Shown here piece after piece: positions 1 through 54,761 of a DNA stretch of 54,761 nucleotides. Made by a program: the position numbers and the translations under genes. The notes beneath the pieces are model-generated. The model was not told the DNA's origin. It was given only the letters and a program-made list of their open reading frames with translations, and ran no database searches. Within the stretch, counting starts at the first letter, position 1. The number at the start of each line of letters is the position of its first letter. Source of the stretch: an uncultured Pelagibacteraceae bacterium (lineage in GTDB: Bacteria > Pseudomonadota > Alphaproteobacteria > Pelagibacterales > Pelagibacteraceae); NCBI GenBank assembly GCA_902586125.1, contig CACIGI010000008.1, positions 1-54,761 of the forward strand, written 5' to 3'.

Positions 1-437
1 ATAGTCATCACAATTGATTTAAAGGTAACAAGAGAAAACATTAAATCATAAATCCAAATAGACCAACTTCCTAATAAATTTTTCCATTCTTCATGACCAT
101 TACTTATCAAGTATACAAAAACTTTTTTTCTACAAATAAATAAAATAAGGTATGCCATAAAGGTATATGGCGTAATACTAATTATATAATACTTTGTATT
201 TTTTTTTTTAAAGGATGAAATACAAAAGAATAAATATTGAATAATATTTGATGCGATTTTTACATTTTTTAAATTTAATTCGTGATTTTCAGTTGAATTA
301 GATTTTCTTGCTATTAACTCAACATTAAAATATTTATTTAACCCTTCGGGTAGCCTTTTAAGAATATAATTTCTTGTAAAAAATCTTCCATTTTGTTTTG
401 AAACTTTTTCATTGTTTAAAACTACTAAATTTTCCAT
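1..437 (-). CDS. Glycosyltransferase-like protein, N-terminal part (runs off window)
   Basis: An open frame on the minus strand starts with ATG at 437 and stays open for 145 codons to the window edge, so only the N-terminus is visible. The protein begins MENLVVLNNEKVSKQNGRFF and contains a hydrophobic stretch (IISITPYTFMAYLILFICRK) followed by VFVYLISNGHEEW. An early alpha/beta half followed by a membrane-leaning helix and a G-H-E motif resembles the N-terminal domain of GT-B family 4 glycosyltransferases, but the catalytic C-terminal half is outside the window. It lies just beyond the outermost tRNA-Thr fragment, so it belongs to the flanking chromosome or to an older island. Function is inferred from weak resemblance; the coding call is firmer than the name. 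Confidence 0.5.
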   Translation of the reverse strand, partial: MENLVVLNNEKVSKQNGRFFTRNYILKRLPEGLNKYFNVELIARKSNSTENHELNLKNVKIASNIIQYLFFCISSFKKKNTKYYIISITPYTFMAYLILFICRKKVFVYLISNGHEEWKNLLGSWSIWIYDLMFSLVTFKSIVMT

Positions 438-491
438 TTTTACTTATAACTTAAAATATATTTAAACTAAATGACATAAGTAAATTACTAG

Positions 492-539
492 TGCCCCCGC
501 ACGGATTCGAACCGCGGACCTATTGATTACAAATCAATT
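492..539 (-). repeat. tRNA-Thr 3'-fragment, att-like repeat 1
   Basis: These 48 bp are identical to 4290-4337 of the intact tRNA-Thr gene, covering the discriminator base, acceptor 3' strand, T arm, variable loop and anticodon arm. The match ends right after the anticodon stem; no D arm or 5' acceptor strand follows, so this is not a functional tRNA. It is the outermost of three copies and probably marks the outer att site of the tandem islands. Confidence 0.85.
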
Positions 540-597
540 ATCATTTTTTGAATAAGTATTATTTTTCAACGTTTAAATAAATTTTCATTCAGTTTGA

Positions 598-619
598 CTG
601 CAATATATCTGCAGTGATA
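598..619. repeat. Two 11-bp-spaced repeats, left end of island A
   Basis: CTGCAATATAT (598-608) is followed directly by CTGCAGTGATA (609-619), so CTGCA recurs exactly one 11-bp unit later. The pair sits 58 bp inside the tRNA fragment and 11 bp before the first start codon. The position matches the two-unit array at 2420-2441 in island B. Candidate recombinase arm-type or regulator binding sites; the role is inferred from position and helical spacing only. Confidence 0.45.
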
Positions 620-630
620 AAGTTTTTTTA

Positions 631-1329
631 GTGAATATAGATACTAGCTTTAACGTTTATAGTGATACACCAAAAGGTAGGGACCCTGATAGTCATAGTC
701 CCACTCTAAGAAATTATCATAAATTCTTGTGGAGCAAAAAACTCCCAAATGGTTTGTTATTTAAACTAGATGAAACTATTCCAATGCGACTTCATCATAA
801 ATCAGATCTAGGTGAATTTGTTTTATCAAGTGACTCAATCGCACATACTTATAGCAATATAAAAAGTACAACGAATATTGTTAAAAAAATAGATACAAAG
901 GAGTTAGAGAAATTCGTTTCTTTATGTAGCACAATAGGTGGCTATATAATTTTTCCATCTGAAAGAATTAATAATCAAATGACAATTAATGGAGCAAGAG
1001 GGGTTAATAAAAAGATAAGAGATAGATTTGATTTAACACTAGAGTGTATTAGAAGATATTATATTAAAGAGGACAGTCCATTAAATGAGACTTTTAAGAG
1101 GTATAAACAATTCTTTAATTTGTTTGAAAGTTTTCAGGGATATGTTGATTTTTTTCTACTTCAAGATTTAGTCTCTAATGATTATTCATCTATTAAATAT
1201 TTTATACCTTTTAAATCTTTCGAGAATTATCCTTTACCAAATGATATTGAAGAATATAAGCAATATAAGTATAATTTATCGAACTTTGTTTTGGCTCGAA
1301 GTCAAAGAATGAATAATTTAGATAAATGA
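631..1329 (+). CDS. Conserved hypothetical protein (DUF6994-like), island A cargo
   Basis: Predicted 232-aa soluble protein starting with GTG. The N-terminal segment (residues about 8-60) has the pattern FNVYSDTPKGRDPDSHSPTL, then YHKFLWSKKLPNG and later HHKSDLGEFVLSSDSIAHTY, which I associate with the uncharacterised DUF6994 family; I cannot confirm this by search. No signal peptide, membrane helix or recognised catalytic motif is visible. The GTG was chosen because the family-like N-terminus begins at once after it and the next in-frame ATG (784) would remove that region; no clear Shine-Dalgarno sequence precedes it. The EEP-family gene follows 42 bp downstream on the same strand, so the two are probably co-transcribed island cargo. 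Function unknown. Confidence 0.75.
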   Translation: MNIDTSFNVYSDTPKGRDPDSHSPTLRNYHKFLWSKKLPNGLLFKLDETIPMRLHHKSDLGEFVLSSDSIAHTYSNIKSTTNIVKKIDTKELEKFVSLCSTIGGYIIFPSERINNQMTINGARGVNKKIRDRFDLTLECIRRYYIKEDSPLNETFKRYKQFFNLFESFQGYVDFFLLQDLVSNDYSSIKYFIPFKSFENYPLPNDIEEYKQYKYNLSNFVLARSQRMNNLDK

Positions 1330-1371
1330 AAAAACTTTTAGGGATCTTAGTTCTAGGTTAACTTTATTCTA

Positions 1372-2202
1372 ATGCGATGCATCTCCTGGAATATAGGTAG
1401 AAAAATAAATTTAGTTGAAGATCAACTTAAAATTATCGAAGATAAAAAACCTGATATTATCGCTTTCCAAGAAGTCACATATAATAGCTTTGGAAAAATA
1501 AAAGATTTAATTAGATCCAAGTATAAATTCATAAATTTTAGTTTAGACCTTATTATTGATAGAAAATTATTAGTGGGGCCAAGAAAACTAGGTGTGTTAA
1601 TTGCTACCAATTTTAAAACAGTTTTAAGAGATATTAATGAATTTAAACTGCCTTGGCGTGAGAGAATTCTTAATCTTGATATATATACTGGTTCTAAAAA
1701 ATTTAACTTTAATAGTGCATACATACCACCAGGCTCATCTAACGGATGGATCAAAATTGAAACTCTGGAAGGTATATTCAATGGTTTAAATAAAAATACA
1801 GATGAATCAAAAATCTTATGTGGTGATTTTAACATACCACAAGCAGAAACCTTTAAGGGACAATTAATAACTTTTGCTCAAAAAATAAAACAAAAAGGCA
1901 AACCTAAATTAAAAAAAAGTTTTAGAGGTGGAAGTGGCAGCAGGTGGGATTTAGCAGAAAGAAATTTATTTGAAAATTTAAAAACTTCAGGAATACAAGA
2001 TGCATTTAGAAAAATTAACGGTTTTAAGAAAGAAGATTATTCTTTTGAAATAATTAGAAAAGGGAAGGTGGTTTCAAGAAGAAGATTTGATCATTTTTTC
2101 ACATCAGATGATATTAAGATAAAGAAAATTGAATACCTACATTCTTATAGAGTAGAAAAATTAAGTGACCACTCTCCTATAATGATAGATTTTGAATTAT
2201 AA
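1372..2202 (+). CDS. Endonuclease/exonuclease/phosphatase (EEP) family protein
   Basis: Predicted 276-aa protein with the EEP metal-dependent phosphodiesterase/nuclease fold. The visible motifs in order are SWNIG with Asn7, IIAFQEV with Glu34, CGDFNIP with Asp152 and Asn154, RRFDHFF with Asp240, and the terminal LSDHSP with Asp266 and His267. These are the Mg2+-binding and catalytic positions of the ExoIII/DNase I/synaptojanin superfamily, so the enzyme looks active. The length fits a single EEP domain with no extra targeting segment. It is the second gene of island A, 42 bp after the DUF6994-like gene, and ends 17 bp before a three-unit 11-bp repeat array. The substrate (DNA, RNA, lipid or nucleotide) cannot be deduced; a defence or counter-defence role is speculation. 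Confidence 0.85.
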   Translation: MRCISWNIGRKINLVEDQLKIIEDKKPDIIAFQEVTYNSFGKIKDLIRSKYKFINFSLDLIIDRKLLVGPRKLGVLIATNFKTVLRDINEFKLPWRERILNLDIYTGSKKFNFNSAYIPPGSSNGWIKIETLEGIFNGLNKNTDESKILCGDFNIPQAETFKGQLITFAQKIKQKGKPKLKKSFRGGSGSRWDLAERNLFENLKTSGIQDAFRKINGFKKEDYSFEIIRKGKVVSRRRFDHFFTSDDIKIKKIEYLHSYRVEKLSDHSPIMIDFEL

Positions 2203-2219
2203 CGACTACTTGTTTGATA

Positions 2220-2252
2220 CACAATCTATTCACACTATAGTCACACACGATA
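2220..2252. repeat. Three 11-bp-spaced repeats, right end of island A
   Basis: Units CACAATCTATT (2220-2230), CACACTATAGT (2231-2241) and CACACACGATA (2242-2252) place CACA exactly 11 bp apart three times, beginning 18 bp after the EEP stop codon. The array parallels the three-unit array at 4203-4235 in island B, which begins 17 bp after its gene. The first unit also resembles the left-end unit of the same island (CAATCTATT against CAATATATC). Candidate arm-type binding sites; no function is shown by sequence alone. Confidence 0.45.
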
Positions 2253-2315
2253 GAGAAATTTTAATAATATTGAAATTATCAAAAAAAATTAACGTTGATT
2301 TTATTGATTGATGGC

Positions 2316-2365
2316 GCCCCCGCACGGACTCGAACCGCGGACCTATTGATTACAAATCAATTGCT
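2316..2365 (-). repeat. tRNA-Thr 3'-fragment, att-like repeat 2
   Basis: Fifty bp match the intact tRNA-Thr gene (4291-4340) with one substitution, C at 2329 where the tRNA has T, in the T loop/stem. It includes the acceptor 3' strand, T arm and whole anticodon arm but lacks the D arm and 5' acceptor strand, so it is not a working tRNA. It separates the two islands and would be the shared internal att site of a tandem insertion. Confidence 0.85.
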
Positions 2366-2388
2366 AAAGTTTAAATAAACATTTGTTT

Positions 2389-2441
2389 GCAACAATAATT
2401 TTAAAATAGATTTGAGTTGGCAACAATCTTGCAACAATGAT
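2389..2441. repeat. GCAACAAT repeats, left end of island B
   Basis: GCAACAAT occurs at 2389-2396, 2420-2427 and 2431-2438; the last two are one 11-bp unit apart. The gene's start codon at 2456 follows shortly after. GCAACAATCTTGCAACA at 2420-2436 is repeated exactly at 4214-4230 on the other side of the gene, in the same orientation. The arrangement suggests a DNA-binding protein occupying one face of the helix at both ends. Confidence 0.6.
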
Positions 2442-2455
2442 AGAATTTCTTTTCA

Positions 2456-4186
2456 ATGGGAAAGATTTCTGATGAATTAAAAAATTTTGCATCCAAGTGG
2501 AATGCTCGTCCTCACACAGAGTTATCTGAAAAACAAAGAGAGGAAATGATAGGCAATCAAACTTCTGGGGAAAAAAGGTTTAACAAAAAATTTATGCAAA
2601 AAGCATACTCTGCTGTTCATTCCATAATAGACAGTGGGGCAGGGTATTATGCAGATCAATCATTAAGAGAGTATTATGATGAATTTAATAGTAGATTTTG
2701 GACTTATGGATTGAAGTATGTTCCGATGTCATTCAATGTTTTAGGTAAGTTTGTGGAAGGAAATCCTAATAACTATTATTTCAATTTAAAAGATGAGGAA
2801 GATTATATATTTCTGAACGAAGACTTTTTTGAATTTATTACTGATGAAAATTTTAAAAATGATCCAAGAACTTCATTAAATACTTTAAAGGATAATATAA
2901 TTTATAATTATTCAGTAGTAGGTGATCCAAGAAGTTTAACTTTTAAAACTGATGACTCTAAATACGATTACGTTGTTTGCGGTTTATCTATGATAAAAGA
3001 CGGCAATGAATTATCTTGGATGCTAACTGGAGGTCCAATAATCTCTGATGAAGAAAAAAAAAATGGTTATGGTGTAGACTTAAATGACTCAAAATCTTTT
3101 AAGGCGTTGTATACAAAACCTGATATGTACAATAAGGATAAAAACCTTCCAGTAATGATTCCTGGTTTGGATAATGTTTGGAAAAATACTGTATTTGGAA
3201 GAACTGAGATAAATAGTTTAACTCATCAAGTTAGATATAAACAGGATGATTATGTATCAATGCTTGATACAGTTACAGATGATCCAACTATATTACCTCC
3301 TATTGATGATGATTGGCTTAATTGGAATTCTAATGATGAATTAGAGGATAATCTTAAAAAACATAACGAAAGATTAAACAGCCAACCAACTTTATTTAAT
3401 CTTGCTGAGTCATTATTTAATTTACCAGAGTATTTTAATTTTAAACTACAGTATGTTTCAACAGAAGAAGTAAAGACGAGATACGGAGCTAATAAGTCTA
3501 AAATGTCAACGAGCAAAATTTATAAATATGCTCCATCAAATCTTAAAGTATACATCAAGAAAGTAAAATCATTACAAATTATTAACCCAAATAAACCACC
3601 ACAGATTAAAAGATCATATACAAGTCCAAAATTTCAGGTTTCAGTGGATGGATTTTGGAGAAAATTAGATCCCGAAAGTTTTGGAAAAGATAAAAATGGA
3701 AATGAAACACAAGGTAAGACTTGGATAAAAGCACATTTAAGATGGAGAGATAAAACTCCTAAGCCAAAAATTATTTATCTAAAAAGTTCTATTAAAGTCG
3801 CTAAAGAAAAATTAGAAAAACTTAAACAAAAAGATGCAAAAAAATTAAAACAACCCTATAAACCTGCGCCTCAAAAAATATCTGAAAACAAATCAGAAGG
3901 TTATATTTATTTAATGAGAAATAATTCTTTAAAAATTAATATATTCAAAATTGGAAAAACGTCAAAAACACCAAATGAGAGAGCGGTTGAATTATCTAAT
4001 GCTACAGGTGTTCCAGAAAAATTTGAAGTTATCAATTACTGGAAGTCCTCTAATATCTCCAGAGATGAAAGTGAAATTTTTGCATACTTAGACAATCATA
4101 GATATTCAGACAACAGAGAATTTTTTGAAATTGAAGAAAAAAAAGCTATAGAAAAAATTGAATTTATTCTAAATAGAAATTCTTAA
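2456..4186 (+). CDS. 576-aa island protein with C-terminal GIY-YIG (T5orf172/MUG113-like) domain
   Basis: The last ~95 residues (about 482-572) form a GIY-YIG nuclease-type domain of the T5orf172/MUG113 kind: YIYLM (483-487), then FKIGKT (about 497-502), an NERAVELS segment with Arg509, a DESEIF helix with Glu residues, and REFFEI near the end. The first ~480 residues are not recognised. They are rich in Asp, Asn and Lys, with no membrane span, and contain an acidic stretch (PPIDDDWLNW) and a basic WRKL...WIKAHLRWRDKT region near 400-430 that could bind nucleic acid. A Lys/Gln-rich linker (about 440-475) joins the parts. ATG at 2456 is the first start after the repeat array; the ribosome-binding site is poor. 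It is the only gene of island B. A nuclease role in defence or element biology is possible; function unknown. Confidence 0.8.
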   Translation: MGKISDELKNFASKWNARPHTELSEKQREEMIGNQTSGEKRFNKKFMQKAYSAVHSIIDSGAGYYADQSLREYYDEFNSRFWTYGLKYVPMSFNVLGKFVEGNPNNYYFNLKDEEDYIFLNEDFFEFITDENFKNDPRTSLNTLKDNIIYNYSVVGDPRSLTFKTDDSKYDYVVCGLSMIKDGNELSWMLTGGPIISDEEKKNGYGVDLNDSKSFKALYTKPDMYNKDKNLPVMIPGLDNVWKNTVFGRTEINSLTHQVRYKQDDYVSMLDTVTDDPTILPPIDDDWLNWNSNDELEDNLKKHNERLNSQPTLFNLAESLFNLPEYFNFKLQYVSTEEVKTRYGANKSKMSTSKIYKYAPSNLKVYIKKVKSLQIINPNKPPQIKRSYTSPKFQVSVDGFWRKLDPESFGKDKNGNETQGKTWIKAHLRWRDKTPKPKIIYLKSSIKVAKEKLEKLKQKDAKKLKQPYKPAPQKISENKSEGYIYLMRNNSLKINIFKIGKTSKTPNERAVELSNATGVPEKFEVINYWKSSNISRDESEIFAYLDNHRYSDNREFFEIEEKKAIEKIEFILNRNS

Positions 4187-4202
4187 AGGACAACTTGATC
4201 CA

Positions 4203-4241
4203 GCAACAATTCTGCAACAATCTTGCAACACTTATTGTTGC
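4203..4241. repeat. Three 11-bp-spaced GCAACA repeats plus inverted copy, right end of island B
   Basis: GCAACAATTCT (4203-4213), GCAACAATCTT (4214-4224) and GCAACACTTAT (4225-4235) are in tandem register of 11 bp, followed by an inverted ATTGTTGC at 4234-4241. The last direct unit and the inverted copy can pair as a hairpin (TTGCAACA...TGTTGCAA). The array starts 17 bp after the gene and ends about 50 bp before the tRNA. It could also end transcription, but the same motif at the other end of the island favours protein-binding sites. Confidence 0.6.
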
Positions 4242-4289
4242 AAAATAAATTTTCGAATTAAAAAATTTGATAAAAAATTAGTGAAGTGG

Positions 4290-4362
4290 TGCCCCCGCAC
4301 GGATTCGAACCGCGGACCTATTGATTACAAATCAATTGCTCTACCAGCTGAGCTACAAGGGC
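4290..4362 (-). tRNA. tRNA-Thr (anticodon UGU)
   Basis: The 73-nt minus-strand gene folds as a cloverleaf: acceptor GCCCTTG pairs with CGGGGGC (with G-U pairs), the D arm has AGCTCAGCTGGTAGAGC, the anticodon loop TTTGTAA carries TGT, and the T arm is CGCGGTTCGAATCCGTG. The discriminator is A, and an encoded CCA follows at 4287-4289. It lies 33 bp downstream of rlmB on the same strand and may share its transcript. Its 3' half is the target duplicated at 492-539 and 2316-2365, so this intact copy was kept through both insertions. Confidence 0.97.
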
Positions 4363-4395
4363 ATGCGCAATAATTATTAATTATTTATTAATTAA

Positions 4396-5139
4396 TCAAC
4401 TATTTTTTTTTAGATAACTTAAATGGTGAAATACAATTGCAGCACTATTTGATACATTTAAGCTTTGAATTTTTTCATTTATCTCAATCTTAACTAAAAA
4501 ATCTGCATATTTGGATGTGTGTTTATGCATTCCTGATCCCTCAGATCCGAATAATAATATATTATTTCCTTTCCATACGATATCAGTAAAGTCTTTTTTT
4601 CCACTCCCATCGAAGCCATATACCCAAAAATTTTTTTCTTTTAGATTTTTCAGTGTGGAATTAATATTAGCAACTTCAAAAATATTAATATATTCTATTG
4701 CACCACTTGCTGCTTTATACATAAGTTTACTTTCGCTGGGGAAATTTCTTTCTTTAATAATCACTCCGTCAATATTAAAAGAGGCAGCACTTCTTATCAA
4801 AGATCCTATATTTCTTGGATCAGTTACACCATCAAGACATATTAATGTAACATTATTTCTTTCTTTGATATATTCTTTAAGGACAGGTTTTTGAATATGC
4901 TCAACTTCTGCAACATATCCTTGGTGTTGCAAATTTTCTCTTGTACTATATTTATCAAGTTCTTTTTTTGTTTTAAAATATACTTTGATATCGCTAAGTA
5001 AGTTTTTATTAGGACTTTTTTTATGAATATTTTTCTTACTTTCTTCTGTTAAGAATACCCTTAAAACTTTTCTTTTAGGGTTACGTAGTGCTTCAATCAC
5101 AGCATGTTGACCAATGATAAAAAAAGATGATTTATTCAT
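4396..5139 (-). CDS. rlmB: 23S rRNA (guanosine-2'-O-)-methyltransferase RlmB, SpoU/TrmH family
   Basis: Predicted 247-aa SPOUT methyltransferase. The N-terminal substrate-binding domain begins with FFIIGQHAVIEALRNP, typical of RlmB. The catalytic knot motifs follow: LDGVTDPRNIGSLIRSAASF (motif 1, with the Asn and Arg), LLFGSEGSGMH (motif 2) and the C-terminal IQSLNVSNSAAIVFHHL (motif 3). In E. coli the homologue methylates 23S rRNA G2251 using S-adenosylmethionine. Length matches the family. It is divergent from the tRNA-Tyr/tRNA-Gly/tuf transcript and upstream of tRNA-Thr on the same strand. The exact target nucleotide is assumed from the family. Confidence 0.93.
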   Translation of the reverse strand: MNKSSFFIIGQHAVIEALRNPKRKVLRVFLTEESKKNIHKKSPNKNLLSDIKVYFKTKKELDKYSTRENLQHQGYVAEVEHIQKPVLKEYIKERNNVTLICLDGVTDPRNIGSLIRSAASFNIDGVIIKERNFPSESKLMYKAASGAIEYINIFEVANINSTLKNLKEKNFWVYGFDGSGKKDFTDIVWKGNNILLFGSEGSGMHKHTSKYADFLVKIEINEKIQSLNVSNSAAIVFHHLSYLKKNS

Positions 5140-5193
5140 AAAATTACCTTTGTTTTACACGTTTTTTTAAATATTTTCCCATTAAATCACGTG

Positions 5194-5221
5194 TTGCATT
5201 TGGATAAATAAAATATATAAA
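5194..5221 (+). promoter_or_regulatory. Putative sigma70-type promoter of the tRNA-Tyr/tRNA-Gly/tuf transcript
   Basis: TTGCAT (5194-5199) and TATAAA (5216-5221) are separated by 16 bp, about 50 bp upstream of tRNA-Tyr and with no other gene between. This is the only good -35/-10 pair seen in the divergent rlmB/tRNA region. In such AT-rich DNA chance matches are common, so the call rests on spacing plus location. Confidence 0.45.
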
Positions 5222-5251
5222 ACGCTTGTTGTTTGAAGCTTTATTGAACAT

Positions 5252-5265
5252 GGGGACACTTCCCC
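5252..5265 (+). other. GC-rich hairpin just upstream of tRNA-Tyr
   Basis: GGGG (5252-5255) and CCCC (5262-5265) flank a 6-nt loop and end 4 nt before the mature 5' end of tRNA-Tyr. G/C runs are rare here. It may help define the tRNA precursor leader; its stem could also compete with the GGAGGGG acceptor strand. Confidence 0.35.
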
Positions 5266-5269
5266 TAAG

Positions 5270-5352
5270 GGAGGGGTTCCAGAGCGGTCAAATGGGGCGG
5301 GCTGTAAACCCGTTGACTTCGGTCTTCGAAAGTTCGAATCTTTCCCCCTCCA
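5270..5352 (+). tRNA. tRNA-Tyr (anticodon GUA)
   Basis: This is an 83-nt class II tRNA with a long variable arm. Acceptor GGAGGGG pairs with CCCCTCC, the anticodon stem GCGGG/CCCGT encloses loop CTGTAAA carrying GTA, and the T arm has AAGTTCGAATCTTT. The discriminator is A, with encoded CCA at 5353-5355. It is the first gene of the tRNA-Tyr, tRNA-Gly, tuf transcript, an order also known around tufB in E. coli. Confidence 0.97.
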
Positions 5353-5371
5353 CCATTCAATAATCTTTAAC

Positions 5372-5385
5372 AACACTGGAGTGTT
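5372..5385 (+). other. Hairpin between tRNA-Tyr and tRNA-Gly
   Basis: AACACTGGAGTGTT is a perfect 6-bp inverted repeat around GG (realistically a 5-bp stem with a 4-nt loop). It sits midway in the tRNA spacer and is not followed by a T-run, so it is more likely a precursor-processing or spacing structure than a terminator. Confidence 0.35.
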
Positions 5386-5399
5386 ACTCTTGGGGTTGT

Positions 5400-5470
5400 G
5401 CGGGTGTAGTTCAATGGTAGAACGCTAGCCTTCCAAGCTGGATGTAAGGGTTCGATTCCCTTTACCCGCT
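5400..5470 (+). tRNA. tRNA-Gly (anticodon UCC)
   Basis: The 71-nt cloverleaf has acceptor GCGGGTG pairing with TACCCGC, a D arm with TAGTTCAATGGTAGA, anticodon loop CTTCCAA carrying TCC, and T arm AGGGTTCGATTCCCT. The discriminator is T, with encoded CCA at 5471-5473. It lies 45 bp before the tuf start and presumably is excised from a common precursor with tRNA-Tyr and tuf mRNA. Confidence 0.97.
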
Positions 5471-5515
5471 CCAAGAAAAAATAGTTTATAAAAAACAAAA
5501 GTGAGGAAATAAGTA

Positions 5516-6706
5516 ATGTCAAAAGAAAAATTTGTAAGAAATAAACCGCATTGTAACATTGGAACAATCGGTCATGTCGATCATGGTAAAACAACTTTAA
5601 CTGCCGCGATCACTAAAGTTTTATCTGAAACTGGTGGTGCTCAGGCTATTGCATATGATCAAATTGATAAAGCTCCAGAAGAGAAAGAAAGAGGAATTAC
5701 AATTTCAACAGCACATGTTGAATATGAAACTGAAAAAAGACACTATGCGCACGTAGATTGTCCTGGTCACGCTGACTATGTAAAGAATATGATTACGGGT
5801 GCAGCACAAATGGATGGAGCAATTTTAGTTGTTAATGCTGCTGATGGTCCTATGCCACAAACTAGAGAGCATATTCTTTTAGCAAGACAAGTTGGAGTTC
5901 CTGCTATTTGTGTTTATTTAAACAAAGTAGATCAAGTAGATGATAAAGAAATGATTGATCTGGTCGAGGAAGAAATTAAAGAATTGTTAACTTCTTATAA
6001 ATTTCCAGGTGACAAAACTCCTATCGCAAAAGGTTCTGCACTCGCAGCTGTTGAGGGAAGAGACGATGAGATTGGAAAAAATTCAATTTTAGAATTGATG
6101 AAAAATGTCGATGAGTTCATCCCACAACCAGATAGACCGAAAGATAAAGATTTTTTGATGCCTGTTGAGGATGTTTTCTCAATCTCAGGAAGAGGTACTG
6201 TCGCAACTGGAAGAGTTGAGTCAGGTGTACTTAAAACTGGAGATGAGCTAGAAATAGTTGGTATTAGAGAGACTAAGAAATCAGTTTGTACTGGTGTTGA
6301 AATGTTTAGAAAACTTTTAGACTCTGGTGAGGCAGGAGACAACGTTGGAGTACTTTTAAGAGGTGTAGAAAGAACTGACATTGAAAGAGGACAAGTTCTT
6401 TGTAAACCAGGTTCTGTCACTCCACATACGAAATTTGAAGCTCAAGCCTATGTGCTTAAAAAAGAAGAGGGTGGAAGACATACACCTTTTTTTACAAAGT
6501 ATAGACCACAATTCTATTTTAGAACTACAGATGTAACTGGAGAAGTAGAGTTACCAGCTGGAACTGAGATGGTTATGCCTGGCGATGATGCTAAATTCAC
6601 AGTTAAACTAATCACACCAATTGCGATGTCAGAGAAATTAAATTTTGCTATTCGTGAAGGTGGTAGAACTGTTGGTGCTGGAGTAGTAACTAAAATTATA
6701 GAGTAA
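5516..6706 (+). CDS. tuf: Elongation factor Tu
   Basis: This is a 396-aa EF-Tu, the GTPase that delivers aminoacyl-tRNA to the ribosomal A site. G-domain motifs are clear: GHVDHGKT (residues 19-26), switch I with RGITI, DCPGH, NKVD and a SALAA G5 motif; domains II and III continue to the normal C-terminus ([14 protein letters not shown]). A GTGAGGAA Shine-Dalgarno region precedes the ATG. It is flanked by tRNA-Gly and tRNA-Trp and is the only tuf copy in the window: the usual second location, between fusA and rpsJ, is empty. Expression is expected to be very high. Confidence 0.99.
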
Positions 6707-6715
6707 ACTCTATAC

Positions 6716-6788
6716 AGGAGTGTAGCTCAATTGGTAGAGCGCCGGTCTCCAAAACCGGAGGCTGAGGGTTCGAGTCCCTCCGCTCCTG
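6716..6788 (+). tRNA. tRNA-Trp (anticodon CCA)
   Basis: The 73-nt cloverleaf has acceptor AGGAGTG pairing with CGCTCCT, a D arm with TAGCTCAATTGGTAGAGC, stem CCGGT/ACCGG around loop CTCCAAA with anticodon CCA, and T arm AGGGTTCGAGTCCCT. The discriminator is G and CCA is encoded at 6789-6791. It sits 9 bp after tuf and 20 bp before secE. Confidence 0.97.
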
Positions 6789-6808
6789 CCAATATAAAAC
6801 ATGTAATT

Positions 6809-7000
6809 ATGAAGAACCCGATTAAATTTATTCAAGAAGTTAAACAAGAGGCATTCAAAGTTTCTTGGCCTACAGGAAAAGAGACTATTCAGGGTGCATT
6901 AATGGTTTTTGCGATGGCGGTAGTTATGTCTTTATTTTTTTTATTGTTAGATCAGGTTTTAAAATTTTTTTTAGAACTGTTACTTAAGGTGAGTATTTAA
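6809..7000 (+). CDS. secE: Preprotein translocase subunit SecE
   Basis: This is a 63-aa single-span SecE, the essential clamp of the SecYEG channel. The start MKNPIKFIQEVKQEAFKVSW carries the conserved amphipathic helix ending in WPT, followed by one transmembrane helix (about residues 32-58). The same frame is open back into tRNA-Trp, but ATG at 6809 is chosen because the upstream extension would translate tRNA sequence. Length fits the short single-span form. Its stop shares a base with the nusG start (TAATG), indicating coupling, the usual secE-nusG pair. Confidence 0.95.
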   Translation: MKNPIKFIQEVKQEAFKVSWPTGKETIQGALMVFAMAVVMSLFFLLLDQVLKFFLELLLKVSI

Positions 7001-7530
7001 TGAAAAATTGGTACATTGTTCAATCCCACTCAAGTTTTGAAAATAAAGTAGCAGGACTTATAAAAGAAGAAGCAGATAAAGCAAAAATTTCTGAAAAATT
7101 TGAGGAAATTATCGTCCCAACCCATGATGTGACTGAAGTTAAAAGAGGTAAAAGAATTCAAAGAAAGAAAAAATATTTTCCAGGTTATGTTTTGATTAAG
7201 AGTGAGATGGATAATGATATTTATCACATGATAAAAAACATAAAACGTGTAAGTGGTTTTTTAGGCACTAAGGGTATGCCTGTCCCTGTATCTGATAAAG
7301 AAATTGATAAAATTTTAGGTCAAATAAAAGATGGGGTTGCTCAACCAAAATCGGCCATAGAATATACCGTTGGTGAAAAAGTTCAGGTTATAGATGGTCC
7401 ATTTGCTTCATTTAGTGGAATGGTCGAGGAAATTGATGAAGAAAAGTCTAGACTTAAGGTTTCAGTTTCTATATTTGGTAGGCCAACACCAGTTGATTTA
7501 GATTATAATCAAGTGGAGAAAGTTAGTTAG
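7000..7530 (+). CDS. nusG: Transcription termination/antitermination factor NusG
   Basis: Predicted 176-aa NusG. The N-terminal NGN domain starts [15 protein letters not shown] and includes [10 protein letters not shown], the RNA polymerase-contacting region. The C-terminal KOW domain (about 120-176) contains [21 protein letters not shown]. NusG binds the beta' clamp helices and links polymerase to Rho or ribosomal S10. Its position between secE and rplK is the standard bacterial order. Confidence 0.98.
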
Positions 7531-7534
7531 ATTT

Positions 7535-7966
7535 ATGGCAGCTAAAAAAGAAGTTAATGGTTTTATAAAATTACAAATTAAAGGTGGTCAAGCAAATCCC
7601 GCTCCTCCAGTTGGACCTGCATTGGGCCAACGTGGTGTAAACATAATGGAGTTTTGTAAAGCCTTCAATGATAAAACAAAAAAATTAGCTGGCAAACCTG
7701 TACCAGTTGAAATTACTGTTTACAAAGATAAAAAATTTGATTTTAAAATAAAATCACCACCAGCATCTTTCTTTATAAGAGAAGCAGCAAAATTAAAGAG
7801 TGGTTCCCAAGAACCTGGTCGAAATATTGTTGCATCAATAACTAAGAAACAAGCCGAAGAAATTGCTAAACAAAAAATGGAGGACTTGAATGCTCTTGAT
7901 TTAGATCAAGCGGTCAAAATAATTGCTGGATCAGCCAGATCAATGGGTATTGAGGTAAAAGATTAG
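7535..7966 (+). CDS. rplK: 50S ribosomal protein L11
   Basis: Predicted 143-aa L11, which builds the GTPase-associated centre on 23S rRNA. The N-terminal domain has [20 protein letters not shown] and [15 protein letters not shown], including the proline-rich hinge used in thiostrepton/RelA responses. The C-terminal RNA-binding domain includes [10 protein letters not shown]. Standard length, 4 bp after nusG and 2 bp before rplA. Confidence 0.98.
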
Positions 7967-7968
7967 TT

Positions 7969-8658
7969 ATGCCTTCAAAAAGATTTAAAAAACTTCCTGA
8001 AAAAACTACAGAACTTCCCTCTGAAGAAATTGAAAAATTAGTTCCTGTAGTCAAAAAAAATTGTACAACTAAATTCGATGAGTCAGTTGATTTAAGTTTT
8101 CAGATTAACAATAAACAGAAAAAAAGTGAGATAAATATAAGAACTGTAGTCAATCTTCCTGGTGGAACTGGTAAAAAAATAAAAGTTGCTGTCGTATGTG
8201 AAGATACAAAATCTGATGAAGCAAAAAGTGCTGGTGCAGACATTGTGGGTGGTGATGAATTTATTGAAAGAATTAAAAATGGTGAAATGAATTTTGAAAA
8301 ATTAATTTGTACTCCATCTATGATGATTAAATTATCAAAATTAGGAAAAGTATTGGGACCAAAAGGTTTAATGCCCAACCCAAAGTTAGGAACTGTGACT
8401 GAAAATTTAAAAACTGCAATTTCAGATGCGAAATCGGGTCAAGCAGAAATTAGAAATGATAAAGATGGAAATATTGGTGTGAGTATAGGAAAAAAATCTT
8501 TTAGTGACGAGAAGTTAATTAAAAATTTTAACGCTGTTATAGATATACTCGAGAAAGAAAAATCAAATAATACAGTAAAAGGAGATCTAATTAAAACCGC
8601 ATTTGTGACATCAACTATGGGTGTTTCATATAAATTAAAATTAGGTAAAAATATTTAA
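7969..8658 (+). CDS. rplA: 50S ribosomal protein L1
   Basis: Predicted 229-aa L1 of the L1 stalk, which moves deacylated tRNA out of the E site. Family motifs are NIRTVVNLPGGTGKK, LGKVLGPKGLMPNPKLGTVT and FVTSTMGVSYKLKL. The N-terminal ~30 residues are more Glu/Lys-rich than in common homologues, but overall length is normal. L1 is known to repress the L11-L1 mRNA in E. coli; a matching site was not identified here. Confidence 0.98.
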   Translation: MPSKRFKKLPEKTTELPSEEIEKLVPVVKKNCTTKFDESVDLSFQINNKQKKSEINIRTVVNLPGGTGKKIKVAVVCEDTKSDEAKSAGADIVGGDEFIERIKNGEMNFEKLICTPSMMIKLSKLGKVLGPKGLMPNPKLGTVTENLKTAISDAKSGQAEIRNDKDGNIGVSIGKKSFSDEKLIKNFNAVIDILEKEKSNNTVKGDLIKTAFVTSTMGVSYKLKLGKNI

Positions 8659-8661
8659 GTT

Positions 8662-9183
8662 ATGATGAATAAAGAGCAAAAGAAAAACTACATTACTGAA
8701 ATGGCAACGCAATTTGAGAATAGTAAAGCAGTTATGGTTACTCATTATCAAGGTCTGACAATGACTCAATTAGATGAATTAAGATCAAAAATGAGAGAAC
8801 ATGGAATAATTTTTAAGATTACAAAAAACAAAATTACAAAATTAGCATTAGAAAAAACTAAGTGTAAAGATTTATCAAATTTATTTACCGGCCCAACAGC
8901 TGTTGCATTTGGAGAAGATGCAATTATGTCAGCAAGAATTTTATCTAAGTTTGCAAAAGATAACGAGAATCTGAAACTAATCGGTGGAATGATGGAAAAT
9001 GAAATTCTTGATCAGGCAGGAGTAATGAATGTCGCAAATTTACCTACTTTAGATGAAGCAAGGGCTAATATTGTGGGTATTTTGAATGCATCAGCATCAA
9101 AATTAGTAAGTATTTTGCTTGCACGATCAGAAAAAATGAGTAGTTTACCCCCAGAAAATTCTGAAACACAACCTAAAGAGTAA
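8662..9183 (+). CDS. rplJ: 50S ribosomal protein L10
   Basis: Predicted 173-aa L10, the base that anchors L7/L12 dimers on the stalk. The N-terminal half has the conserved KAVMVTHYQGLTMTQLDELR and ITKNKITKLAL segments and the TGPTAVAFGED turn. The C-terminal helix that binds L12 dimers spans about 135-165. Two ATG codons are adjacent (8662 and 8665); either may be used. It is 3 bp before rplL, its stoichiometric partner. Confidence 0.97.
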   Translation: MMNKEQKKNYITEMATQFENSKAVMVTHYQGLTMTQLDELRSKMREHGIIFKITKNKITKLALEKTKCKDLSNLFTGPTAVAFGEDAIMSARILSKFAKDNENLKLIGGMMENEILDQAGVMNVANLPTLDEARANIVGILNASASKLVSILLARSEKMSSLPPENSETQPKE

Positions 9184-9186
9184 ATT

Positions 9187-9552
9187 ATGCCAGATCTAAA
9201 TAAAATTATCGAAGACTTATCAAATTTAACTGTTGCTGAAGCAGCAGATCTTTCAAAACAACTGGAGGAAAAATGGGGTGTTACACCTATGGCGGCAGCA
9301 GCTCCAGCAGCAGCAGGAGCAGTTCCAGCAGCAGAAGATAAGGATGACTTTTCAATCATGCTCGTTTCTGCAGGAGATAAAAAAATTAACGTAATTAAAG
9401 AAGTAAGAGCAGCTACTTCTCTTGGTCTTAAAGAAGCGAAAGACTTGGTAGAGGGTGCACCTAAAGAGGTAAAAGCTGGTGTGCCGAAAAAAGAAGCAGA
9501 AGAAATTAAAGCTAAGTTAGAAGCTGCAGGGGCAAAAGTAGAACTTAAATAA
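9187..9552 (+). CDS. rplL: 50S ribosomal protein L7/L12
   Basis: Predicted 121-aa L7/L12, the multicopy stalk protein that recruits translational GTPases. It shows the N-terminal dimerisation helix pair, an Ala/Pro hinge ([15 protein letters not shown], residues about 36-50) and the C-terminal domain with [21 protein letters not shown]. The Ala-rich hinge is a local GC rise in an otherwise AT-rich region. A hairpin follows before rpoB. Confidence 0.98.
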
Positions 9553-9570
9553 ATTAACAGGAAATTTTTA

Positions 9571-9600
9571 AGTACTGGTTAATTAAATTTAATCAGTATT
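9571..9600 (+). other. Stem-loop in the rplL-rpoB spacer
   Basis: AGTACTGGTTAA (9571-9582) can pair with TTAATCAGTATT (9589-9600) through 12 bp including two G-U pairs, around the 6-nt loop TTAAAT. No T-run follows, and rpoB starts 9 bp later. In E. coli this spacer holds a partial attenuator and an RNase III site that uncouple rplJL from rpoBC output; the same role is inferred here from place and structure. Confidence 0.55.
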
Positions 9601-9609
9601 AAGATGTAG

Positions 9610-12600
9610 ATGCAAATATCTTTTACTGAAAAGAAAAATATTAGAAAGAGTTTTGGAAAACTAAAAGAAAGTTTATCCATACCCAATCTTATAGAAGTAC
9701 AAAAAAATTCCTACGACGAATTAACATTTTTTAACCCAGAAGCAGGTGATTTAACTAAAGGATTTGACAGAGTATTTAAAAGTATTTTTCCTATTGAAGA
9801 TCTTAACGATAAGGCAACTTTAGAATATGTTTCATACAGGCTTGAAAAACCAAAATTTGATGTAGAAGAATGTATTGCTAGAGGCTTAACTTACTCCTCT
9901 GCATTAAAATGTACATTACGACTAGTTGTTTATGAAATAAATCAAGAAACGAACACTAAAGATATTTTGTCAGCAAAAGAGCAAGAAGTTTATATGGGTG
10001 AGGTGCCCATGATGACTAATAGTGGTACATTCATAACGAATGGTGTTCAAAGAGTTGTTGTAAATCAAATGCATAGAAGTCCAGGAGTTTTTTTCGATCA
10101 TGACAAAGGTAAAACCCATGCAAGCGGTAAACTTTTGTTTAATTGTAGAGTAATACCAAATCGAGGGTCTTGGTTAGATTTTGAATATGATGTAAAAGAT
10201 TTTTTATATTTTAAAATTGATAGGAAGAAAAAAATTCTCGCATCTACTTTATTGCTTGCTCTTGGTTATTCAAAAAGTGAAATAGTAAATGAATTTTACG
10301 AGACAGAAAAATATACTTTTGATGGAAAATCAGAAAAGTGGAAAACAAAATTTAATCCTGAAAATTATAAAGCTAAAAATTTTTCTGAGGAAGTTGTTGA
10401 TGCTAAATCAGGAAAGGTTGTAATCAAATTAGGAGAAAAAATAAATTATTTAAATGCTAAAAAATTATCTAATGATGGATTAAAAGATATACTAGTTGAG
10501 AAAGAATCATTATTTGGAAAGTTTTTGCATAAAGATATTAAATTAAATGATCAAGAGGATGGATTATTAAAAATTGGTACTGAGTTAAATGAAACAATCA
10601 TTCAACAAATTTTAGGTGCAAATATTACAAGTTTAGATATTTCTGTAACAAATTCTATAAACAAAGGTCCTTATTTACTCACTACAATCCTGAATGACAA
10701 AAATAATACTAAAGATGATGCAATTACCGAAATTTATAAGATGTTAAGACCTGGTGAACCTCCAACAATTGAAATAGCAACTCAGATTTTCAATAATTTA
10801 TTCTTTAGCTCAGACCGATATGACTTGTCTGATGTTGGAAGAGTTAAAATGAACTCTAGATTAGATTTAGAATGCTCAGATAAAATTACAATATTAAGAA
10901 ATGATGATATATTAGCAATTATTCGTAAAATGTTGGACTTAAGGGATGGTAAAGATGATGTTGATGACATTGACCATCTTGGAAATAGAAGAGTTAGATC
11001 TGTAGGTGAATTAGTTGAAAATCAAGCTCGTATTGGTGTTTATAGAATGGAAAGAGCTATTAAAGAAAAAATGACCACTTTAGATATCGAGTCTGCAATG
11101 CCACAAGATTTGATAAATGCAAAACCACTTACAATTTCACTAAAAGATTTTTTTGCAAGTTCTCAACTTTCTCAATTTATGGATCAAACAAACCCGCTTT
11201 CAGAAATTACTCATAAAAGAAGAGTTTCTGCCTTAGGCCCTGGTGGACTTACAAGGGAGAGAGCTGGATTTGAGGTTAGAGACGTGCACCCAACTCATTA
11301 TGGAAGGATCTGTCCTATTGAGACTCCAGAAGGTCCAAATATTGGTTTAATCAATAGTTTATCTACTTATGCAAAAATTAATAAATATGGTTTTATTGAA
11401 AGTCCTTACAAGAGAGTGAAAGAAGGTGTTGTTCAAGATAAAGTAGAATATTTGTCAGCAATGGAGGAAACAAAATTTACCATTGCTCAAGCAAATACTA
11501 AAATTGATAAAAATGGTAAAATAGTTGAAGAATTAGTTTCCTGTAGACAAAACTTAAACTTCCTTTTAGCAAAACCTGAAACGATAGATTATATTGACGT
11601 ATCACCTAAACAATTGGTTTCTGTTGCTGCTTCTTTGATACCCTTTTTAGAAAATGATGATGCCAACAGAGCATTAATGGGTTCTAATATGATGAGACAA
11701 GCAGTTCCTTTATTAAAACCTGAGGCACCTCTGGTTGGTACGGGAATAGAAAGTGATGTGGCATTAGACTCAGGTGTCACAATCGTTGCTAAAAGAGATG
11801 GTGCAGTAGATAAAATTGATGGTAAGAGAATCGTAATTAAAGTTACAGAGGAAACTGATTTCTCAAAATCTGGTGTTGATATTTACAATTTACAAAAATT
11901 TAAAAGATCTAATCAAAACACCTGTATTAATCAAAGGCCTTTGGTTAGAGTAGGTGATAAAGTAAAAACTGGTGATATAATTGCCGATGGACCCTCTACA
12001 AAACTGGGTGAACTAGCTTTAGGTAAAAATGTTACCGTAGCGTTTATGCCATGGCAAGGATACAATTTTGAGGACTCTATTTTAATCTCAGAAAGATGTG
12101 TAACCGACGATGTGTTTACTTCAGTACATATTGTTGAATATGAGATAATGGCAAGAGATACGAAACTTGGTGAAGAAGAAATCACACGGGACATACCTAA
12201 CGTTAATGAGGAAGCTCTGAAAAATTTAGATGAGTCAGGAATAGTATATATTGGCGCTGAGGTGAATGCGGGTGATATCCTGGTAGGAAAAGTAACTCCT
12301 AAAGGAGATTCTGCATCAGGTCCTGAGGAAAAATTGTTGAGATCTATTTTTGGAGAAAAAGCTATAGATGTAACTGACACTTCACTAAGAATGTCTAGAG
12401 GGAGCAGTGGTACTGTAGTTGATGTAAGAGTGTTTAATAGACATGGAATAGAAAAAGATGAAAGATCTATCACAATTGAAAGAGCTGAAATTGATCAAGT
12501 GCAACAAGATAAAATTGTTGAGGAAGAAATTTTAGAGAGAAGTATTAAACAAAGAGCTTCTCAAATTTTATCAGGGGAAACCATCTCTAAAAAAATAAAA

Positions 12601-13698
12601 GATGTAGAAGCTGGTTCTAAATTAGATTTTGAAACTATTAATAAAATATCAATTAATGATCTTTTTAAATTAACTATTTCAAATCCAAAAAATGAAAATG
12701 CATTTCTACAATTAAAAGACCAGTATAACAAAGCAATACAAGATATTACTGAAAGATTTGAAGATAAAGTTTTAAAAATTAGAAGTGGTGATGATTTATT
12801 ACCTAGTGTAATGAAAATGGTAAAAGTTTTTGTTGCAATCAAAAGAAGATTAAGACCAGGTGATAAAATGTCAGGAAGACATGGTAATAAAGGAGTTGTC
12901 AGTAAGATTGTACCAGTTGAGGACATGCCTTACAGAGAAGATGGACGACCAGTAGATATAGTTTTAAATCCTTTAGGTGTGCCTAGTCGTATGAATGTTG
13001 GGCAAATACTTGAGACTCATTTAGGATGGGCTTGTAAAGAATTTGGTGAACAAATTAAGAATTTAGTTAATGAAAATAATAAAAAATTTGAGAGAAATGA
13101 AAAAATAGAGAGTTTTTTAAAATCTGTTTATGGTGAAGAAATATTTGATCAAAAAGTAGATAAATTAAGTAAAACAGAATTTAAGGATTTATGTGAAAAT
13201 TTACAAAATGGTATAGCTATATCCACTCCAGTTTTCGATGGAGCTAAAGAAAAAAATGTTACAGAAATGTTAGAGTTAGCAAATTTACCTAAATCAGGAC
13301 AAACTTATTTATGGGATGGAAGAACTGGTGAAAAATTTGACAGACCAGTTACTGTTGGAATAATTTACATGCTTAAACTTCATCATTTAGTGGAAGACAA
13401 AATTCATGCTAGATCTACTGGTCCTTATAGTTTAGTAACTCAACAACCATTGGGTGGAAAAGCTCAATTAGGTGGACAAAGGTTTGGTGAAATGGAGGTA
13501 TGGGCACTTGAGGCATATGGTGCATCATACACACTTCAAGAAATTCTTACTGTAAAATCTGATGATGTTGCTGGAAGAGTAAAAGTTTATGAGACTATTG
13601 TTAAGGGTGAAGAAAACTTTGAGTCTGGGATACCAGAGTCATTTAACGTTCTTGTTAAAGAAATTAAATCTTTGGCATTAAATGTGGAATTAAATTAA
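9610..13698 (+). CDS. rpoB: RNA polymerase beta subunit
   Basis: Predicted 1362-aa beta subunit of RNA polymerase. Recognisable landmarks are the start [37 protein letters not shown], the rifampicin-pocket region ([22 protein letters not shown] and SALGPGGL), the [19 protein letters not shown] segment, the [20 protein letters not shown] motif and the C-terminal [25 protein letters not shown]. Length and domain order are those of proteobacterial beta. It forms the catalytic cleft with beta'. rpoC follows after 2 bp, so translation is probably coupled. Confidence 0.99.
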
Positions 13699-13700
13699 CT

Positions 13701-16700
13701 ATGAAAAAAGAACTAACAGATCTATTTAAAAATTCAGAAATATCTGAAGCTCAAAATTTTAATAGTATCAAGATCTCATTAGCTAGCCCAGAAAAAATAA
13801 AATCTTGGACCTATGGTGAAATTAAAAAACCAGAAACTATTAATTATAGAACTTTTAGACCAGAGAAAGATGGTCTTTTCTGTGCAAGAATATTTGGTCC
13901 AATAAAAGATTACGAGTGTTTGTGTGGAAAATATAAAAGAATGAAATTTAGAGGTATTATTTGTGAAAAATGTGGTGTTGAAGTAACAAAATCAAATGTT
14001 CGAAGAGAACGAATGGGTCATATTAATTTAGCGACACCTGTTGCACACATATGGTTTTTAAAATCACTACCAAGTAGAATAGCACTTACTGTTGATATGA
14101 AGCTTAAAGAAGTCGAAAGGGTTTTGTATTTTGAAAATTTTATTGTCATAGAACCAGGTTTAACAGGTCTTCAAAAAAATCAGCTTTTAAATGAGGAAGA
14201 ACTAGCAAAATATCAAGATGAATATGGTGAGGAGGCTTTTACAGCTGGAATTGGAGCTGAAGCAGTTCTGGAAATGCTTAAAAATCTTGATTTAAATTTA
14301 GAGAAAAAAAATCTTGTTGATTATATAAAAGAGACGAAATCAAAAGTGAATGAAGAAAGAGCCATTAAGAGATTAAAATTAATTGAGTCTTTTATTGAAA
14401 CTGGACAAAAACCTGAGTGGATGATCATGACCGTTGTTCCGGTTATTCCACCAGAATTAAGACCATTGGTTCCTCTAGATGGTGGAAGATTTGCAACATC
14501 AGATCTAAATGATCTTTATAGAAGGGTTATCAATAGAAATAATCGTTTAAAGAGACTAATGGATCTTAAGGCACCTGATATTATCATTAGAAATGAAAAA
14601 AGAATGTTACAAGAATCTGTTGATGCTCTTTTTGATAATGGAAGAAGAGGTAGAGTAATTACTGGTACAGGAAAAAGACCATTAAAATCTTTAGCTGAGA
14701 TGTTAAAAGGAAAACAAGGAAGATTTAGACAAAATCTTCTTGGTAAAAGAGTTGATTATTCAGGTCGTTCTGTCATCGTGGTAGGTCCAGACCTAAAATT
14801 ACACGAATGTGGATTGCCAAAAAAAATGGCGCTAGAATTATTTAAACCATTTTTATATGCAAGACTTAATAAACTAGGTTTAGCTTCAACAATTAAACAA
14901 GCAAAAAAATTAGTTGAGAAAGAAACTAATGCTGTCTGGGATGCACTTGAATTAATTGTTAGAGAACATCCAGTTTTACTAAATAGAGCTCCAACACTTC
15001 ATAGGTTGGGAGTTCAAGCCTTTGAACCAAAATTAATTGAGGGAGATGCGATTGAATTACATCCTTTGACATGTGCTGCGTTTAATGCAGATTTTGATGG
15101 TGATCAAATGGCTGTTCACGTTCCTTTAAGTTTGGAGGCACAACTTGAGGCCAGAATATTAATGCTATCAACTAACAATATTCTTTCTCCATCTAACGGA
15201 AAACCAATTATTGTCCCAAGTCAGGATATGATTTTAGGAATTTATTATTTATCTCAAGAACCAGTCACTGATAAGCCAGCAGGATATTTTTTAAATGCAG
15301 ACCAAATTGAATTTGCACTATCTTCTGGTCAAATAAAAGTTCATAGTACCATAATTTCTAGATTTGAAACAATTGATGAAAAAGGTAATCAAAAATTTGA
15401 AAAGTACACTTCTACTGCAGGAAGATTTCTACTAGCTAACTTATTACCAAAAAATAATAATATTAAGTTTTCTTTGATAGATAGAATTTTACCAAAAAAA
15501 ACAGTTTCAGAAATCATTGATATTGTCTTTAGATTTTGTGGACAAAAAACTACAGTAATTTTCTGTGATAGATTAAAAGATCTAGGATTCAAACACGCAT
15601 TCAAAGCTGGTATTTCTTTTGGTAAAGATGATTTGGTTATTCCTGAAAATAAAACTCAATTAATCGATGATACAAAAAAACTAATTGCTGATTATGAAAC
15701 ACAATATGCAGAAGGTTTAATCACTAGAGGTGAAAAATATAATAAAGTTGTTGATGCTTGGTCAAAATGTACTGATAAAGTTGCAGGTGAGATGATGAAA
15801 GGAATTTCTGCGACTCAGAAAACTTCAGAAGGATTGAAGATAAATTCAGTATTTATGATGGCAGATAGTGGTGCGAGAGGATCAGCAGCACAAATGAAGC
15901 AATTAGCAGGTATGAGAGGTCTTATTGCAAAACCATCTGGTGAGATTATTGAGAGTCCAATTACGTCTAATTTTAAAGAGGGATTAACAGCTTTAGAATA
16001 TTTTAATTCAACACACGGAGCAAGGAAAGGTTTGGCTGATACTGCCTTAAAAACAGCTAGCTCAGGATATTTAACTAGAAGATTATGTGATGTTGCCCAA
16101 GATTTAACTGTTACAAAAAAAGAATGTGATTGTAAAAATCCTGGGTTCATCGAACTTTCAGAAATTTTGGAAGGTGGAAATGTTGTTGTAAGCTTATCAG
16201 AAAGAGCTTTGGGAAGAGTTACTTTTGACGATGTAAAGCATCCAATAACTGGTGAAATTATAATTAAAAAGTTAACTATGATTGATGAGGCTGGTTGTGA
16301 TAAAATAGATTCTGCAGGAATAAAATCAGTTAAGGTTTATTCTGTTATGACATGTGGATCTAAAGAAGGTGTATGTGCTACTTCTTATGGAAGAGATTTA
16401 TCTAGAGGTCAGATGGTCCATGTAGGTGAAGCAATTGGAATGATTTCCGCACAATCAATTGGAGAACCAGGAACGCAATTAACAATGAGAACTTTCCACG
16501 TAGGTGGTACTGCTTCAGTTAAACAAGACTCACAAATAGTTACTAAAAATGAGGGTACTTTAAAAATTATTAACTCAAACATTTTAGAGGATTCTAAAAA
16601 GAACTTGATTGTCATGGGTAGAAATACACAATTATCTATTGAGGACGATAATGGAGTTCAAATTGCAGTCTATAAAGTAGCCTATGGTTCGAAATTATTT

Positions 16701-17870
16701 TTTAAAAATGGTGATAAAGTAAAAGCCAACACAAAAATTTGTGAATGGGATCCTTATACCACACCAGTAATTGCTGAAAAAAGTGGTATTGCAAGCTATG
16801 TTGATTTAATTGATGGTGTATCTATCCAAGAGACTACAGATGATGCGACAGGTATATCTTCAAAATCAGTAGTTGATTGGCGTTCTCAATCAAAAAGTAC
16901 AGACTTAAAACCAAGAATTACTTTAAGAGATGAAAAAGGAAACGTAATTAAAAAGGCGGATGATAATGAAGCAAGATATTATTTAGTTCCTGACTCAATT
17001 TTATCAGTTAAAGATGGTCAAAAAGTTTCTGCAGGTGATGTGATTGCTAGATTACCTAAAGAAACTACTAAAACTAAAGATATTACTGGAGGTCTTCCAA
17101 GAGTTGCTGAATTGTTTGAAGCTAGAAAAGCTAAAGATAGTGCAATAATTGCTGAAAATGATGGGCAAGTTATATTTGGAAAAGAAGTTAGAGGAAAACA
17201 AAGAATATCAATTGTGCCTGAAGATGGATCGGAACCATCTAACTATTTAATACCTAAAGGAAAACATATTAATTTTAATCAAGGTGAAAAAATTAAAAAA
17301 GGAGAATATTTGTTAGATGGACAACCATTACCTCACGATATTCTGAGAATTATGGGTATAAAAGATTTAACTGAGTATTTTGTTAATCAGGTTCAAGAGG
17401 TCTATAGATTACAGGGTGTAATTATTAACGATAAACACATAGAAACCATCTTAAGACAAATGTTGAAAAAAGTTGAGGTAAAAACTACTGGTGAGTCTTC
17501 TTATTTACCTGGTGAAATCATTGATAGAATTAAATTTGATAATGTTAATGAAAAATTAAAATCTGAGGGTAAAAAGCCTGCTACTGGAGAAAGAGTTTTA
17601 ATGGGGATTACCAAAGCTTCTCTGCAAACCGAGTCCTTTATTTCTGCTGCATCATTCCAGGAAACTACAAGAGTTCTTACAGATGCTGCTATCAAAGGTA
17701 AAGTTGATCCACTTAATGGCTTAAAAGAGAATGTAATAGTCGGACGATTAGTACCTGCTGGAACTGGTAATATTAAAAATAAGTGGAACAAAAAAGCTCT
17801 ACAAGATGACAATAAATTTCTTTCTGAGCAAGAACAGATTGAACAGCCAGAAACCCCTGTAAATCAATAA
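13701..17870 (+). CDS. rpoC: RNA polymerase beta' subunit
   Basis: Predicted 1389-aa beta' subunit. The N-terminal zinc site [22 protein letters not shown] is intact, and the catalytic NADFDGDQM with three Asp residues binds Mg2+. Bridge-helix and trigger-loop regions include [18 protein letters not shown] and [19 protein letters not shown]. The second zinc site is altered: the usual last Cys of CxxxxxxCxxC is Ser ([11 protein letters not shown], Ser codon 16383-16385), while an extra Cys appears in the upstream element (ECDCKN). The short C-terminal tail is Gln/Glu-rich. It ends the rplKAJL-rpoBC block; the next gene begins after a 166-bp structured leader. Confidence 0.99.
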
Positions 17871-17899
17871 AAATAACACATTTGTTAACTAGTTTTAGT

Positions 17900-17927
17900 T
17901 TGACAAAATTAAATTAATAAGTAATTT
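17900..17927 (+). promoter_or_regulatory. Putative promoter of the rpsL-rpsG-fusA operon
   Basis: TTGACA (17900-17905) is a perfect -35 consensus, with TAATTT (17922-17927) after a 16-bp spacer. It lies 30 bp after the rpoC stop and about 110 bp before rpsL, upstream of two stem-loops. The -10 is imperfect. An internal promoter starting the str operon is inferred; read-through from rpoC may also contribute. Confidence 0.5.
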
Positions 17928-17950
17928 GGCGATATTTTTTGGTTGGAATG

Positions 17951-18000
17951 TAGTGTTAACTTTAGACACTAAACGCTGCCACAAATAACCTGTCAGTTAT
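17951..18000 (+). promoter_or_regulatory. Structured leader of rpsL: two stem-loops
   Basis: Two perfect inverted repeats lie in the rpsL leader: TAGTGT/ACACTA (17951-17956 and 17966-17971, loop 9 nt) and ATAAC/GTTAT (17985-17989 and 17996-18000, loop 6 nt). Neither is followed by a T-run typical of a terminator. Ribosomal-protein operons often carry autoregulatory leaders; in E. coli the str operon is controlled by S7, though at the rpsL-rpsG spacer. Here that spacer is only 2 bp, so control could have moved to this leader; this is inference. Confidence 0.45.
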
Positions 18001-18036
18001 TTCATTCAAAAATAAATAATAATAAAATTTACAGAT

Positions 18037-18408
18037 ATGCCAACTATTAACCAGTTGTTAAGAAAAAAAAGAAGTAAACCAATTGCTAGGAACAAAGTTC
18101 CAGCATTACAAAAACAACCACTTAAAAGAGGTGTTTGTGTAAAAGTTTATACAACAACACCAAAAAAACCTAACTCTGCTTTAAGAAAAGTTGCTAGAGT
18201 AAGATTATCAAATGGTTTTGAGGTAACTGCTTATATACCTGGAGAAGGTCATAATCTTCAAGAACACTCTGTCGTATTAATTAGAGGTGGAAGGGTAAAA
18301 GATTTACCAGGTGTTCGTTATCATATCTTGAGAGGTAATCTAGACACTCAAGGAGTGGCAAATAGAAAGAAAAGAAGATCTTTGTACGGAACAAAAAAAG
18401 GTAAATAA
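18037..18408 (+). CDS. rpsL: 30S ribosomal protein S12
   Basis: Predicted 123-aa S12 of the decoding centre. It starts [12 protein letters not shown] and has the two accuracy loops [17 protein letters not shown] (including the streptomycin-critical Lys) and [15 protein letters not shown]. Lys is present at the position mutated in streptomycin-resistant strains, so the sequence looks wild type. First gene of the str operon, 2 bp before rpsG. Confidence 0.99.
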
Positions 18409-18410
18409 AA

Positions 18411-18881
18411 ATGTCTAGAAAAAAAACACAGCCTAAAAAAAATATTGTTCCTGATCCAAAATTTAATTCTACAATTATTCCTAAATTAATTAATAATATT
18501 ATGTATGATGGCAAAAGAGGTGTAGCTACTAAAATAGTTTATGATGCTATTGAAAAGATTAAGACTAAATCGAAAGATGAACCTATTAATATTTTCAACG
18601 AAGCAATTAATAATATTAAACCAACCGTTGAAGTGAGATCACGAAGAGTGGGCGGTGCCACATATCAAGTCCCAGTTGAAGTTAAAAGTAAAAGAGCACA
18701 AGCTTTAGCTATCAGATGGCTTATTGATTCAGCAAGAAAAAGAAAAGATAAACATATGTCTGATAAAATTTTTAATGAACTTTATGATGCGTACGAAAAA
18801 AAAGGTGCAGCTGTAAAGAAAAAAGAGGATGTGCATAAAATGGCAGAGTCTAATAAAGCTTTTGCACACTTTAGGTGGTAA
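18411..18881 (+). CDS. rpsG: 30S ribosomal protein S7
   Basis: Predicted 156-aa S7, the primary binder of the 16S 3' major domain and organiser of the head near the E site. Conserved segments are VRSRRVGGATYQVPVEVKS, RALAIRWLIDSARKR-like (here RAQALAIRWLIDSARKRK) and the C-terminal HKMAESNKAFAHFRW. It sits between rpsL and fusA, the normal order. Confidence 0.98.
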   Translation: MSRKKTQPKKNIVPDPKFNSTIIPKLINNIMYDGKRGVATKIVYDAIEKIKTKSKDEPINIFNEAINNIKPTVEVRSRRVGGATYQVPVEVKSKRAQALAIRWLIDSARKRKDKHMSDKIFNELYDAYEKKGAAVKKKEDVHKMAESNKAFAHFRW

Positions 18882-18887
18882 AATATT

Positions 18888-20966
18888 ATGGCCAGAACTC
18901 ATACATTAAATAAATATAGAAACATTGGGATCATGGCTCACATTGATGCTGGGAAAACAACTACAACTGAAAGAATTTTATATTACACAGGGAAAAGTCA
19001 TAAGATTGGTGAAGTTCACGATGGTGCAGCCACCATGGATTGGATGGAACAAGAACAAGAGAGAGGTATTACAATTACATCAGCAGCAACAACCTGTTTC
19101 TGGCAAGATCATAGAATTAATATTATTGATACACCAGGTCACGTAGATTTTACCATTGAAGTTGAAAGATCACTTAAAGTACTTGATGGTGCAGTTGCAG
19201 TGTTTGATGGTGTAGCAGGTGTAGAACCTCAATCAGAAACAGTATGGCGTCAAGCTGATAAATATAAAGTTCCAAGAATTTGTTTTGTAAATAAGTTAGA
19301 TAGAACTGGTGCAGATTTTTTTAGATGCGTTGATATGATTAAAGAGAGATTGGGAGCAAAACCATTGGTTATACAAGTACCAATCGGTATTGAAGCCTCT
19401 CTAACTGGTGTTGTTGATCTTGTTAAAATGAAAGCACAAGTTTGGAAAAATGAAGCCTTAGGTGCTGAATGGGAATATAAAGAAATCCCAGAAGATCTTA
19501 AAGAAATCTCTCAAAAATATCGAACAGAATTAGTCGAAATGGCTGTAGAGCAAGACGAAAAACTGATGGAGTCTTATTTAAATGGTGAAGAAATTAAAGA
19601 AGAAGATTTAATTAAATGTATAAGAAAAGGAACATTAAACTTTGATTTTGTTCCTGTATTAACAGGTTCAGCTTTTAAAAATAAAGGTGTTCAGCCATTA
19701 CTTGATGCAGTGATTAATTATCTTCCAAGCCCTATAGATATTGGTTCAATTAAAGGAACTAAATTGGGATCAGAGGACGAAATTGAAATGAAATTTGATG
19801 ATACTGCACCATTTTCTGCATTAGCATTTAAAGTAGCAAATGACCCATTTGTTGGATCATTAACATTTATCAGAATTTATTCAGGTACAATAAAAACAGG
19901 AACGGCAGTATACAATTCATCAAAAGAAAAAGAGGAAAGAGTTGGTAGAATGTTATTAATGCATGCCAACTCTCGAGAAGACATTAAAGAAGCTAATGCA
20001 GGTGATATCGTATCACTAGCTGGCTTGAAAAATACCATTACTGGTCACACGCTCTGTAATAAAGATAATCCAGTTCTTCTAGAACCTATGGAATTTCCTG
20101 ACCCAGTAATTGAAATTGCTGTTGAACCAAAAACAAAAGCTGACCAAGAGAAAATGGGTGAAGCTTTGGGCAGATTAGCCAAAGAAGATCCTTCATTTAG
20201 AGTTTCATCTGACGAAGAGTCTGGACAAACAATTATTAAAGGGATGGGTGAATTACACCTAGATATCATTGTTGATAGAATGAAAAGAGAATTTAAAGTT
20301 GAAGCTAATGTTGGAGCTCCACAAGTGGCATACAGAGAGACAATAGAAAATTCTTCAGAAGTAGAATACACACACAAAAAACAAAGCGGTGGTGCAGGAC
20401 AATTTGCAAAAGTAAAATTATTAGTAGAACCGCAAGAAGCTGGTAAAGGGAGAGCTGTTGAAAGTAAAATCAAAGGGGGAGCAATTCCAAAAGAATTCAT
20501 TCCAGGTGTTGAAAAAGGTATTGAAACAGTTTCTGATGGTGGAATTTTAGCAGGGTTTCCAATGATTGATTATAAAGTTACTATTTTAGATGGTCTACAC
20601 CACGATGTTGACTCTAGCGTATTAGCTTTTGAACTTGCAAGTAGAGCATGTTTTAAAGATGCTTGCACAAAAGGTGGTCTAAAATTATTAGAGCCAGTTA
20701 TGAGAGTAGAAGTTGTAACACCTGAAGATTATATGGGTGATGTTATTGGAGACTTAAACAGTCGAAGGGGACAAATAAGCACTCAAGAGCAAAGAGGTAA
20801 TGCTACAATAATAACTGCGATGGTGCCTTTAGCAAATATGTTCGGATATATTAATAGTTTAAGATCAATGTCACAAGGGAGAGCACAATATTCTATGTTT
20901 TTTGATCATTATGCAAAAGTCCCGCAAAATGTTCAAGACGAAGTAACAAAAAAAATAGCAGGCTAA
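18888..20966 (+). CDS. fusA: Elongation factor G
   Basis: Predicted 692-aa EF-G, the GTPase that drives tRNA-mRNA translocation. G-domain motifs are [15 protein letters not shown] (about residues 17-31), [20 protein letters not shown] and [10 protein letters not shown]. Domain III-V features include [14 protein letters not shown] and the domain IV tip [13 protein letters not shown]. Standard length and location. No tuf follows before rpsJ, only 1 bp of spacing. Confidence 0.99.
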
Positions 20967-20967
20967 A

Positions 20968-21276
20968 ATGGAAAAACAGAATATTAGAATTAAACTCAGA
21001 GCTTACGACAATAAAATTTTAGATGCCTCGACTGAAGAAATTGTAAATACAGTTAAAAGAACTGGTGCTACAATAAAAGGTCCGATTCCATTACCCACTA
21101 AAATTGAAAGATATACAGTATTAAGATCTCCTCATATAGATAAAAAGAGTAGAGAACAATTTGAGTCTAGAACTCATAAAAGATTGATTGATATAATTGA
21201 GCCAACTCCACAAACTGTTGAGGCTTTAATGAAGTTAGATTTAGCATCAGGTGTTGATGTGGAGATTAAGATATAA
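20968..21276 (+). CDS. rpsJ: 30S ribosomal protein S10
   Basis: Predicted 102-aa S10 of the 30S head, also NusE in antitermination through NusG/NusB. Motifs include [34 protein letters not shown] and [11 protein letters not shown]. It begins the S10 operon but is separated from fusA by a single base, so the str and S10 operons are fused. Confidence 0.98.
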
Positions 21277-21278
21277 TT

Positions 21279-21989
21279 ATGAGTGAAATTGCTTTATTAG
21301 GAAAAAAAATTGGAATGACTAGAGAATTTTATAAATCTGGTCAGTTAGTGCCAGTTACTGTATTGAAAATGGAAAAGGCTAGAGTAATCCAGGTAATAGA
21401 TAAAGAAAAAAGAGGCTACACTGCAGTTCAACTTGGATACGGTAAAATCAAAAGTTCAAAACTAACCAAGGCTATGAAGGGTTATTTTTCTAAAAGAAAT
21501 ACTGAAGCCAAAAGGAAACTTAAAGAATATAGGGTTCAAAACATTGAAAATTATAAAGAGGGAAATGAATTTGGATTAGAGATTTTTAAAGATGTTAAAT
21601 TTGTAGATACTAGATCAAAAACAATTGGAAAAGGTTTTGCAGGCGCTATGAAAAGGCACAATTTTGGTGGTTTAAGAGCTACACACGGGGTTTCAATTTC
21701 ACATAGATCACATGGTTCAACAGGTCAAAGGCAAGATCCTGGCAAGGTATTTAAAGGGAAAAAAATGGCTGGACATATGGGAGATAAATTAAGAACTATG
21801 CAAAATATAGAAATTATTAAAACTGATCTAGAAAATGAGCTTCTATATTTGAAGGGATCCATCCCAGGAGCAAAAAACTCTGAAATTTTAGTAAAAGGTT
21901 CAGTTAAAAATATAAAAAAAATGACTATCAGTGAAAAACACAAAGCTGCTGAATTAGCGAAAAAAACACCGGAGAAAAAGAAAAAATAA
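21279..21989 (+). CDS. rplC: 50S ribosomal protein L3
   Basis: Predicted 236-aa L3, an early assembly protein whose loop approaches the peptidyl-transferase centre. Motifs are LLGKKIGMTREF at the N-terminus and FAGAMKRHNFGGLRATHGVS with SHRSHGSTGQRQDPGKVFKGKKMAGHMG. It is longer than the ~210-aa common form owing to a Lys-rich C-terminal tail (KKTPEKKKK). The stop overlaps the rplD start by one base. Confidence 0.98.
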   Translation: MSEIALLGKKIGMTREFYKSGQLVPVTVLKMEKARVIQVIDKEKRGYTAVQLGYGKIKSSKLTKAMKGYFSKRNTEAKRKLKEYRVQNIENYKEGNEFGLEIFKDVKFVDTRSKTIGKGFAGAMKRHNFGGLRATHGVSISHRSHGSTGQRQDPGKVFKGKKMAGHMGDKLRTMQNIEIIKTDLENELLYLKGSIPGAKNSEILVKGSVKNIKKMTISEKHKAAELAKKTPEKKKK

Positions 21990-22612
21990 TGAAAGTCGAT
22001 AAAATTAATTTAGATGGTAAAAAAAGTTCTATAGAAGTCTTAGATAAGATTTTTTCAGCTAAGATTAATAAGAGATTAGTGAACACAGTTTTATATAAGA
22101 CCAATGCTAATTATAAAGGTAGACATGCAAAAACTAAGCAGCAAAATGAAGTTTCGGGTCCTACATCAAAAATTTATGCACAAAAAGGAACAGGTAATGC
22201 TAGACACGCAAGTAAAAAAGCCCCAATTTTTGTTGGTGGTGGTATAGCTCACGGTCCTAAAGGAGAGCTTTCATATAAAAAAAGAAAATTAAATAAGAGT
22301 GAAAAAAAACAAAGTATAGCATCTTTAATCAGCGATAAGACAAAGAATAAAAATCTTTTAATTTTTAGCGATTTTAGCTCTAAGATAAAAAAAACTAAAG
22401 AGATGAACTTAATTCTAAAGAAATTTCAAATATCAAATTCAATAATAATTTTAGACAAAACTTCAAAAGATAATGTTGAAAAATCAATTAGAAATATTCC
22501 AAATATTAAAGTAACAGATATTAATCATTTTAGTGCGTTTGATATAGTTAAGTTTGAAAAAGTTGTGTTTACCGAAACATCTGTAAAGGAATTAGAAAAG
22601 AGGTATGCTTAA
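21989..22612 (+). CDS. rplD: 50S ribosomal protein L4
   Basis: Predicted 207-aa L4, with the extended loop that lines the nascent-peptide tunnel (TKQQNEVSGPTSKIYAQKGTGNARHA) and GGGIAHGPKGELSYKKRKLNK. L4 is the autoregulator of the S10 operon in E. coli; no equivalent leader was found, since rpsJ follows fusA directly. It ends just before rplW. Confidence 0.97.
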   Translation: MKVDKINLDGKKSSIEVLDKIFSAKINKRLVNTVLYKTNANYKGRHAKTKQQNEVSGPTSKIYAQKGTGNARHASKKAPIFVGGGIAHGPKGELSYKKRKLNKSEKKQSIASLISDKTKNKNLLIFSDFSSKIKKTKEMNLILKKFQISNSIIILDKTSKDNVEKSIRNIPNIKVTDINHFSAFDIVKFEKVVFTETSVKELEKRYA

Positions 22613-22613
22613 G

Positions 22614-22907
22614 ATGGATAAGATACATTTATACGACAAAATTTTATCACCTTTAGTGACTGAAAAATCAACAAATTTATCAGAACAAAATAAGATTGTA
22701 TTTAAAGTGCCATCAAAAGCAAATAAGAAAAATATAAAAAACAACATCGAAAAAATTTTTAAAGTTAATGTTACTAAGGTAAATATTATCAATAAACAAA
22801 ATAGAACTAAATTAACTAGAGGAAGAAAAGTTAAAGTCTCTGGTTTTAAAAAAGCAATTATAACACTTAAAAAAGGTCAAAGTATTGATCTAACAACCGG
22901 AATTTAA
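22614..22907 (+). CDS. rplW: 50S ribosomal protein L23
   Basis: Predicted 97-aa L23 at the tunnel exit, docking site for trigger factor and SRP. It has ILSPLVTEKSTNLSE and VNIINKQNRTKLTRGRKVKVSGFKKAIITLKKG. The start at 22614 is preferred to the in-frame ATG at 22605: the AAGAGG site at about 22598-22603 is about 10 nt away from 22614 but touches 22605. This leaves one base after the rplD stop. Confidence 0.95.
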   Translation: MDKIHLYDKILSPLVTEKSTNLSEQNKIVFKVPSKANKKNIKNNIEKIFKVNVTKVNIINKQNRTKLTRGRKVKVSGFKKAIITLKKGQSIDLTTGI

Positions 22908-22908
22908 A

Positions 22909-23748
22909 ATGGCACTAAAAACATTTAAACCATACACAAAATCTACTAGAGGAACAATTCTTGTTGATAGAACTGGTCTTTGGAAAGGTAAACCATTTAA
23001 ATCTTTAGTTTCACCAAAAAATGCAATGAAAGGGAGAAACAACAACGGCCATATTACATCTATAAATAGAGCTGGTGGACATAAAAAAATGTATCGACAT
23101 GTCGATTTTTATAGAAAAAAATTTGATATGTCTGCAACAGTGGAAAGGATTGAATATGATCCAAACAGGTCTTGTTACATTATGTTAGTTAAATTTGATG
23201 ATAATTCACATGCATATTATCTTGCACCACAAAAAATAAAAGTGGGTGATAAAATTGAAAATGGATCAAAAAAAGAGATAAAAATTGGAAATTGCATGCC
23301 GTTACAGGATATCCCTGTTGGTATAGATATTCACAATGTAGAAATACAACCAGGCGGTGGAGGTAAAATTGCAAGATCTGCTGGAACTTCTGTCACGATT
23401 AGTGGATTAGATGGCAATTATAGTTTGATTAAACTAGCATCTGGTGAAGTGAGGAAGATTGATTCAAGATCATTGGCAACTATTGGTGTATTAAGTAATC
23501 CTGATCAAAAAAATATTAAAATTGGTAAAGCAGGCCGATCAAGATGGTTAGGAAGAAGACCTCACACTAGAGGTGTTGTTAAAAATCCAGTAGACCACCC
23601 ACATGGTGGTGGAGAGGGTAAATCAGCAGGTGGAAGACATCCAGTTTCTCCTAAAGGACAATCAGCAAAAGGATTGAAAACAAGAGACAATAAGAGAACT
23701 GATAAATACATTGTTAAGAGAAGAAACAAGAGGAAGGATACAAAATAA
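22909..23748 (+). CDS. rplB: 50S ribosomal protein L2
   Basis: Predicted 279-aa L2, required for subunit association and peptidyl-transferase activity. It begins [15 protein letters not shown] and contains [30 protein letters not shown] and the catalytically important [17 protein letters not shown] with the essential His, then RNKRKDTK at the C-terminus. Normal length; overlaps rpsS by one base. Confidence 0.99.
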
Positions 23749-24047
23749 TGGCTAGAGCAGTATGGAAAGGACCTTTTGTGGAAGAAAGTTTAATTAAAAA
23801 AGTTGATAAATATAAAACTGATCCAAAAAAAATTCCTATTAAAACTTGGTCAAGAAAATCAACAATAATTCCAGATTTTGTAGGAGTTAGTTTTTTGATC
23901 TATAACGGAAAAAAATTTATACCCATTACCATATCTGAGGACATGGTTGGTCATAAGTTAGGTGAATTTGCACCAACAAGAACTTTCTTTGGTCATACAC
24001 CTGCAGATAAAAAGGCAAAACCTGCTGAGGCAGAAGCTAAGAAATAG
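23748..24047 (+). CDS. rpsS: 30S ribosomal protein S19
   Basis: Predicted 99-aa S19 of the 30S head. It shows [33 protein letters not shown] and [13 protein letters not shown]. The C-terminal tail ([15 protein letters not shown]) is Ala/Lys/Glu-rich and slightly longer than usual. rplV follows after 2 bp. Confidence 0.98.
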
Positions 24048-24049
24048 TT

Positions 24050-24448
24050 ATGAGTAAAAAAAAGAAATTAGTAAAAAAAAACGAAAAAGTGGTGAAATCT
24101 ATAAACAATAATATTAGATCAAGTGTAAGAAAACTTAATCCTATTTTAAAAGGTATAGTTGGGAAAAAAGTAGAGTTAGCTATTAGAGATCTTCAATTTT
24201 CAGAAAAAAGAATTACACGTGATATTAGAAAGACTATTTCATCTGCTATTGCAAACGCAGAAAATAATTTTCAGTATGATATCGATAAACTTGTAGTTAA
24301 AGAAGCCTATTGTGGAAAGAAAATTACTATGAAGAGGTTTAGACCAAGAGCAAAAGGAAGAGCTGCACCAATTTTGAAACCTTATTCAAGTGTTACAATT
24401 ATTTTATCAGAAGCAAAAAAAATGGAGAGTCATGGGACAAAAAGTTAA
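24050..24448 (+). CDS. rplV: 50S ribosomal protein L22
   Basis: Predicted 132-aa L22, whose hairpin lines the exit tunnel. The core has [28 protein letters not shown], and [26 protein letters not shown], the tunnel loop. It is about 20 residues longer than the E. coli protein because of a Lys-rich N-terminal extension. Its 3' end overlaps the rpsC start by 17 bp. Confidence 0.97.
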
Positions 24449-25112
24449 TCCGGTAGGTTTTAGATTAGGTGTTAACAGAGGTTGGGACTCTGTTTGGTAC
24501 GCAAAAAAGAAGGATTTTGGAAATTATCTCATAGAAGATTTTAAAATAAGAGAATATATCAAAAAAAATGTAATTAATTCTGGAGTTTCAAAAGTGATGA
24601 TCGAAAGAACAGCAAACAAATGTTATGTTACAATTTACACTTCTAGACCAGGTTTTGTTATTGGAAAAAAGGGTAGTGATATTGATAAGATAAAAAATAA
24701 TCTATCTAAATTTACTTCAAATGAGGTTACTTTAAATATTAAAGAAGTTAAAAAACCTGAGACAAATGCTTATCTAGTTGCTGAAAATATTGCTCAACAA
24801 TTAGTTAAAAGAATTTCTTATAGAAGAGCAATGAAAAGAGCAATGCAATCTTGTTTAAGATTAGGTGCTAGAGGAATTAAAGTTTCAGTAAGTGGAAGAT
24901 TGGGTGGAAATGAAATAGCTAGAACTGAATGGTTAAGAGATGGCAGTATACCATCTCACACATTAAGAGCCGATATAGATTATGCTGAGGCAGAAGCACT
25001 GACGACTTATGGAATTATTGGAATAAAAGTTTGGATCTACAAAGGTGAGGTTTTTGCTAAAGAATTTAGTCAAGAAACAAATAAAGTTACGCCTAAAGAG
25101 GGAAAACGATAA
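24432..25112 (+). CDS. rpsC: 30S ribosomal protein S3
   Basis: Predicted 226-aa S3 at the mRNA entry site. The start [20 protein letters not shown] is the family N-terminus and has GGAGAG a few bases upstream; an in-frame ATG 42 bp earlier lies inside rplV and is rejected. The KH domain has [15 protein letters not shown], and the C-terminal domain has [24 protein letters not shown]. Ends directly at the rplP start. Confidence 0.98.
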
Positions 25113-25523
25113 ATGTTACAGCCAGTTAGAACAAAATGGAGAAAAGCTCACAAAGGTAGAATTCATGGAACTGCCTCGAGAGCAAATTTCATTAACTATG
25201 GTGCATACGCTTTAAAAGCACTATCTCCTGATAGAGTTACTGGTAAACAAATAGAGGCTGCTAGAGTTGCCCTAACAAGGCACATGAAAAGACAAGGAAG
25301 AGTATGGACAAGAATTTTTCCAAATGTTCCAGTTTCAAAAAAACCTATTGAAGTACGTATGGGCAAAGGAAAAGGTTCACCAGAATTTTATGCGTGTCGT
25401 GTAAAACCAGGAAGAATTTTATTTGAAGTAGATGGTGTTTCAGAACAGATAGCCAAAGAAGCTTTATATAAAGCATCTGCAAAACTACCAATTAAAACAA
25501 AAACCATTAAAAGATTTGCTTAA
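25113..25523 (+). CDS. rplP: 50S ribosomal protein L16
   Basis: Predicted 136-aa L16, positioned near the A-site tRNA elbow. It starts [16 protein letters not shown] and includes [30 protein letters not shown], the conserved segment with the Arg that is hydroxylated in some bacteria. Standard length. One base separates its stop from rpmC. Confidence 0.98.
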
Positions 25524-25524
25524 T

Positions 25525-25716
25525 ATGAAAAAACAAGAAATTAAAAAACTATCAAAAGATCAAATTGTAAAAAACATTGATAAATTTAAAAAAGATTTAT
25601 TTAATTTTAGATTTCAAAAGATGAATTCACAGATTACAAATCCTGCAAAAATCAGTGAAATTAAAAAAACAATTGCTAGATTAAAAACAATATTAAAAGG
25701 AAAATTAAATGCCTAA
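25525..25716 (+). CDS. rpmC: 50S ribosomal protein L29
   Basis: Predicted 63-aa helical-hairpin protein L29 near the tunnel exit. It has the pattern [20 protein letters not shown], then [16 protein letters not shown] and a second helix ending in LKGKLNA. ATG at 25525 is chosen over an upstream TTG that lies in the rplP stop region. Overlaps the rpsQ start by 8 bp. Confidence 0.96.
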
Positions 25717-25945
25717 GAAAATATTAACAGGTGTGGTTGTAAGTGATAAACCAAACAAAACAATAACTGTTTTAGTTGAAAGAAAATATTCTCATCCATT
25801 ATTTAAAAAAGTAATTAAAGTAAGAAAAAGATATAATGCCCATGATGAAAATAACAAATTTAAAACAGGTGATAAGGTATCAATAATTGAGAGTAAGCCT
25901 TTCTCAAAAAATAAGAAATTTCAAGTAATGGAGAACACAAAGTAA
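25709..25945 (+). CDS. rpsQ: 30S ribosomal protein S17
   Basis: Predicted 78-aa S17, an OB-fold primary 16S-binding protein. Characteristic segments are [40 protein letters not shown] and [18 protein letters not shown]. Normal length. Its stop shares one base with the rplN start. Confidence 0.98.
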
Positions 25946-26313
25946 TGATACAGGTCCAGACAGAATTAAATGTAGCTGATAATACCGGAGCAAAGAAAAT
26001 TGAATGTATTAAAGTCCTAGGTGGATCAAAAAGAAGATATGCAAGCATAGGAGACACGATAGTGATTGCAGTTAAAGAGGCAATTCCCAAAGGAAAAGTA
26101 AAAAAGGGGTCAGTTCATAAAGCTGTGGTGGTAAGAGTAAAAAAAGGAATTCATAGGGATGACGGGTCAAAAGTTAGATTTGACAATAATGCTGCTGTTC
26201 TTGTTGATGATAAAGGTGAACCAGTTGGAACTAGAATTTTTGGTCCAGTAACTAGAGAATTAAGGAATAAAGGGCAAATGAAAATAATCTCATTAGCCCC
26301 AGAGGTTTTGTAA
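25945..26313 (+). CDS. rplN: 50S ribosomal protein L14
   Basis: Predicted 122-aa L14 at the subunit interface. It starts [20 protein letters not shown] and has [23 protein letters not shown] and [16 protein letters not shown]. One of the most conserved proteins in this block. Overlaps rplX by one base. Confidence 0.99.
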
Positions 26314-26561
26314 TGATTAAAAAAGGTTTAAAAGTTCGAGTTTTATCAGGTAAAGATAAAAAAAAAGAAGGTGAAGTAATTGAAATTGATAGACCAAACA
26401 ACAGAGCAAAAGTTAAAGATATTAATATGGTAAAGAGGCATGTAAAAACAACTAAGGAAAAAAAAGGTGGAATTTTTTCAAAGGAAAGTTTTATTCATTT
26501 ATCAAATTTAAAACTAATTAACGAAAAAACAAAAACTAAGAAAACTGAGGCTAAAAAATAA
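26313..26561 (+). CDS. rplX: 50S ribosomal protein L24
   Basis: Predicted 82-aa L24, an assembly initiator. The KOW motif is [20 protein letters not shown], followed by [21 protein letters not shown]. It is shorter than the ~104-aa E. coli protein, with the C-terminal part reduced to a Lys/Thr tail. Overlaps rplE by one base. Confidence 0.97.
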
Positions 26562-27115
26562 TGACTCCGAGATTGAAAGAACTTTATTATAAAGAAATAC
26601 AACCTGCATTAAAATCTCAATTTGGTTTTAAAAATTTATACATGGGTCCAAAAATTGAAAAAATTGTATTAAATATGGGCTTAGGTTTAGATGGAAATGA
26701 CTCAAAAATATTAAAATCTTGTGAGGAGGACTTAGCAAAGATAACAGGTCAAAAACCTGTGACTACTAAATTTAAAAAATCAGTTGCAAATTTTAAAACA
26801 AGAAAAGGGTCTAATGCTGGCTTAAAGGTAACGCTTAGAAAAGATAAAATGTATGAATTTTTAGATAGACTTGTGAATATAGCTTTGCCAAGAATTAAAG
26901 ATTTTAGAGGTCTGTCTGCAAATGGTTTTGATAAATTTGGAAATTACACATTTGGAGTTAAAGAACATATCATATTTCCAGAAGTAAGTTTTGATCGCGC
27001 CGATAAGATTCGTGGAATTGATATTGTGATAGTAATATCAGCTAAAAGTAAGGAGCATAGCTTTGCTCTTTTAGAAAAATTAAATTTTCCATTTATTAAA
27101 AAAGGAGACAACTAA
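26561..27115 (+). CDS. rplE: 50S ribosomal protein L5
   Basis: Predicted 184-aa L5, which binds 5S rRNA and contacts P-site tRNA. It contains [45 protein letters not shown] and the terminal [18 protein letters not shown] with [12 protein letters not shown]. Standard length and place; 1 bp before rpsN. Confidence 0.99.
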
Positions 27116-27116
27116 A

Positions 27117-27422
27117 ATGGCTAAATTAAGCTCAATAAATAAGAATAATAAAAGAATAAAATTATCAGATAAGCTATTTAAAAAAAGGCAAAAGTTGAAA
27201 AAGATTGTTATGAATAAAAAACTTACTTTAGAGGAAAGATTTAAAGCGCAACAAAAATTATCAAAATTACCTAGAAACTCTGCAAAAGTCAGAGTGATGA
27301 ATAGATGTCAGATCACTGGAAGACCTCACGGTGTTTATAGAAAATTAAAAATATCTAGAATTGCATTAAGACAATTAGGTCTGCAAGGAAAGATACCAGG
27401 TTTAATAAAATCAAGTTGGTAG
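27117..27422 (+). CDS. rpsN: 30S ribosomal protein S14 (zinc-independent type)
   Basis: Predicted 101-aa S14. The C-terminal half has [32 protein letters not shown] and ends IKSSW. Only one Cys is present where the short C+ form has a CxxC pair motif twice, so it is the long zinc-free form. No second rpsN is seen in the window. Confidence 0.98.
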
Positions 27423-27432
27423 AAAGGAAAAT

Positions 27433-27828
27433 ATGAGTTTAAGTGATCCAATTGGAGATATGATAGCAAGAATTAAAAATGCTCAAGATAGAAGCCATAA
27501 GAAAGTTGAGTTACCTTCTTCAAATTTTAAAACTAAGATTGCTGATATCTTAAAGAATGAGGGTTTTATTAAAGATTTCAAAGTTAACAAAGAAAATAAT
27601 AAATCTTTATTATCTTTAGAGCTTAAATATCATTCTGGAAACCCGGTTATAAGCACTTTTGAAAGAGTTTCTAAACCAGGAAGAAGAATATTTTCTAGTG
27701 CAGAAAGTTTACCAAAAATAAATAATGGTTTAGGTATAGCAATTGTATCAACGCCCAAAGGTGTCATGACTGATATTGACGCAAGAAAGCAAAGAGTGGG
27801 TGGAGAAATAATTTGTAAGGTGTTTTAA
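27433..27828 (+). CDS. rpsH: 30S ribosomal protein S8
   Basis: Predicted 131-aa S8, a primary 16S binder and, in E. coli, repressor of the spc operon. It has DPIGDMIARIKNAQ, SKPGRRIFSSAESLPKINNGLGIAIVSTPKGVMTD and the terminal VGGEIICKVF. An AAAGGAAA Shine-Dalgarno sequence precedes it. Overlaps rplF by one base. Confidence 0.98.
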   Translation: MSLSDPIGDMIARIKNAQDRSHKKVELPSSNFKTKIADILKNEGFIKDFKVNKENNKSLLSLELKYHSGNPVISTFERVSKPGRRIFSSAESLPKINNGLGIAIVSTPKGVMTDIDARKQRVGGEIICKVF

Positions 27829-28367
27829 TGTCTAAAATTGGTAAAATTAATATTTCTATCCCTGAAAAAGTCAAAGTGGCTTTGGCTGGAAATATTTTAA
27901 ATATAGAAGGGCCCTCAGGAAAAAAATCCATTAATATTGACTTAGAAGTTTTTAATCTTGATATTAAAGATGGAAAAGAAATATCAATCAAACCAAAAAA
28001 AATTGATCAAGAAACTAAACGATTATGGGGAATGAATAGAAGTTTAATAAATAATGCAGTTATTGGCTCAAACACAGGATATGAGAAGATACTAGAATTA
28101 GTGGGTGTTGGATATCGAGCTGCTTTAAAAGGTAATCAACTTAATTTACAATTAGGTTATAGCCATGATATCAATTTTGATATTCCAGAAGGGATTAAAA
28201 TCAATGTTGAAAAGCAAACAACTTTAAAGATAAGTGGTGCTGATAAACAACAAGTAGGTGCAATTGCATCTAAACTAAAAACTCTTAGAAAAATTGAACC
28301 TTATAAAGGTAAAGGTGTGAGAGAAAAGGGTCAGCATATTTTGAAAAAAGAAGGAAAGAAGAAATAA
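27828..28367 (+). CDS. rplF: 50S ribosomal protein L6
   Basis: Predicted 179-aa L6 near the sarcin-ricin loop. The two repeated domains are visible, with [25 protein letters not shown] in the second and the conserved [14 protein letters not shown]-terminal motif. Standard length. Shares one base with the rplR start. Confidence 0.98.
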
Positions 28368-28723
28368 TGAAATTAGATACTAGCAAAAGAAAAAGATTTA
28401 GAGTTAGTAATAAGGTTAAAAATGTTGCTTCAAATGATAGATATAGACTAAGCATTTCTAGATCATCAAAAAATATTTCGGCGCAGATAATTGACGATAT
28501 GAAAAACGTGACTTTATTGTCAGCATCATCAATTGAAAAAGATATTAAGTCTGGTGAAAAAGTAAATAAAACTGAATTATCTAAGATTGTAGCTGAAAAG
28601 TTAGCAAAAAAAGCACAAGAGAAAAAAATTACCAAGATTTATTTTGATAGAGGCATTTATAAATATCATGGAAGAGTGAAAGTTTTTGCTGAAACTTTAC
28701 GTAAAAATGGAATGGAATTTTAA
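28367..28723 (+). CDS. rplR: 50S ribosomal protein L18
   Basis: Predicted 118-aa L18, which with L5 carries 5S rRNA into the 50S subunit. It contains [35 protein letters not shown], and the C-terminal [26 protein letters not shown] is typical. One base separates its TAA from the chosen rpsE start. Confidence 0.97.
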
Positions 28724-28724
28724 T

Positions 28725-29240
28725 ATGGATAATAATAAAGACAAAAAAACTGACGATATTTTAGAAAAATTAGTTCACATTAATCGTATAACAAAAGTAG
28801 TAAAAGGTGGACGTAGATTTGGTTTTTCAGCACTAGTTGTTGTTGGAAACCAGTCCGGCAAAATTGGAATAGCTCACGCTAAAGCAAAACAAGTGCCAGA
28901 TGCTATAAAAAAAGCAAATGAAATGGCAAGAAGAAAACTTATTCATATACCTCTTCGAGAAGGAAGAACTATTCATCATGATGTAAAAGCTAAAGATGGA
29001 TCTGGCAGAATTGTTTTAAGAGCAGCCTCCAAAGGAACAGGTATTATAGCTGGTGGTCCTGTTCGAGCTGTGTGTGAGGTTTTAGGAGTAAAAGATATTG
29101 TAGCAAAATCAATGGGTACATCAAATGCCCACAATGTGATTAGAGCTACAATGAAAGCACTATTGAAACAAAATTCGCCAAAACAAATATCTTCAATAAG
29201 AAATAAAAAAATTTCTGAGATTATAGAAAAAAGAGGATAA
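28725..29240 (+). CDS. rpsE: 30S ribosomal protein S5
   Basis: Predicted 171-aa S5, a fidelity protein near the mRNA entry and decoding site. It has [26 protein letters not shown], then [37 protein letters not shown] and [21 protein letters not shown] at 28725 is preferred to in-frame starts inside rplR, because the N-terminus then begins at the usual distance from the core. rplO follows immediately, without rpmD. Confidence 0.98.
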
Positions 29241-29692
29241 TGATTAAATTGAATAATAGAAATAAGATTATTAAAAGTAAACTTAGAGTTGGTAGAGGTA
29301 TCGGTTCAGGAAAGGGTAAAACATCTGGAAGAGGTGTAAAAGGTCAAAAATCCAGATCTGGTGTAGCGATTAAAAGTTTCGAGGGTGGACAAATGCCACT
29401 ATACAGAAGACTTCCAAAAAGAGGATTTAACCCTATTAATAAAAAAACAATTGCTATTTTAAATCTAGACAAAATCCAATCTTATATTGATAAAAAAAAT
29501 ATTAAAACTACAGATACGCTGAATTCAAATTTACTAAAAAAATTAAAATTAATAGATCAAAATTCAATTAAATTAAAAATTTTAGGTTCCGGAGCCATTA
29601 AAGATAAAATTAATATTGAGGCAGATCTCGCGTCAAAATCTGCTGTTGAAAAACTTGAAAAAATTGGTGGCTCAATACAATTAAAAAAATAG
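29240..29692 (+). CDS. rplO: 50S ribosomal protein L15
   Basis: Predicted 150-aa L15, a late assembly protein. The Gly/Lys-rich N-terminus has [26 protein letters not shown] and [17 protein letters not shown]; the C-terminal domain ends in GSIQLKK. It overlaps the rpsE stop by one base, the position where rpmD (L30) sits in most bacteria. secY starts 9 bp later. Confidence 0.98.
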
Positions 29693-29701
29693 TTTGATTT
29701 A

Positions 29702-30982
29702 ATGAGCGCTTCATCATCAAATACTGATTTAAGAAATAGAATAATATTTACCCTTGCTATTTTAGTGGTCTATAGATTTGGTACTTTTGTACCTTTGCCA
29801 GGGATAGATCCTGAACAACTCAAAATAATGATGGAAGGAAATCAAAAGGGTTTATTAGGAATGTTTAATGTTTTTGCAGGTGGTGCAGTGAGTAGAATGG
29901 CTATTTTTGCATTAGGAATTATGCCATATATTTCTTCATCAATTATTGTTCAACTATTAACTGGTGTTTCTGATTATTTCAAAAATTTAAAATCACAAGG
30001 AGAAACTGGAAGAGCAAAAATTACTCAAATAACTCGTTATGGTACAGTCTTACTTGCTACAGTTCAAGGTTATGGATTAGCAGTAGGACTAGAGTCCTCA
30101 GCTGGATTAGTAATTAATCCTGGTGTTTTTTTTAAGATTTCAACTGTTACCACAATTGTTTCTGGGACTATTTTTTTAATGTGGTTAGGAGAACAAATTA
30201 CTCAAAGAGGAATTGGTAATGGTATATCTCTTATAATTTTCGCTGGTATTGTTGCAGAAATTCCTAGAGCTTTAGTTACCACTTTCGAGCTTGGTAGAAC
30301 AGGAGCAGTTTCTACCTTAATGATCTTAGCTTTATTTGTTTTATTAATTTTAACAATTTTATTTATTGTTTTTATGGAGAGAGCTTTAAGAAAAATATTA
30401 ATAAATTATCCTAAAAGACAAGTTGGTAACAAAATGTATGGAGGAGAATCATCTCATCTACCATTAAAGATCAACCAAGCTGGTGTTATTCCTGCAATTT
30501 TTGCATCGGCATTATTATTATTACCGGTAACTTTTTCAAATTTTAATTTTTCTGATAATGAAACTTTTTTAAATATAAGTTCATTTTTTACTCAAGGACA
30601 ACCTTTATACATGTTACTTTATGCTTCAGGAATAATATTTTTTACTTTTTTTTACACTTCAATAACCTTTAATCCAATAGAAACAGCTGACAACTTGAGA
30701 AAATATGGTGGTTTTGTACCTGGGATAAGACCTGGAGAAAGCACAGCAATTTATATTGATAATATATTAACAAAGTTAACAACAATTGGAGCTTTATATT
30801 TAACCTTAGTTTGTTTAATGCCTGAGTTTTTAATTGCTAATTATCCAATACCGTTCTACCTGGGTGGTACATCAATTTTAATTGTAGTTGTTGTTGCAAT
30901 AGATACTGTTACGCAAATACAAACAAGATTAATGAGTTCCCAATACGAACAATTGATTAAAAAAACAAAATTCGGAAGATAA
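29702..30982 (+). CDS. secY: Preprotein translocase subunit SecY
   Basis: Predicted 426-aa channel protein with about ten transmembrane helices. Family landmarks are RIIFTLAILVVYRFGTFVPLPGID, the plug region NVFAGGAVSRMAIFALGIMPYISSSIIVQLL, the GIGNGISLIIFAGI segment, KINQAGVIPAIFA, and the cytoplasmic loop GFVPGIRPGESTAIYI. It forms the SecYEG core with SecE encoded at 6809-7000. Located at the end of the spc set, followed after 3 bp by adk. Confidence 0.99.
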   Translation: MSASSSNTDLRNRIIFTLAILVVYRFGTFVPLPGIDPEQLKIMMEGNQKGLLGMFNVFAGGAVSRMAIFALGIMPYISSSIIVQLLTGVSDYFKNLKSQGETGRAKITQITRYGTVLLATVQGYGLAVGLESSAGLVINPGVFFKISTVTTIVSGTIFLMWLGEQITQRGIGNGISLIIFAGIVAEIPRALVTTFELGRTGAVSTLMILALFVLLILTILFIVFMERALRKILINYPKRQVGNKMYGGESSHLPLKINQAGVIPAIFASALLLLPVTFSNFNFSDNETFLNISSFFTQGQPLYMLLYASGIIFFTFFYTSITFNPIETADNLRKYGGFVPGIRPGESTAIYIDNILTKLTTIGALYLTLVCLMPEFLIANYPIPFYLGGTSILIVVVVAIDTVTQIQTRLMSSQYEQLIKKTKFGR

Positions 30983-30985
30983 TTC

Positions 30986-31549
30986 GTGAATATAATCCTA
31001 TTTGGACCTCCTGGTGCTGGAAAAGGAACTCAAGCAAAATATTTAGTTAAAAAGATTAATGGTTTTCAAGTTTCAACAGGTGATATGCTAAGGGATGAAA
31101 TTAATAAAAATTCTGAAATAGGAAAAAAAATAATCAATGACATGAATGATGGTAAATTTGTAAGTGATGAAATTGTTAATGAATTGATTAAAAAAGTTAT
31201 TTTTGATGAAAAATATAAAAATAAACTTATTTTTGATGGTTATCCTAGATCATTGGAACAAGCTAAAAATTTAGAAACTATTTTAGAAAGTTCAAATCAA
31301 AAGATTGATTACATTTTTTTTCTTAATGTCGAAAAAGAAGTAATAATTAAACGAGTTGAAAAAAGAAAAACTTTAGAAAAAAGATCTGATGATGATTCAA
31401 ATATTATTCTAAAGAGATACGATACTTATATGGATATGACACGCCCCGTTTTAGATTTCTATTCCAAAAATTCAAACTTTTATGAAATAGATGGTGCGCT
31501 TAAAATCGAACAAATAACCGCTAAAATAGATGCTTTTCTTAATGTTTAA
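30986..31549 (+). CDS. adk: Adenylate kinase (short LID form)
   Basis: Predicted 187-aa kinase interconverting ATP + AMP and 2 ADP. The P-loop is GPPGAGKGT (residues 7-15), followed by STGDMLRDEI and IFDGYPRSLEQA. It lacks the ~30-residue LID insertion and its Cys4 zinc site; RVEKRKTLEKRSDDD bridges the position, as in other short Adk proteins. Start is GTG, 3 bp after the secY stop and directly followed by the conserved MNIILFGPPG. A promoter-like site lies after it. Confidence 0.97.
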   Translation: MNIILFGPPGAGKGTQAKYLVKKINGFQVSTGDMLRDEINKNSEIGKKIINDMNDGKFVSDEIVNELIKKVIFDEKYKNKLIFDGYPRSLEQAKNLETILESSNQKIDYIFFLNVEKEVIIKRVEKRKTLEKRSDDDSNIILKRYDTYMDMTRPVLDFYSKNSNFYEIDGALKIEQITAKIDAFLNV

Positions 31550-31553
31550 GACG

Positions 31554-31581
31554 TTGACTTTGAAAGAACTTCTTATATAAA
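31554..31581 (+). promoter_or_regulatory. Putative internal promoter of the alpha operon (rpsM-rpsK-rpoA-rplQ)
   Basis: TTGACT (31554-31559) and TATAAA (31576-31581) with a 16-bp spacer lie in the 55-bp gap between adk and rpsM, one of the largest gaps in the ribosomal block. The layout equals that proposed for the tRNA-Tyr promoter. Chance is possible in AT-rich DNA. Confidence 0.45.
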
Positions 31582-31604
31582 AGGCTAAATTTATCTCAAA
31601 ATTT

Positions 31605-31988
31605 ATGGCTCGTATTGCAGGAATAAATATCCCCCAGAATAAATTAGTTCAAGTTGGGCTAACTTATATTTATGGTATTGGTGATAAATTTTCAAAGCAA
31701 ATTTGTACATCATTAGCAATTCCTAAAGAAAAAAGAGTAAACCAACTTACTGATGATGAAATTTTAAAAATAAGGGAATACATTGATCAAAATTTTAAAG
31801 TTGAGGGAGATCTAAGAAGAGATTATTCACTGAGCATAAAAAGATTAATAGATTTAGCTTGTTATAGGGGTTCGAGACATAGAAAAAAATTACCTGTAAG
31901 AGGTCAAAGAACTAGATGTAATGCTCGAACGAGAAAAGGAAAAGCTATTGCAATAGCTGGAAAAAAATTAACACCACTTAAGAAATAA
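31605..31988 (+). CDS. rpsM: 30S ribosomal protein S13
   Basis: Predicted 127-aa S13 of the 30S head, bridging to the 50S and touching P-site tRNA. It has [26 protein letters not shown] and the C-terminal [29 protein letters not shown]. First gene of the alpha operon, 2 bp before rpsK. Confidence 0.99.
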
Positions 31989-31990
31989 GC

Positions 31991-32440
31991 ATGGCAAAAT
32001 CAGAAAAAAAAGATAATAAAGAACTGAGTCAAGATAAGTCGCCAAAAAAAGCTGTAAAAAGTTCTTATTCAAAAAAAAAGAAAACTAAAAAAAATATCTT
32101 AAATGGAATTGCATATGTTCAATCAACTTTTAATAATACAATTATTTCAATTGCTGATACTAATGGAAACGTTATTTCATGGGCATCAGCTGGACAAAAA
32201 GGTTTTAAGGGATCTAGAAAATCAACTCCATATGCGGCGCAAATAGCTGCTGATGCTGCTGCATCTAAAGCCTTAGAGTTCGGCATGAAAACTTTATCTG
32301 TGGAAGTTAAGGGTCCCGGTTCAGGCAGAGAAACAGCATTAAGAGCGTTACAAGCGAGAGGATTTAGAATTTTATCAATTAAAGATACAACACCAATGCC
32401 ACATAATGGTACTAGGCCACCAAAAAAAAGGAGAGTTTAA
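31991..32440 (+). CDS. rpsK: 30S ribosomal protein S11
   Basis: Predicted 149-aa S11 of the platform. Core motifs are [55 protein letters not shown] and the C-terminal [16 protein letters not shown]. About 20 residues longer than usual owing to a Lys/Ser-rich N-terminal extension. Overlaps rpoA by one base. Confidence 0.98.
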
Positions 32441-33468
32441 TGGATGTAGAAAATGTAAATGTAAAAAATTGGAAATCATTAATCAAACCTGCGAAACTTG
32501 ATGTTAAAATAAGTGATGATTTAACTCACGCTACAATTATCGCTGAACCATTAGAAAAAGGTTATGGTTTAACACTTGGTAATTCACTTAGAAGAATTTT
32601 ATTGTCTTCAATCAGAGGAGCAGCAGTAACTTCAATTCAAATTGATGGTGTACTTCATGAATTTACATCTATTAAAGGTGTAAGAGAGGATGTTACTGAT
32701 ATTGTATTAAACGTTAAATCTCTGGCATTAAAATGTGCTGCTGAGGGAACAAAAAAACTAGTATTAGATGCCAAAGGACCTGGTGAAATAAAAGCATCTG
32801 ACATCGCATCAGTTCCTGATGTTGAAATTTTGAACCCTGACTTAGTTATTTGTAATTTGGATGAAAATACTCATTTCCATATGGAAATGAATGTTAATAC
32901 TGGAAAAGGTTATGTTCCAGCTGATTTAAATAAACCTGAAGAACCACCTTTAGGTTTAATCGCAATAGACTCATTATTTAGTCCAGTTAAAAAAGTTTCC
33001 TATTCAGTAAGTACCGCGAGAGAAGGTAAAGCCTTAGATTATGATAAATTAACGATGGAAGTTGAAACAAATGGATCAATTTCCGCTGAAGATGCAGTTG
33101 CTTATTCTGCGAGAATTTTTCAAGATCAATTAAAGATGTTTATTAATTTTGACGAACCTGTAGAAGCTCCAGTTAAAGAAGTTTCAACAGAGCCTGAATT
33201 TAATAAAAATTTATTAAGAAAAGTAGATGAGCTTGAATTATCTGTTAGATCAATGAATTGTCTTAAAAATGATAATATAATTTATATTGGTGATTTAGTT
33301 CAAAAATCTGAGGGTGAAATGTTAAGAACACCAAATTTTGGAAGAAAATCGTTAAATGAAATAAAAGAAGTTTTAACTGGCATGTCTCTTTATTTAGGTA
33401 TGGAAATTCCAAATTGGCCACCAGATAATATTGCAGAAATGTCTAAAAAATTAGAGGAAAGTATCTAA
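32440..33468 (+). CDS. rpoA: RNA polymerase alpha subunit
   Basis: Predicted 342-aa alpha subunit. The N-terminal domain that dimerises and nucleates the core has [23 protein letters not shown] and [13 protein letters not shown]. The C-terminal domain (about 260-330), which binds UP elements and activators, shows [24 protein letters not shown] and [18 protein letters not shown]. Located between rpsK and rplQ with one-base overlaps. Confidence 0.99.
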
Positions 33469-33911
33469 TGAGACATGGAATGGCAAATAAGAAGTTAAAC
33501 AGAACTTCTGAACACCGAAAAGCACTGCTTAAAAACATGCTTAATTCTTTAATAAAGTATGAGCAAATTAAAACGACTTTACCAAAAGCTAAATTTTTAA
33601 AGCCACAGGCTGATAAAATAATCACATTAGGTAAAAAAGATAGTTTGCATAATACTAAAATTTTGATTTCTCAATTGCAGGATATTAAGTCAGCTAATAA
33701 AGTAAAAAAAACTTTATCTAAAAGATACGAAAAAAGAGCTGGTGGTTATACAAGAATTATTAAAGCAGGTTTTAGATACGGAGATAATGCCCCTATGGCT
33801 ATAATTGAATTTGTTGATAGAGATATTCAAGCCAAAAAAGTTGATAAAAAAAAGAAAGATCCAACAAAAGAAGTTGAAAAAAAAGAAGATAAAAATGCTG
33901 CTACAGCATAA
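33468..33911 (+). CDS. rplQ: 50S ribosomal protein L17
   Basis: Predicted 147-aa L17 at the tunnel exit. It starts [20 protein letters not shown] and contains LIKYEQIKTTLPKAKFLKPQADKII and GGYTRIIKAGFRYGDNAPMAIIEFVD. The Lys/Glu-rich tail after residue ~125 is longer than in E. coli. It is the last gene of the ribosomal super-operon; the next gene starts 19 bp later without a clear terminator. Confidence 0.98.
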   Translation: MRHGMANKKLNRTSEHRKALLKNMLNSLIKYEQIKTTLPKAKFLKPQADKIITLGKKDSLHNTKILISQLQDIKSANKVKKTLSKRYEKRAGGYTRIIKAGFRYGDNAPMAIIEFVDRDIQAKKVDKKKKDPTKEVEKKEDKNAATA

Positions 33912-33930
33912 ATAAAAGCCCTAAATATTC

Positions 33931-34842
33931 ATGATTAGAAGTTTTATCGTTGAGTCAACGTGTAATAACATGCGTATTGATAGATGGTTAAGAAATAAAT
34001 TAGGAAAGGTGCCACAAAGTCTTATTGAAAAGAATTTAAGAACGGGAAAAATTAAAATAAATAAAAAAAAAATTAAAAGCTCTTTTAAGATTAAAACAAA
34101 TGATAAAATAGAACTCTTCAATTTTGATTTTAAAGAAAAAATTAAACACGAAAAAAAAAAATTCAATCCATCCACTGAGGTAATAAAATCTAATGAGGAT
34201 CTGATCATAGATAACAATGAAGATTTTATAGTTCTAAATAAAAGTGCAGGAATATCTGTTCAAGGTGGAACAAAATCAAAAAAAAATATAGTAGATATAT
34301 TTGCAAAAAGTGAAATATTTCAAGGGACAAAACCATTCTCTGTTCATAGATTAGACAAAGATACCTCAGGTGTTTTTATTATTGCAAAAAATAGACAAAC
34401 AGCTCAACTATTGACTTCTCTATTTAGATTAAGAAAAGTACACAAAACTTATTTGGCAATATGTAATGGAGAAATTGAAAAAGACTCAGGTGAATGGAAT
34501 GATAATTTGATAAGGTACAACAATGGAAAAAAGATTATAGAAAAAGCTAAAACAATTTTTAAAGTGATAGATAAAAATACCAATGCTAGTTTAGTAGAAA
34601 TGAAACCAATCACAGGAAGAAAACATCAATTGCGAAAGCAATTATTTAACATTGGACATTCAATTTTTGGTGATAAAAAATATAATTCTTTTGTTTCTTC
34701 GAAAGGTATAAATAAAGATTTAATGCTTCATTCCTATCAAATAAGATTTATGATTAATGAAAAAAAATATACTTACAAAGCCTTATTACCAGATTATTTT
34801 AATAAATTGTTGAAGACTAAAAGATTAAATTTTTCAAATTAG
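33931..34842 (+). CDS. RluA-family 23S rRNA pseudouridine synthase
   Basis: Predicted 303-aa protein with an N-terminal S4 RNA-binding domain ([21 protein letters not shown], about residues 14-75) and an RluA-type catalytic domain. The signature [19 protein letters not shown] carries the catalytic Asp; [15 protein letters not shown] and [14 protein letters not shown] are the other family blocks. This architecture matches RluC/RluD-type enzymes that isomerise uridines in 23S rRNA; which one cannot be told from sequence alone, with RluC my first guess. It follows rplQ on the same strand and its 3' end overlaps the opposing lipB by 26 bp. Confidence 0.9.
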
Positions 34843-35446
34843 TTTTAAATATTTCTATTAACTTATTCTTTAATTCGTCATAATTTTGATTTTTAATTTG
34901 TTTGAGATTAGTGATACCTTTGTCTTTTATCCCACACGGAATAATCGCATCATATTTTTTTAAATCGTTATTAATATTGATAGAAAAACCGTGATAAGCT
35001 ATCCATTTACTTACTCTAACTCCGATTGCAGCAACTTTTTTTATAGTTGAATTATCATTGTACCAAATACCAATATTTTCTTTATCAGCAAATGTTTCAA
35101 TGTCATATAGTTTCAGGGTTTCAATAATTGATTTTTCAATTACTGATATGAATTTTCTAATATCTTTTTTACCTTTTTTTAAATCAATTACAAAATAACA
35201 AATTAGTTGACCTGGTCCATGATAAGTTATTTTACCACCTCTATTAGTTTTTATAATACTTATAGATTTATCTATTATCTCATTTTCATTATAGCCTGTT
35301 CCCGATGTGTAGATATGGTCGTGTTCTAAAACCCAAATTAAATCATCTACTTTTTTTAGATCGATTTCTTTAAGTCTATCTTCCATAAATGATATCGCGT
35401 CTTCATATTTTACTGGATTTTGGGACTTTTTAATTTCTATAGGCAT
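34817..35446 (-). CDS. lipB: Octanoyl-[ACP]:protein N-octanoyltransferase LipB
   Basis: Predicted 209-aa LipB, which moves the octanoyl group from acyl carrier protein to lipoyl domains as the first step of lipoate synthesis. Motifs are [46 protein letters not shown] with the conserved Lys and His, and [14 protein letters not shown] with the catalytic Cys. Length and motif order are standard. It converges on the pseudouridine synthase with a 26-bp overlap of coding ends and is divergent from mgtE. Confidence 0.95.
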
Positions 35447-35506
35447 TTAAAAATTGTATTCTTTTCATTTTGTATTAAAAGATCCGTCTAAATAATAGGT
35501 GTATTT

Positions 35507-36880
35507 ATGACTTTAATAAAAAAAATTAAAGATAAAAAAGTCAATTTTGAATTTAATAAGGAATATATAAAAGTTGTAACAGACAAAATTACCTCAAATG
35601 ATGCATCTTTTATAACTAGATCTTTTGAGGAAATGCATCCCGCTGATGCTGCTGATATTATTGAGCATTTAAGTGAAAATGATAGAGAAAGTTTAATAAA
35701 ATTAAATAATTTTAAGATTGATCCAGAAGTATTTGTTGAATTAAACGAGTCTGTTCAATCAGAAATCATTAAATATCTTTCCTCAGATGCAATTGTTAGG
35801 ATTTTAAAAAATTTAGAGTCTGATGACGCCATAGCTATTTTAGAAAATGTTGAGGAAAAAGATAAAAATTCAATATTAAGTTTATTACCTCCAAAAGATC
35901 GATTTGCTTTATTAGAAGGTCTTAGTTATCCAGAGGATAGTGCTGCTAGGATAATGCAAAGAGAATTTACAGCAATCCCAAGTAACTGGTCGGTAGGACA
36001 AACCATTGATTATTTAAGAGAGAATAAAGAGTTACCAGAAGAATTTTTAGAAATTTATATTGTTGATGAAAATTTTAAACCTATTGGTGCTGTACCATCT
36101 TCAAAAGTATTAAGGACTCCTAGAGAAAGTAAAATGTCTACAATCATGGACGATTCAATTTTTTTAGTCCCAGTGGATATGGATAAAGAAGAAGTTGGTA
36201 ACTCATTTGAAAATTATGGTTTAAACTCAGCTTGTGTTGTTGATAAAAATAATAAACTTGTAGGAATGATAACTTCCGATGATGTATTAACAGTTTTAAA
36301 AGAAGAGGCTGAGGAAGACACTTTAAGATTAGCTGGTGTTGGTGACGAAGAAATTACAGATGGTGTTATCACAAAAACTAAAAGACGATTTAACTGGTTA
36401 CTATTAAACTTATTTACAGCATTTCTGGCCACTTATTGTATTAGTCTGTTTGGTGCAACAATTGAACAAATGGTTGTCTTGGCATTTTTAATGCCAATAG
36501 TTGCATCTATGGGTGGTAATGCAGGTATGCAAACTTTAGCAGTCACAATTAGAACTTTAGCAACAAATGATTTAACAAAAAATAATTTTAATCAAAACAT
36601 TATTAAGGAATTTAATATTGGTATTTTAAATGGAATAATTTTTGCTGTTATAAGTTCTTTTATCGTTCAAGTCTGGTTTCAAGATTACCAATTATCATTA
36701 ATAATATCTATCTCAATGATTTTGACAATGGTAGTTGCAGGTTTATTTGGAATACTTGTTCCTGTCACATTAAAAAAAATGAAAATTGACCCAGCAATTG
36801 CCTCTAGTGTTTTTGTAACAACAATCACTGATGTAATAGGCTTTGTTTCTTTTTTAGGTGTCGGGGCTTATTTTTTATAG
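35507..36880 (+). CDS. mgtE: Magnesium transporter MgtE
   Basis: Predicted 457-aa Mg2+ channel. The N-terminal helical domain (about 1-130) contains EEMHPADAADIIEHL and repeated LLPPKDRFALLEGL elements; two CBS domains follow (about 135-260; AARIMQREFTAIP, LVGMITSDDVLTVL), and five transmembrane helices end the protein (about 290-457), with FLMPIVASMGGNAGMQTLAVTIR at the ion pathway. In homologues, cytosolic Mg2+ binding to the N and CBS domains closes the pore. Stands alone, convergent with panC at 4 bp. Confidence 0.95.
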   Translation: MTLIKKIKDKKVNFEFNKEYIKVVTDKITSNDASFITRSFEEMHPADAADIIEHLSENDRESLIKLNNFKIDPEVFVELNESVQSEIIKYLSSDAIVRILKNLESDDAIAILENVEEKDKNSILSLLPPKDRFALLEGLSYPEDSAARIMQREFTAIPSNWSVGQTIDYLRENKELPEEFLEIYIVDENFKPIGAVPSSKVLRTPRESKMSTIMDDSIFLVPVDMDKEEVGNSFENYGLNSACVVDKNNKLVGMITSDDVLTVLKEEAEEDTLRLAGVGDEEITDGVITKTKRRFNWLLLNLFTAFLATYCISLFGATIEQMVVLAFLMPIVASMGGNAGMQTLAVTIRTLATNDLTKNNFNQNIIKEFNIGILNGIIFAVISSFIVQVWFQDYQLSLIISISMILTMVVAGLFGILVPVTLKKMKIDPAIASSVFVTTITDVIGFVSFLGVGAYFL

Positions 36881-36884
36881 AATT

Positions 36885-37694
36885 TTAAAAATTATCAATT
36901 AATCTAATATTATTAATATAAAAAGATAAGAAAATTTTTGAATTTTTTAATTTATTAGAAATTTTAAGATTTTTAACATTTCTTAACTCAAGATATTCAA
37001 TTTTAACATTTTGTAATTTATCTATTTCATTTGCTGTTTTATTTAGTACTTTTTTAATATTTGATTGCATATTTAATTTTTTTTTAAGTTTCATAATATT
37101 GGTGATTAATTTTGCAGCTAAATTTATTTCACGTTTTTGTAATAATGAATTTCTGGAGGATAATGCTAATTTATTTCTTTCTCTAATTGTTTTACATTCT
37201 ATTATTTTTGAAGAGTGCTTTCTTAAATATTTTTTTAATAGATATATTTGTTGAAAATCTTTCTCTCCCATAAAAATTTTTTGAGGTTTGATATTTTCAA
37301 TCAGACGCTCCATCACATCAATTACACCCTCGAAATGTCCTTTTCTGTACTTAGCGCATAATATTTTGTCATTTTTTGAAATTATAACTTTAGAGAATTT
37401 CTTTACCTTATAGATTTCTTTCACACTTGGTAAATAAACATAATTAACTTTTAGTCTTTTTAAAATCGATAAATCCCTCTTTTTACTTCTTGGATATTTC
37501 TCAAAATCATTTTTATTATTAAATTGTTTTGGATTTACAAATATACTTACAATAGTTTTATTGCATTTTTTTTTTGATTGTTTAATTAAGGATATATGGC
37601 CTTTGTGAAGACTTCCCATGGTAGGTACAAAACCTAGATTAGACACATTTTCTAATGCCTCATTTAAATCATTATTGTTTATTAAAATTTTCAT
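36885..37694 (-). CDS. panC: Pantoate-beta-alanine ligase (pantothenate synthetase)
   Basis: Predicted 269-aa enzyme joining pantoate and beta-alanine with ATP to give pantothenate, the coenzyme A precursor. Motifs are FVPTMGSLHKGHISLI (HxGH nucleotide-binding), SIFVNPKQFNNKNDFEKYPR, KGHFEGVIDVMERL, GEKDFQQIYLL and LALSSRN. ATG at 37694 is chosen: the frame stays open 65 codons further, but that extension is antisense to galU and unlike PanC. panB is not nearby. It is divergent from galU with 34 bp between starts. Confidence 0.93.
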   Translation of the reverse strand: MKILINNNDLNEALENVSNLGFVPTMGSLHKGHISLIKQSKKKCNKTIVSIFVNPKQFNNKNDFEKYPRSKKRDLSILKRLKVNYVYLPSVKEIYKVKKFSKVIISKNDKILCAKYRKGHFEGVIDVMERLIENIKPQKIFMGEKDFQQIYLLKKYLRKHSSKIIECKTIRERNKLALSSRNSLLQKREINLAAKLITNIMKLKKKLNMQSNIKKVLNKTANEIDKLQNVKIEYLELRNVKNLKISNKLKNSKIFLSFYINNIRLIDNF

Positions 37695-37728
37695 TTGTAT
37701 AAAACTTTTTAATAAGTAAAACATTTGA

Positions 37729-38544
37729 ATGATTAAACAAGCAATTATTCCTTTAGCTGGATTGGGTACACGTTTACTTCCATTAACTAGTGTGTTTCCA
37801 AAAGAACTTTTACCCATTAATGGAAAACCAGGAATTGAGTACATCCTAGATGAATGCATTGATGCAGGTATTAAGGAGGTTATTTTCATAATTTCAAATA
37901 AGAAGAAAATGATAAAGACTTATTTTTATAATGATAATTTTTATAAAAAAATTATTAAAAAAAAGAAAGATAAAAGGATTAAGGAAGAATACAAAAAAAT
38001 TTTAAAATATAAAAAAATGATAAAATTTGTTTATCAAAACAAACCACTTGGTACTGGAGATGCCGTTTTAAAAACAAAAAAATTCATAAAACATAATTTT
38101 TTTTTAATGTTGTTACCAGATGATCTTATTATTAAAAGAAATTGTTCTAAATCAATGATAAAGATTCATAAAAAATATAACGCATCTGTTATGGCTAGTA
38201 TGAATGTTAAAAAAAATAATGTTTCGAGATGGGGAATTTATAAGTTAAAAACTAAAATAAATAAGAATAATTATTTGATCTCAGATGTTATTGAAAAACC
38301 TTCTGTAAAAAAAGCACCATCTAATAAAGCAGTGATTGGAAGATATATTTTACCTAGAGAAATTTTTTCAAAATTACTTAAACAAAAACCAGGTAAAGGA
38401 GGAGAAATACATATTACAGATGCTATCCAAACATTAATTCAAAATGATAAAAAATTCATTGCTCATAATTTTTCTGGAAAATATCTTGATTGTGGAAGCA
38501 TGAGTGGTTACATCAAATCAACTTTAGAGATAGCTAAATCATGA
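37729..38544 (+). CDS. galU: UTP-glucose-1-phosphate uridylyltransferase
   Basis: Predicted 271-aa GalU, making UDP-glucose from glucose-1-phosphate and UTP. It has the nucleotidyltransferase signature GLGTRLLPLT (residues 11-20) with FPKELLPINGKPGIEYILDE, KPLGTGDAVL, LLPDDLII with the metal-site Asp, SDVIEKP and GGEIHITDAIQ. Insertions are rich in Lys. It overlaps the UDP-glucose dehydrogenase gene by 4 bp (ATGA), so UDP-glucose is probably passed on to UDP-glucuronate for surface polysaccharide. Confidence 0.95.
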   Translation: MIKQAIIPLAGLGTRLLPLTSVFPKELLPINGKPGIEYILDECIDAGIKEVIFIISNKKKMIKTYFYNDNFYKKIIKKKKDKRIKEEYKKILKYKKMIKFVYQNKPLGTGDAVLKTKKFIKHNFFLMLLPDDLIIKRNCSKSMIKIHKKYNASVMASMNVKKNNVSRWGIYKLKTKINKNNYLISDVIEKPSVKKAPSNKAVIGRYILPREIFSKLLKQKPGKGGEIHITDAIQTLIQNDKKFIAHNFSGKYLDCGSMSGYIKSTLEIAKS

Positions 38545-39839
38545 AATTGTGTATGATTGGTACTGGTTACGTAGGTTTAGTAAGCGGAGTATGTTTTGCT
38601 GATTTAGGAAATGATGTAATTTGTGTAGATAATAATGTTGACAAAATAAATTTACTAAAAAAAGGCAAGATTCCAATTTATGAACCTGGTTTATCAGAAT
38701 TAGTAACAAAGAATTTTAAGAATAAAAAATTAAATTTTTCTACAGATTTAAAAAAATCAATTAAAGACTCAGACATAATTTTTATTTGTGTTGGTACACC
38801 AACCAAAAAAGGTGGTAGTTCAGCAGATTTAAGTCAAATTTACAAAGTTTCTAAAGAAATAAGCTCTTCAATTAATAAATTTAAGATTATCATAACAAAA
38901 TCAACAGTTCCTGTGACGACAGGAGATGAAATTGAAAAAATATTATCTAAAAAAAATAGTAAAAAGAAATTCTCTGTTGTTTCTAATCCTGAATTTTTAA
39001 GAGAAGGAGAGGCAATAAGAGATTTTGTTTATCCTGACCGTATAGTTATAGGAACTAATGATAAAAAAGCAGGTAGAATTTTGAAAAATCTTTATAGCCC
39101 ACTTATTTCTAAGGGTGCTTCTTATTTACAAACTTCTAGAAGAGCTGCAGAATTGATTAAATATGCCTCTAATGCCTTTTTAGCCACAAAGATTACTTTT
39201 ATAAATGAAATAGCTAATTTATGTGAAAAAACTAATATTAATGTTGAGGATATTGCAATCGGTATGGGATTGGATAAAAGAATAGGCAGTCGATTTCTTA
39301 GAGCAGGACCTGCTTATGGTGGATCTTGTTTTCCCAAAGATACAAAAGCTATTATTACAACAGCAGATAAATTTAAAACAAATTTATCAGTAATAAAATC
39401 AGTAATTAAATCAAATGAAAATAGATCTAAACTTTTATTAGATAGAGTAAGCAGAATTCTAAATAAGAAAATTAAAAATAAAATGATTACTTTTTTAGGA
39501 GTTACATTTAAAGCTAATACTGATGATATGAGAGACTCATCAAGTTTACAAATGATACCATGGTTATCAAAAAAAGGAGCAATTATAAAATATTTTGATC
39601 CAACTGGTTATAAAACTGAATTTAAGAAGTTTAAAAATGTAATTAATAAGACTTCAATAAAAGATGCTGTCCACGGGGCCGATCTTGTTATTATTCATAC
39701 TGAATGGAATGATTTTAAATCAATTAATTTTAAAAGTTTAGTTAAAAGTAAGAAGTTCATGATTTTTGATATGAGAAATATATATTTTCCATCAAAGATT
39801 AAAGACCAGGGGTTTAAATATTTTAGTGTTGGGAAGTAA
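38541..39839 (+). CDS. ugd: UDP-glucose 6-dehydrogenase
   Basis: Predicted 432-aa NAD-dependent enzyme oxidising UDP-glucose twice to UDP-glucuronate. The Rossmann motif GTGYVGLVSG starts at residue 7; VGTPTKKGGSSADLS, ITKSTVPVTTGD and NPEFLREGEAIRDF follow. The catalytic Cys is in LRAGPAYGGSCFPKDTKA, and GVTFKANTDDMRDSSSLQMI begins the C-terminal domain. Translationally coupled to galU, its substrate supplier. Confidence 0.97.
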   Translation: MKLCMIGTGYVGLVSGVCFADLGNDVICVDNNVDKINLLKKGKIPIYEPGLSELVTKNFKNKKLNFSTDLKKSIKDSDIIFICVGTPTKKGGSSADLSQIYKVSKEISSSINKFKIIITKSTVPVTTGDEIEKILSKKNSKKKFSVVSNPEFLREGEAIRDFVYPDRIVIGTNDKKAGRILKNLYSPLISKGASYLQTSRRAAELIKYASNAFLATKITFINEIANLCEKTNINVEDIAIGMGLDKRIGSRFLRAGPAYGGSCFPKDTKAIITTADKFKTNLSVIKSVIKSNENRSKLLLDRVSRILNKKIKNKMITFLGVTFKANTDDMRDSSSLQMIPWLSKKGAIIKYFDPTGYKTEFKKFKNVINKTSIKDAVHGADLVIIHTEWNDFKSINFKSLVKSKKFMIFDMRNIYFPSKIKDQGFKYFSVGK

Positions 39840-39843
39840 AAAT

Positions 39844-40305
39844 CTAATTTAACTCAAATATTGCATCTACCTCAACCGAAACGCCAAGTGGTAAACTATT
39901 TGTGCTTACAGCAGCTCTAGTATGCATTCCTGTATCTCCAAAAATTGAAACTATCAAATCAGAAGCGCCATTTATTATTTTAGGTTGATCAATAAAATCA
40001 TCTGTTGAGTTTACAAATCCTGTTAGTTTCACACATGATTTTATTTTTGATAAATCATTGTCACAGGCTTTTTTAACTTGGGCAATAATACTTAACGCGC
40101 ATCTCTTAGCAGCATTGTAACCAGCTGTGACATCCAATTCTTTACCAACTTTTCCTTTGATTAACTTACCGTTATCATCAATAGAAATTTGTCCCGATAT
40201 GAATAACATTTTGCCTGTAATTTTTGTTGCAACATAATTACCAACTGGTGCTTTTGCTTCAGGAAGCTTTATATTAAGTTCTTTAATTTTATCTTCAAAG
40301 TTCAT
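39844..40305 (-). CDS. RidA family protein (YjgF/YER057c/UK114)
   Basis: Predicted 153-aa RidA-like protein. RidA hydrolyses reactive enamine/imine intermediates released by PLP enzymes. Visible blocks are GKMLFISGQISIDDNGKLIKGKVG, AAKRCALSIIAQVK and GMHTRAAVSTNSLPLGVSVEVDAIFEL, which retains the Arg of the archetypal active site. It is ~25 residues longer than the archetype, like the 150-aa YjgF_like_1 subgroup, whose activity is less certain. ATG at 40305 is chosen over a TTG 6 bp upstream. Downstream of the small exported protein gene and topA on the same strand. Confidence 0.85.
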   Translation of the reverse strand: MNFEDKIKELNIKLPEAKAPVGNYVATKITGKMLFISGQISIDDNGKLIKGKVGKELDVTAGYNAAKRCALSIIAQVKKACDNDLSKIKSCVKLTGFVNSTDDFIDQPKIINGASDLIVSIFGDTGMHTRAAVSTNSLPLGVSVEVDAIFELN

Positions 40306-40311
40306 TATCAA

Positions 40312-40563
40312 TTAATTTTTTTTTATTTTATTTTTAAATTTATTAAATATTCTGTTTGTACTTTCTTTAATTTGATTTGTTTTTTTTATAGACCCTTCTT
40401 TAAATTGATCTTTCTTTTTGACAGTACCTTCTTTAATATTTTTGGCTGTACACGATAAATATTCTTTTGAAAGTTTTTTCATCTCAGAACATTTATGTTG
40501 ATCAGCAATTAGTATATTTGTTGAAAATAAATAAAATATTAAAATTATAAATATTTTTTTCAT
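40312..40563 (-). CDS. Small exported protein with 11-residue repeats
   Basis: Predicted 83-aa protein of unknown function. A clear signal peptide (MKKIFIILIFYLFSTNILIA) is followed by a mature part of about 63 residues. That part has two Cys (Cys25 and Cys38 approximately), which could form a disulfide, and then tandem 11-residue units IKEGTVKKKDQ, FKEGSIKKTNQ and IKESTNRIFNK, ending in a Lys/Asn-rich tail. Such an 11-residue periodicity suits an extended amphipathic or solvent-exposed helix. The start codon overlaps the topA stop by 4 bp, and the protein is very basic. No family recognised. Confidence 0.75.
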   Translation of the reverse strand: MKKIFIILIFYLFSTNILIADQHKCSEMKKLSKEYLSCTAKNIKEGTVKKKDQFKEGSIKKTNQIKESTNRIFNKFKNKIKKN

Positions 40564-43145
40564 TTTTTTTTCTTACCTTTTGATTTTTTATTTTTATCGT
40601 ATTCTTTTCTTTTCTCAATCAATATTAAAGCTTCTTCCATTGTTAATTCAGTAGGATCTTTTTCTTCAGGGATTGTTGCATTGATTGATTTATATTTTAT
40701 ATAAGGTCCATACTGACCCTTCATGACTCTAACAGGTTTTTTATCCTCAGGATGTTCTCCCAAATCTTTTATCATCGAAGAGGATATCCGACCAGGTTTG
40801 GCTTCTGCTATTAATATTATTGCTCTATTTAAACCTATGGAAAATATTTCCTCTACATTTTCTATTCTTGCTGATTTATTTTCACATTTTAAGTAAGGAC
40901 CAAATCTTCCGACATTTAATGTAATCTCTTTTTGATTATCTGGATTTATTCCTAAAGATTTAGGTAGCGAACATAAAAATTGAGCTTTTTCCAAATTAAT
41001 ACTCTCTAATTCTAATCCTTTTGGTATTGAAACATTTTTTAAAAGTTCATTTACATCTGACTTTAATTTTTTAGTTTTTTTCTTTTTCTTACTAATTTTT
41101 TCAACTTCTATATCAGAAGGGATTTTCTCGTATTGAAGGTAGGGGCCAAATCTACCATTTTTCAAATATATATCATTTCCATTTTCATGTTTTCCTATAA
41201 ATTTTGGTTCAGCTAATTGTGCTTGAGCAGCAGCTTTTGCTTTAGATAAGGGTCGTGTAAATTTACATTCTGGATAATTTGAACACCCTATAAAAGCACC
41301 ACCTCTGAAACTATTCTTTAAACTAAGTGTTCCAGAACTACATAATTGACATTTTCTTACTACATTACCCTCATTATCCTTATCAAAAATTAATTCACCT
41401 AGACTATCATTGAGTAAATCCAATACCTCTCTAGTTCTTTTTTCTTTCACTTCCGAAACATTATTGTTGAAGTCTTTCCAAAAAAGTTCCAAAACTTTAA
41501 TCCAACTTTCTTTGCCAGTAGTGATCTCATCAAGTTGATCTTCTAACCCTGCTGTAAAGTTGTAATCTACATATTTTGAGAATAATTTTTCTAAAAAGGC
41601 TGAAATTAATTTACCTCTATCTGTAGGAAAAAATCTTTTATTCAATATCTCTGCATAACCTCGATTGGCAATAGTAGAAATAATACTTGCATACGTAGAA
41701 GGCCTCCCGATACCAAGCTCTTCAAGCTTTTTAACTAAACTAGCTTCGGAATATCTTGGTGGTGGTTGTGTATAATGCTGTTCATCTATTAGCGCCTCAA
41801 TATTAATAGGTCCTTTAGACACAGCAGGTAAAATAGTTTCATCATCATCTTTGTTTTGATTATTATAAATCTTTAAGAAACCATCAAATTTTAAAACTGA
41901 TCCACCGGCTTTACAAATTGTATCATTATTATCTGACGTTATGGTGATAGTGTTTCTATCAAATTTGGCTGACTCCATCTGAGAAGATAAAGCTCTACTC
42001 CAAATAAGATCATAAAGTTTATTTTGATCTGTACTTAAATATTTTTTAACACTTTGAGGAGTTTTAATAATATCAGTAGGTCTGATTGCTTCGTGAGCTT
42101 CTTGTGCATTTTTAGCTTTTTTGCCTGAATAATTCAAAACATCTTTAGGCAAGTATTCATTACCAATTTCTTTTTGGATATAGTTTCTGAAACTTGTAAC
42201 AGCGTCTTTAGATAAATTGGTTCCATCAGTTCTCATATAAGTAATTAAGCCAATTGTTTCACCCTCCATCTCTATACCTTGATAAAGTTTTTGGGCAATT
42301 TGCATTGTTCTAGATGCACCAAAACCTAGTCGACTCGATGCAGTTTGTTGAAGAGTTGAAGTCGTAAATGGACCAGAGGGATTACGATTTACTATTTTGC
42401 TAGAAATATCAGTTATACTAAATTTTTTTTTATTAATACTTGATATGGCTTTATTTATCTCTTCTTTATTTCTAAATGAAAATTTTTCAATTTTATTGTT
42501 GTCAAGTTGACTAATACTAGCAGTGAAATTTTGATTTGCAGTATCAGTAAATTTAATACTTAATGTCCAAAATTCCTCAGGTTTAAATGACTCAATTGCA
42601 TGTTCTCTCTCAGTAATTAATTTTAAAGCAACAGATTGAACTCTTCCTGCAGATTTTGAACCTGGAAGTTTCGTCCAGAGTATTGGAGATATATTAAAAC
42701 CAACCAAGTAGTCCAAGGCTCTTCTGGCCATATACGCATCGACTAGTAATGGCTCAATTTGCCTAGGATTTTCAATTCCTTGAATAACAGCTTTTTTGGT
42801 TATTTCATTAAATACAACTCGTTCAATTTCTTTATCTTTTAAAAGTTTTTTTTCATTCAAATATTCTTTGACATGCCAAGCAATTGCCTCACCTTCACGA
42901 TCAGGGTCGGTTGCTAATATAATTTTAGATGAGTCTTTAGCCGCGTCAGTTATTTCTTTTAAATATTTTTTTGAAAAACTATCAACTTCCCATTCCATTT
43001 TAAAATCTTGATCTGGATTGACAGAACCATTTTTTGAAGGCAAATCTCTTATATGACCATAACTAGCTAAAACTTTATAATTATCGCCTAGGTATTTATT
43101 AATAGTTTTTGCTTTAGCAGGACTTTCTACAATGACCAAATTCAT
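40560..43145 (-). CDS. topA: DNA topoisomerase I
   Basis: Predicted 861-aa type IA topoisomerase that relaxes negative supercoils. The Toprim domain starts MNLVIVESPAKAKTI and includes ATDPDREGEAIAWH. The catalytic Tyr is in GLITYMRTDGTNLS; GRPSTYASIISTI marks the core. The C-terminal region has one Cys4 zinc finger (CQLCSSGTLSLKNSF...IGCSNYPEC) and then three zinc-less topo repeats with GRFGPYLQYE, GRFGPYLKCE and GQYGPYIKYK. The tail is Lys-rich. Reads before the small exported protein. Confidence 0.98.
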   Translation of the reverse strand: MNLVIVESPAKAKTINKYLGDNYKVLASYGHIRDLPSKNGSVNPDQDFKMEWEVDSFSKKYLKEITDAAKDSSKIILATDPDREGEAIAWHVKEYLNEKKLLKDKEIERVVFNEITKKAVIQGIENPRQIEPLLVDAYMARRALDYLVGFNISPILWTKLPGSKSAGRVQSVALKLITEREHAIESFKPEEFWTLSIKFTDTANQNFTASISQLDNNKIEKFSFRNKEEINKAISSINKKKFSITDISSKIVNRNPSGPFTTSTLQQTASSRLGFGASRTMQIAQKLYQGIEMEGETIGLITYMRTDGTNLSKDAVTSFRNYIQKEIGNEYLPKDVLNYSGKKAKNAQEAHEAIRPTDIIKTPQSVKKYLSTDQNKLYDLIWSRALSSQMESAKFDRNTITITSDNNDTICKAGGSVLKFDGFLKIYNNQNKDDDETILPAVSKGPINIEALIDEQHYTQPPPRYSEASLVKKLEELGIGRPSTYASIISTIANRGYAEILNKRFFPTDRGKLISAFLEKLFSKYVDYNFTAGLEDQLDEITTGKESWIKVLELFWKDFNNNVSEVKEKRTREVLDLLNDSLGELIFDKDNEGNVVRKCQLCSSGTLSLKNSFRGGAFIGCSNYPECKFTRPLSKAKAAAQAQLAEPKFIGKHENGNDIYLKNGRFGPYLQYEKIPSDIEVEKISKKKKKTKKLKSDVNELLKNVSIPKGLELESINLEKAQFLCSLPKSLGINPDNQKEITLNVGRFGPYLKCENKSARIENVEEIFSIGLNRAIILIAEAKPGRISSSMIKDLGEHPEDKKPVRVMKGQYGPYIKYKSINATIPEEKDPTELTMEEALILIEKRKEYDKNKKSKGKKKK

Positions 43146-43181
43146 AAACTACAAACTACCCAAAAGCTTTAGATAGTCAAT

Positions 43182-43760
43182 TTAATAAATTTTTGTCTTA
43201 GTTTCTTCTTTATTTATCAATCTTTTAATATTTTCTCTGTGAGTAAAAAAAATCAAGATAAACATGATCGTAAAAAAAATTGCCTGATTAAACTGAATAG
43301 AAATTAATAGATAGATTGGTATAGATATCGAAGCTACTAAAGATGATAGAGATGAAAATTTAGAAATAAAAAAAGTTACAAACCAACATATAGAAAATAT
43401 AATTCCAAAATATAAATTCATAGCAAATAAAATACCAACATATGTAGCAACACCTTTGCCACCTTTAAACTTAAGCCAAATTGGAAATACATGACCTAAA
43501 AAGGCACATAAGGATGCAATATATAAAAAATCTTGGTAGAAAATTTTTACATAAATAACTGGAATAATTGCTTTTAAAATATCTAATACTAAAGTGAAAT
43601 AACCAATACTTTTATTTCCAGTTCTCAAAGCATTGGTAGCTCCAATATTACCAGATCCGATTTCTCTTATATCTTTTTTTAAAAATATCTTTGTAAGTAT
43701 ATATCCAAAAGGTATCGAGCCCATGAGGTAGGAAATGATACCTATCAAAAAAATATCCAT
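43182..43760 (-). CDS. plsY: Acyl-phosphate glycerol-3-phosphate acyltransferase PlsY
   Basis: Predicted 192-aa integral membrane enzyme (about five to seven helices) that acylates glycerol-3-phosphate from acyl-phosphate, the first step of phospholipid synthesis. The three conserved motifs are SIPFGYILTKIF with GSGNIGATNALR, FKGGKGVATYVG and FFTHRENIKRLI. It lies 1 bp after the dihydroorotase-like gene on the same strand and 36 bp before topA. Confidence 0.96.
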   Translation of the reverse strand: MDIFLIGIISYLMGSIPFGYILTKIFLKKDIREIGSGNIGATNALRTGNKSIGYFTLVLDILKAIIPVIYVKIFYQDFLYIASLCAFLGHVFPIWLKFKGGKGVATYVGILFAMNLYFGIIFSICWFVTFFISKFSSLSSLVASISIPIYLLISIQFNQAIFFTIMFILIFFTHRENIKRLINKEETKTKIY

Positions 43761-43761
43761 A

Positions 43762-45048
43762 CTAAAGCTTAAATAATTCTTTTCCTTTTACAAATGTATT
43801 CGTGACCTTACCTTGGAGTTTTTTGTCTTCAATTGAGGTATTTTTTGATTTTGAAACCAATTTTTCTTTTTTTACAATCCATGGTTTACTTATATCTACT
43901 ACACAAAAATCTGCATCATTACCAATGGAGAGGTTACCTTTATCTATTTTGAGAATTTTCGCAGGATTTGAAGTAAGCGCTTTAATTAATGTTTCTAATT
44001 TTAAAGATCCATTATGATATAACTCTAAACTTAAAGATAATAGGGTTTCTATACCTGATGCGCCTGTCGCAGCTTGGGAAAATGTTAATCTCTTTGACTC
44101 TTCATCTTCAGGTTTGTGATCTGAAACAATAACATCTATTAGTCCATCCTTCAATCCTTCCACTAGAGCAATTCTATCCTCCTCACGTCTCAACGGTGGA
44201 GATAATTTTAAAAAAGTTCTAAAATCACCTATGTCATTTTCATTTAAAGAGAGATTATTTATCGAAACACCTGATGTGAATTTTACGATTTCTTTTCTGT
44301 GTTTGATTACTTCAACAGATTTTTGTGATGATAATTGGGAAATATGATATCTGCATTTTACTTTTTCAAGTAAAGTAAGATCTCTTTCAATCAAAATTCT
44401 TTCTGCGATCTCAGGAATACCTGACAATCCTAATTTAGATGCGATAATGCCTGAATTTATCATCCCATTTTTTGCAAGCTCATAATCTTCTGCATGTTGC
44501 ATTATTAAACAGCCAATATCTTTTGCAGAATTCATTATCCGAGACATTAATCTGGGATTTTGAATGGTTTTAATGCCATCAGTAAATGCTATTATACCTT
44601 TATTTTGGAGAAGACCAAATTCTGTCATATTGTTTCCCTCAATATTTTTTGTAAGTGATGCACACGGAAAAATGTTAATTCGAGATTTATCTCTTCCTCT
44701 TCTTTTTAAAAAATCGACTATAGATACGTTGTCTATTATCGGATCAGTATTTGGCATTGTTACCACAGAAGTTACACCACCAGCTAAAGCAGCATTACTT
44801 AAGGTTCTAAAATTTTCTTTATATTCATAGCCTGGTTCACCGACAAATACTCTCATGTCAACTAAACCTGGAAATATATATTTCCCCTTTAAGTCAATTG
44901 GTTTTTCTCTTGAAGGAATATTATTTGTATTTACTTTTTTTCCTACCGCTTCTATCTTTCCTTCTTCAGAAATTATAAGACCACCTGTTTCGTTAATTGA
45001 ATTGTGTGGGTCAATTATATTAGCGTTTATAAAATATTGTTTTTTCAT
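43762..45048 (-). CDS. Dihydroorotase-like protein lacking the HxH metal motif (PyrC/PyrX type)
   Basis: Predicted 428-aa cyclic amidohydrolase of the type I dihydroorotase family. The family's GxxDxHxH motif is here GLVDMRVFVGEPG: the two metal His are Arg66 and Phe68 (codons at 44845-44853). The later active-site turn is SDHKPEDEE instead of the usual TDHAPH. Other family parts remain (MPNTDPIIDN, ATGASGIETLLSLSL, NPAKIL). Loss of these ligands predicts little or no dihydroorotase activity. It is 0 bp from pyrB, as pyrB-pyrX pairs are in other proteobacteria, where the inactive homologue is a structural partner of aspartate carbamoyltransferase. A real pyrC should lie elsewhere. Confidence 0.9.
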   Translation of the reverse strand: MKKQYFINANIIDPHNSINETGGLIISEEGKIEAVGKKVNTNNIPSREKPIDLKGKYIFPGLVDMRVFVGEPGYEYKENFRTLSNAALAGGVTSVVTMPNTDPIIDNVSIVDFLKRRGRDKSRINIFPCASLTKNIEGNNMTEFGLLQNKGIIAFTDGIKTIQNPRLMSRIMNSAKDIGCLIMQHAEDYELAKNGMINSGIIASKLGLSGIPEIAERILIERDLTLLEKVKCRYHISQLSSQKSVEVIKHRKEIVKFTSGVSINNLSLNENDIGDFRTFLKLSPPLRREEDRIALVEGLKDGLIDVIVSDHKPEDEESKRLTFSQAATGASGIETLLSLSLELYHNGSLKLETLIKALTSNPAKILKIDKGNLSIGNDADFCVVDISKPWIVKKEKLVSKSKNTSIEDKKLQGKVTNTFVKGKELFKL

Positions 45049-45990
45049 TTAAGTACAAAAAATCTTTAAACAGGCCATTCTTACTGCAACTCCTAGTTCT
45101 ACTTGTTCTTTAATTACGCTTTTATTGATATCATCAGCTAAATTAGTATCTATCTCAATACCTCTATTCATTGGACCTGGGTGCATGATTAATGCATCAG
45201 CTTTTGCATGTTCTAATTTATCTGGTGTAAGGCCATAATATTCATAATACTCTCTGTTAGATGAAAGATAAGAACTTGTCATTCTTTCATTTTGTAATCT
45301 TAACATCATTACAATGTCACAATCTTTTAATCCTTTTTTCATATCGGTGAATGTATTAACACCAAATTTTTCTATTTCCTTTGGCATCAAATTTGTGGGA
45401 GCAATTATATTTACTTCTGCTCCTAACATATTCAGTAAATAGATATTTGATCTTGCAACTCTTGAATGTAGGATATCTCCGCAAATGGCAATTCTTAAAC
45501 CTTCAATTTTTTTTTTTCGATTTATAATTGTCAGAGCATCCAATAAAGCTTGGGTAGGGTGTTCTCTTCTTCCATCTCCGGCATTTAAAACCGCACAATT
45601 AACTTTTTGAGAAAGTAGATTACATGCTCCAGAGTCTTGGTGTCTTATTACAATAATATCAGGATGCATAGCATTTAGTGTCATTGCTGTATCAATAAGA
45701 GTTTCACCTTTTTTAATTGCAGAATTACTTATATTCATTGACATCACATCAGCTCCAAGTCTTTTTCCTGCTAATTCAAATGAACTTTGAGTTCTTGTTG
45801 AGGGCTCAAAAAATAGATTAATCTGTGTTTTTCCTCTTAGTGCATCAATTTTTTTATTTTTACTTTGGTTTACTTTTATAAAATCGTGAGCTTCATCAAG
45901 TATTAAATTAACATCATTTATAGATAAATCTTGGATACCTAACAGATGTTTTTGGGAAATTTTAATAGCTTTATTTGTTTTAATTGCCAT
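45049..45990 (-). CDS. pyrB: Aspartate carbamoyltransferase catalytic subunit
   Basis: Predicted 313-aa ATCase making carbamoyl-aspartate in pyrimidine synthesis. The carbamoyl-phosphate loop is [52 protein letters not shown] and [11 protein letters not shown] are further active-site blocks. ATG at 45990 is chosen because an upstream in-frame TTG would add 13 residues unlike the family. It runs straight into the dihydroorotase-like gene, and no regulatory pyrI is present, which fits the class A type partnered by a pseudo-dihydroorotase. Confidence 0.96.
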
Positions 45991-46032
45991 TAAAACCAAC
46001 TCTATAGCTATAAAGTTGTATAATAGCAAGTA

Positions 46033-46488
46033 TTAATTATTCAAAAAATCTATTGCTCCTTGCAATATAAAAGCAGCAGCATTTTCATCAATTTTTTTTT
46101 CTCTTTTACTCACATTAACATCTAATTGACTGGAAAGATTAAATGCACCAACAGTTGATAGTCTCTCATCCCACAAACAAACTGGAATATCAATGTTCTT
46201 TTCAATATAAGTAGAAACATCTTTTACTGATTGAGAAGATTTGCCAGAAGAGCCATCCATATTTAAGGGGTTTCCTATTATGATTCCCTTTATGTTATTT
46301 TCGATGATTATTGATTTAAGTTGATCTATAAGGTTTTGAGAGGATTTTTTTTCTATAGTTATAAATGGTGTGGCAATTAATTGTTTTTCGTCACAAATTG
46401 AAACTCCTATTCGTTTTGAACCAAGGTCTAAGCCTATCAATCTGCACTTATCTAAGTGATTTTTTTTAAATTCCTCTAACGTGATCAT
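46033..46488 (-). CDS. ruvX: Holliday junction resolvase-like / pre-16S rRNA nuclease RuvX (YqgF)
   Basis: Predicted 151-aa RNase H-fold protein. The start of the fold has CRLIGLDLGSKRIGVSICD with the catalytic Asp, GIIIGNPLNMDGSSGKSSQSV with the family G-x-P block, VCLWDERLSTVGA with the Asp-Glu pair, and KREKKIDENAAAFILQG at the end. YqgF trims 16S rRNA 5' ends in E. coli and may also act in DNA recombination. Divergent from gatC by 50 bp; pyrB is 42 bp downstream. Confidence 0.92.
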   Translation of the reverse strand: MITLEEFKKNHLDKCRLIGLDLGSKRIGVSICDEKQLIATPFITIEKKSSQNLIDQLKSIIIENNIKGIIIGNPLNMDGSSGKSSQSVKDVSTYIEKNIDIPVCLWDERLSTVGAFNLSSQLDVNVSKREKKIDENAAAFILQGAIDFLNN

Positions 46489-46538
46489 ATTGTATATTTT
46501 TAACTTAAATGATAGTTTGCGTCATACCTAAATAGCAT

Positions 46539-46826
46539 ATGAGTATAGATCTTAAAACAATAAAACACATATCTAAACTATCAAGAATTTCTGTTGATGA
46601 AAAAAGGGCAGAAAAATTAGCTGATGATTTGAATTCGATTTTTGAATTTATTGAAAAGCTCAATGAATTAAAAACAGATGATGTGACGCCATTAACATCA
46701 ATAGCCGAGACAACTTTAAAATTCAGATCTGATGAGATCAAAAGTAAAAATATTAGAGAGCAAATAATTAAAAATTCTCCTGAAGATAATGAGGATTATT
46801 TTGTAGTACCAAAGGTAATTGAATAA
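46539..46826 (+). CDS. gatC: Asp/Glu-tRNA amidotransferase subunit C
   Basis: Predicted 95-aa GatC, the small subunit that stabilises GatA-GatB. It has KTIKHISKLSRISVDEKRAEKLADDLNSIFEFIEKLNELKTDDVTPL, the helix-turn pattern of the family, and ends EDYFVVPKVIE. It overlaps gatA by one base, giving a C-A-B operon. Confidence 0.95.
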   Translation: MSIDLKTIKHISKLSRISVDEKRAEKLADDLNSIFEFIEKLNELKTDDVTPLTSIAETTLKFRSDEIKSKNIREQIIKNSPEDNEDYFVVPKVIE

Positions 46827-48283
46827 TGTCAGACATTACAAAACAATCTTTAACAGAATTAGTAGAGAATATTAAAAATAAGAAACTTTCTTCAACAGAT
46901 GTGACCAAAGCATTTATTCAAAGGTCTGAAAAGTCTAGTGAATTAAATGCTTATATCACAGATAATTTTACATTAGCTTTAGATAAAGCAAAAAAGTTTG
47001 ATCAGAACCCAAATTTAGATTTAAAATTACCTGGCATACCTATGGCAGTTAAAGATTTGTTCTGTACAAAAAATGTTAAAACAACTGCTGGTAGTAAAAT
47101 TTTGAATAATTTTGTACCAACTTATGAGTCTACAGTTACTGAAAATATTTGGAATGAAGGTGCAATACTTCTGGGTAAATTAAATTGTGATGAGTTTGCA
47201 ATGGGTTCATCTAATGAGACAAGTCATTTTGGAAACGTGCAAAATCCTATTGATAAAAATTTAGTCCCCGGTGGTTCATCGGGTGGTTCAGCATCAGCTG
47301 TTGCTGGAAAATTAACTCCAATCACAATTGGTACTGATACTGGAGGATCAATTAGACAACCAGCTTCATTTACTGGAATTGTAGGTTTAAAACCAACATA
47401 TGGAAGTTGCTCACGATATGGGATAGTTGCTTTTGCTTCCTCATTAGATCAAGCAGGACCAATGGCCCAAAATGTAAAAGATTGTGCTTTGTTGCAAGAA
47501 GTAATTAGCACATATGATCCAAAAGATTCTACTTCAATTAAATTCAAAAGAAACCATTATAGCAAAGAACTTACAAAAAATATAAAAGGAAAAAAAATTG
47601 GAATTCCTAAAGAATACAGAGTTGATGGTATGCCTAAAGAAATTGAGGATCTTTGGCTAAAAGGTATTCAATATGTCAAAGATTGTGGTGCTGAAACAAT
47701 CGACATATCACTTCCACATACAAGTTATGCTTTACCAACGTATTATATTGTTGCTCCAGCAGAGGCATCTTCCAATTTAGCAAGATATGATGGTGTAAAG
47801 TATGGTTACAGAGCCAAAGGTGAAAATTTAATTGATATGTATGAAAAAACTAGATCTGAAGGCTTTGGTGCAGAAGTTCAAAGAAGAATTATGATTGGAA
47901 CTTATGTATTATCATCTGGTTATTATGATGCATACTATCTTAAAGCTCAAAAAGTGAGAAAACTTATCAAAAATGATTTTGATGATGCATATAAGAAAGT
48001 TGATGCAATTTTAACGCCATCAACACCTAGCTCAGCTTTTAAAATAGGTGAAAAAACAAATGATCCAGTTTCGATGTATTTGAATGATATATTTACAGTA
48101 CCAGTTAACTTAGCAGGCCTGCCTGGTATATCAATTCCTGCAGGACATGATACCAAAGGTTATCCTCTGGGTTTACAAATAATTGGTAAAGCCTTTGATG
48201 AACAAAATATATTAAACATTGCTTTTGCCATGGAGGAAAAGATAAATTTTAAAAACAAAATTACTGATTGGTGGATTAAGTGA
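46826..48283 (+). CDS. gatA: Glu-tRNA(Gln)/Asp-tRNA(Asn) amidotransferase subunit A
   Basis: Predicted 485-aa amidase that releases ammonia from glutamine for transamidation. The amidase signature catalytic triad is visible: Lys in [12 protein letters not shown], and the cis-Ser/Ser pair in [47 protein letters not shown]. The C-terminal part ([14 protein letters not shown]) is typical. Normal length. Its TGA overlaps the GTG start of gatB by 3 bp. Confidence 0.98.
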
Positions 48284-49755
48284 ATAAGAAAAACACAGAA
48301 TTTTTGATTAATCGGAAAGATAATCAATATGAAGTTGTAATTGGATTAGAGGTACATGCTCAAGTATTATCCGAGTCAAAACTATTTTCTTCTTCATCAA
48401 CTAAATTTGGTGCTGAACCAAATACACAAGTAAGTTTAGTTGACGCTGCATTTCCAGGAATGCTACCTGTAATAAATGAATTTTGTATTAAACAAGCTAT
48501 TAAAACTGGCATAGGTCTTAATGCAAAAATTAATAAACGCTCTGTATTTGATAGAAAAAATTATTTTTATGCTGATTTACCTCAAGGATATCAAATATCA
48601 CAATTTAAAGATCCAATAGTAGGTGAGGGCAAAGTTATTTTGGATATGCCTAATGGTCAAAAAGAAGTAGGTATAGAAAGATTACATTTAGAACAAGATG
48701 CTGGAAAAAGTATTCATGATCTTGACCCACAAAATACTTTTGTAGATTTAAACAGATCAGGGGTAGCTTTAATGGAAATAGTGAGCAAGCCTGATTTAAG
48801 ATCCCCAGATGAGGTTAATGCTTACATTAAAAAATTACGATCTATAATGAGGTACCTAGGAACTTGTGACGGAAATATGCAAGAAGGCTCTTTAAGAGCA
48901 GATGTGAATGTTTCTGTAAGACCTAAAGGGTCAAAAGAATTTGGCACTCGATGTGAAATTAAAAATGTTAATTCAATTAAGTTTATGCAAATGGCAATAG
49001 AATATGAGGCTAATCGGCAAGTTGATTTAATAGAGGAGGGCAAAACTATTGATCAAGAAACTAGACTTTTTGATACGAAGAAAAATGAGACAAGATCAAT
49101 GAGATCAAAAGAAGATGCTCATGATTACAGATATTTTCCTGACCCAGATTTATTACCTTTGGAGGTATCTGAAAAATTTATTGAAGAACTTAAAAATGAT
49201 ATTCCAGAGCTTCCAGATGATAAAAAGAAAAGATTTATTGAAGAGTTTAAATTGTCTCCTTATGAAGCCAATATTTTAGTGTCTGATATTGATACCGCAA
49301 AATACTTTGAAGAAGTTGTAGCTAAAATGGGCAAGAATAAAGATATTAAGTTAGCAGTCAATTGGATTACAGGAGAACTATTTGCTGTTTTAAATAGCAA
49401 AGGTTTAGAAATTTCTCAAAGTCCAGTGAGCGCCAAGAACTTCGCCATATTGATAAATCTAATTAAGAATGGAACTATTTCTGGAAAAATAGCAAAAACT
49501 GTTTTTGAATTAATGATTGATGGAGACAAAGATCCACAAAAAATTGTTGAGGAAAAAGGATTAAAGCAACAAAGTGATCCAAAAGCTTTAGAAGCTTTAA
49601 TTGATAAAATAATTAATGAGAACAGAGAAAAAGCTATTGAATATAAACAAGGTAAAGAAAAATTATTTGGTTTTTTTGTTGGTCAGGCAATGAAGGCATC
49701 TGGTGGAAAAGCAAATCCTCAATTGATCAATGAAATCTTGAAGAAAAAATTATAA
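48280..49755 (+). CDS. gatB: Asp/Glu-tRNA amidotransferase subunit B
   Basis: Predicted 491-aa GatB, which activates the tRNA-bound Glu or Asp with ATP. The catalytic cradle has [49 protein letters not shown] and [17 protein letters not shown]; the C-terminal helical/YqeY tail ends at residue ~490. Start codon is GTG, overlapping the gatA stop. With gatCA it implies the indirect route to Gln-tRNA and/or Asn-tRNA. Confidence 0.98.
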
Positions 49756-49759
49756 GGTT

Positions 49760-50410
49760 ATGGGTTCAGACCTTAATATCACAAAACATTTACAAGATTA
49801 CATACTAAAGAATGGTTTGAAACTACATCCAATTCAAAAAGAAATAATAGACTATAATTTATCACTTGGTGATATTAAAAGAATGCAAATATCTATCTCC
49901 CAATGTCAATTTTTACATTTGATTATAAAGATCTCTAAAATTACAAAAGTCTTAGAAATAGGAACTTTTACAGGTTTAAGCACGTTGTCTATGGCTTTAG
50001 CATTACCAGATGAGGGTAGTATAATTGCTTTAGATAAAAATGAGGAAACAAATAAGATTGCTCAAAATTTTTTTAAAAAAGCTAACCAAAATCGCAAAAT
50101 TAAAACAATAATTAAACCAGCTTTAGAAAGTTTGATGAGTATTAGAAATGAAAAATTTGATTTAGTTTTTATTGATGCTGATAAAATGAACTACCAAAAA
50201 TATTATGAAATTTCACTAGATCTATTGAATAAAGAGGGTTTAGTTATTATTGATAATGTTTTATGGCATGGAGAAGTTGTTAACAAAGATATTAATGACA
50301 AATATACGAAAAGTATTAGAGATTTAAATAATTTTATTTCAAAGGATAAAAGAATTGAAAAGGTCATGGTACCTTTTGGAGACGGAATGACTGTTTGTAG
50401 GAAGATTTAA
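49760..50410 (+). CDS. O-methyltransferase (class I SAM-dependent, COMT-like)
   Basis: Predicted 216-aa methyltransferase of the small bacterial O-methyltransferase family (similar to caffeoyl-CoA/catechol type enzymes). The SAM-binding motif I is VLEIGTFTGLSTLSMALALP, with acidic GSIIALDKNEE at beta-2. FDLVFIDADKMNYQKYYE and VIIDNVLWHGEVV carry the metal-binding Asp residues; the end PFGDGMTVCRKI is typical. The substrate is unknown. Four bp after gatB; shares one base with trhO. Confidence 0.88.
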   Translation: MGSDLNITKHLQDYILKNGLKLHPIQKEIIDYNLSLGDIKRMQISISQCQFLHLIIKISKITKVLEIGTFTGLSTLSMALALPDEGSIIALDKNEETNKIAQNFFKKANQNRKIKTIIKPALESLMSIRNEKFDLVFIDADKMNYQKYYEISLDLLNKEGLVIIDNVLWHGEVVNKDINDKYTKSIRDLNNFISKDKRIEKVMVPFGDGMTVCRKI

Positions 50411-51318
50411 TGTTCACTGTAACTGGATTTTATAGATTTCAAAAAATAAATGATTTAAAAAAAAATCAAAAAATATTGAATAATCTTTTAGTTAATAAAA
50501 ACATATATGGATCAATTATTTTATCAAAAGAGGGTTTAAATGGATCTATATCTGGTAAAAATAAAGATATTAAGGCTACAATTATCAAATTAAAAAAAAT
50601 TTTTAGTATTAAAGAATTTGATAGTTTCAATAATTCAAAAAGTAAATTTAAACCTTTCTACAAATCTAAAGTGAAAATTAAAAAAGAAGTTGTTCCAATG
50701 GATCTTAAAATTTCAAATAAAATTAAAAAAAAGAATACTCATATTGAACCAGCAAAATGGAATGAATTAATAAAAAATAAAAAAACTTTTTTATTAGATG
50801 CAAGAAAACCTTTTGAGCATAAAGTTGGTTCTTTTAAAAAATCGGTAAATCCAAATATAGAAAACTTTAGAGATTTCCCAAAATACCTAAAAAAGTTAAA
50901 AAAAGATCAGCCAATTGCAATGTTTTGCACCGGTGGAATTAGGTGTGAAAAAACCTCTGTATATTTAGAAAAAAAAGGCTTTAAAAATATTTATCAATTA
51001 AAGGGTGGAATTTTGAATTACTTAAAAAAGATCAAACAAAAAAACAGTTTATGGAAAGGTGAGTGTTTTGTATTTGATAATAGAGTAACCTTAAAACATG
51101 GATTAGTACAAGGAACCTATTCAATTTGCAGTGGATGTAGACAACCAATTTCAACTAAAGATAAAAAATCAAAAAAATTTGAGGAGGGGGTATCTTGTCC
51201 TAATTGTATTGATAAACTCTCAAAAAACCAAAAATCTCGTTTTAGAATGAGACAAAGTCAGATATACAAAGCAAAGCAATCTGGAAAAAAATATATTTTT
51301 CAAAAAGAATTTAAGTAA
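50410..51318 (+). CDS. trhO: tRNA uridine-34 hydroxylase TrhO (YceA/rhodanese family)
   Basis: Predicted 302-aa protein with an N-terminal acylphosphatase-like domain (FTVTGFYRFQKI..GSIILSKEGLNGSISG), a rhodanese domain with catalytic loop MFCTGGIRCEKTSVYL and a C-terminal Cys-rich tail (GLVQGTYSICSGCRQPISTK...CPNCID) that can bind zinc. Homologues hydroxylate U34 of tRNA using O2 toward cmo5U. Overlaps the O-methyltransferase by one base, perhaps a co-expressed tRNA-modification unit (inference). Confidence 0.9.
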   Translation: MFTVTGFYRFQKINDLKKNQKILNNLLVNKNIYGSIILSKEGLNGSISGKNKDIKATIIKLKKIFSIKEFDSFNNSKSKFKPFYKSKVKIKKEVVPMDLKISNKIKKKNTHIEPAKWNELIKNKKTFLLDARKPFEHKVGSFKKSVNPNIENFRDFPKYLKKLKKDQPIAMFCTGGIRCEKTSVYLEKKGFKNIYQLKGGILNYLKKIKQKNSLWKGECFVFDNRVTLKHGLVQGTYSICSGCRQPISTKDKKSKKFEEGVSCPNCIDKLSKNQKSRFRMRQSQIYKAKQSGKKYIFQKEFK

Positions 51319-51326
51319 GGATTTAT

Positions 51327-52697
51327 TTGTCACAATCGTTTAAATTAACTAAAGATCCAATATGGTTTTTATTGAGAAAAGTTACTATTCCAGCAAGTGT
51401 TGGCTCATTATTTCAAACTTTTTACAATCTAGTAGACACATGGTTCGCAGGAAGAATATCTGCGGAAGCAATAGCAGCAATCGCAAAATCTTTCCCAATT
51501 TATTTTACTATTATTGCAATAGGTGTTGGATTAACTGCTGGAACAAATACTTTAATAGGTAATAATTTAGGTGCTAAGAATAAAAGGAAGGCATCGCTAT
51601 TTGTTGCTCAATCAATTATTTTTGCAATCTTTTTATCCATACTAGTTACTCTTTTTGGTTTGAATGTTTCAGATTTTTTACTTTCTATTATGGGATCAGA
51701 CCAAGATGCAATTATATTAACTAGAAAATATCTAGATGTAATTTTTTATGGAACTATAATTGTTTTGATACAAATTTCGTTAAATGGAACACTAAATGCG
51801 CAAGGAGATACAAAAAGTTACAGAAACGTATTAATTTTTAGTTTCTTTTTAAATATTATTCTTAATCCATTATTTATTTTTGGTTATGGTTTTATTCCAG
51901 CATTTGGTATAGCTGGACTTGCAATAGCTACAGTAGTGGCTCAGTTTATTGGTCTTTTATATTTATCATATAAAGTTTATTGTTGTGAATTAAAACAATA
52001 TCTTAAGCCTGAGTGTTTTATCCCAAAATTTGATCTTCTGAGAGAACTTTTGTATCAGACTATTCCTGTAATGTTTAGTATGTTGTTGATTGGTGTAGGT
52101 TTGTTCAATATTCTTTACTTCATTGGTCAATTTGGAGACTTGGCAACTGCTGGTTATGGTGCTGCTTTAAGAATTGAACAAGTCTTTTTACTTCCTGTAA
52201 TTGGTTTAAATACAGCGGTATTATCTATAGGGGGACAAAATTTTGGTGCAAAAAATTATGATAGGTTAAGGGAATTATATAAAAAAGCTCTTTATTTTGG
52301 ATCATCCTTTATGATCTGCGCTGGTATAATAATCTTTTTTAATTCGGAGTTTTTGGTTTCATTATTTACGGACAACTATGAAGCTATTAAGCATGGGGCA
52401 ATATATCTAAAAGTTGCAGCATTAATCGGCCCAATTTATCCAGTCTTTTTCATAACCACTGCCGTATTTCAAGCAGTCAAAAAACCATTGTATAGTCTTT
52501 ATTTAAGTATTCTAAGATTAACAGCTCTTCCATTTTTAAGTTTATGGTATGTAATTAATGTTAAAGGAGGTGATTACGAGGATATTTTTTATACAATTTT
52601 AGTGACAAATTGGTTTATGGGAATTGCAGTTTTAATATTTATTGGGTATTTTTTGAATAATGTTTTCAAACAAAATAAAAGTCTTTTTACTTACTAG
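51327..52697 (+). CDS. MATE family efflux transporter
   Basis: Predicted 456-aa membrane protein with about 12 transmembrane helices in two six-helix halves. N-terminal signature VTIPASVGSLFQTFYNLVDTWFAGRI and the repeated GLTAGTNTLIGNNLGAKNKRKA match MATE multidrug and toxin extruders; the second half has GLNTAVLSIGGQNFGAKNYDRL. The start is TTG with TAAGGA ~7 nt upstream; no ATG lies in a suitable place. Substrate and coupling ion are not evident. Its 3' end overlaps the nuclease gene by 38 bp. Confidence 0.93.
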   Translation: MSQSFKLTKDPIWFLLRKVTIPASVGSLFQTFYNLVDTWFAGRISAEAIAAIAKSFPIYFTIIAIGVGLTAGTNTLIGNNLGAKNKRKASLFVAQSIIFAIFLSILVTLFGLNVSDFLLSIMGSDQDAIILTRKYLDVIFYGTIIVLIQISLNGTLNAQGDTKSYRNVLIFSFFLNIILNPLFIFGYGFIPAFGIAGLAIATVVAQFIGLLYLSYKVYCCELKQYLKPECFIPKFDLLRELLYQTIPVMFSMLLIGVGLFNILYFIGQFGDLATAGYGAALRIEQVFLLPVIGLNTAVLSIGGQNFGAKNYDRLRELYKKALYFGSSFMICAGIIIFFNSEFLVSLFTDNYEAIKHGAIYLKVAALIGPIYPVFFITTAVFQAVKKPLYSLYLSILRLTALPFLSLWYVINVKGGDYEDIFYTILVTNWFMGIAVLIFIGYFLNNVFKQNKSLFTY

Positions 52698-53139
52698 TAT
52701 TTGTATAATATTTTTCTTTGTCACATACCTTGATGTAAAATCTAGTGAAATAAAAATTGTAGATGGAGATACAATATATTTAAACAATCAAAAAATTCGT
52801 TTTAATGGCATTGATACTCCTGAAATTAAACAAATTTGTAATAAGAATGATGAAGTCATTGAATGCGGAGTCCAAGCAAAACAATTACTGATTAACAGGA
52901 TAGGTAAAAAAAAAGTAAAATGTGTTAAGGAGGGTGTAGATAGATATAAGAGAATTTTAGCTGAATGTTTTGTAAATAATCAAAGTCTATCTAAGTATCT
53001 TGTTCGAGAGGGTTATGCTTTTGCTTACAGGAAATATTCAACAAAATATATTCCAGATGAGGAATATGCCAAAAAAAATAAAAAAGGTATGTGGTCAATG
53101 ACTTTTGAATATCCTTGGGATTATAGAAAAAAAAATTAA
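52660..53139 (+). CDS. Secreted or membrane-anchored thermonuclease-family (SNase-like) nuclease
   Basis: Predicted 159-aa SNase-fold protein. An N-terminal hydrophobic segment (about residues 7-25) is a signal peptide or anchor. The nuclease domain has IKIVDGDTIYLNNQKIRFNGIDTPEIKQ with the conserved Arg and Asp, ECGVQAKQLL, and VDRYKRILAECFV with the second Arg/Tyr pair, then LVREGYAFAYRKYS. Two extra Cys could form a disulfide. Catalytic residues look intact. It probably degrades nucleic acid outside the cytoplasm, and converges on the ABC permease with a 4-bp overlap. Confidence 0.9.
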   Translation: MFSNKIKVFLLTSICIIFFFVTYLDVKSSEIKIVDGDTIYLNNQKIRFNGIDTPEIKQICNKNDEVIECGVQAKQLLINRIGKKKVKCVKEGVDRYKRILAECFVNNQSLSKYLVREGYAFAYRKYSTKYIPDEEYAKKNKKGMWSMTFEYPWDYRKKN

Positions 53140-53867
53140 TCTTTTTGTAGTTTTTTTTCTAATTTTCTAACAAGATAAGAAATAATTAATATTAAGACTA
53201 AATATTCAAGAATTAGAAATGTATATATTTCCAGTGGCCGATAAGTCGTCACAACTAATTCGTTTGCTTTTCTAGTTAAATCTCCAATTCCAATTATAGA
53301 TACAAGAGAGGACATTTTAAGCACATATACAAATTGATTACCAATAGCTGGTAAAATATTCTTTACTGCCTGAGGTAGAATTACTAATCTTAATTTTCTA
53401 AAGAAACTTAATCCTAAAGAGCTTCCAGCCTCCCATTGTGATTTTTTGATTGAATTAATTCCTGCTCTAAATATTTCTGCTTGAAAAGCACTTTCGCTTA
53501 TTGATAGAGCTATGATACCAGAAATGAATGGGCTAAAACTTATACCCGTCATGATTGGAAGTCCATAATAAATCCATAAAATTAAAACCAGTAAAGGAAT
53601 TGCTCTTACAATTTCAACGTAACCAATGTTAAGGTAGGTAAAGAATTTACTTTTAGCCAGTGATGGAATAGCAACTATAAGACCAAGAATAATTGAAATA
53701 ATGATTGAGACTATGCTAATATAGATAGTAGTTGTTAAACCACTTAATAAAAACTTCAGATTAGTTAATCCCTCAATATTGTTTGGAGACAAAATCAACC
53801 AGTTTAATTCACTTTTACCACATGACGTTAATGGAAAAATTATAATTAATAAAAATAGATTTTTCAC
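53136..53867 (-). CDS. Polar amino acid ABC transporter permease with lipoprotein-like N-terminus
   Basis: Predicted 243-aa permease of the HisM/GlnP type. About five transmembrane helices are present (from ~36), with LLSGLTTTIYISIVSIIISIILGL and the EAA loop EAGSSLGLSFFRKLRLVILPQAVKNILPAIGNQFVYVLKMSSLVSIIGI coupling to the ATPase. Unusually, the N-terminus is a lipoprotein signal: MKNLFLLIIIFPLTSCG with LTSC (Cys16) as lipobox, then a ~20-residue hydrophilic segment (ELNWLILSPNNIEGLTN). It lies 40 bp after the substrate-binding protein; the ATP-binding subunit is not in the window. Confidence 0.92.
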   Translation of the reverse strand: MKNLFLLIIIFPLTSCGKSELNWLILSPNNIEGLTNLKFLLSGLTTTIYISIVSIIISIILGLIVAIPSLAKSKFFTYLNIGYVEIVRAIPLLVLILWIYYGLPIMTGISFSPFISGIIALSISESAFQAEIFRAGINSIKKSQWEAGSSLGLSFFRKLRLVILPQAVKNILPAIGNQFVYVLKMSSLVSIIGIGDLTRKANELVVTTYRPLEIYTFLILEYLVLILIISYLVRKLEKKLQKD

Positions 53868-53886
53868 TCTTTAAGTTATAAAGAAT

Positions 53887-53909
53887 AAAAAATTAATTAC
53901 TAATTTTTT
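53887..53909 (-). terminator. A/T-only hairpin at the binding-protein gene end (attenuator or mRNA end)
   Basis: AAAAAATTA (53887-53895) and TAATTTTTT (53901-53909) form a perfect 9-bp inverted repeat with a 5-nt loop, read on the minus strand and overlapping the last bases of the binding-protein stop codon. As RNA it is A-rich stem, GUAAU loop, U-run: terminator-like, though weak without G/C. Between an SBP and a permease gene such structures commonly leave most transcripts ending after the SBP. Confidence 0.5.
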
Positions 53910-54675
53910 ATAAACTCTTTAGATTATATTTAGCTAATAACTTAGTGAAGAACCCTGAGGATTTTTTATCTTTAATCCATTTATTTACATAATCGTTCCA
54001 CTTAGTATCGCCTTTCGGCACCATCATCGCTAAAAAAGCTGGATTTTTTCCACCATCTGGAACAATTGCTAACTGAGGATATTTGATAACCAATTTATTT
54101 GCTTCTGTTGAACTTGTAATATTACCATCAGCTCTACCTGCTAATACTTCTTGAAAGTCTCTAGCTGGAGCTTCAATTGAGTTTAATTTTGATTTTGGAA
54201 AAAATTCTTTCGCTTTTTCTTCTTGAGAAGTGCCAAGAGTAGTTGCTATTGTTACGTTTTCATTGTTAAGGGAGTCCCAAGTTGAGAATTTTTTTAAGTT
54301 CTTTTTAAGAACTAGTGGAACAGTAGCATATTTGTAATAAGTAACAGTAAATCCTGCTACTTCAGCTCGTTTTGGAGTTTTTGTTACACTTGTTGAAATA
54401 TCATACCTCGCCGATGTTATACCTGACACAATAGTTTTCCACTCTGCTGGTACAAATTCAATCTTTACACCCATATCTTTTGCAAGTTCATTCATGACAT
54501 CAATATCAAAACCTTTATATTTATTAGTAGCTGGATCCTTAACTGTCATGGGATCCCAGTCTCCAGTAGTTCCAACTTTTAAGACACCTGATGATAGTAT
54601 CTTATCTAAATTTGAATCTGCATTAAGTGAGAATGGTAAAAAGGTAAATAATATTAATAGAAATAACTTTTTCAT
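53908..54675 (-). CDS. Amino acid ABC transporter substrate-binding protein (SBP family 3)
   Basis: Predicted 255-aa periplasmic binding protein. A signal peptide [19 protein letters not shown] is cleaved near residue 19. The SBP family-3 pattern follows: [61 protein letters not shown], then [21 protein letters not shown] and [16 protein letters not shown], which line the ligand pocket. Resemblance to cyclohexadienyl-dehydratase-like binding proteins is noted but the ligand is unknown. Transcribed first, then the permease after an A/T hairpin. Confidence 0.9.
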
Positions 54676-54743
54676 AATATTTAAAAATTACATTATTTTT
54701 TTTATTTTTCAGATCTATAATCTTGACGCACTATCATTCATCC

Positions 54744-54761
54744 ATGAAAATAAGTGATCTG
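54744..54761 (+). CDS. Possible start of a divergent gene (cut by window edge)
   Basis: ATG at 54744 opens the frame MKISDL, which continues to the window edge. It faces away from the binding-protein gene, leaving a 68-bp divergent space. Six codons cannot be identified, and this may be chance. Confidence 0.25.

Follow-up and report, generated by a model that had tools for sequence, protein, structure and literature searches.

Tandem islands without an integrase are known from several bacteria. In Dehalococcoides, an integration module is missing from 15 islands at ssrA, for which the authors propose cis-mobilization (PMC3146451). Like the cassettes described here, these islands are in tandem and separated by 3' fragments of a single RNA gene, but they involve a serine recombinase and a different RNA gene, and the available text of that paper describes no plan with a promoter in attL. 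Cis-mobilizable elements (CIMEs), which are named in the same paper, also have attL and attR without a recombinase and are proposed to move with a related element. The additive flexible islands of Actinomarinales and Methylopumilus are likewise cassettes bounded by tRNA fragments in streamlined aquatic bacteria; they are found in other taxa and at other tRNAs, and the available parts of the two reports describe neither arm sites nor a promoter plan nor a cognate integrase (PMC7771536, PMC10872708). CALIN integron cassette arrays have no resident integrase and are mobilised in trans (PMC11389934), as is proposed here for the tRNA-Thr cassettes, which differ in being bounded by the tRNA anticodon region with lambda-type arms and in seeming to have their own promoter. 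Tycheposons are aquatic, tRNA-associated, cargo-carrying elements with a tyrosine recombinase system; they are described as 4–200 kb in length with a tyrosine recombinase (PMC10872708), whereas the 39 cassettes compared here are 0.7–4.2 kb. In KplE1 intS, attL overlaps a promoter that the integrase represses (PMC2951348), but that promoter drives the integrase gene and the cassette promoter would drive cargo.

A preliminary description of the present locus stated that no named family has its plan. This holds for the plan in the literature searched, but not for integrase-less tandem islands as such. What appears to be new are the standard ends, the promoter-like element located within the att site and the candidates for a cognate integrase. 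SAR11 bacteria rank with the most abundant cells on Earth; to our knowledge, few mobile elements have been recognised in them.

Two islands at tRNA-Thr(UGU)

The window is a stretch of 54,761 nt from an uncultured Pelagibacteraceae bacterium. Both islands are hosted by a Pelagibacter-type (SAR11) genome. As first noted, 3' fragments of tRNA-Thr(UGU) are found at positions 492–539 and 2316–2365 together with an intact gene, and the spacings of 1,823 and 1,975 bp represent two integrase-free intervals. The tRNA-Thr pattern (three mismatches or fewer) has exactly three copies in the genome itself, i.e., the two fragments and the intact gene, and the reversed control pattern gives 0 matches there. 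The features of the locus are as follows.

492..539, plus strand (the tRNA itself is on minus): outer 3' fragment of tRNA-Thr(UGU), putative left att core of island 1
540..630, plus strand: left end of island 1, core to start codon, from comparison with other islands
594..623, plus strand: promoter-like TTGACT-18-TAAAGT with a TG extension, overlapping the left repeats; predicted, read by eye from the family consensus
598–608 and 609–619, plus strand: two 11-bp-spaced left repeats of island 1, proposed arm-type integrase sites, alone not above chance
631..1329, plus strand: DUF6994 protein, 232 aa, GTG start 7 nt past the -10
1326..1358, plus strand: 33-nt module; truncated start of a signal peptide, MKKLLGILVLG followed by a stop
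1372..2202, plus strand: endonuclease/exonuclease/phosphatase protein, 276 aa
2203..2315, plus strand: right end of island 1, three 11-bp repeats at 2220–2230, 2231–2241 and 2242–2252
2316..2365, plus strand: second 3' fragment of tRNA-Thr, junction of islands 1 and 2
2366..2455, plus strand: left end of island 2, repeats at 2420–2430 and 2431–2441
2456..4186, plus strand: 576-aa protein, C-terminal T5orf172/MUG113 domain
4187..4289, plus strand: right end of island 2, three 11-bp repeats at 4203–4213, 4214–4224 and 4225–4235
4287..4362, minus strand: intact tRNA-Thr(UGU), located by ARAGORN; 3' half is the putative att core adjoining island 2
4396..5139, minus strand: methyltransferase gene, presumably of the trmH/rlmB type, conserved right flank of the locus

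Island 1 carries the DUF6994 gene (E 3e-89) followed by the endonuclease/exonuclease/phosphatase gene. The single protein of island 2 has a domain that is taken to be GIY-YIG and that also matches the PADLOC candidate PDC-S57. The intervals were described as holding only cargo; the named genes are present, but the small 33-nt module, which overlaps the DUF6994 stop codon and sits between the two cargo genes, had been overlooked. The DUF6994 mRNA would be leaderless or nearly so. At the junction of the islands the order is attP-like, with right arms, core and left arms, and the left repeats of island 2 are within a promoter-like TTGGCA (2417–2422)-18-TAGAAT (2441–2446).

Island family in the genus

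The window was compared with 80 loci of the same genus, a non-random sample of 33 multi-copy genomes and 47 single-copy genomes among the matches listed. This gave 47 fragment-bounded intervals, of which 39 small ones were kept. Set aside were an integrase-bearing satellite (L034), five intervals of 4.9–6.7 kb with a different left end (L036, L040, L044, L055 and L058) and two degenerate ones (L077 and L110). ORFs were selected on length without a gene caller, and outliers in first start, which include spurious or later ORF starts, were retained among the 39. One cassette (L060) is nearly identical to one in L039; it was kept for 11-bp periodicity and left/right matching and left out of the promoter consensus, made from the 30 of 38 islands with a first ORF start at 130–142, and of the integrase-arm comparison.

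The locus is one case of a large family of such islands, as had been suggested. The first gene starts 130–142 nt from the fragment start in 31 of the 39 islands (mode 138), the distance from last stop to next fragment is 95–146 nt in 37, and 89 of 90 ORFs of at least 80 aa have the same orientation. Single-island alleles occur across the genus, as do ends of this kind that enclose different cargo and stacks of two to four different cassettes. Arrays are also present in two near-complete single-contig genomes. The cargo includes pilus, secreted and possible defence genes, with DpnI-like, MrcB_N/HNH and GIY-YIG cassettes among them. Integrase and replication or packaging families of phage-satellite type (PICI, VEIME, PICMI) are absent from the window islands and from the 25 families listed out of the 40 that Pfam gave for 63 cargo proteins; genes of this type do occur in the satellite and in a viral contig described below (L135).

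In terms of described classes, attL and attR are present and an own recombinase is absent, as in CIMEs, and the cassettes are at a tRNA and bounded by tRNA direct repeats, as in additive flexible genomic islands. The tyrosine recombinase within the element that characterises tycheposons is missing from the cassettes. CIMEs are described as decay products moved by accretion; here, in contrast, complete elements are far rarer than the standard minimal format. An island at tRNA-Met (L178), without an ORF of integrase length, was considered as the same kind and rejected, as its plan differs. In another genus of the family, tRNA-Thr islands (L200 and L201) have different ends.

Repeats and promoter-like element

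The repeats of both window islands are where they were first noted, at left and right ends. The right repeats are clear, with only 9 (island 1) and 0 (island 2) of 2,000 shuffles as good. The left repeats of island 2 were equalled by 53 of 2,000 shuffles and those of island 1 by 1,036, i.e., chance level. Across the 39 islands, an offset of 11 gives an identity of 0.472 for the right ends, against a shuffled mean of 0.280 (sd 0.010); for the left ends it gives 0.399, against 0.278 (sd 0.012). The stretches compared were picked after the repeats had been seen. Offset 11 is the highest of offsets 2–33 at both ends; the left runner-up is offset 31 (0.367). The left repeats are thus convincing as a property of the family and weak taken alone. 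Periodic repeats are present in the same layout at other tRNA-Thr islands. Right-end repeats are not clear in L053 and in a closed-genome cassette (L197).

Within single islands the left repeats match those on the right (12.03 versus 10.31 permuted, sd 0.19; 0 of 5,000 permutations), although in island 1 of the window the left repeats are unlike the right ones. As a sequence layout, a tRNA core with arm-type repeats on both sides corresponds to lambda-type attachment. The repeats had been read as arm-type or directionality sites; the layout favors the former, and the latter is without support.

In the family consensus the left repeats fall inside the -35/-10 region of the promoter-like element. 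A promoter within the left arm sites would fire almost at the first cargo start codon, so that a cassette would be active at any landing site, and integrase bound at the left arms could silence it. In integrase-bearing elements the integrase gene takes the position of the first cargo gene.

Empty sites and shared cassettes

The same two segments are not fixed in all relatives, and base-exact empty sites exist. In one example (L066 versus L085) the sequences are 93.7% identical over 2,998 bp with a gap of 0/0. Two genomes whose right flanks are 84.6% and next genes 79.1% identical share a cassette at 99.75% identity over 1,178 bp, fragment to fragment. Island 1 of the window is 82.5% identical to that of a relative (L051) with right flanks at 80.6%, i.e., the island is no more alike than the flank. 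Cargo mosaics have breakpoints within the shared 33-nt module.

Integrases at tRNA-Thr

The preliminary description proposed to look for a tyrosine recombinase next to this tRNA with such repeats, and examples were found. The IMG/VR contig L135 has an attP-like tRNA-Thr junction directly upstream of a 328-aa integrase gene, with the core flanked by arm repeats in the layout of the cassette ends, and carries terminase-small-subunit and primase/helicase-like genes. A terminal repeat, sought in this contig as proof of circularity, was not found, so the junction could also be a tandem junction. An integrase gene is directly behind a tRNA-Thr fragment in two named Pelagibacteraceae genomes, AH-326-M17 (L169) and AH-326-E11 (L170, where the contig end cuts the gene). 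The L169 integrase matches five PDB sequences, all named Integrase. These entries are presumably lambda Int. The match starts at residue 53, and the 52 residues ahead of it leave room for an N-terminal domain; 0 Pfam arm-domain models matched at E 0.01. In L181 the integrase is cut to 78 codons and is followed by cassette-style cargo and a cassette-type right end.

At the four tRNA-Thr integrase loci the arms agree with one or another cassette end at 17–18 of 22 positions, with 0 of 200 shuffles reaching this in each case. Those of nine integrases at other tRNAs or tmRNA match at 12–17 of 22, four of the nine unmatched by 200 shuffles, and arm matching is therefore not specific proof. Few genomes of the genus have the tRNA-Thr integrase: of 300, two contain a relative of at least 70%, located at tRNA-Thr in one and at tRNA-Asn in the other. 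The integrase-type attL pattern occurs in 3 of 399, with the integrase kept to the contig end, truncated (L181) or absent (L110).

In phage records, tblastn with the L169 integrase matched 416 records, none above 60% identity and the best at 36.2% (Pseudomonas phages), so no helper phage in culture was identified. The first 4.4 kb of the window matched 196 of 50,697 phage records, and the 20 listed match only at the intact tRNA. Exact scans of IMG/VR with three cassette-end patterns found 0, a strict right-end pattern gave 0 in 20 genomes, and in IMG/VR the L135 integrase returned only L135 itself. The tRNA pattern is in 24 IMG/VR contigs; 21 look like ordinary tRNA contexts when flanks are read by eye, and the others are L128, L129 and L135.

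Proposed mechanism and alternatives

The islands are best explained as non-autonomous cassettes with lambda-type att ends that are mobilised in trans by a supplied integrase (probability about 0.7). The earlier proposal of a recombinase encoded elsewhere is supported, with its action in trans deduced from anatomy and distribution. The island ends would represent the two halves of a lambda-type attP, with tRNA-Thr as the core, a crossover region at the anticodon loop and arm-type integrase sites at 11-bp spacing, typically two left and three right. A putative circular cassette would be inserted into the 3' half of tRNA-Thr by an integrase from a phage satellite or phage that uses this tRNA and arms of this type. 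Since the cassette brings a new 3' half, the tRNA stays intact and newcomers stack beside it. The crossover point, the activity of the promoter and the identity of the helper are part of this model. Having the landing ends of a virus-type integrase without the enzyme, the cassettes probably borrow it to move between species.

The islands could instead be dead remnants of integrative elements that lost the integrase and spread by homologous recombination through the 48-bp tRNA repeats and conserved flanks. The satellite L034 is the only island examined that has an integrase, integrases are rare, the one in L181 is truncated, and the mosaic breakpoints in the 33-nt module suggest that cassettes undergo internal exchange, either homologous or illegitimate. 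Decay is expected of remnants, but a single end architecture, the spacing, the promoter-like element and cognate repeats are retained in most of the 39 islands, and stacks of different cassettes fit repeated integration. The shared cassette ends at att sites, though homologous exchange between tRNA repeats could produce the same limits. Decay with spread by recombination is regarded as unlikely. The 11-bp repeats might also have no role in recombination and serve just as operators of the cassette promoter, as the left ones are inside the -35/-10 region. This is scarcely credible, since right-end repeats sit behind the last gene and resemble the left ones of their own island, and since the core next to the L135 integrase is flanked in the same way.

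Movement by a resident conserved tyrosine recombinase, which would make an outside helper unneeded, is quite improbable. A PF00589 match is present in 28 of 34 island-bearing genomes scanned, with an open frame of 307–326 aa in 27 of the 28, and the four sequences read resemble one another. However, the six genomes without a match (all drafts) bear islands, and the recombinase also occurs in two single-contig genomes with one tRNA-Thr copy. In the one sequence scanned with Pfam the core-binding domain begins at residue 18, with no room for an arm-binding domain, and the cassette ends have arm repeats like those beside the L135 integrase. PDB matches are to XerC-like proteins, XerD and Cre. All four sequences score best against Xer models, far below cut-offs; plain XerC/D as the identity of the single tyrosine recombinase per genome was rejected on the same values.

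For non-autonomous cassettes supplied with an integrase in trans, a wider picture can be offered only tentatively, and it is rather doubtful as a whole. SAR11 may have an integron-like cassette economy with no resident integrase, in which tRNA-Thr is a docking platform. Each cassette would be a transcription unit with its promoter in a lambda-type attL, giving a near-leaderless mRNA on arrival and shut off by the helper integrase. Arm-repeat alleles might be compatibility groups with satellite integrases, and the 33-nt signal-peptide module a joint for cargo swapping.

A tiny standard cassette at one tRNA would account for the swapping of single genes, such as those for pili, secreted proteins and possible nuclease defences, between streamlined genomes with no need for mobility genes of their own. 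It would also offer a testable example of how attachment sites stay functional in non-autonomous elements, and of an attachment site that contains a cargo promoter.

The tRNA-Thr locus in the window

Three tRNA-Thr(UGU) segments are present in the window, at intervals of 1,823 and 1,975 bp.

492-2315: island 1, with DUF6994 and endonuclease/exonuclease/phosphatase genes
2316-4289: island 2, with a GIY-YIG gene
4287-4362, minus strand: tRNA-Thr

The segments, the cargo and the 11-bp-spaced repeats agree with the preliminary description of two integrase-free islands. The right-end repeats are clear, with 9 (island 1) and 0 (island 2) of 2,000 shuffles equally good. The left repeats are weak when taken alone (1,036 and 53 of 2,000 shuffles, respectively), and the case for the repeats therefore rests on comparison between islands. 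The right flank includes tRNA-Tyr, tRNA-Gly, tufA, tRNA-Trp and nusG (open reading frames read by eye) and what we take to be a trmH-like gene; this gene order points to a Pelagibacter-type SAR11 genome.

Shared plan of the islands

Of 300 genomes searched in the genus, 210 contain a 41-nt pattern of the tRNA-Thr 3' half at up to three mismatches. Two or more copies are found in 77, the genome of the window included (a hand count in which a few are a different tRNA). A search of the other 299 genomes gave no match to the window GIY-YIG protein. Eighty regions from 80 genomes were taken (33 multi-copy, 47 single-copy), and together with the window they contain 47 intervals between successive tRNA-Thr fragments. 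Eight intervals were set aside: one integrase-bearing satellite, five larger islands of another class and two that are degenerate.

The 39 islands kept are 729 to 4,245 bp. Of their 90 ORFs of 80 aa or more, chosen by length, 89 share one strand. In 31 islands the first start follows the fragment start by 130-142 nt (mode 138), the last stop is 95-146 nt ahead of the next fragment in 37, and the left ends can be aligned without gaps across most of their length. Identity at an offset of 11 is 0.472 in right ends (shuffled mean 0.280) and 0.399 in left ends (shuffled mean 0.278), in stretches selected after the repeats had been noticed. Left and right repeats are more alike within an island (12.03/14) than between islands (10.31/14, sd 0.19), and none of 5,000 permutations is as good; exceptions include window island 1 and loci L053 and L105. 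Most fragments lose identity immediately past the anticodon-loop sequence. As is established for tRNA-targeting integrases, such a divergence point marks the crossover, which would here sit in the anticodon loop.

Arrays are also present in two near-complete single-contig genomes, one with two cassettes of the usual plan (L196) and one with a 683-bp cassette that has the usual left end and no clear right-end repeats (L197); binning artefacts therefore do not account for the arrays. The comparison supports a family of minimal non-autonomous cassettes at the SAR11 tRNA-Thr gene.

Islands of 4.9-7.6 kb form a second class (loci L036, L040, L044, L055, L058 and L198) with another left end (e.g., AATTCACTTCAAATTCACTTCA) and long proteins; Pfam gave no integrase in the three ORFs scanned of L036 or in the four scanned among the seven ORFs of L055. 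Islands at tRNA-Thr also occur in another genus of the family, where they have near-identical repeats at both ends (L201:552-5681 and L200:3937-16233), and the L201 cargo resembles, by eye, a type I restriction-modification system.

Cassettes bounded by tRNA repeats are described in Actinomarinales (PMC7771536) and Methylopumilus (PMC10872708), and CALINs are a further known kind (PMC11389934). Fifteen Dehalococcoides ssrA islands without an integration module were termed possible cis-mobilizable elements (PMC3146451). The accessible parts of PMC12416821 and PMC7318151 hold nothing on the SAR11 tRNA-Thr locus. No description of the cassette family was found in the literature searched, which is weak evidence of absence since subscription papers are mostly outside its coverage.

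Promoter-like element in the left end

The left-end consensus of the 30 islands whose first start is at 130-142 nt consists of a TTGRCA-like element, 18 bp, and a TANANT-like element with a TG extension; with the modal start, the TANANT-like element ends 6 nt ahead of codon 1. A Shine-Dalgarno-like motif precedes 2 of 30 first genes, but is uncommon ahead of internal genes too (6 of 50). In the three tRNA-Thr integrase genes that were read, AGGAGG occupies that position instead. The left end may hold a promoter, with a leaderless start of the first cargo gene. The 11-bp left repeats overlap the promoter-like element; attL-overlapping integrase promoters are already known to be subject to repression (PMC2951348).

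Integrases and mobility

Outer-flank alignments can be followed, exact to the base, to the outermost fragment in island loci and to the intact tRNA where a locus has a single copy. At least 8 of 30 multi-copy loci have base-exact empty sites of this kind, each in one or more of 41 single-copy loci, e.g., L066/L085 (93.7% over 2,998 bp), L051/L090 (93.2% over 2,139 bp) and L054/L087 (92.3% over 979 bp). Among the matches listed, many of the remaining multi-copy loci have other DNA in between, as their conserved flank begins 0.2-2.7 kb further out. The outermost cassette of L039 is 99.75% identical to the cassette of L060 over 1,178 bp, starting at one fragment and ending in the next, whereas identity falls to 84.6% in the conserved right flank (2,718 bp) and to 79.1% in the trmH-like gene. 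Window island 1 and its L051 relative, with the same two genes, show 82.5% over 1,882 bp; this is hardly more than their right flank (80.6%) and gives no support for recent transfer.

A PF00589 profile search of 36 genomes, 34 with islands, gave matches in 30 (28 of the island-bearing ones), one per genome except for one genome with two. Matches in 27 of these 28 include an open frame of 307-326 aa. Four read are of a single Xer/Cre-like type, and in the one scanned with Pfam there is no space for an arm-binding domain. An Xer-like tyrosine recombinase that scores far below the XerC/XerD cut-offs is conserved at L205:790-1743 (G000:C11), L207, L208 and L183; in L183 it adjoins, by eye, a methyltransferase-like gene. 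This recombinase may be the 'probable phage integrase' of HVR2 in PMC2217521, where one SAR11 hypervariable region has an integrase gene and one is flanked by tRNA genes. Of the two remaining matches, that in genome G064 is 434 aa, on a contig shared with tRNA-Leu, and that in G039 is the integrase of a 7.7-kb satellite in the tRNA-Thr site (L034:10062-17803), which encodes a DUF5906 protein and is bordered by its own 11-bp-spaced TTGACTACA repeats. Most island-bearing genomes scanned gave no lambda-type integrase, though most of these genomes are incomplete.

An 8.9-kb IMG/VR contig (L135) with terminase-small-subunit and primase/helicase-like genes has an attP-like tRNA-Thr junction with, in order, right-arm repeats, a 48-bp core, left-arm repeats and a 328-aa integrase. 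Relatives of this integrase lie directly behind the same fragment in L169 (AH-326-M17) and L170 (AH-326-E11). The records are labelled MAG of isolates; names of this form are used for single-cell genomes. Three near relatives are in records labelled Pelagibacteraceae. The five PDB sequences nearest to the L169 protein are all named Integrase and are, we assume, lambda Int. Eleven relatives of 27-37% identity in other genomes of the genus are at tRNA-Met, tRNA-Gly or tmRNA (the last by eye), and in several of them paired 11-bp repeats lie immediately ahead of the integrase start. At the four tRNA-Thr integrase loci, the arms agree with one or another cassette end at 17-18 of 22 positions; those of nine integrases at other RNA genes do so at 12-17 of 22.

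These properties point to non-autonomous cassettes with lambda-type att ends and an integrase supplied in trans, a reading with a probability of roughly 0.73; mobilisation in trans is likely as judged from sequence. Alternatively, the islands would be dead remnants of integrative elements, spread now by homologous recombination only. The integrase-type attL pattern is rare (3 of 399 genomes), and that just one of these sites retains an integrase, to the extent that its contig reaches, speaks for remnants; this explanation is nonetheless rather unlikely. L181 (reverse complement, 2586-4435) has an integrase-type tRNA-Thr attL and an integrase of 78 codons only. Behind it come two genes that by eye are peroxiredoxin-like and methyltransferase-like, and then, adjoining the intact tRNA-Thr, a right end of the cassette type. 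The locus looks like a cassette in the making and is a possible missing link.

Cargo

Twenty of the 47 islands, among them L036 and L060, carry a total of 21 copies of a sharp-edged module of 33-35 nt (ATG and signal-peptide start), which is also present away from tRNA-Thr. The ATGA of the module provides the stop codon of the preceding gene in six places. It is conserved at gene joints even where the full signal peptide is no longer encoded, as in four islands including the window (1326-1358), and in two island pairs the identity of the cargo breaks off within it. The module may be a joint for cargo exchange. A tRNA-Met island (region L178:7647-9815) has the same module, a different end plan and no ORF of integrase length.

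Comparison of 63 non-pilin cassette proteins, window included, with Pfam and PADLOC reveals two T5orf172 proteins matching candidate defence PDC-S57, a DpnI-family protein, an MrcB_N plus HNH protein, DUF4268, a NucS/PDDEXK-like protein, matches to PADLOC candidates PDC-S11 and PDC-S02, and GNAT, trypsin and polysaccharide lyase. A defence role is a guess for nearly all cargo.

With the window and L060 left out, 25 of the 85 cassette proteins have a type IV pilin-like start; they come from six islands with up to six each, and one member of this class was tested with Pfam. Pilin-like cassettes of one to six genes are seen at L039:10349-14352, L042, L045, L049, L057, L065 and L196:12691-14023, and their genes have constant N-termini and differing remainders. 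Viewed at the sequence level, the pilin-like cassettes appear to represent mobile pilin diversity.
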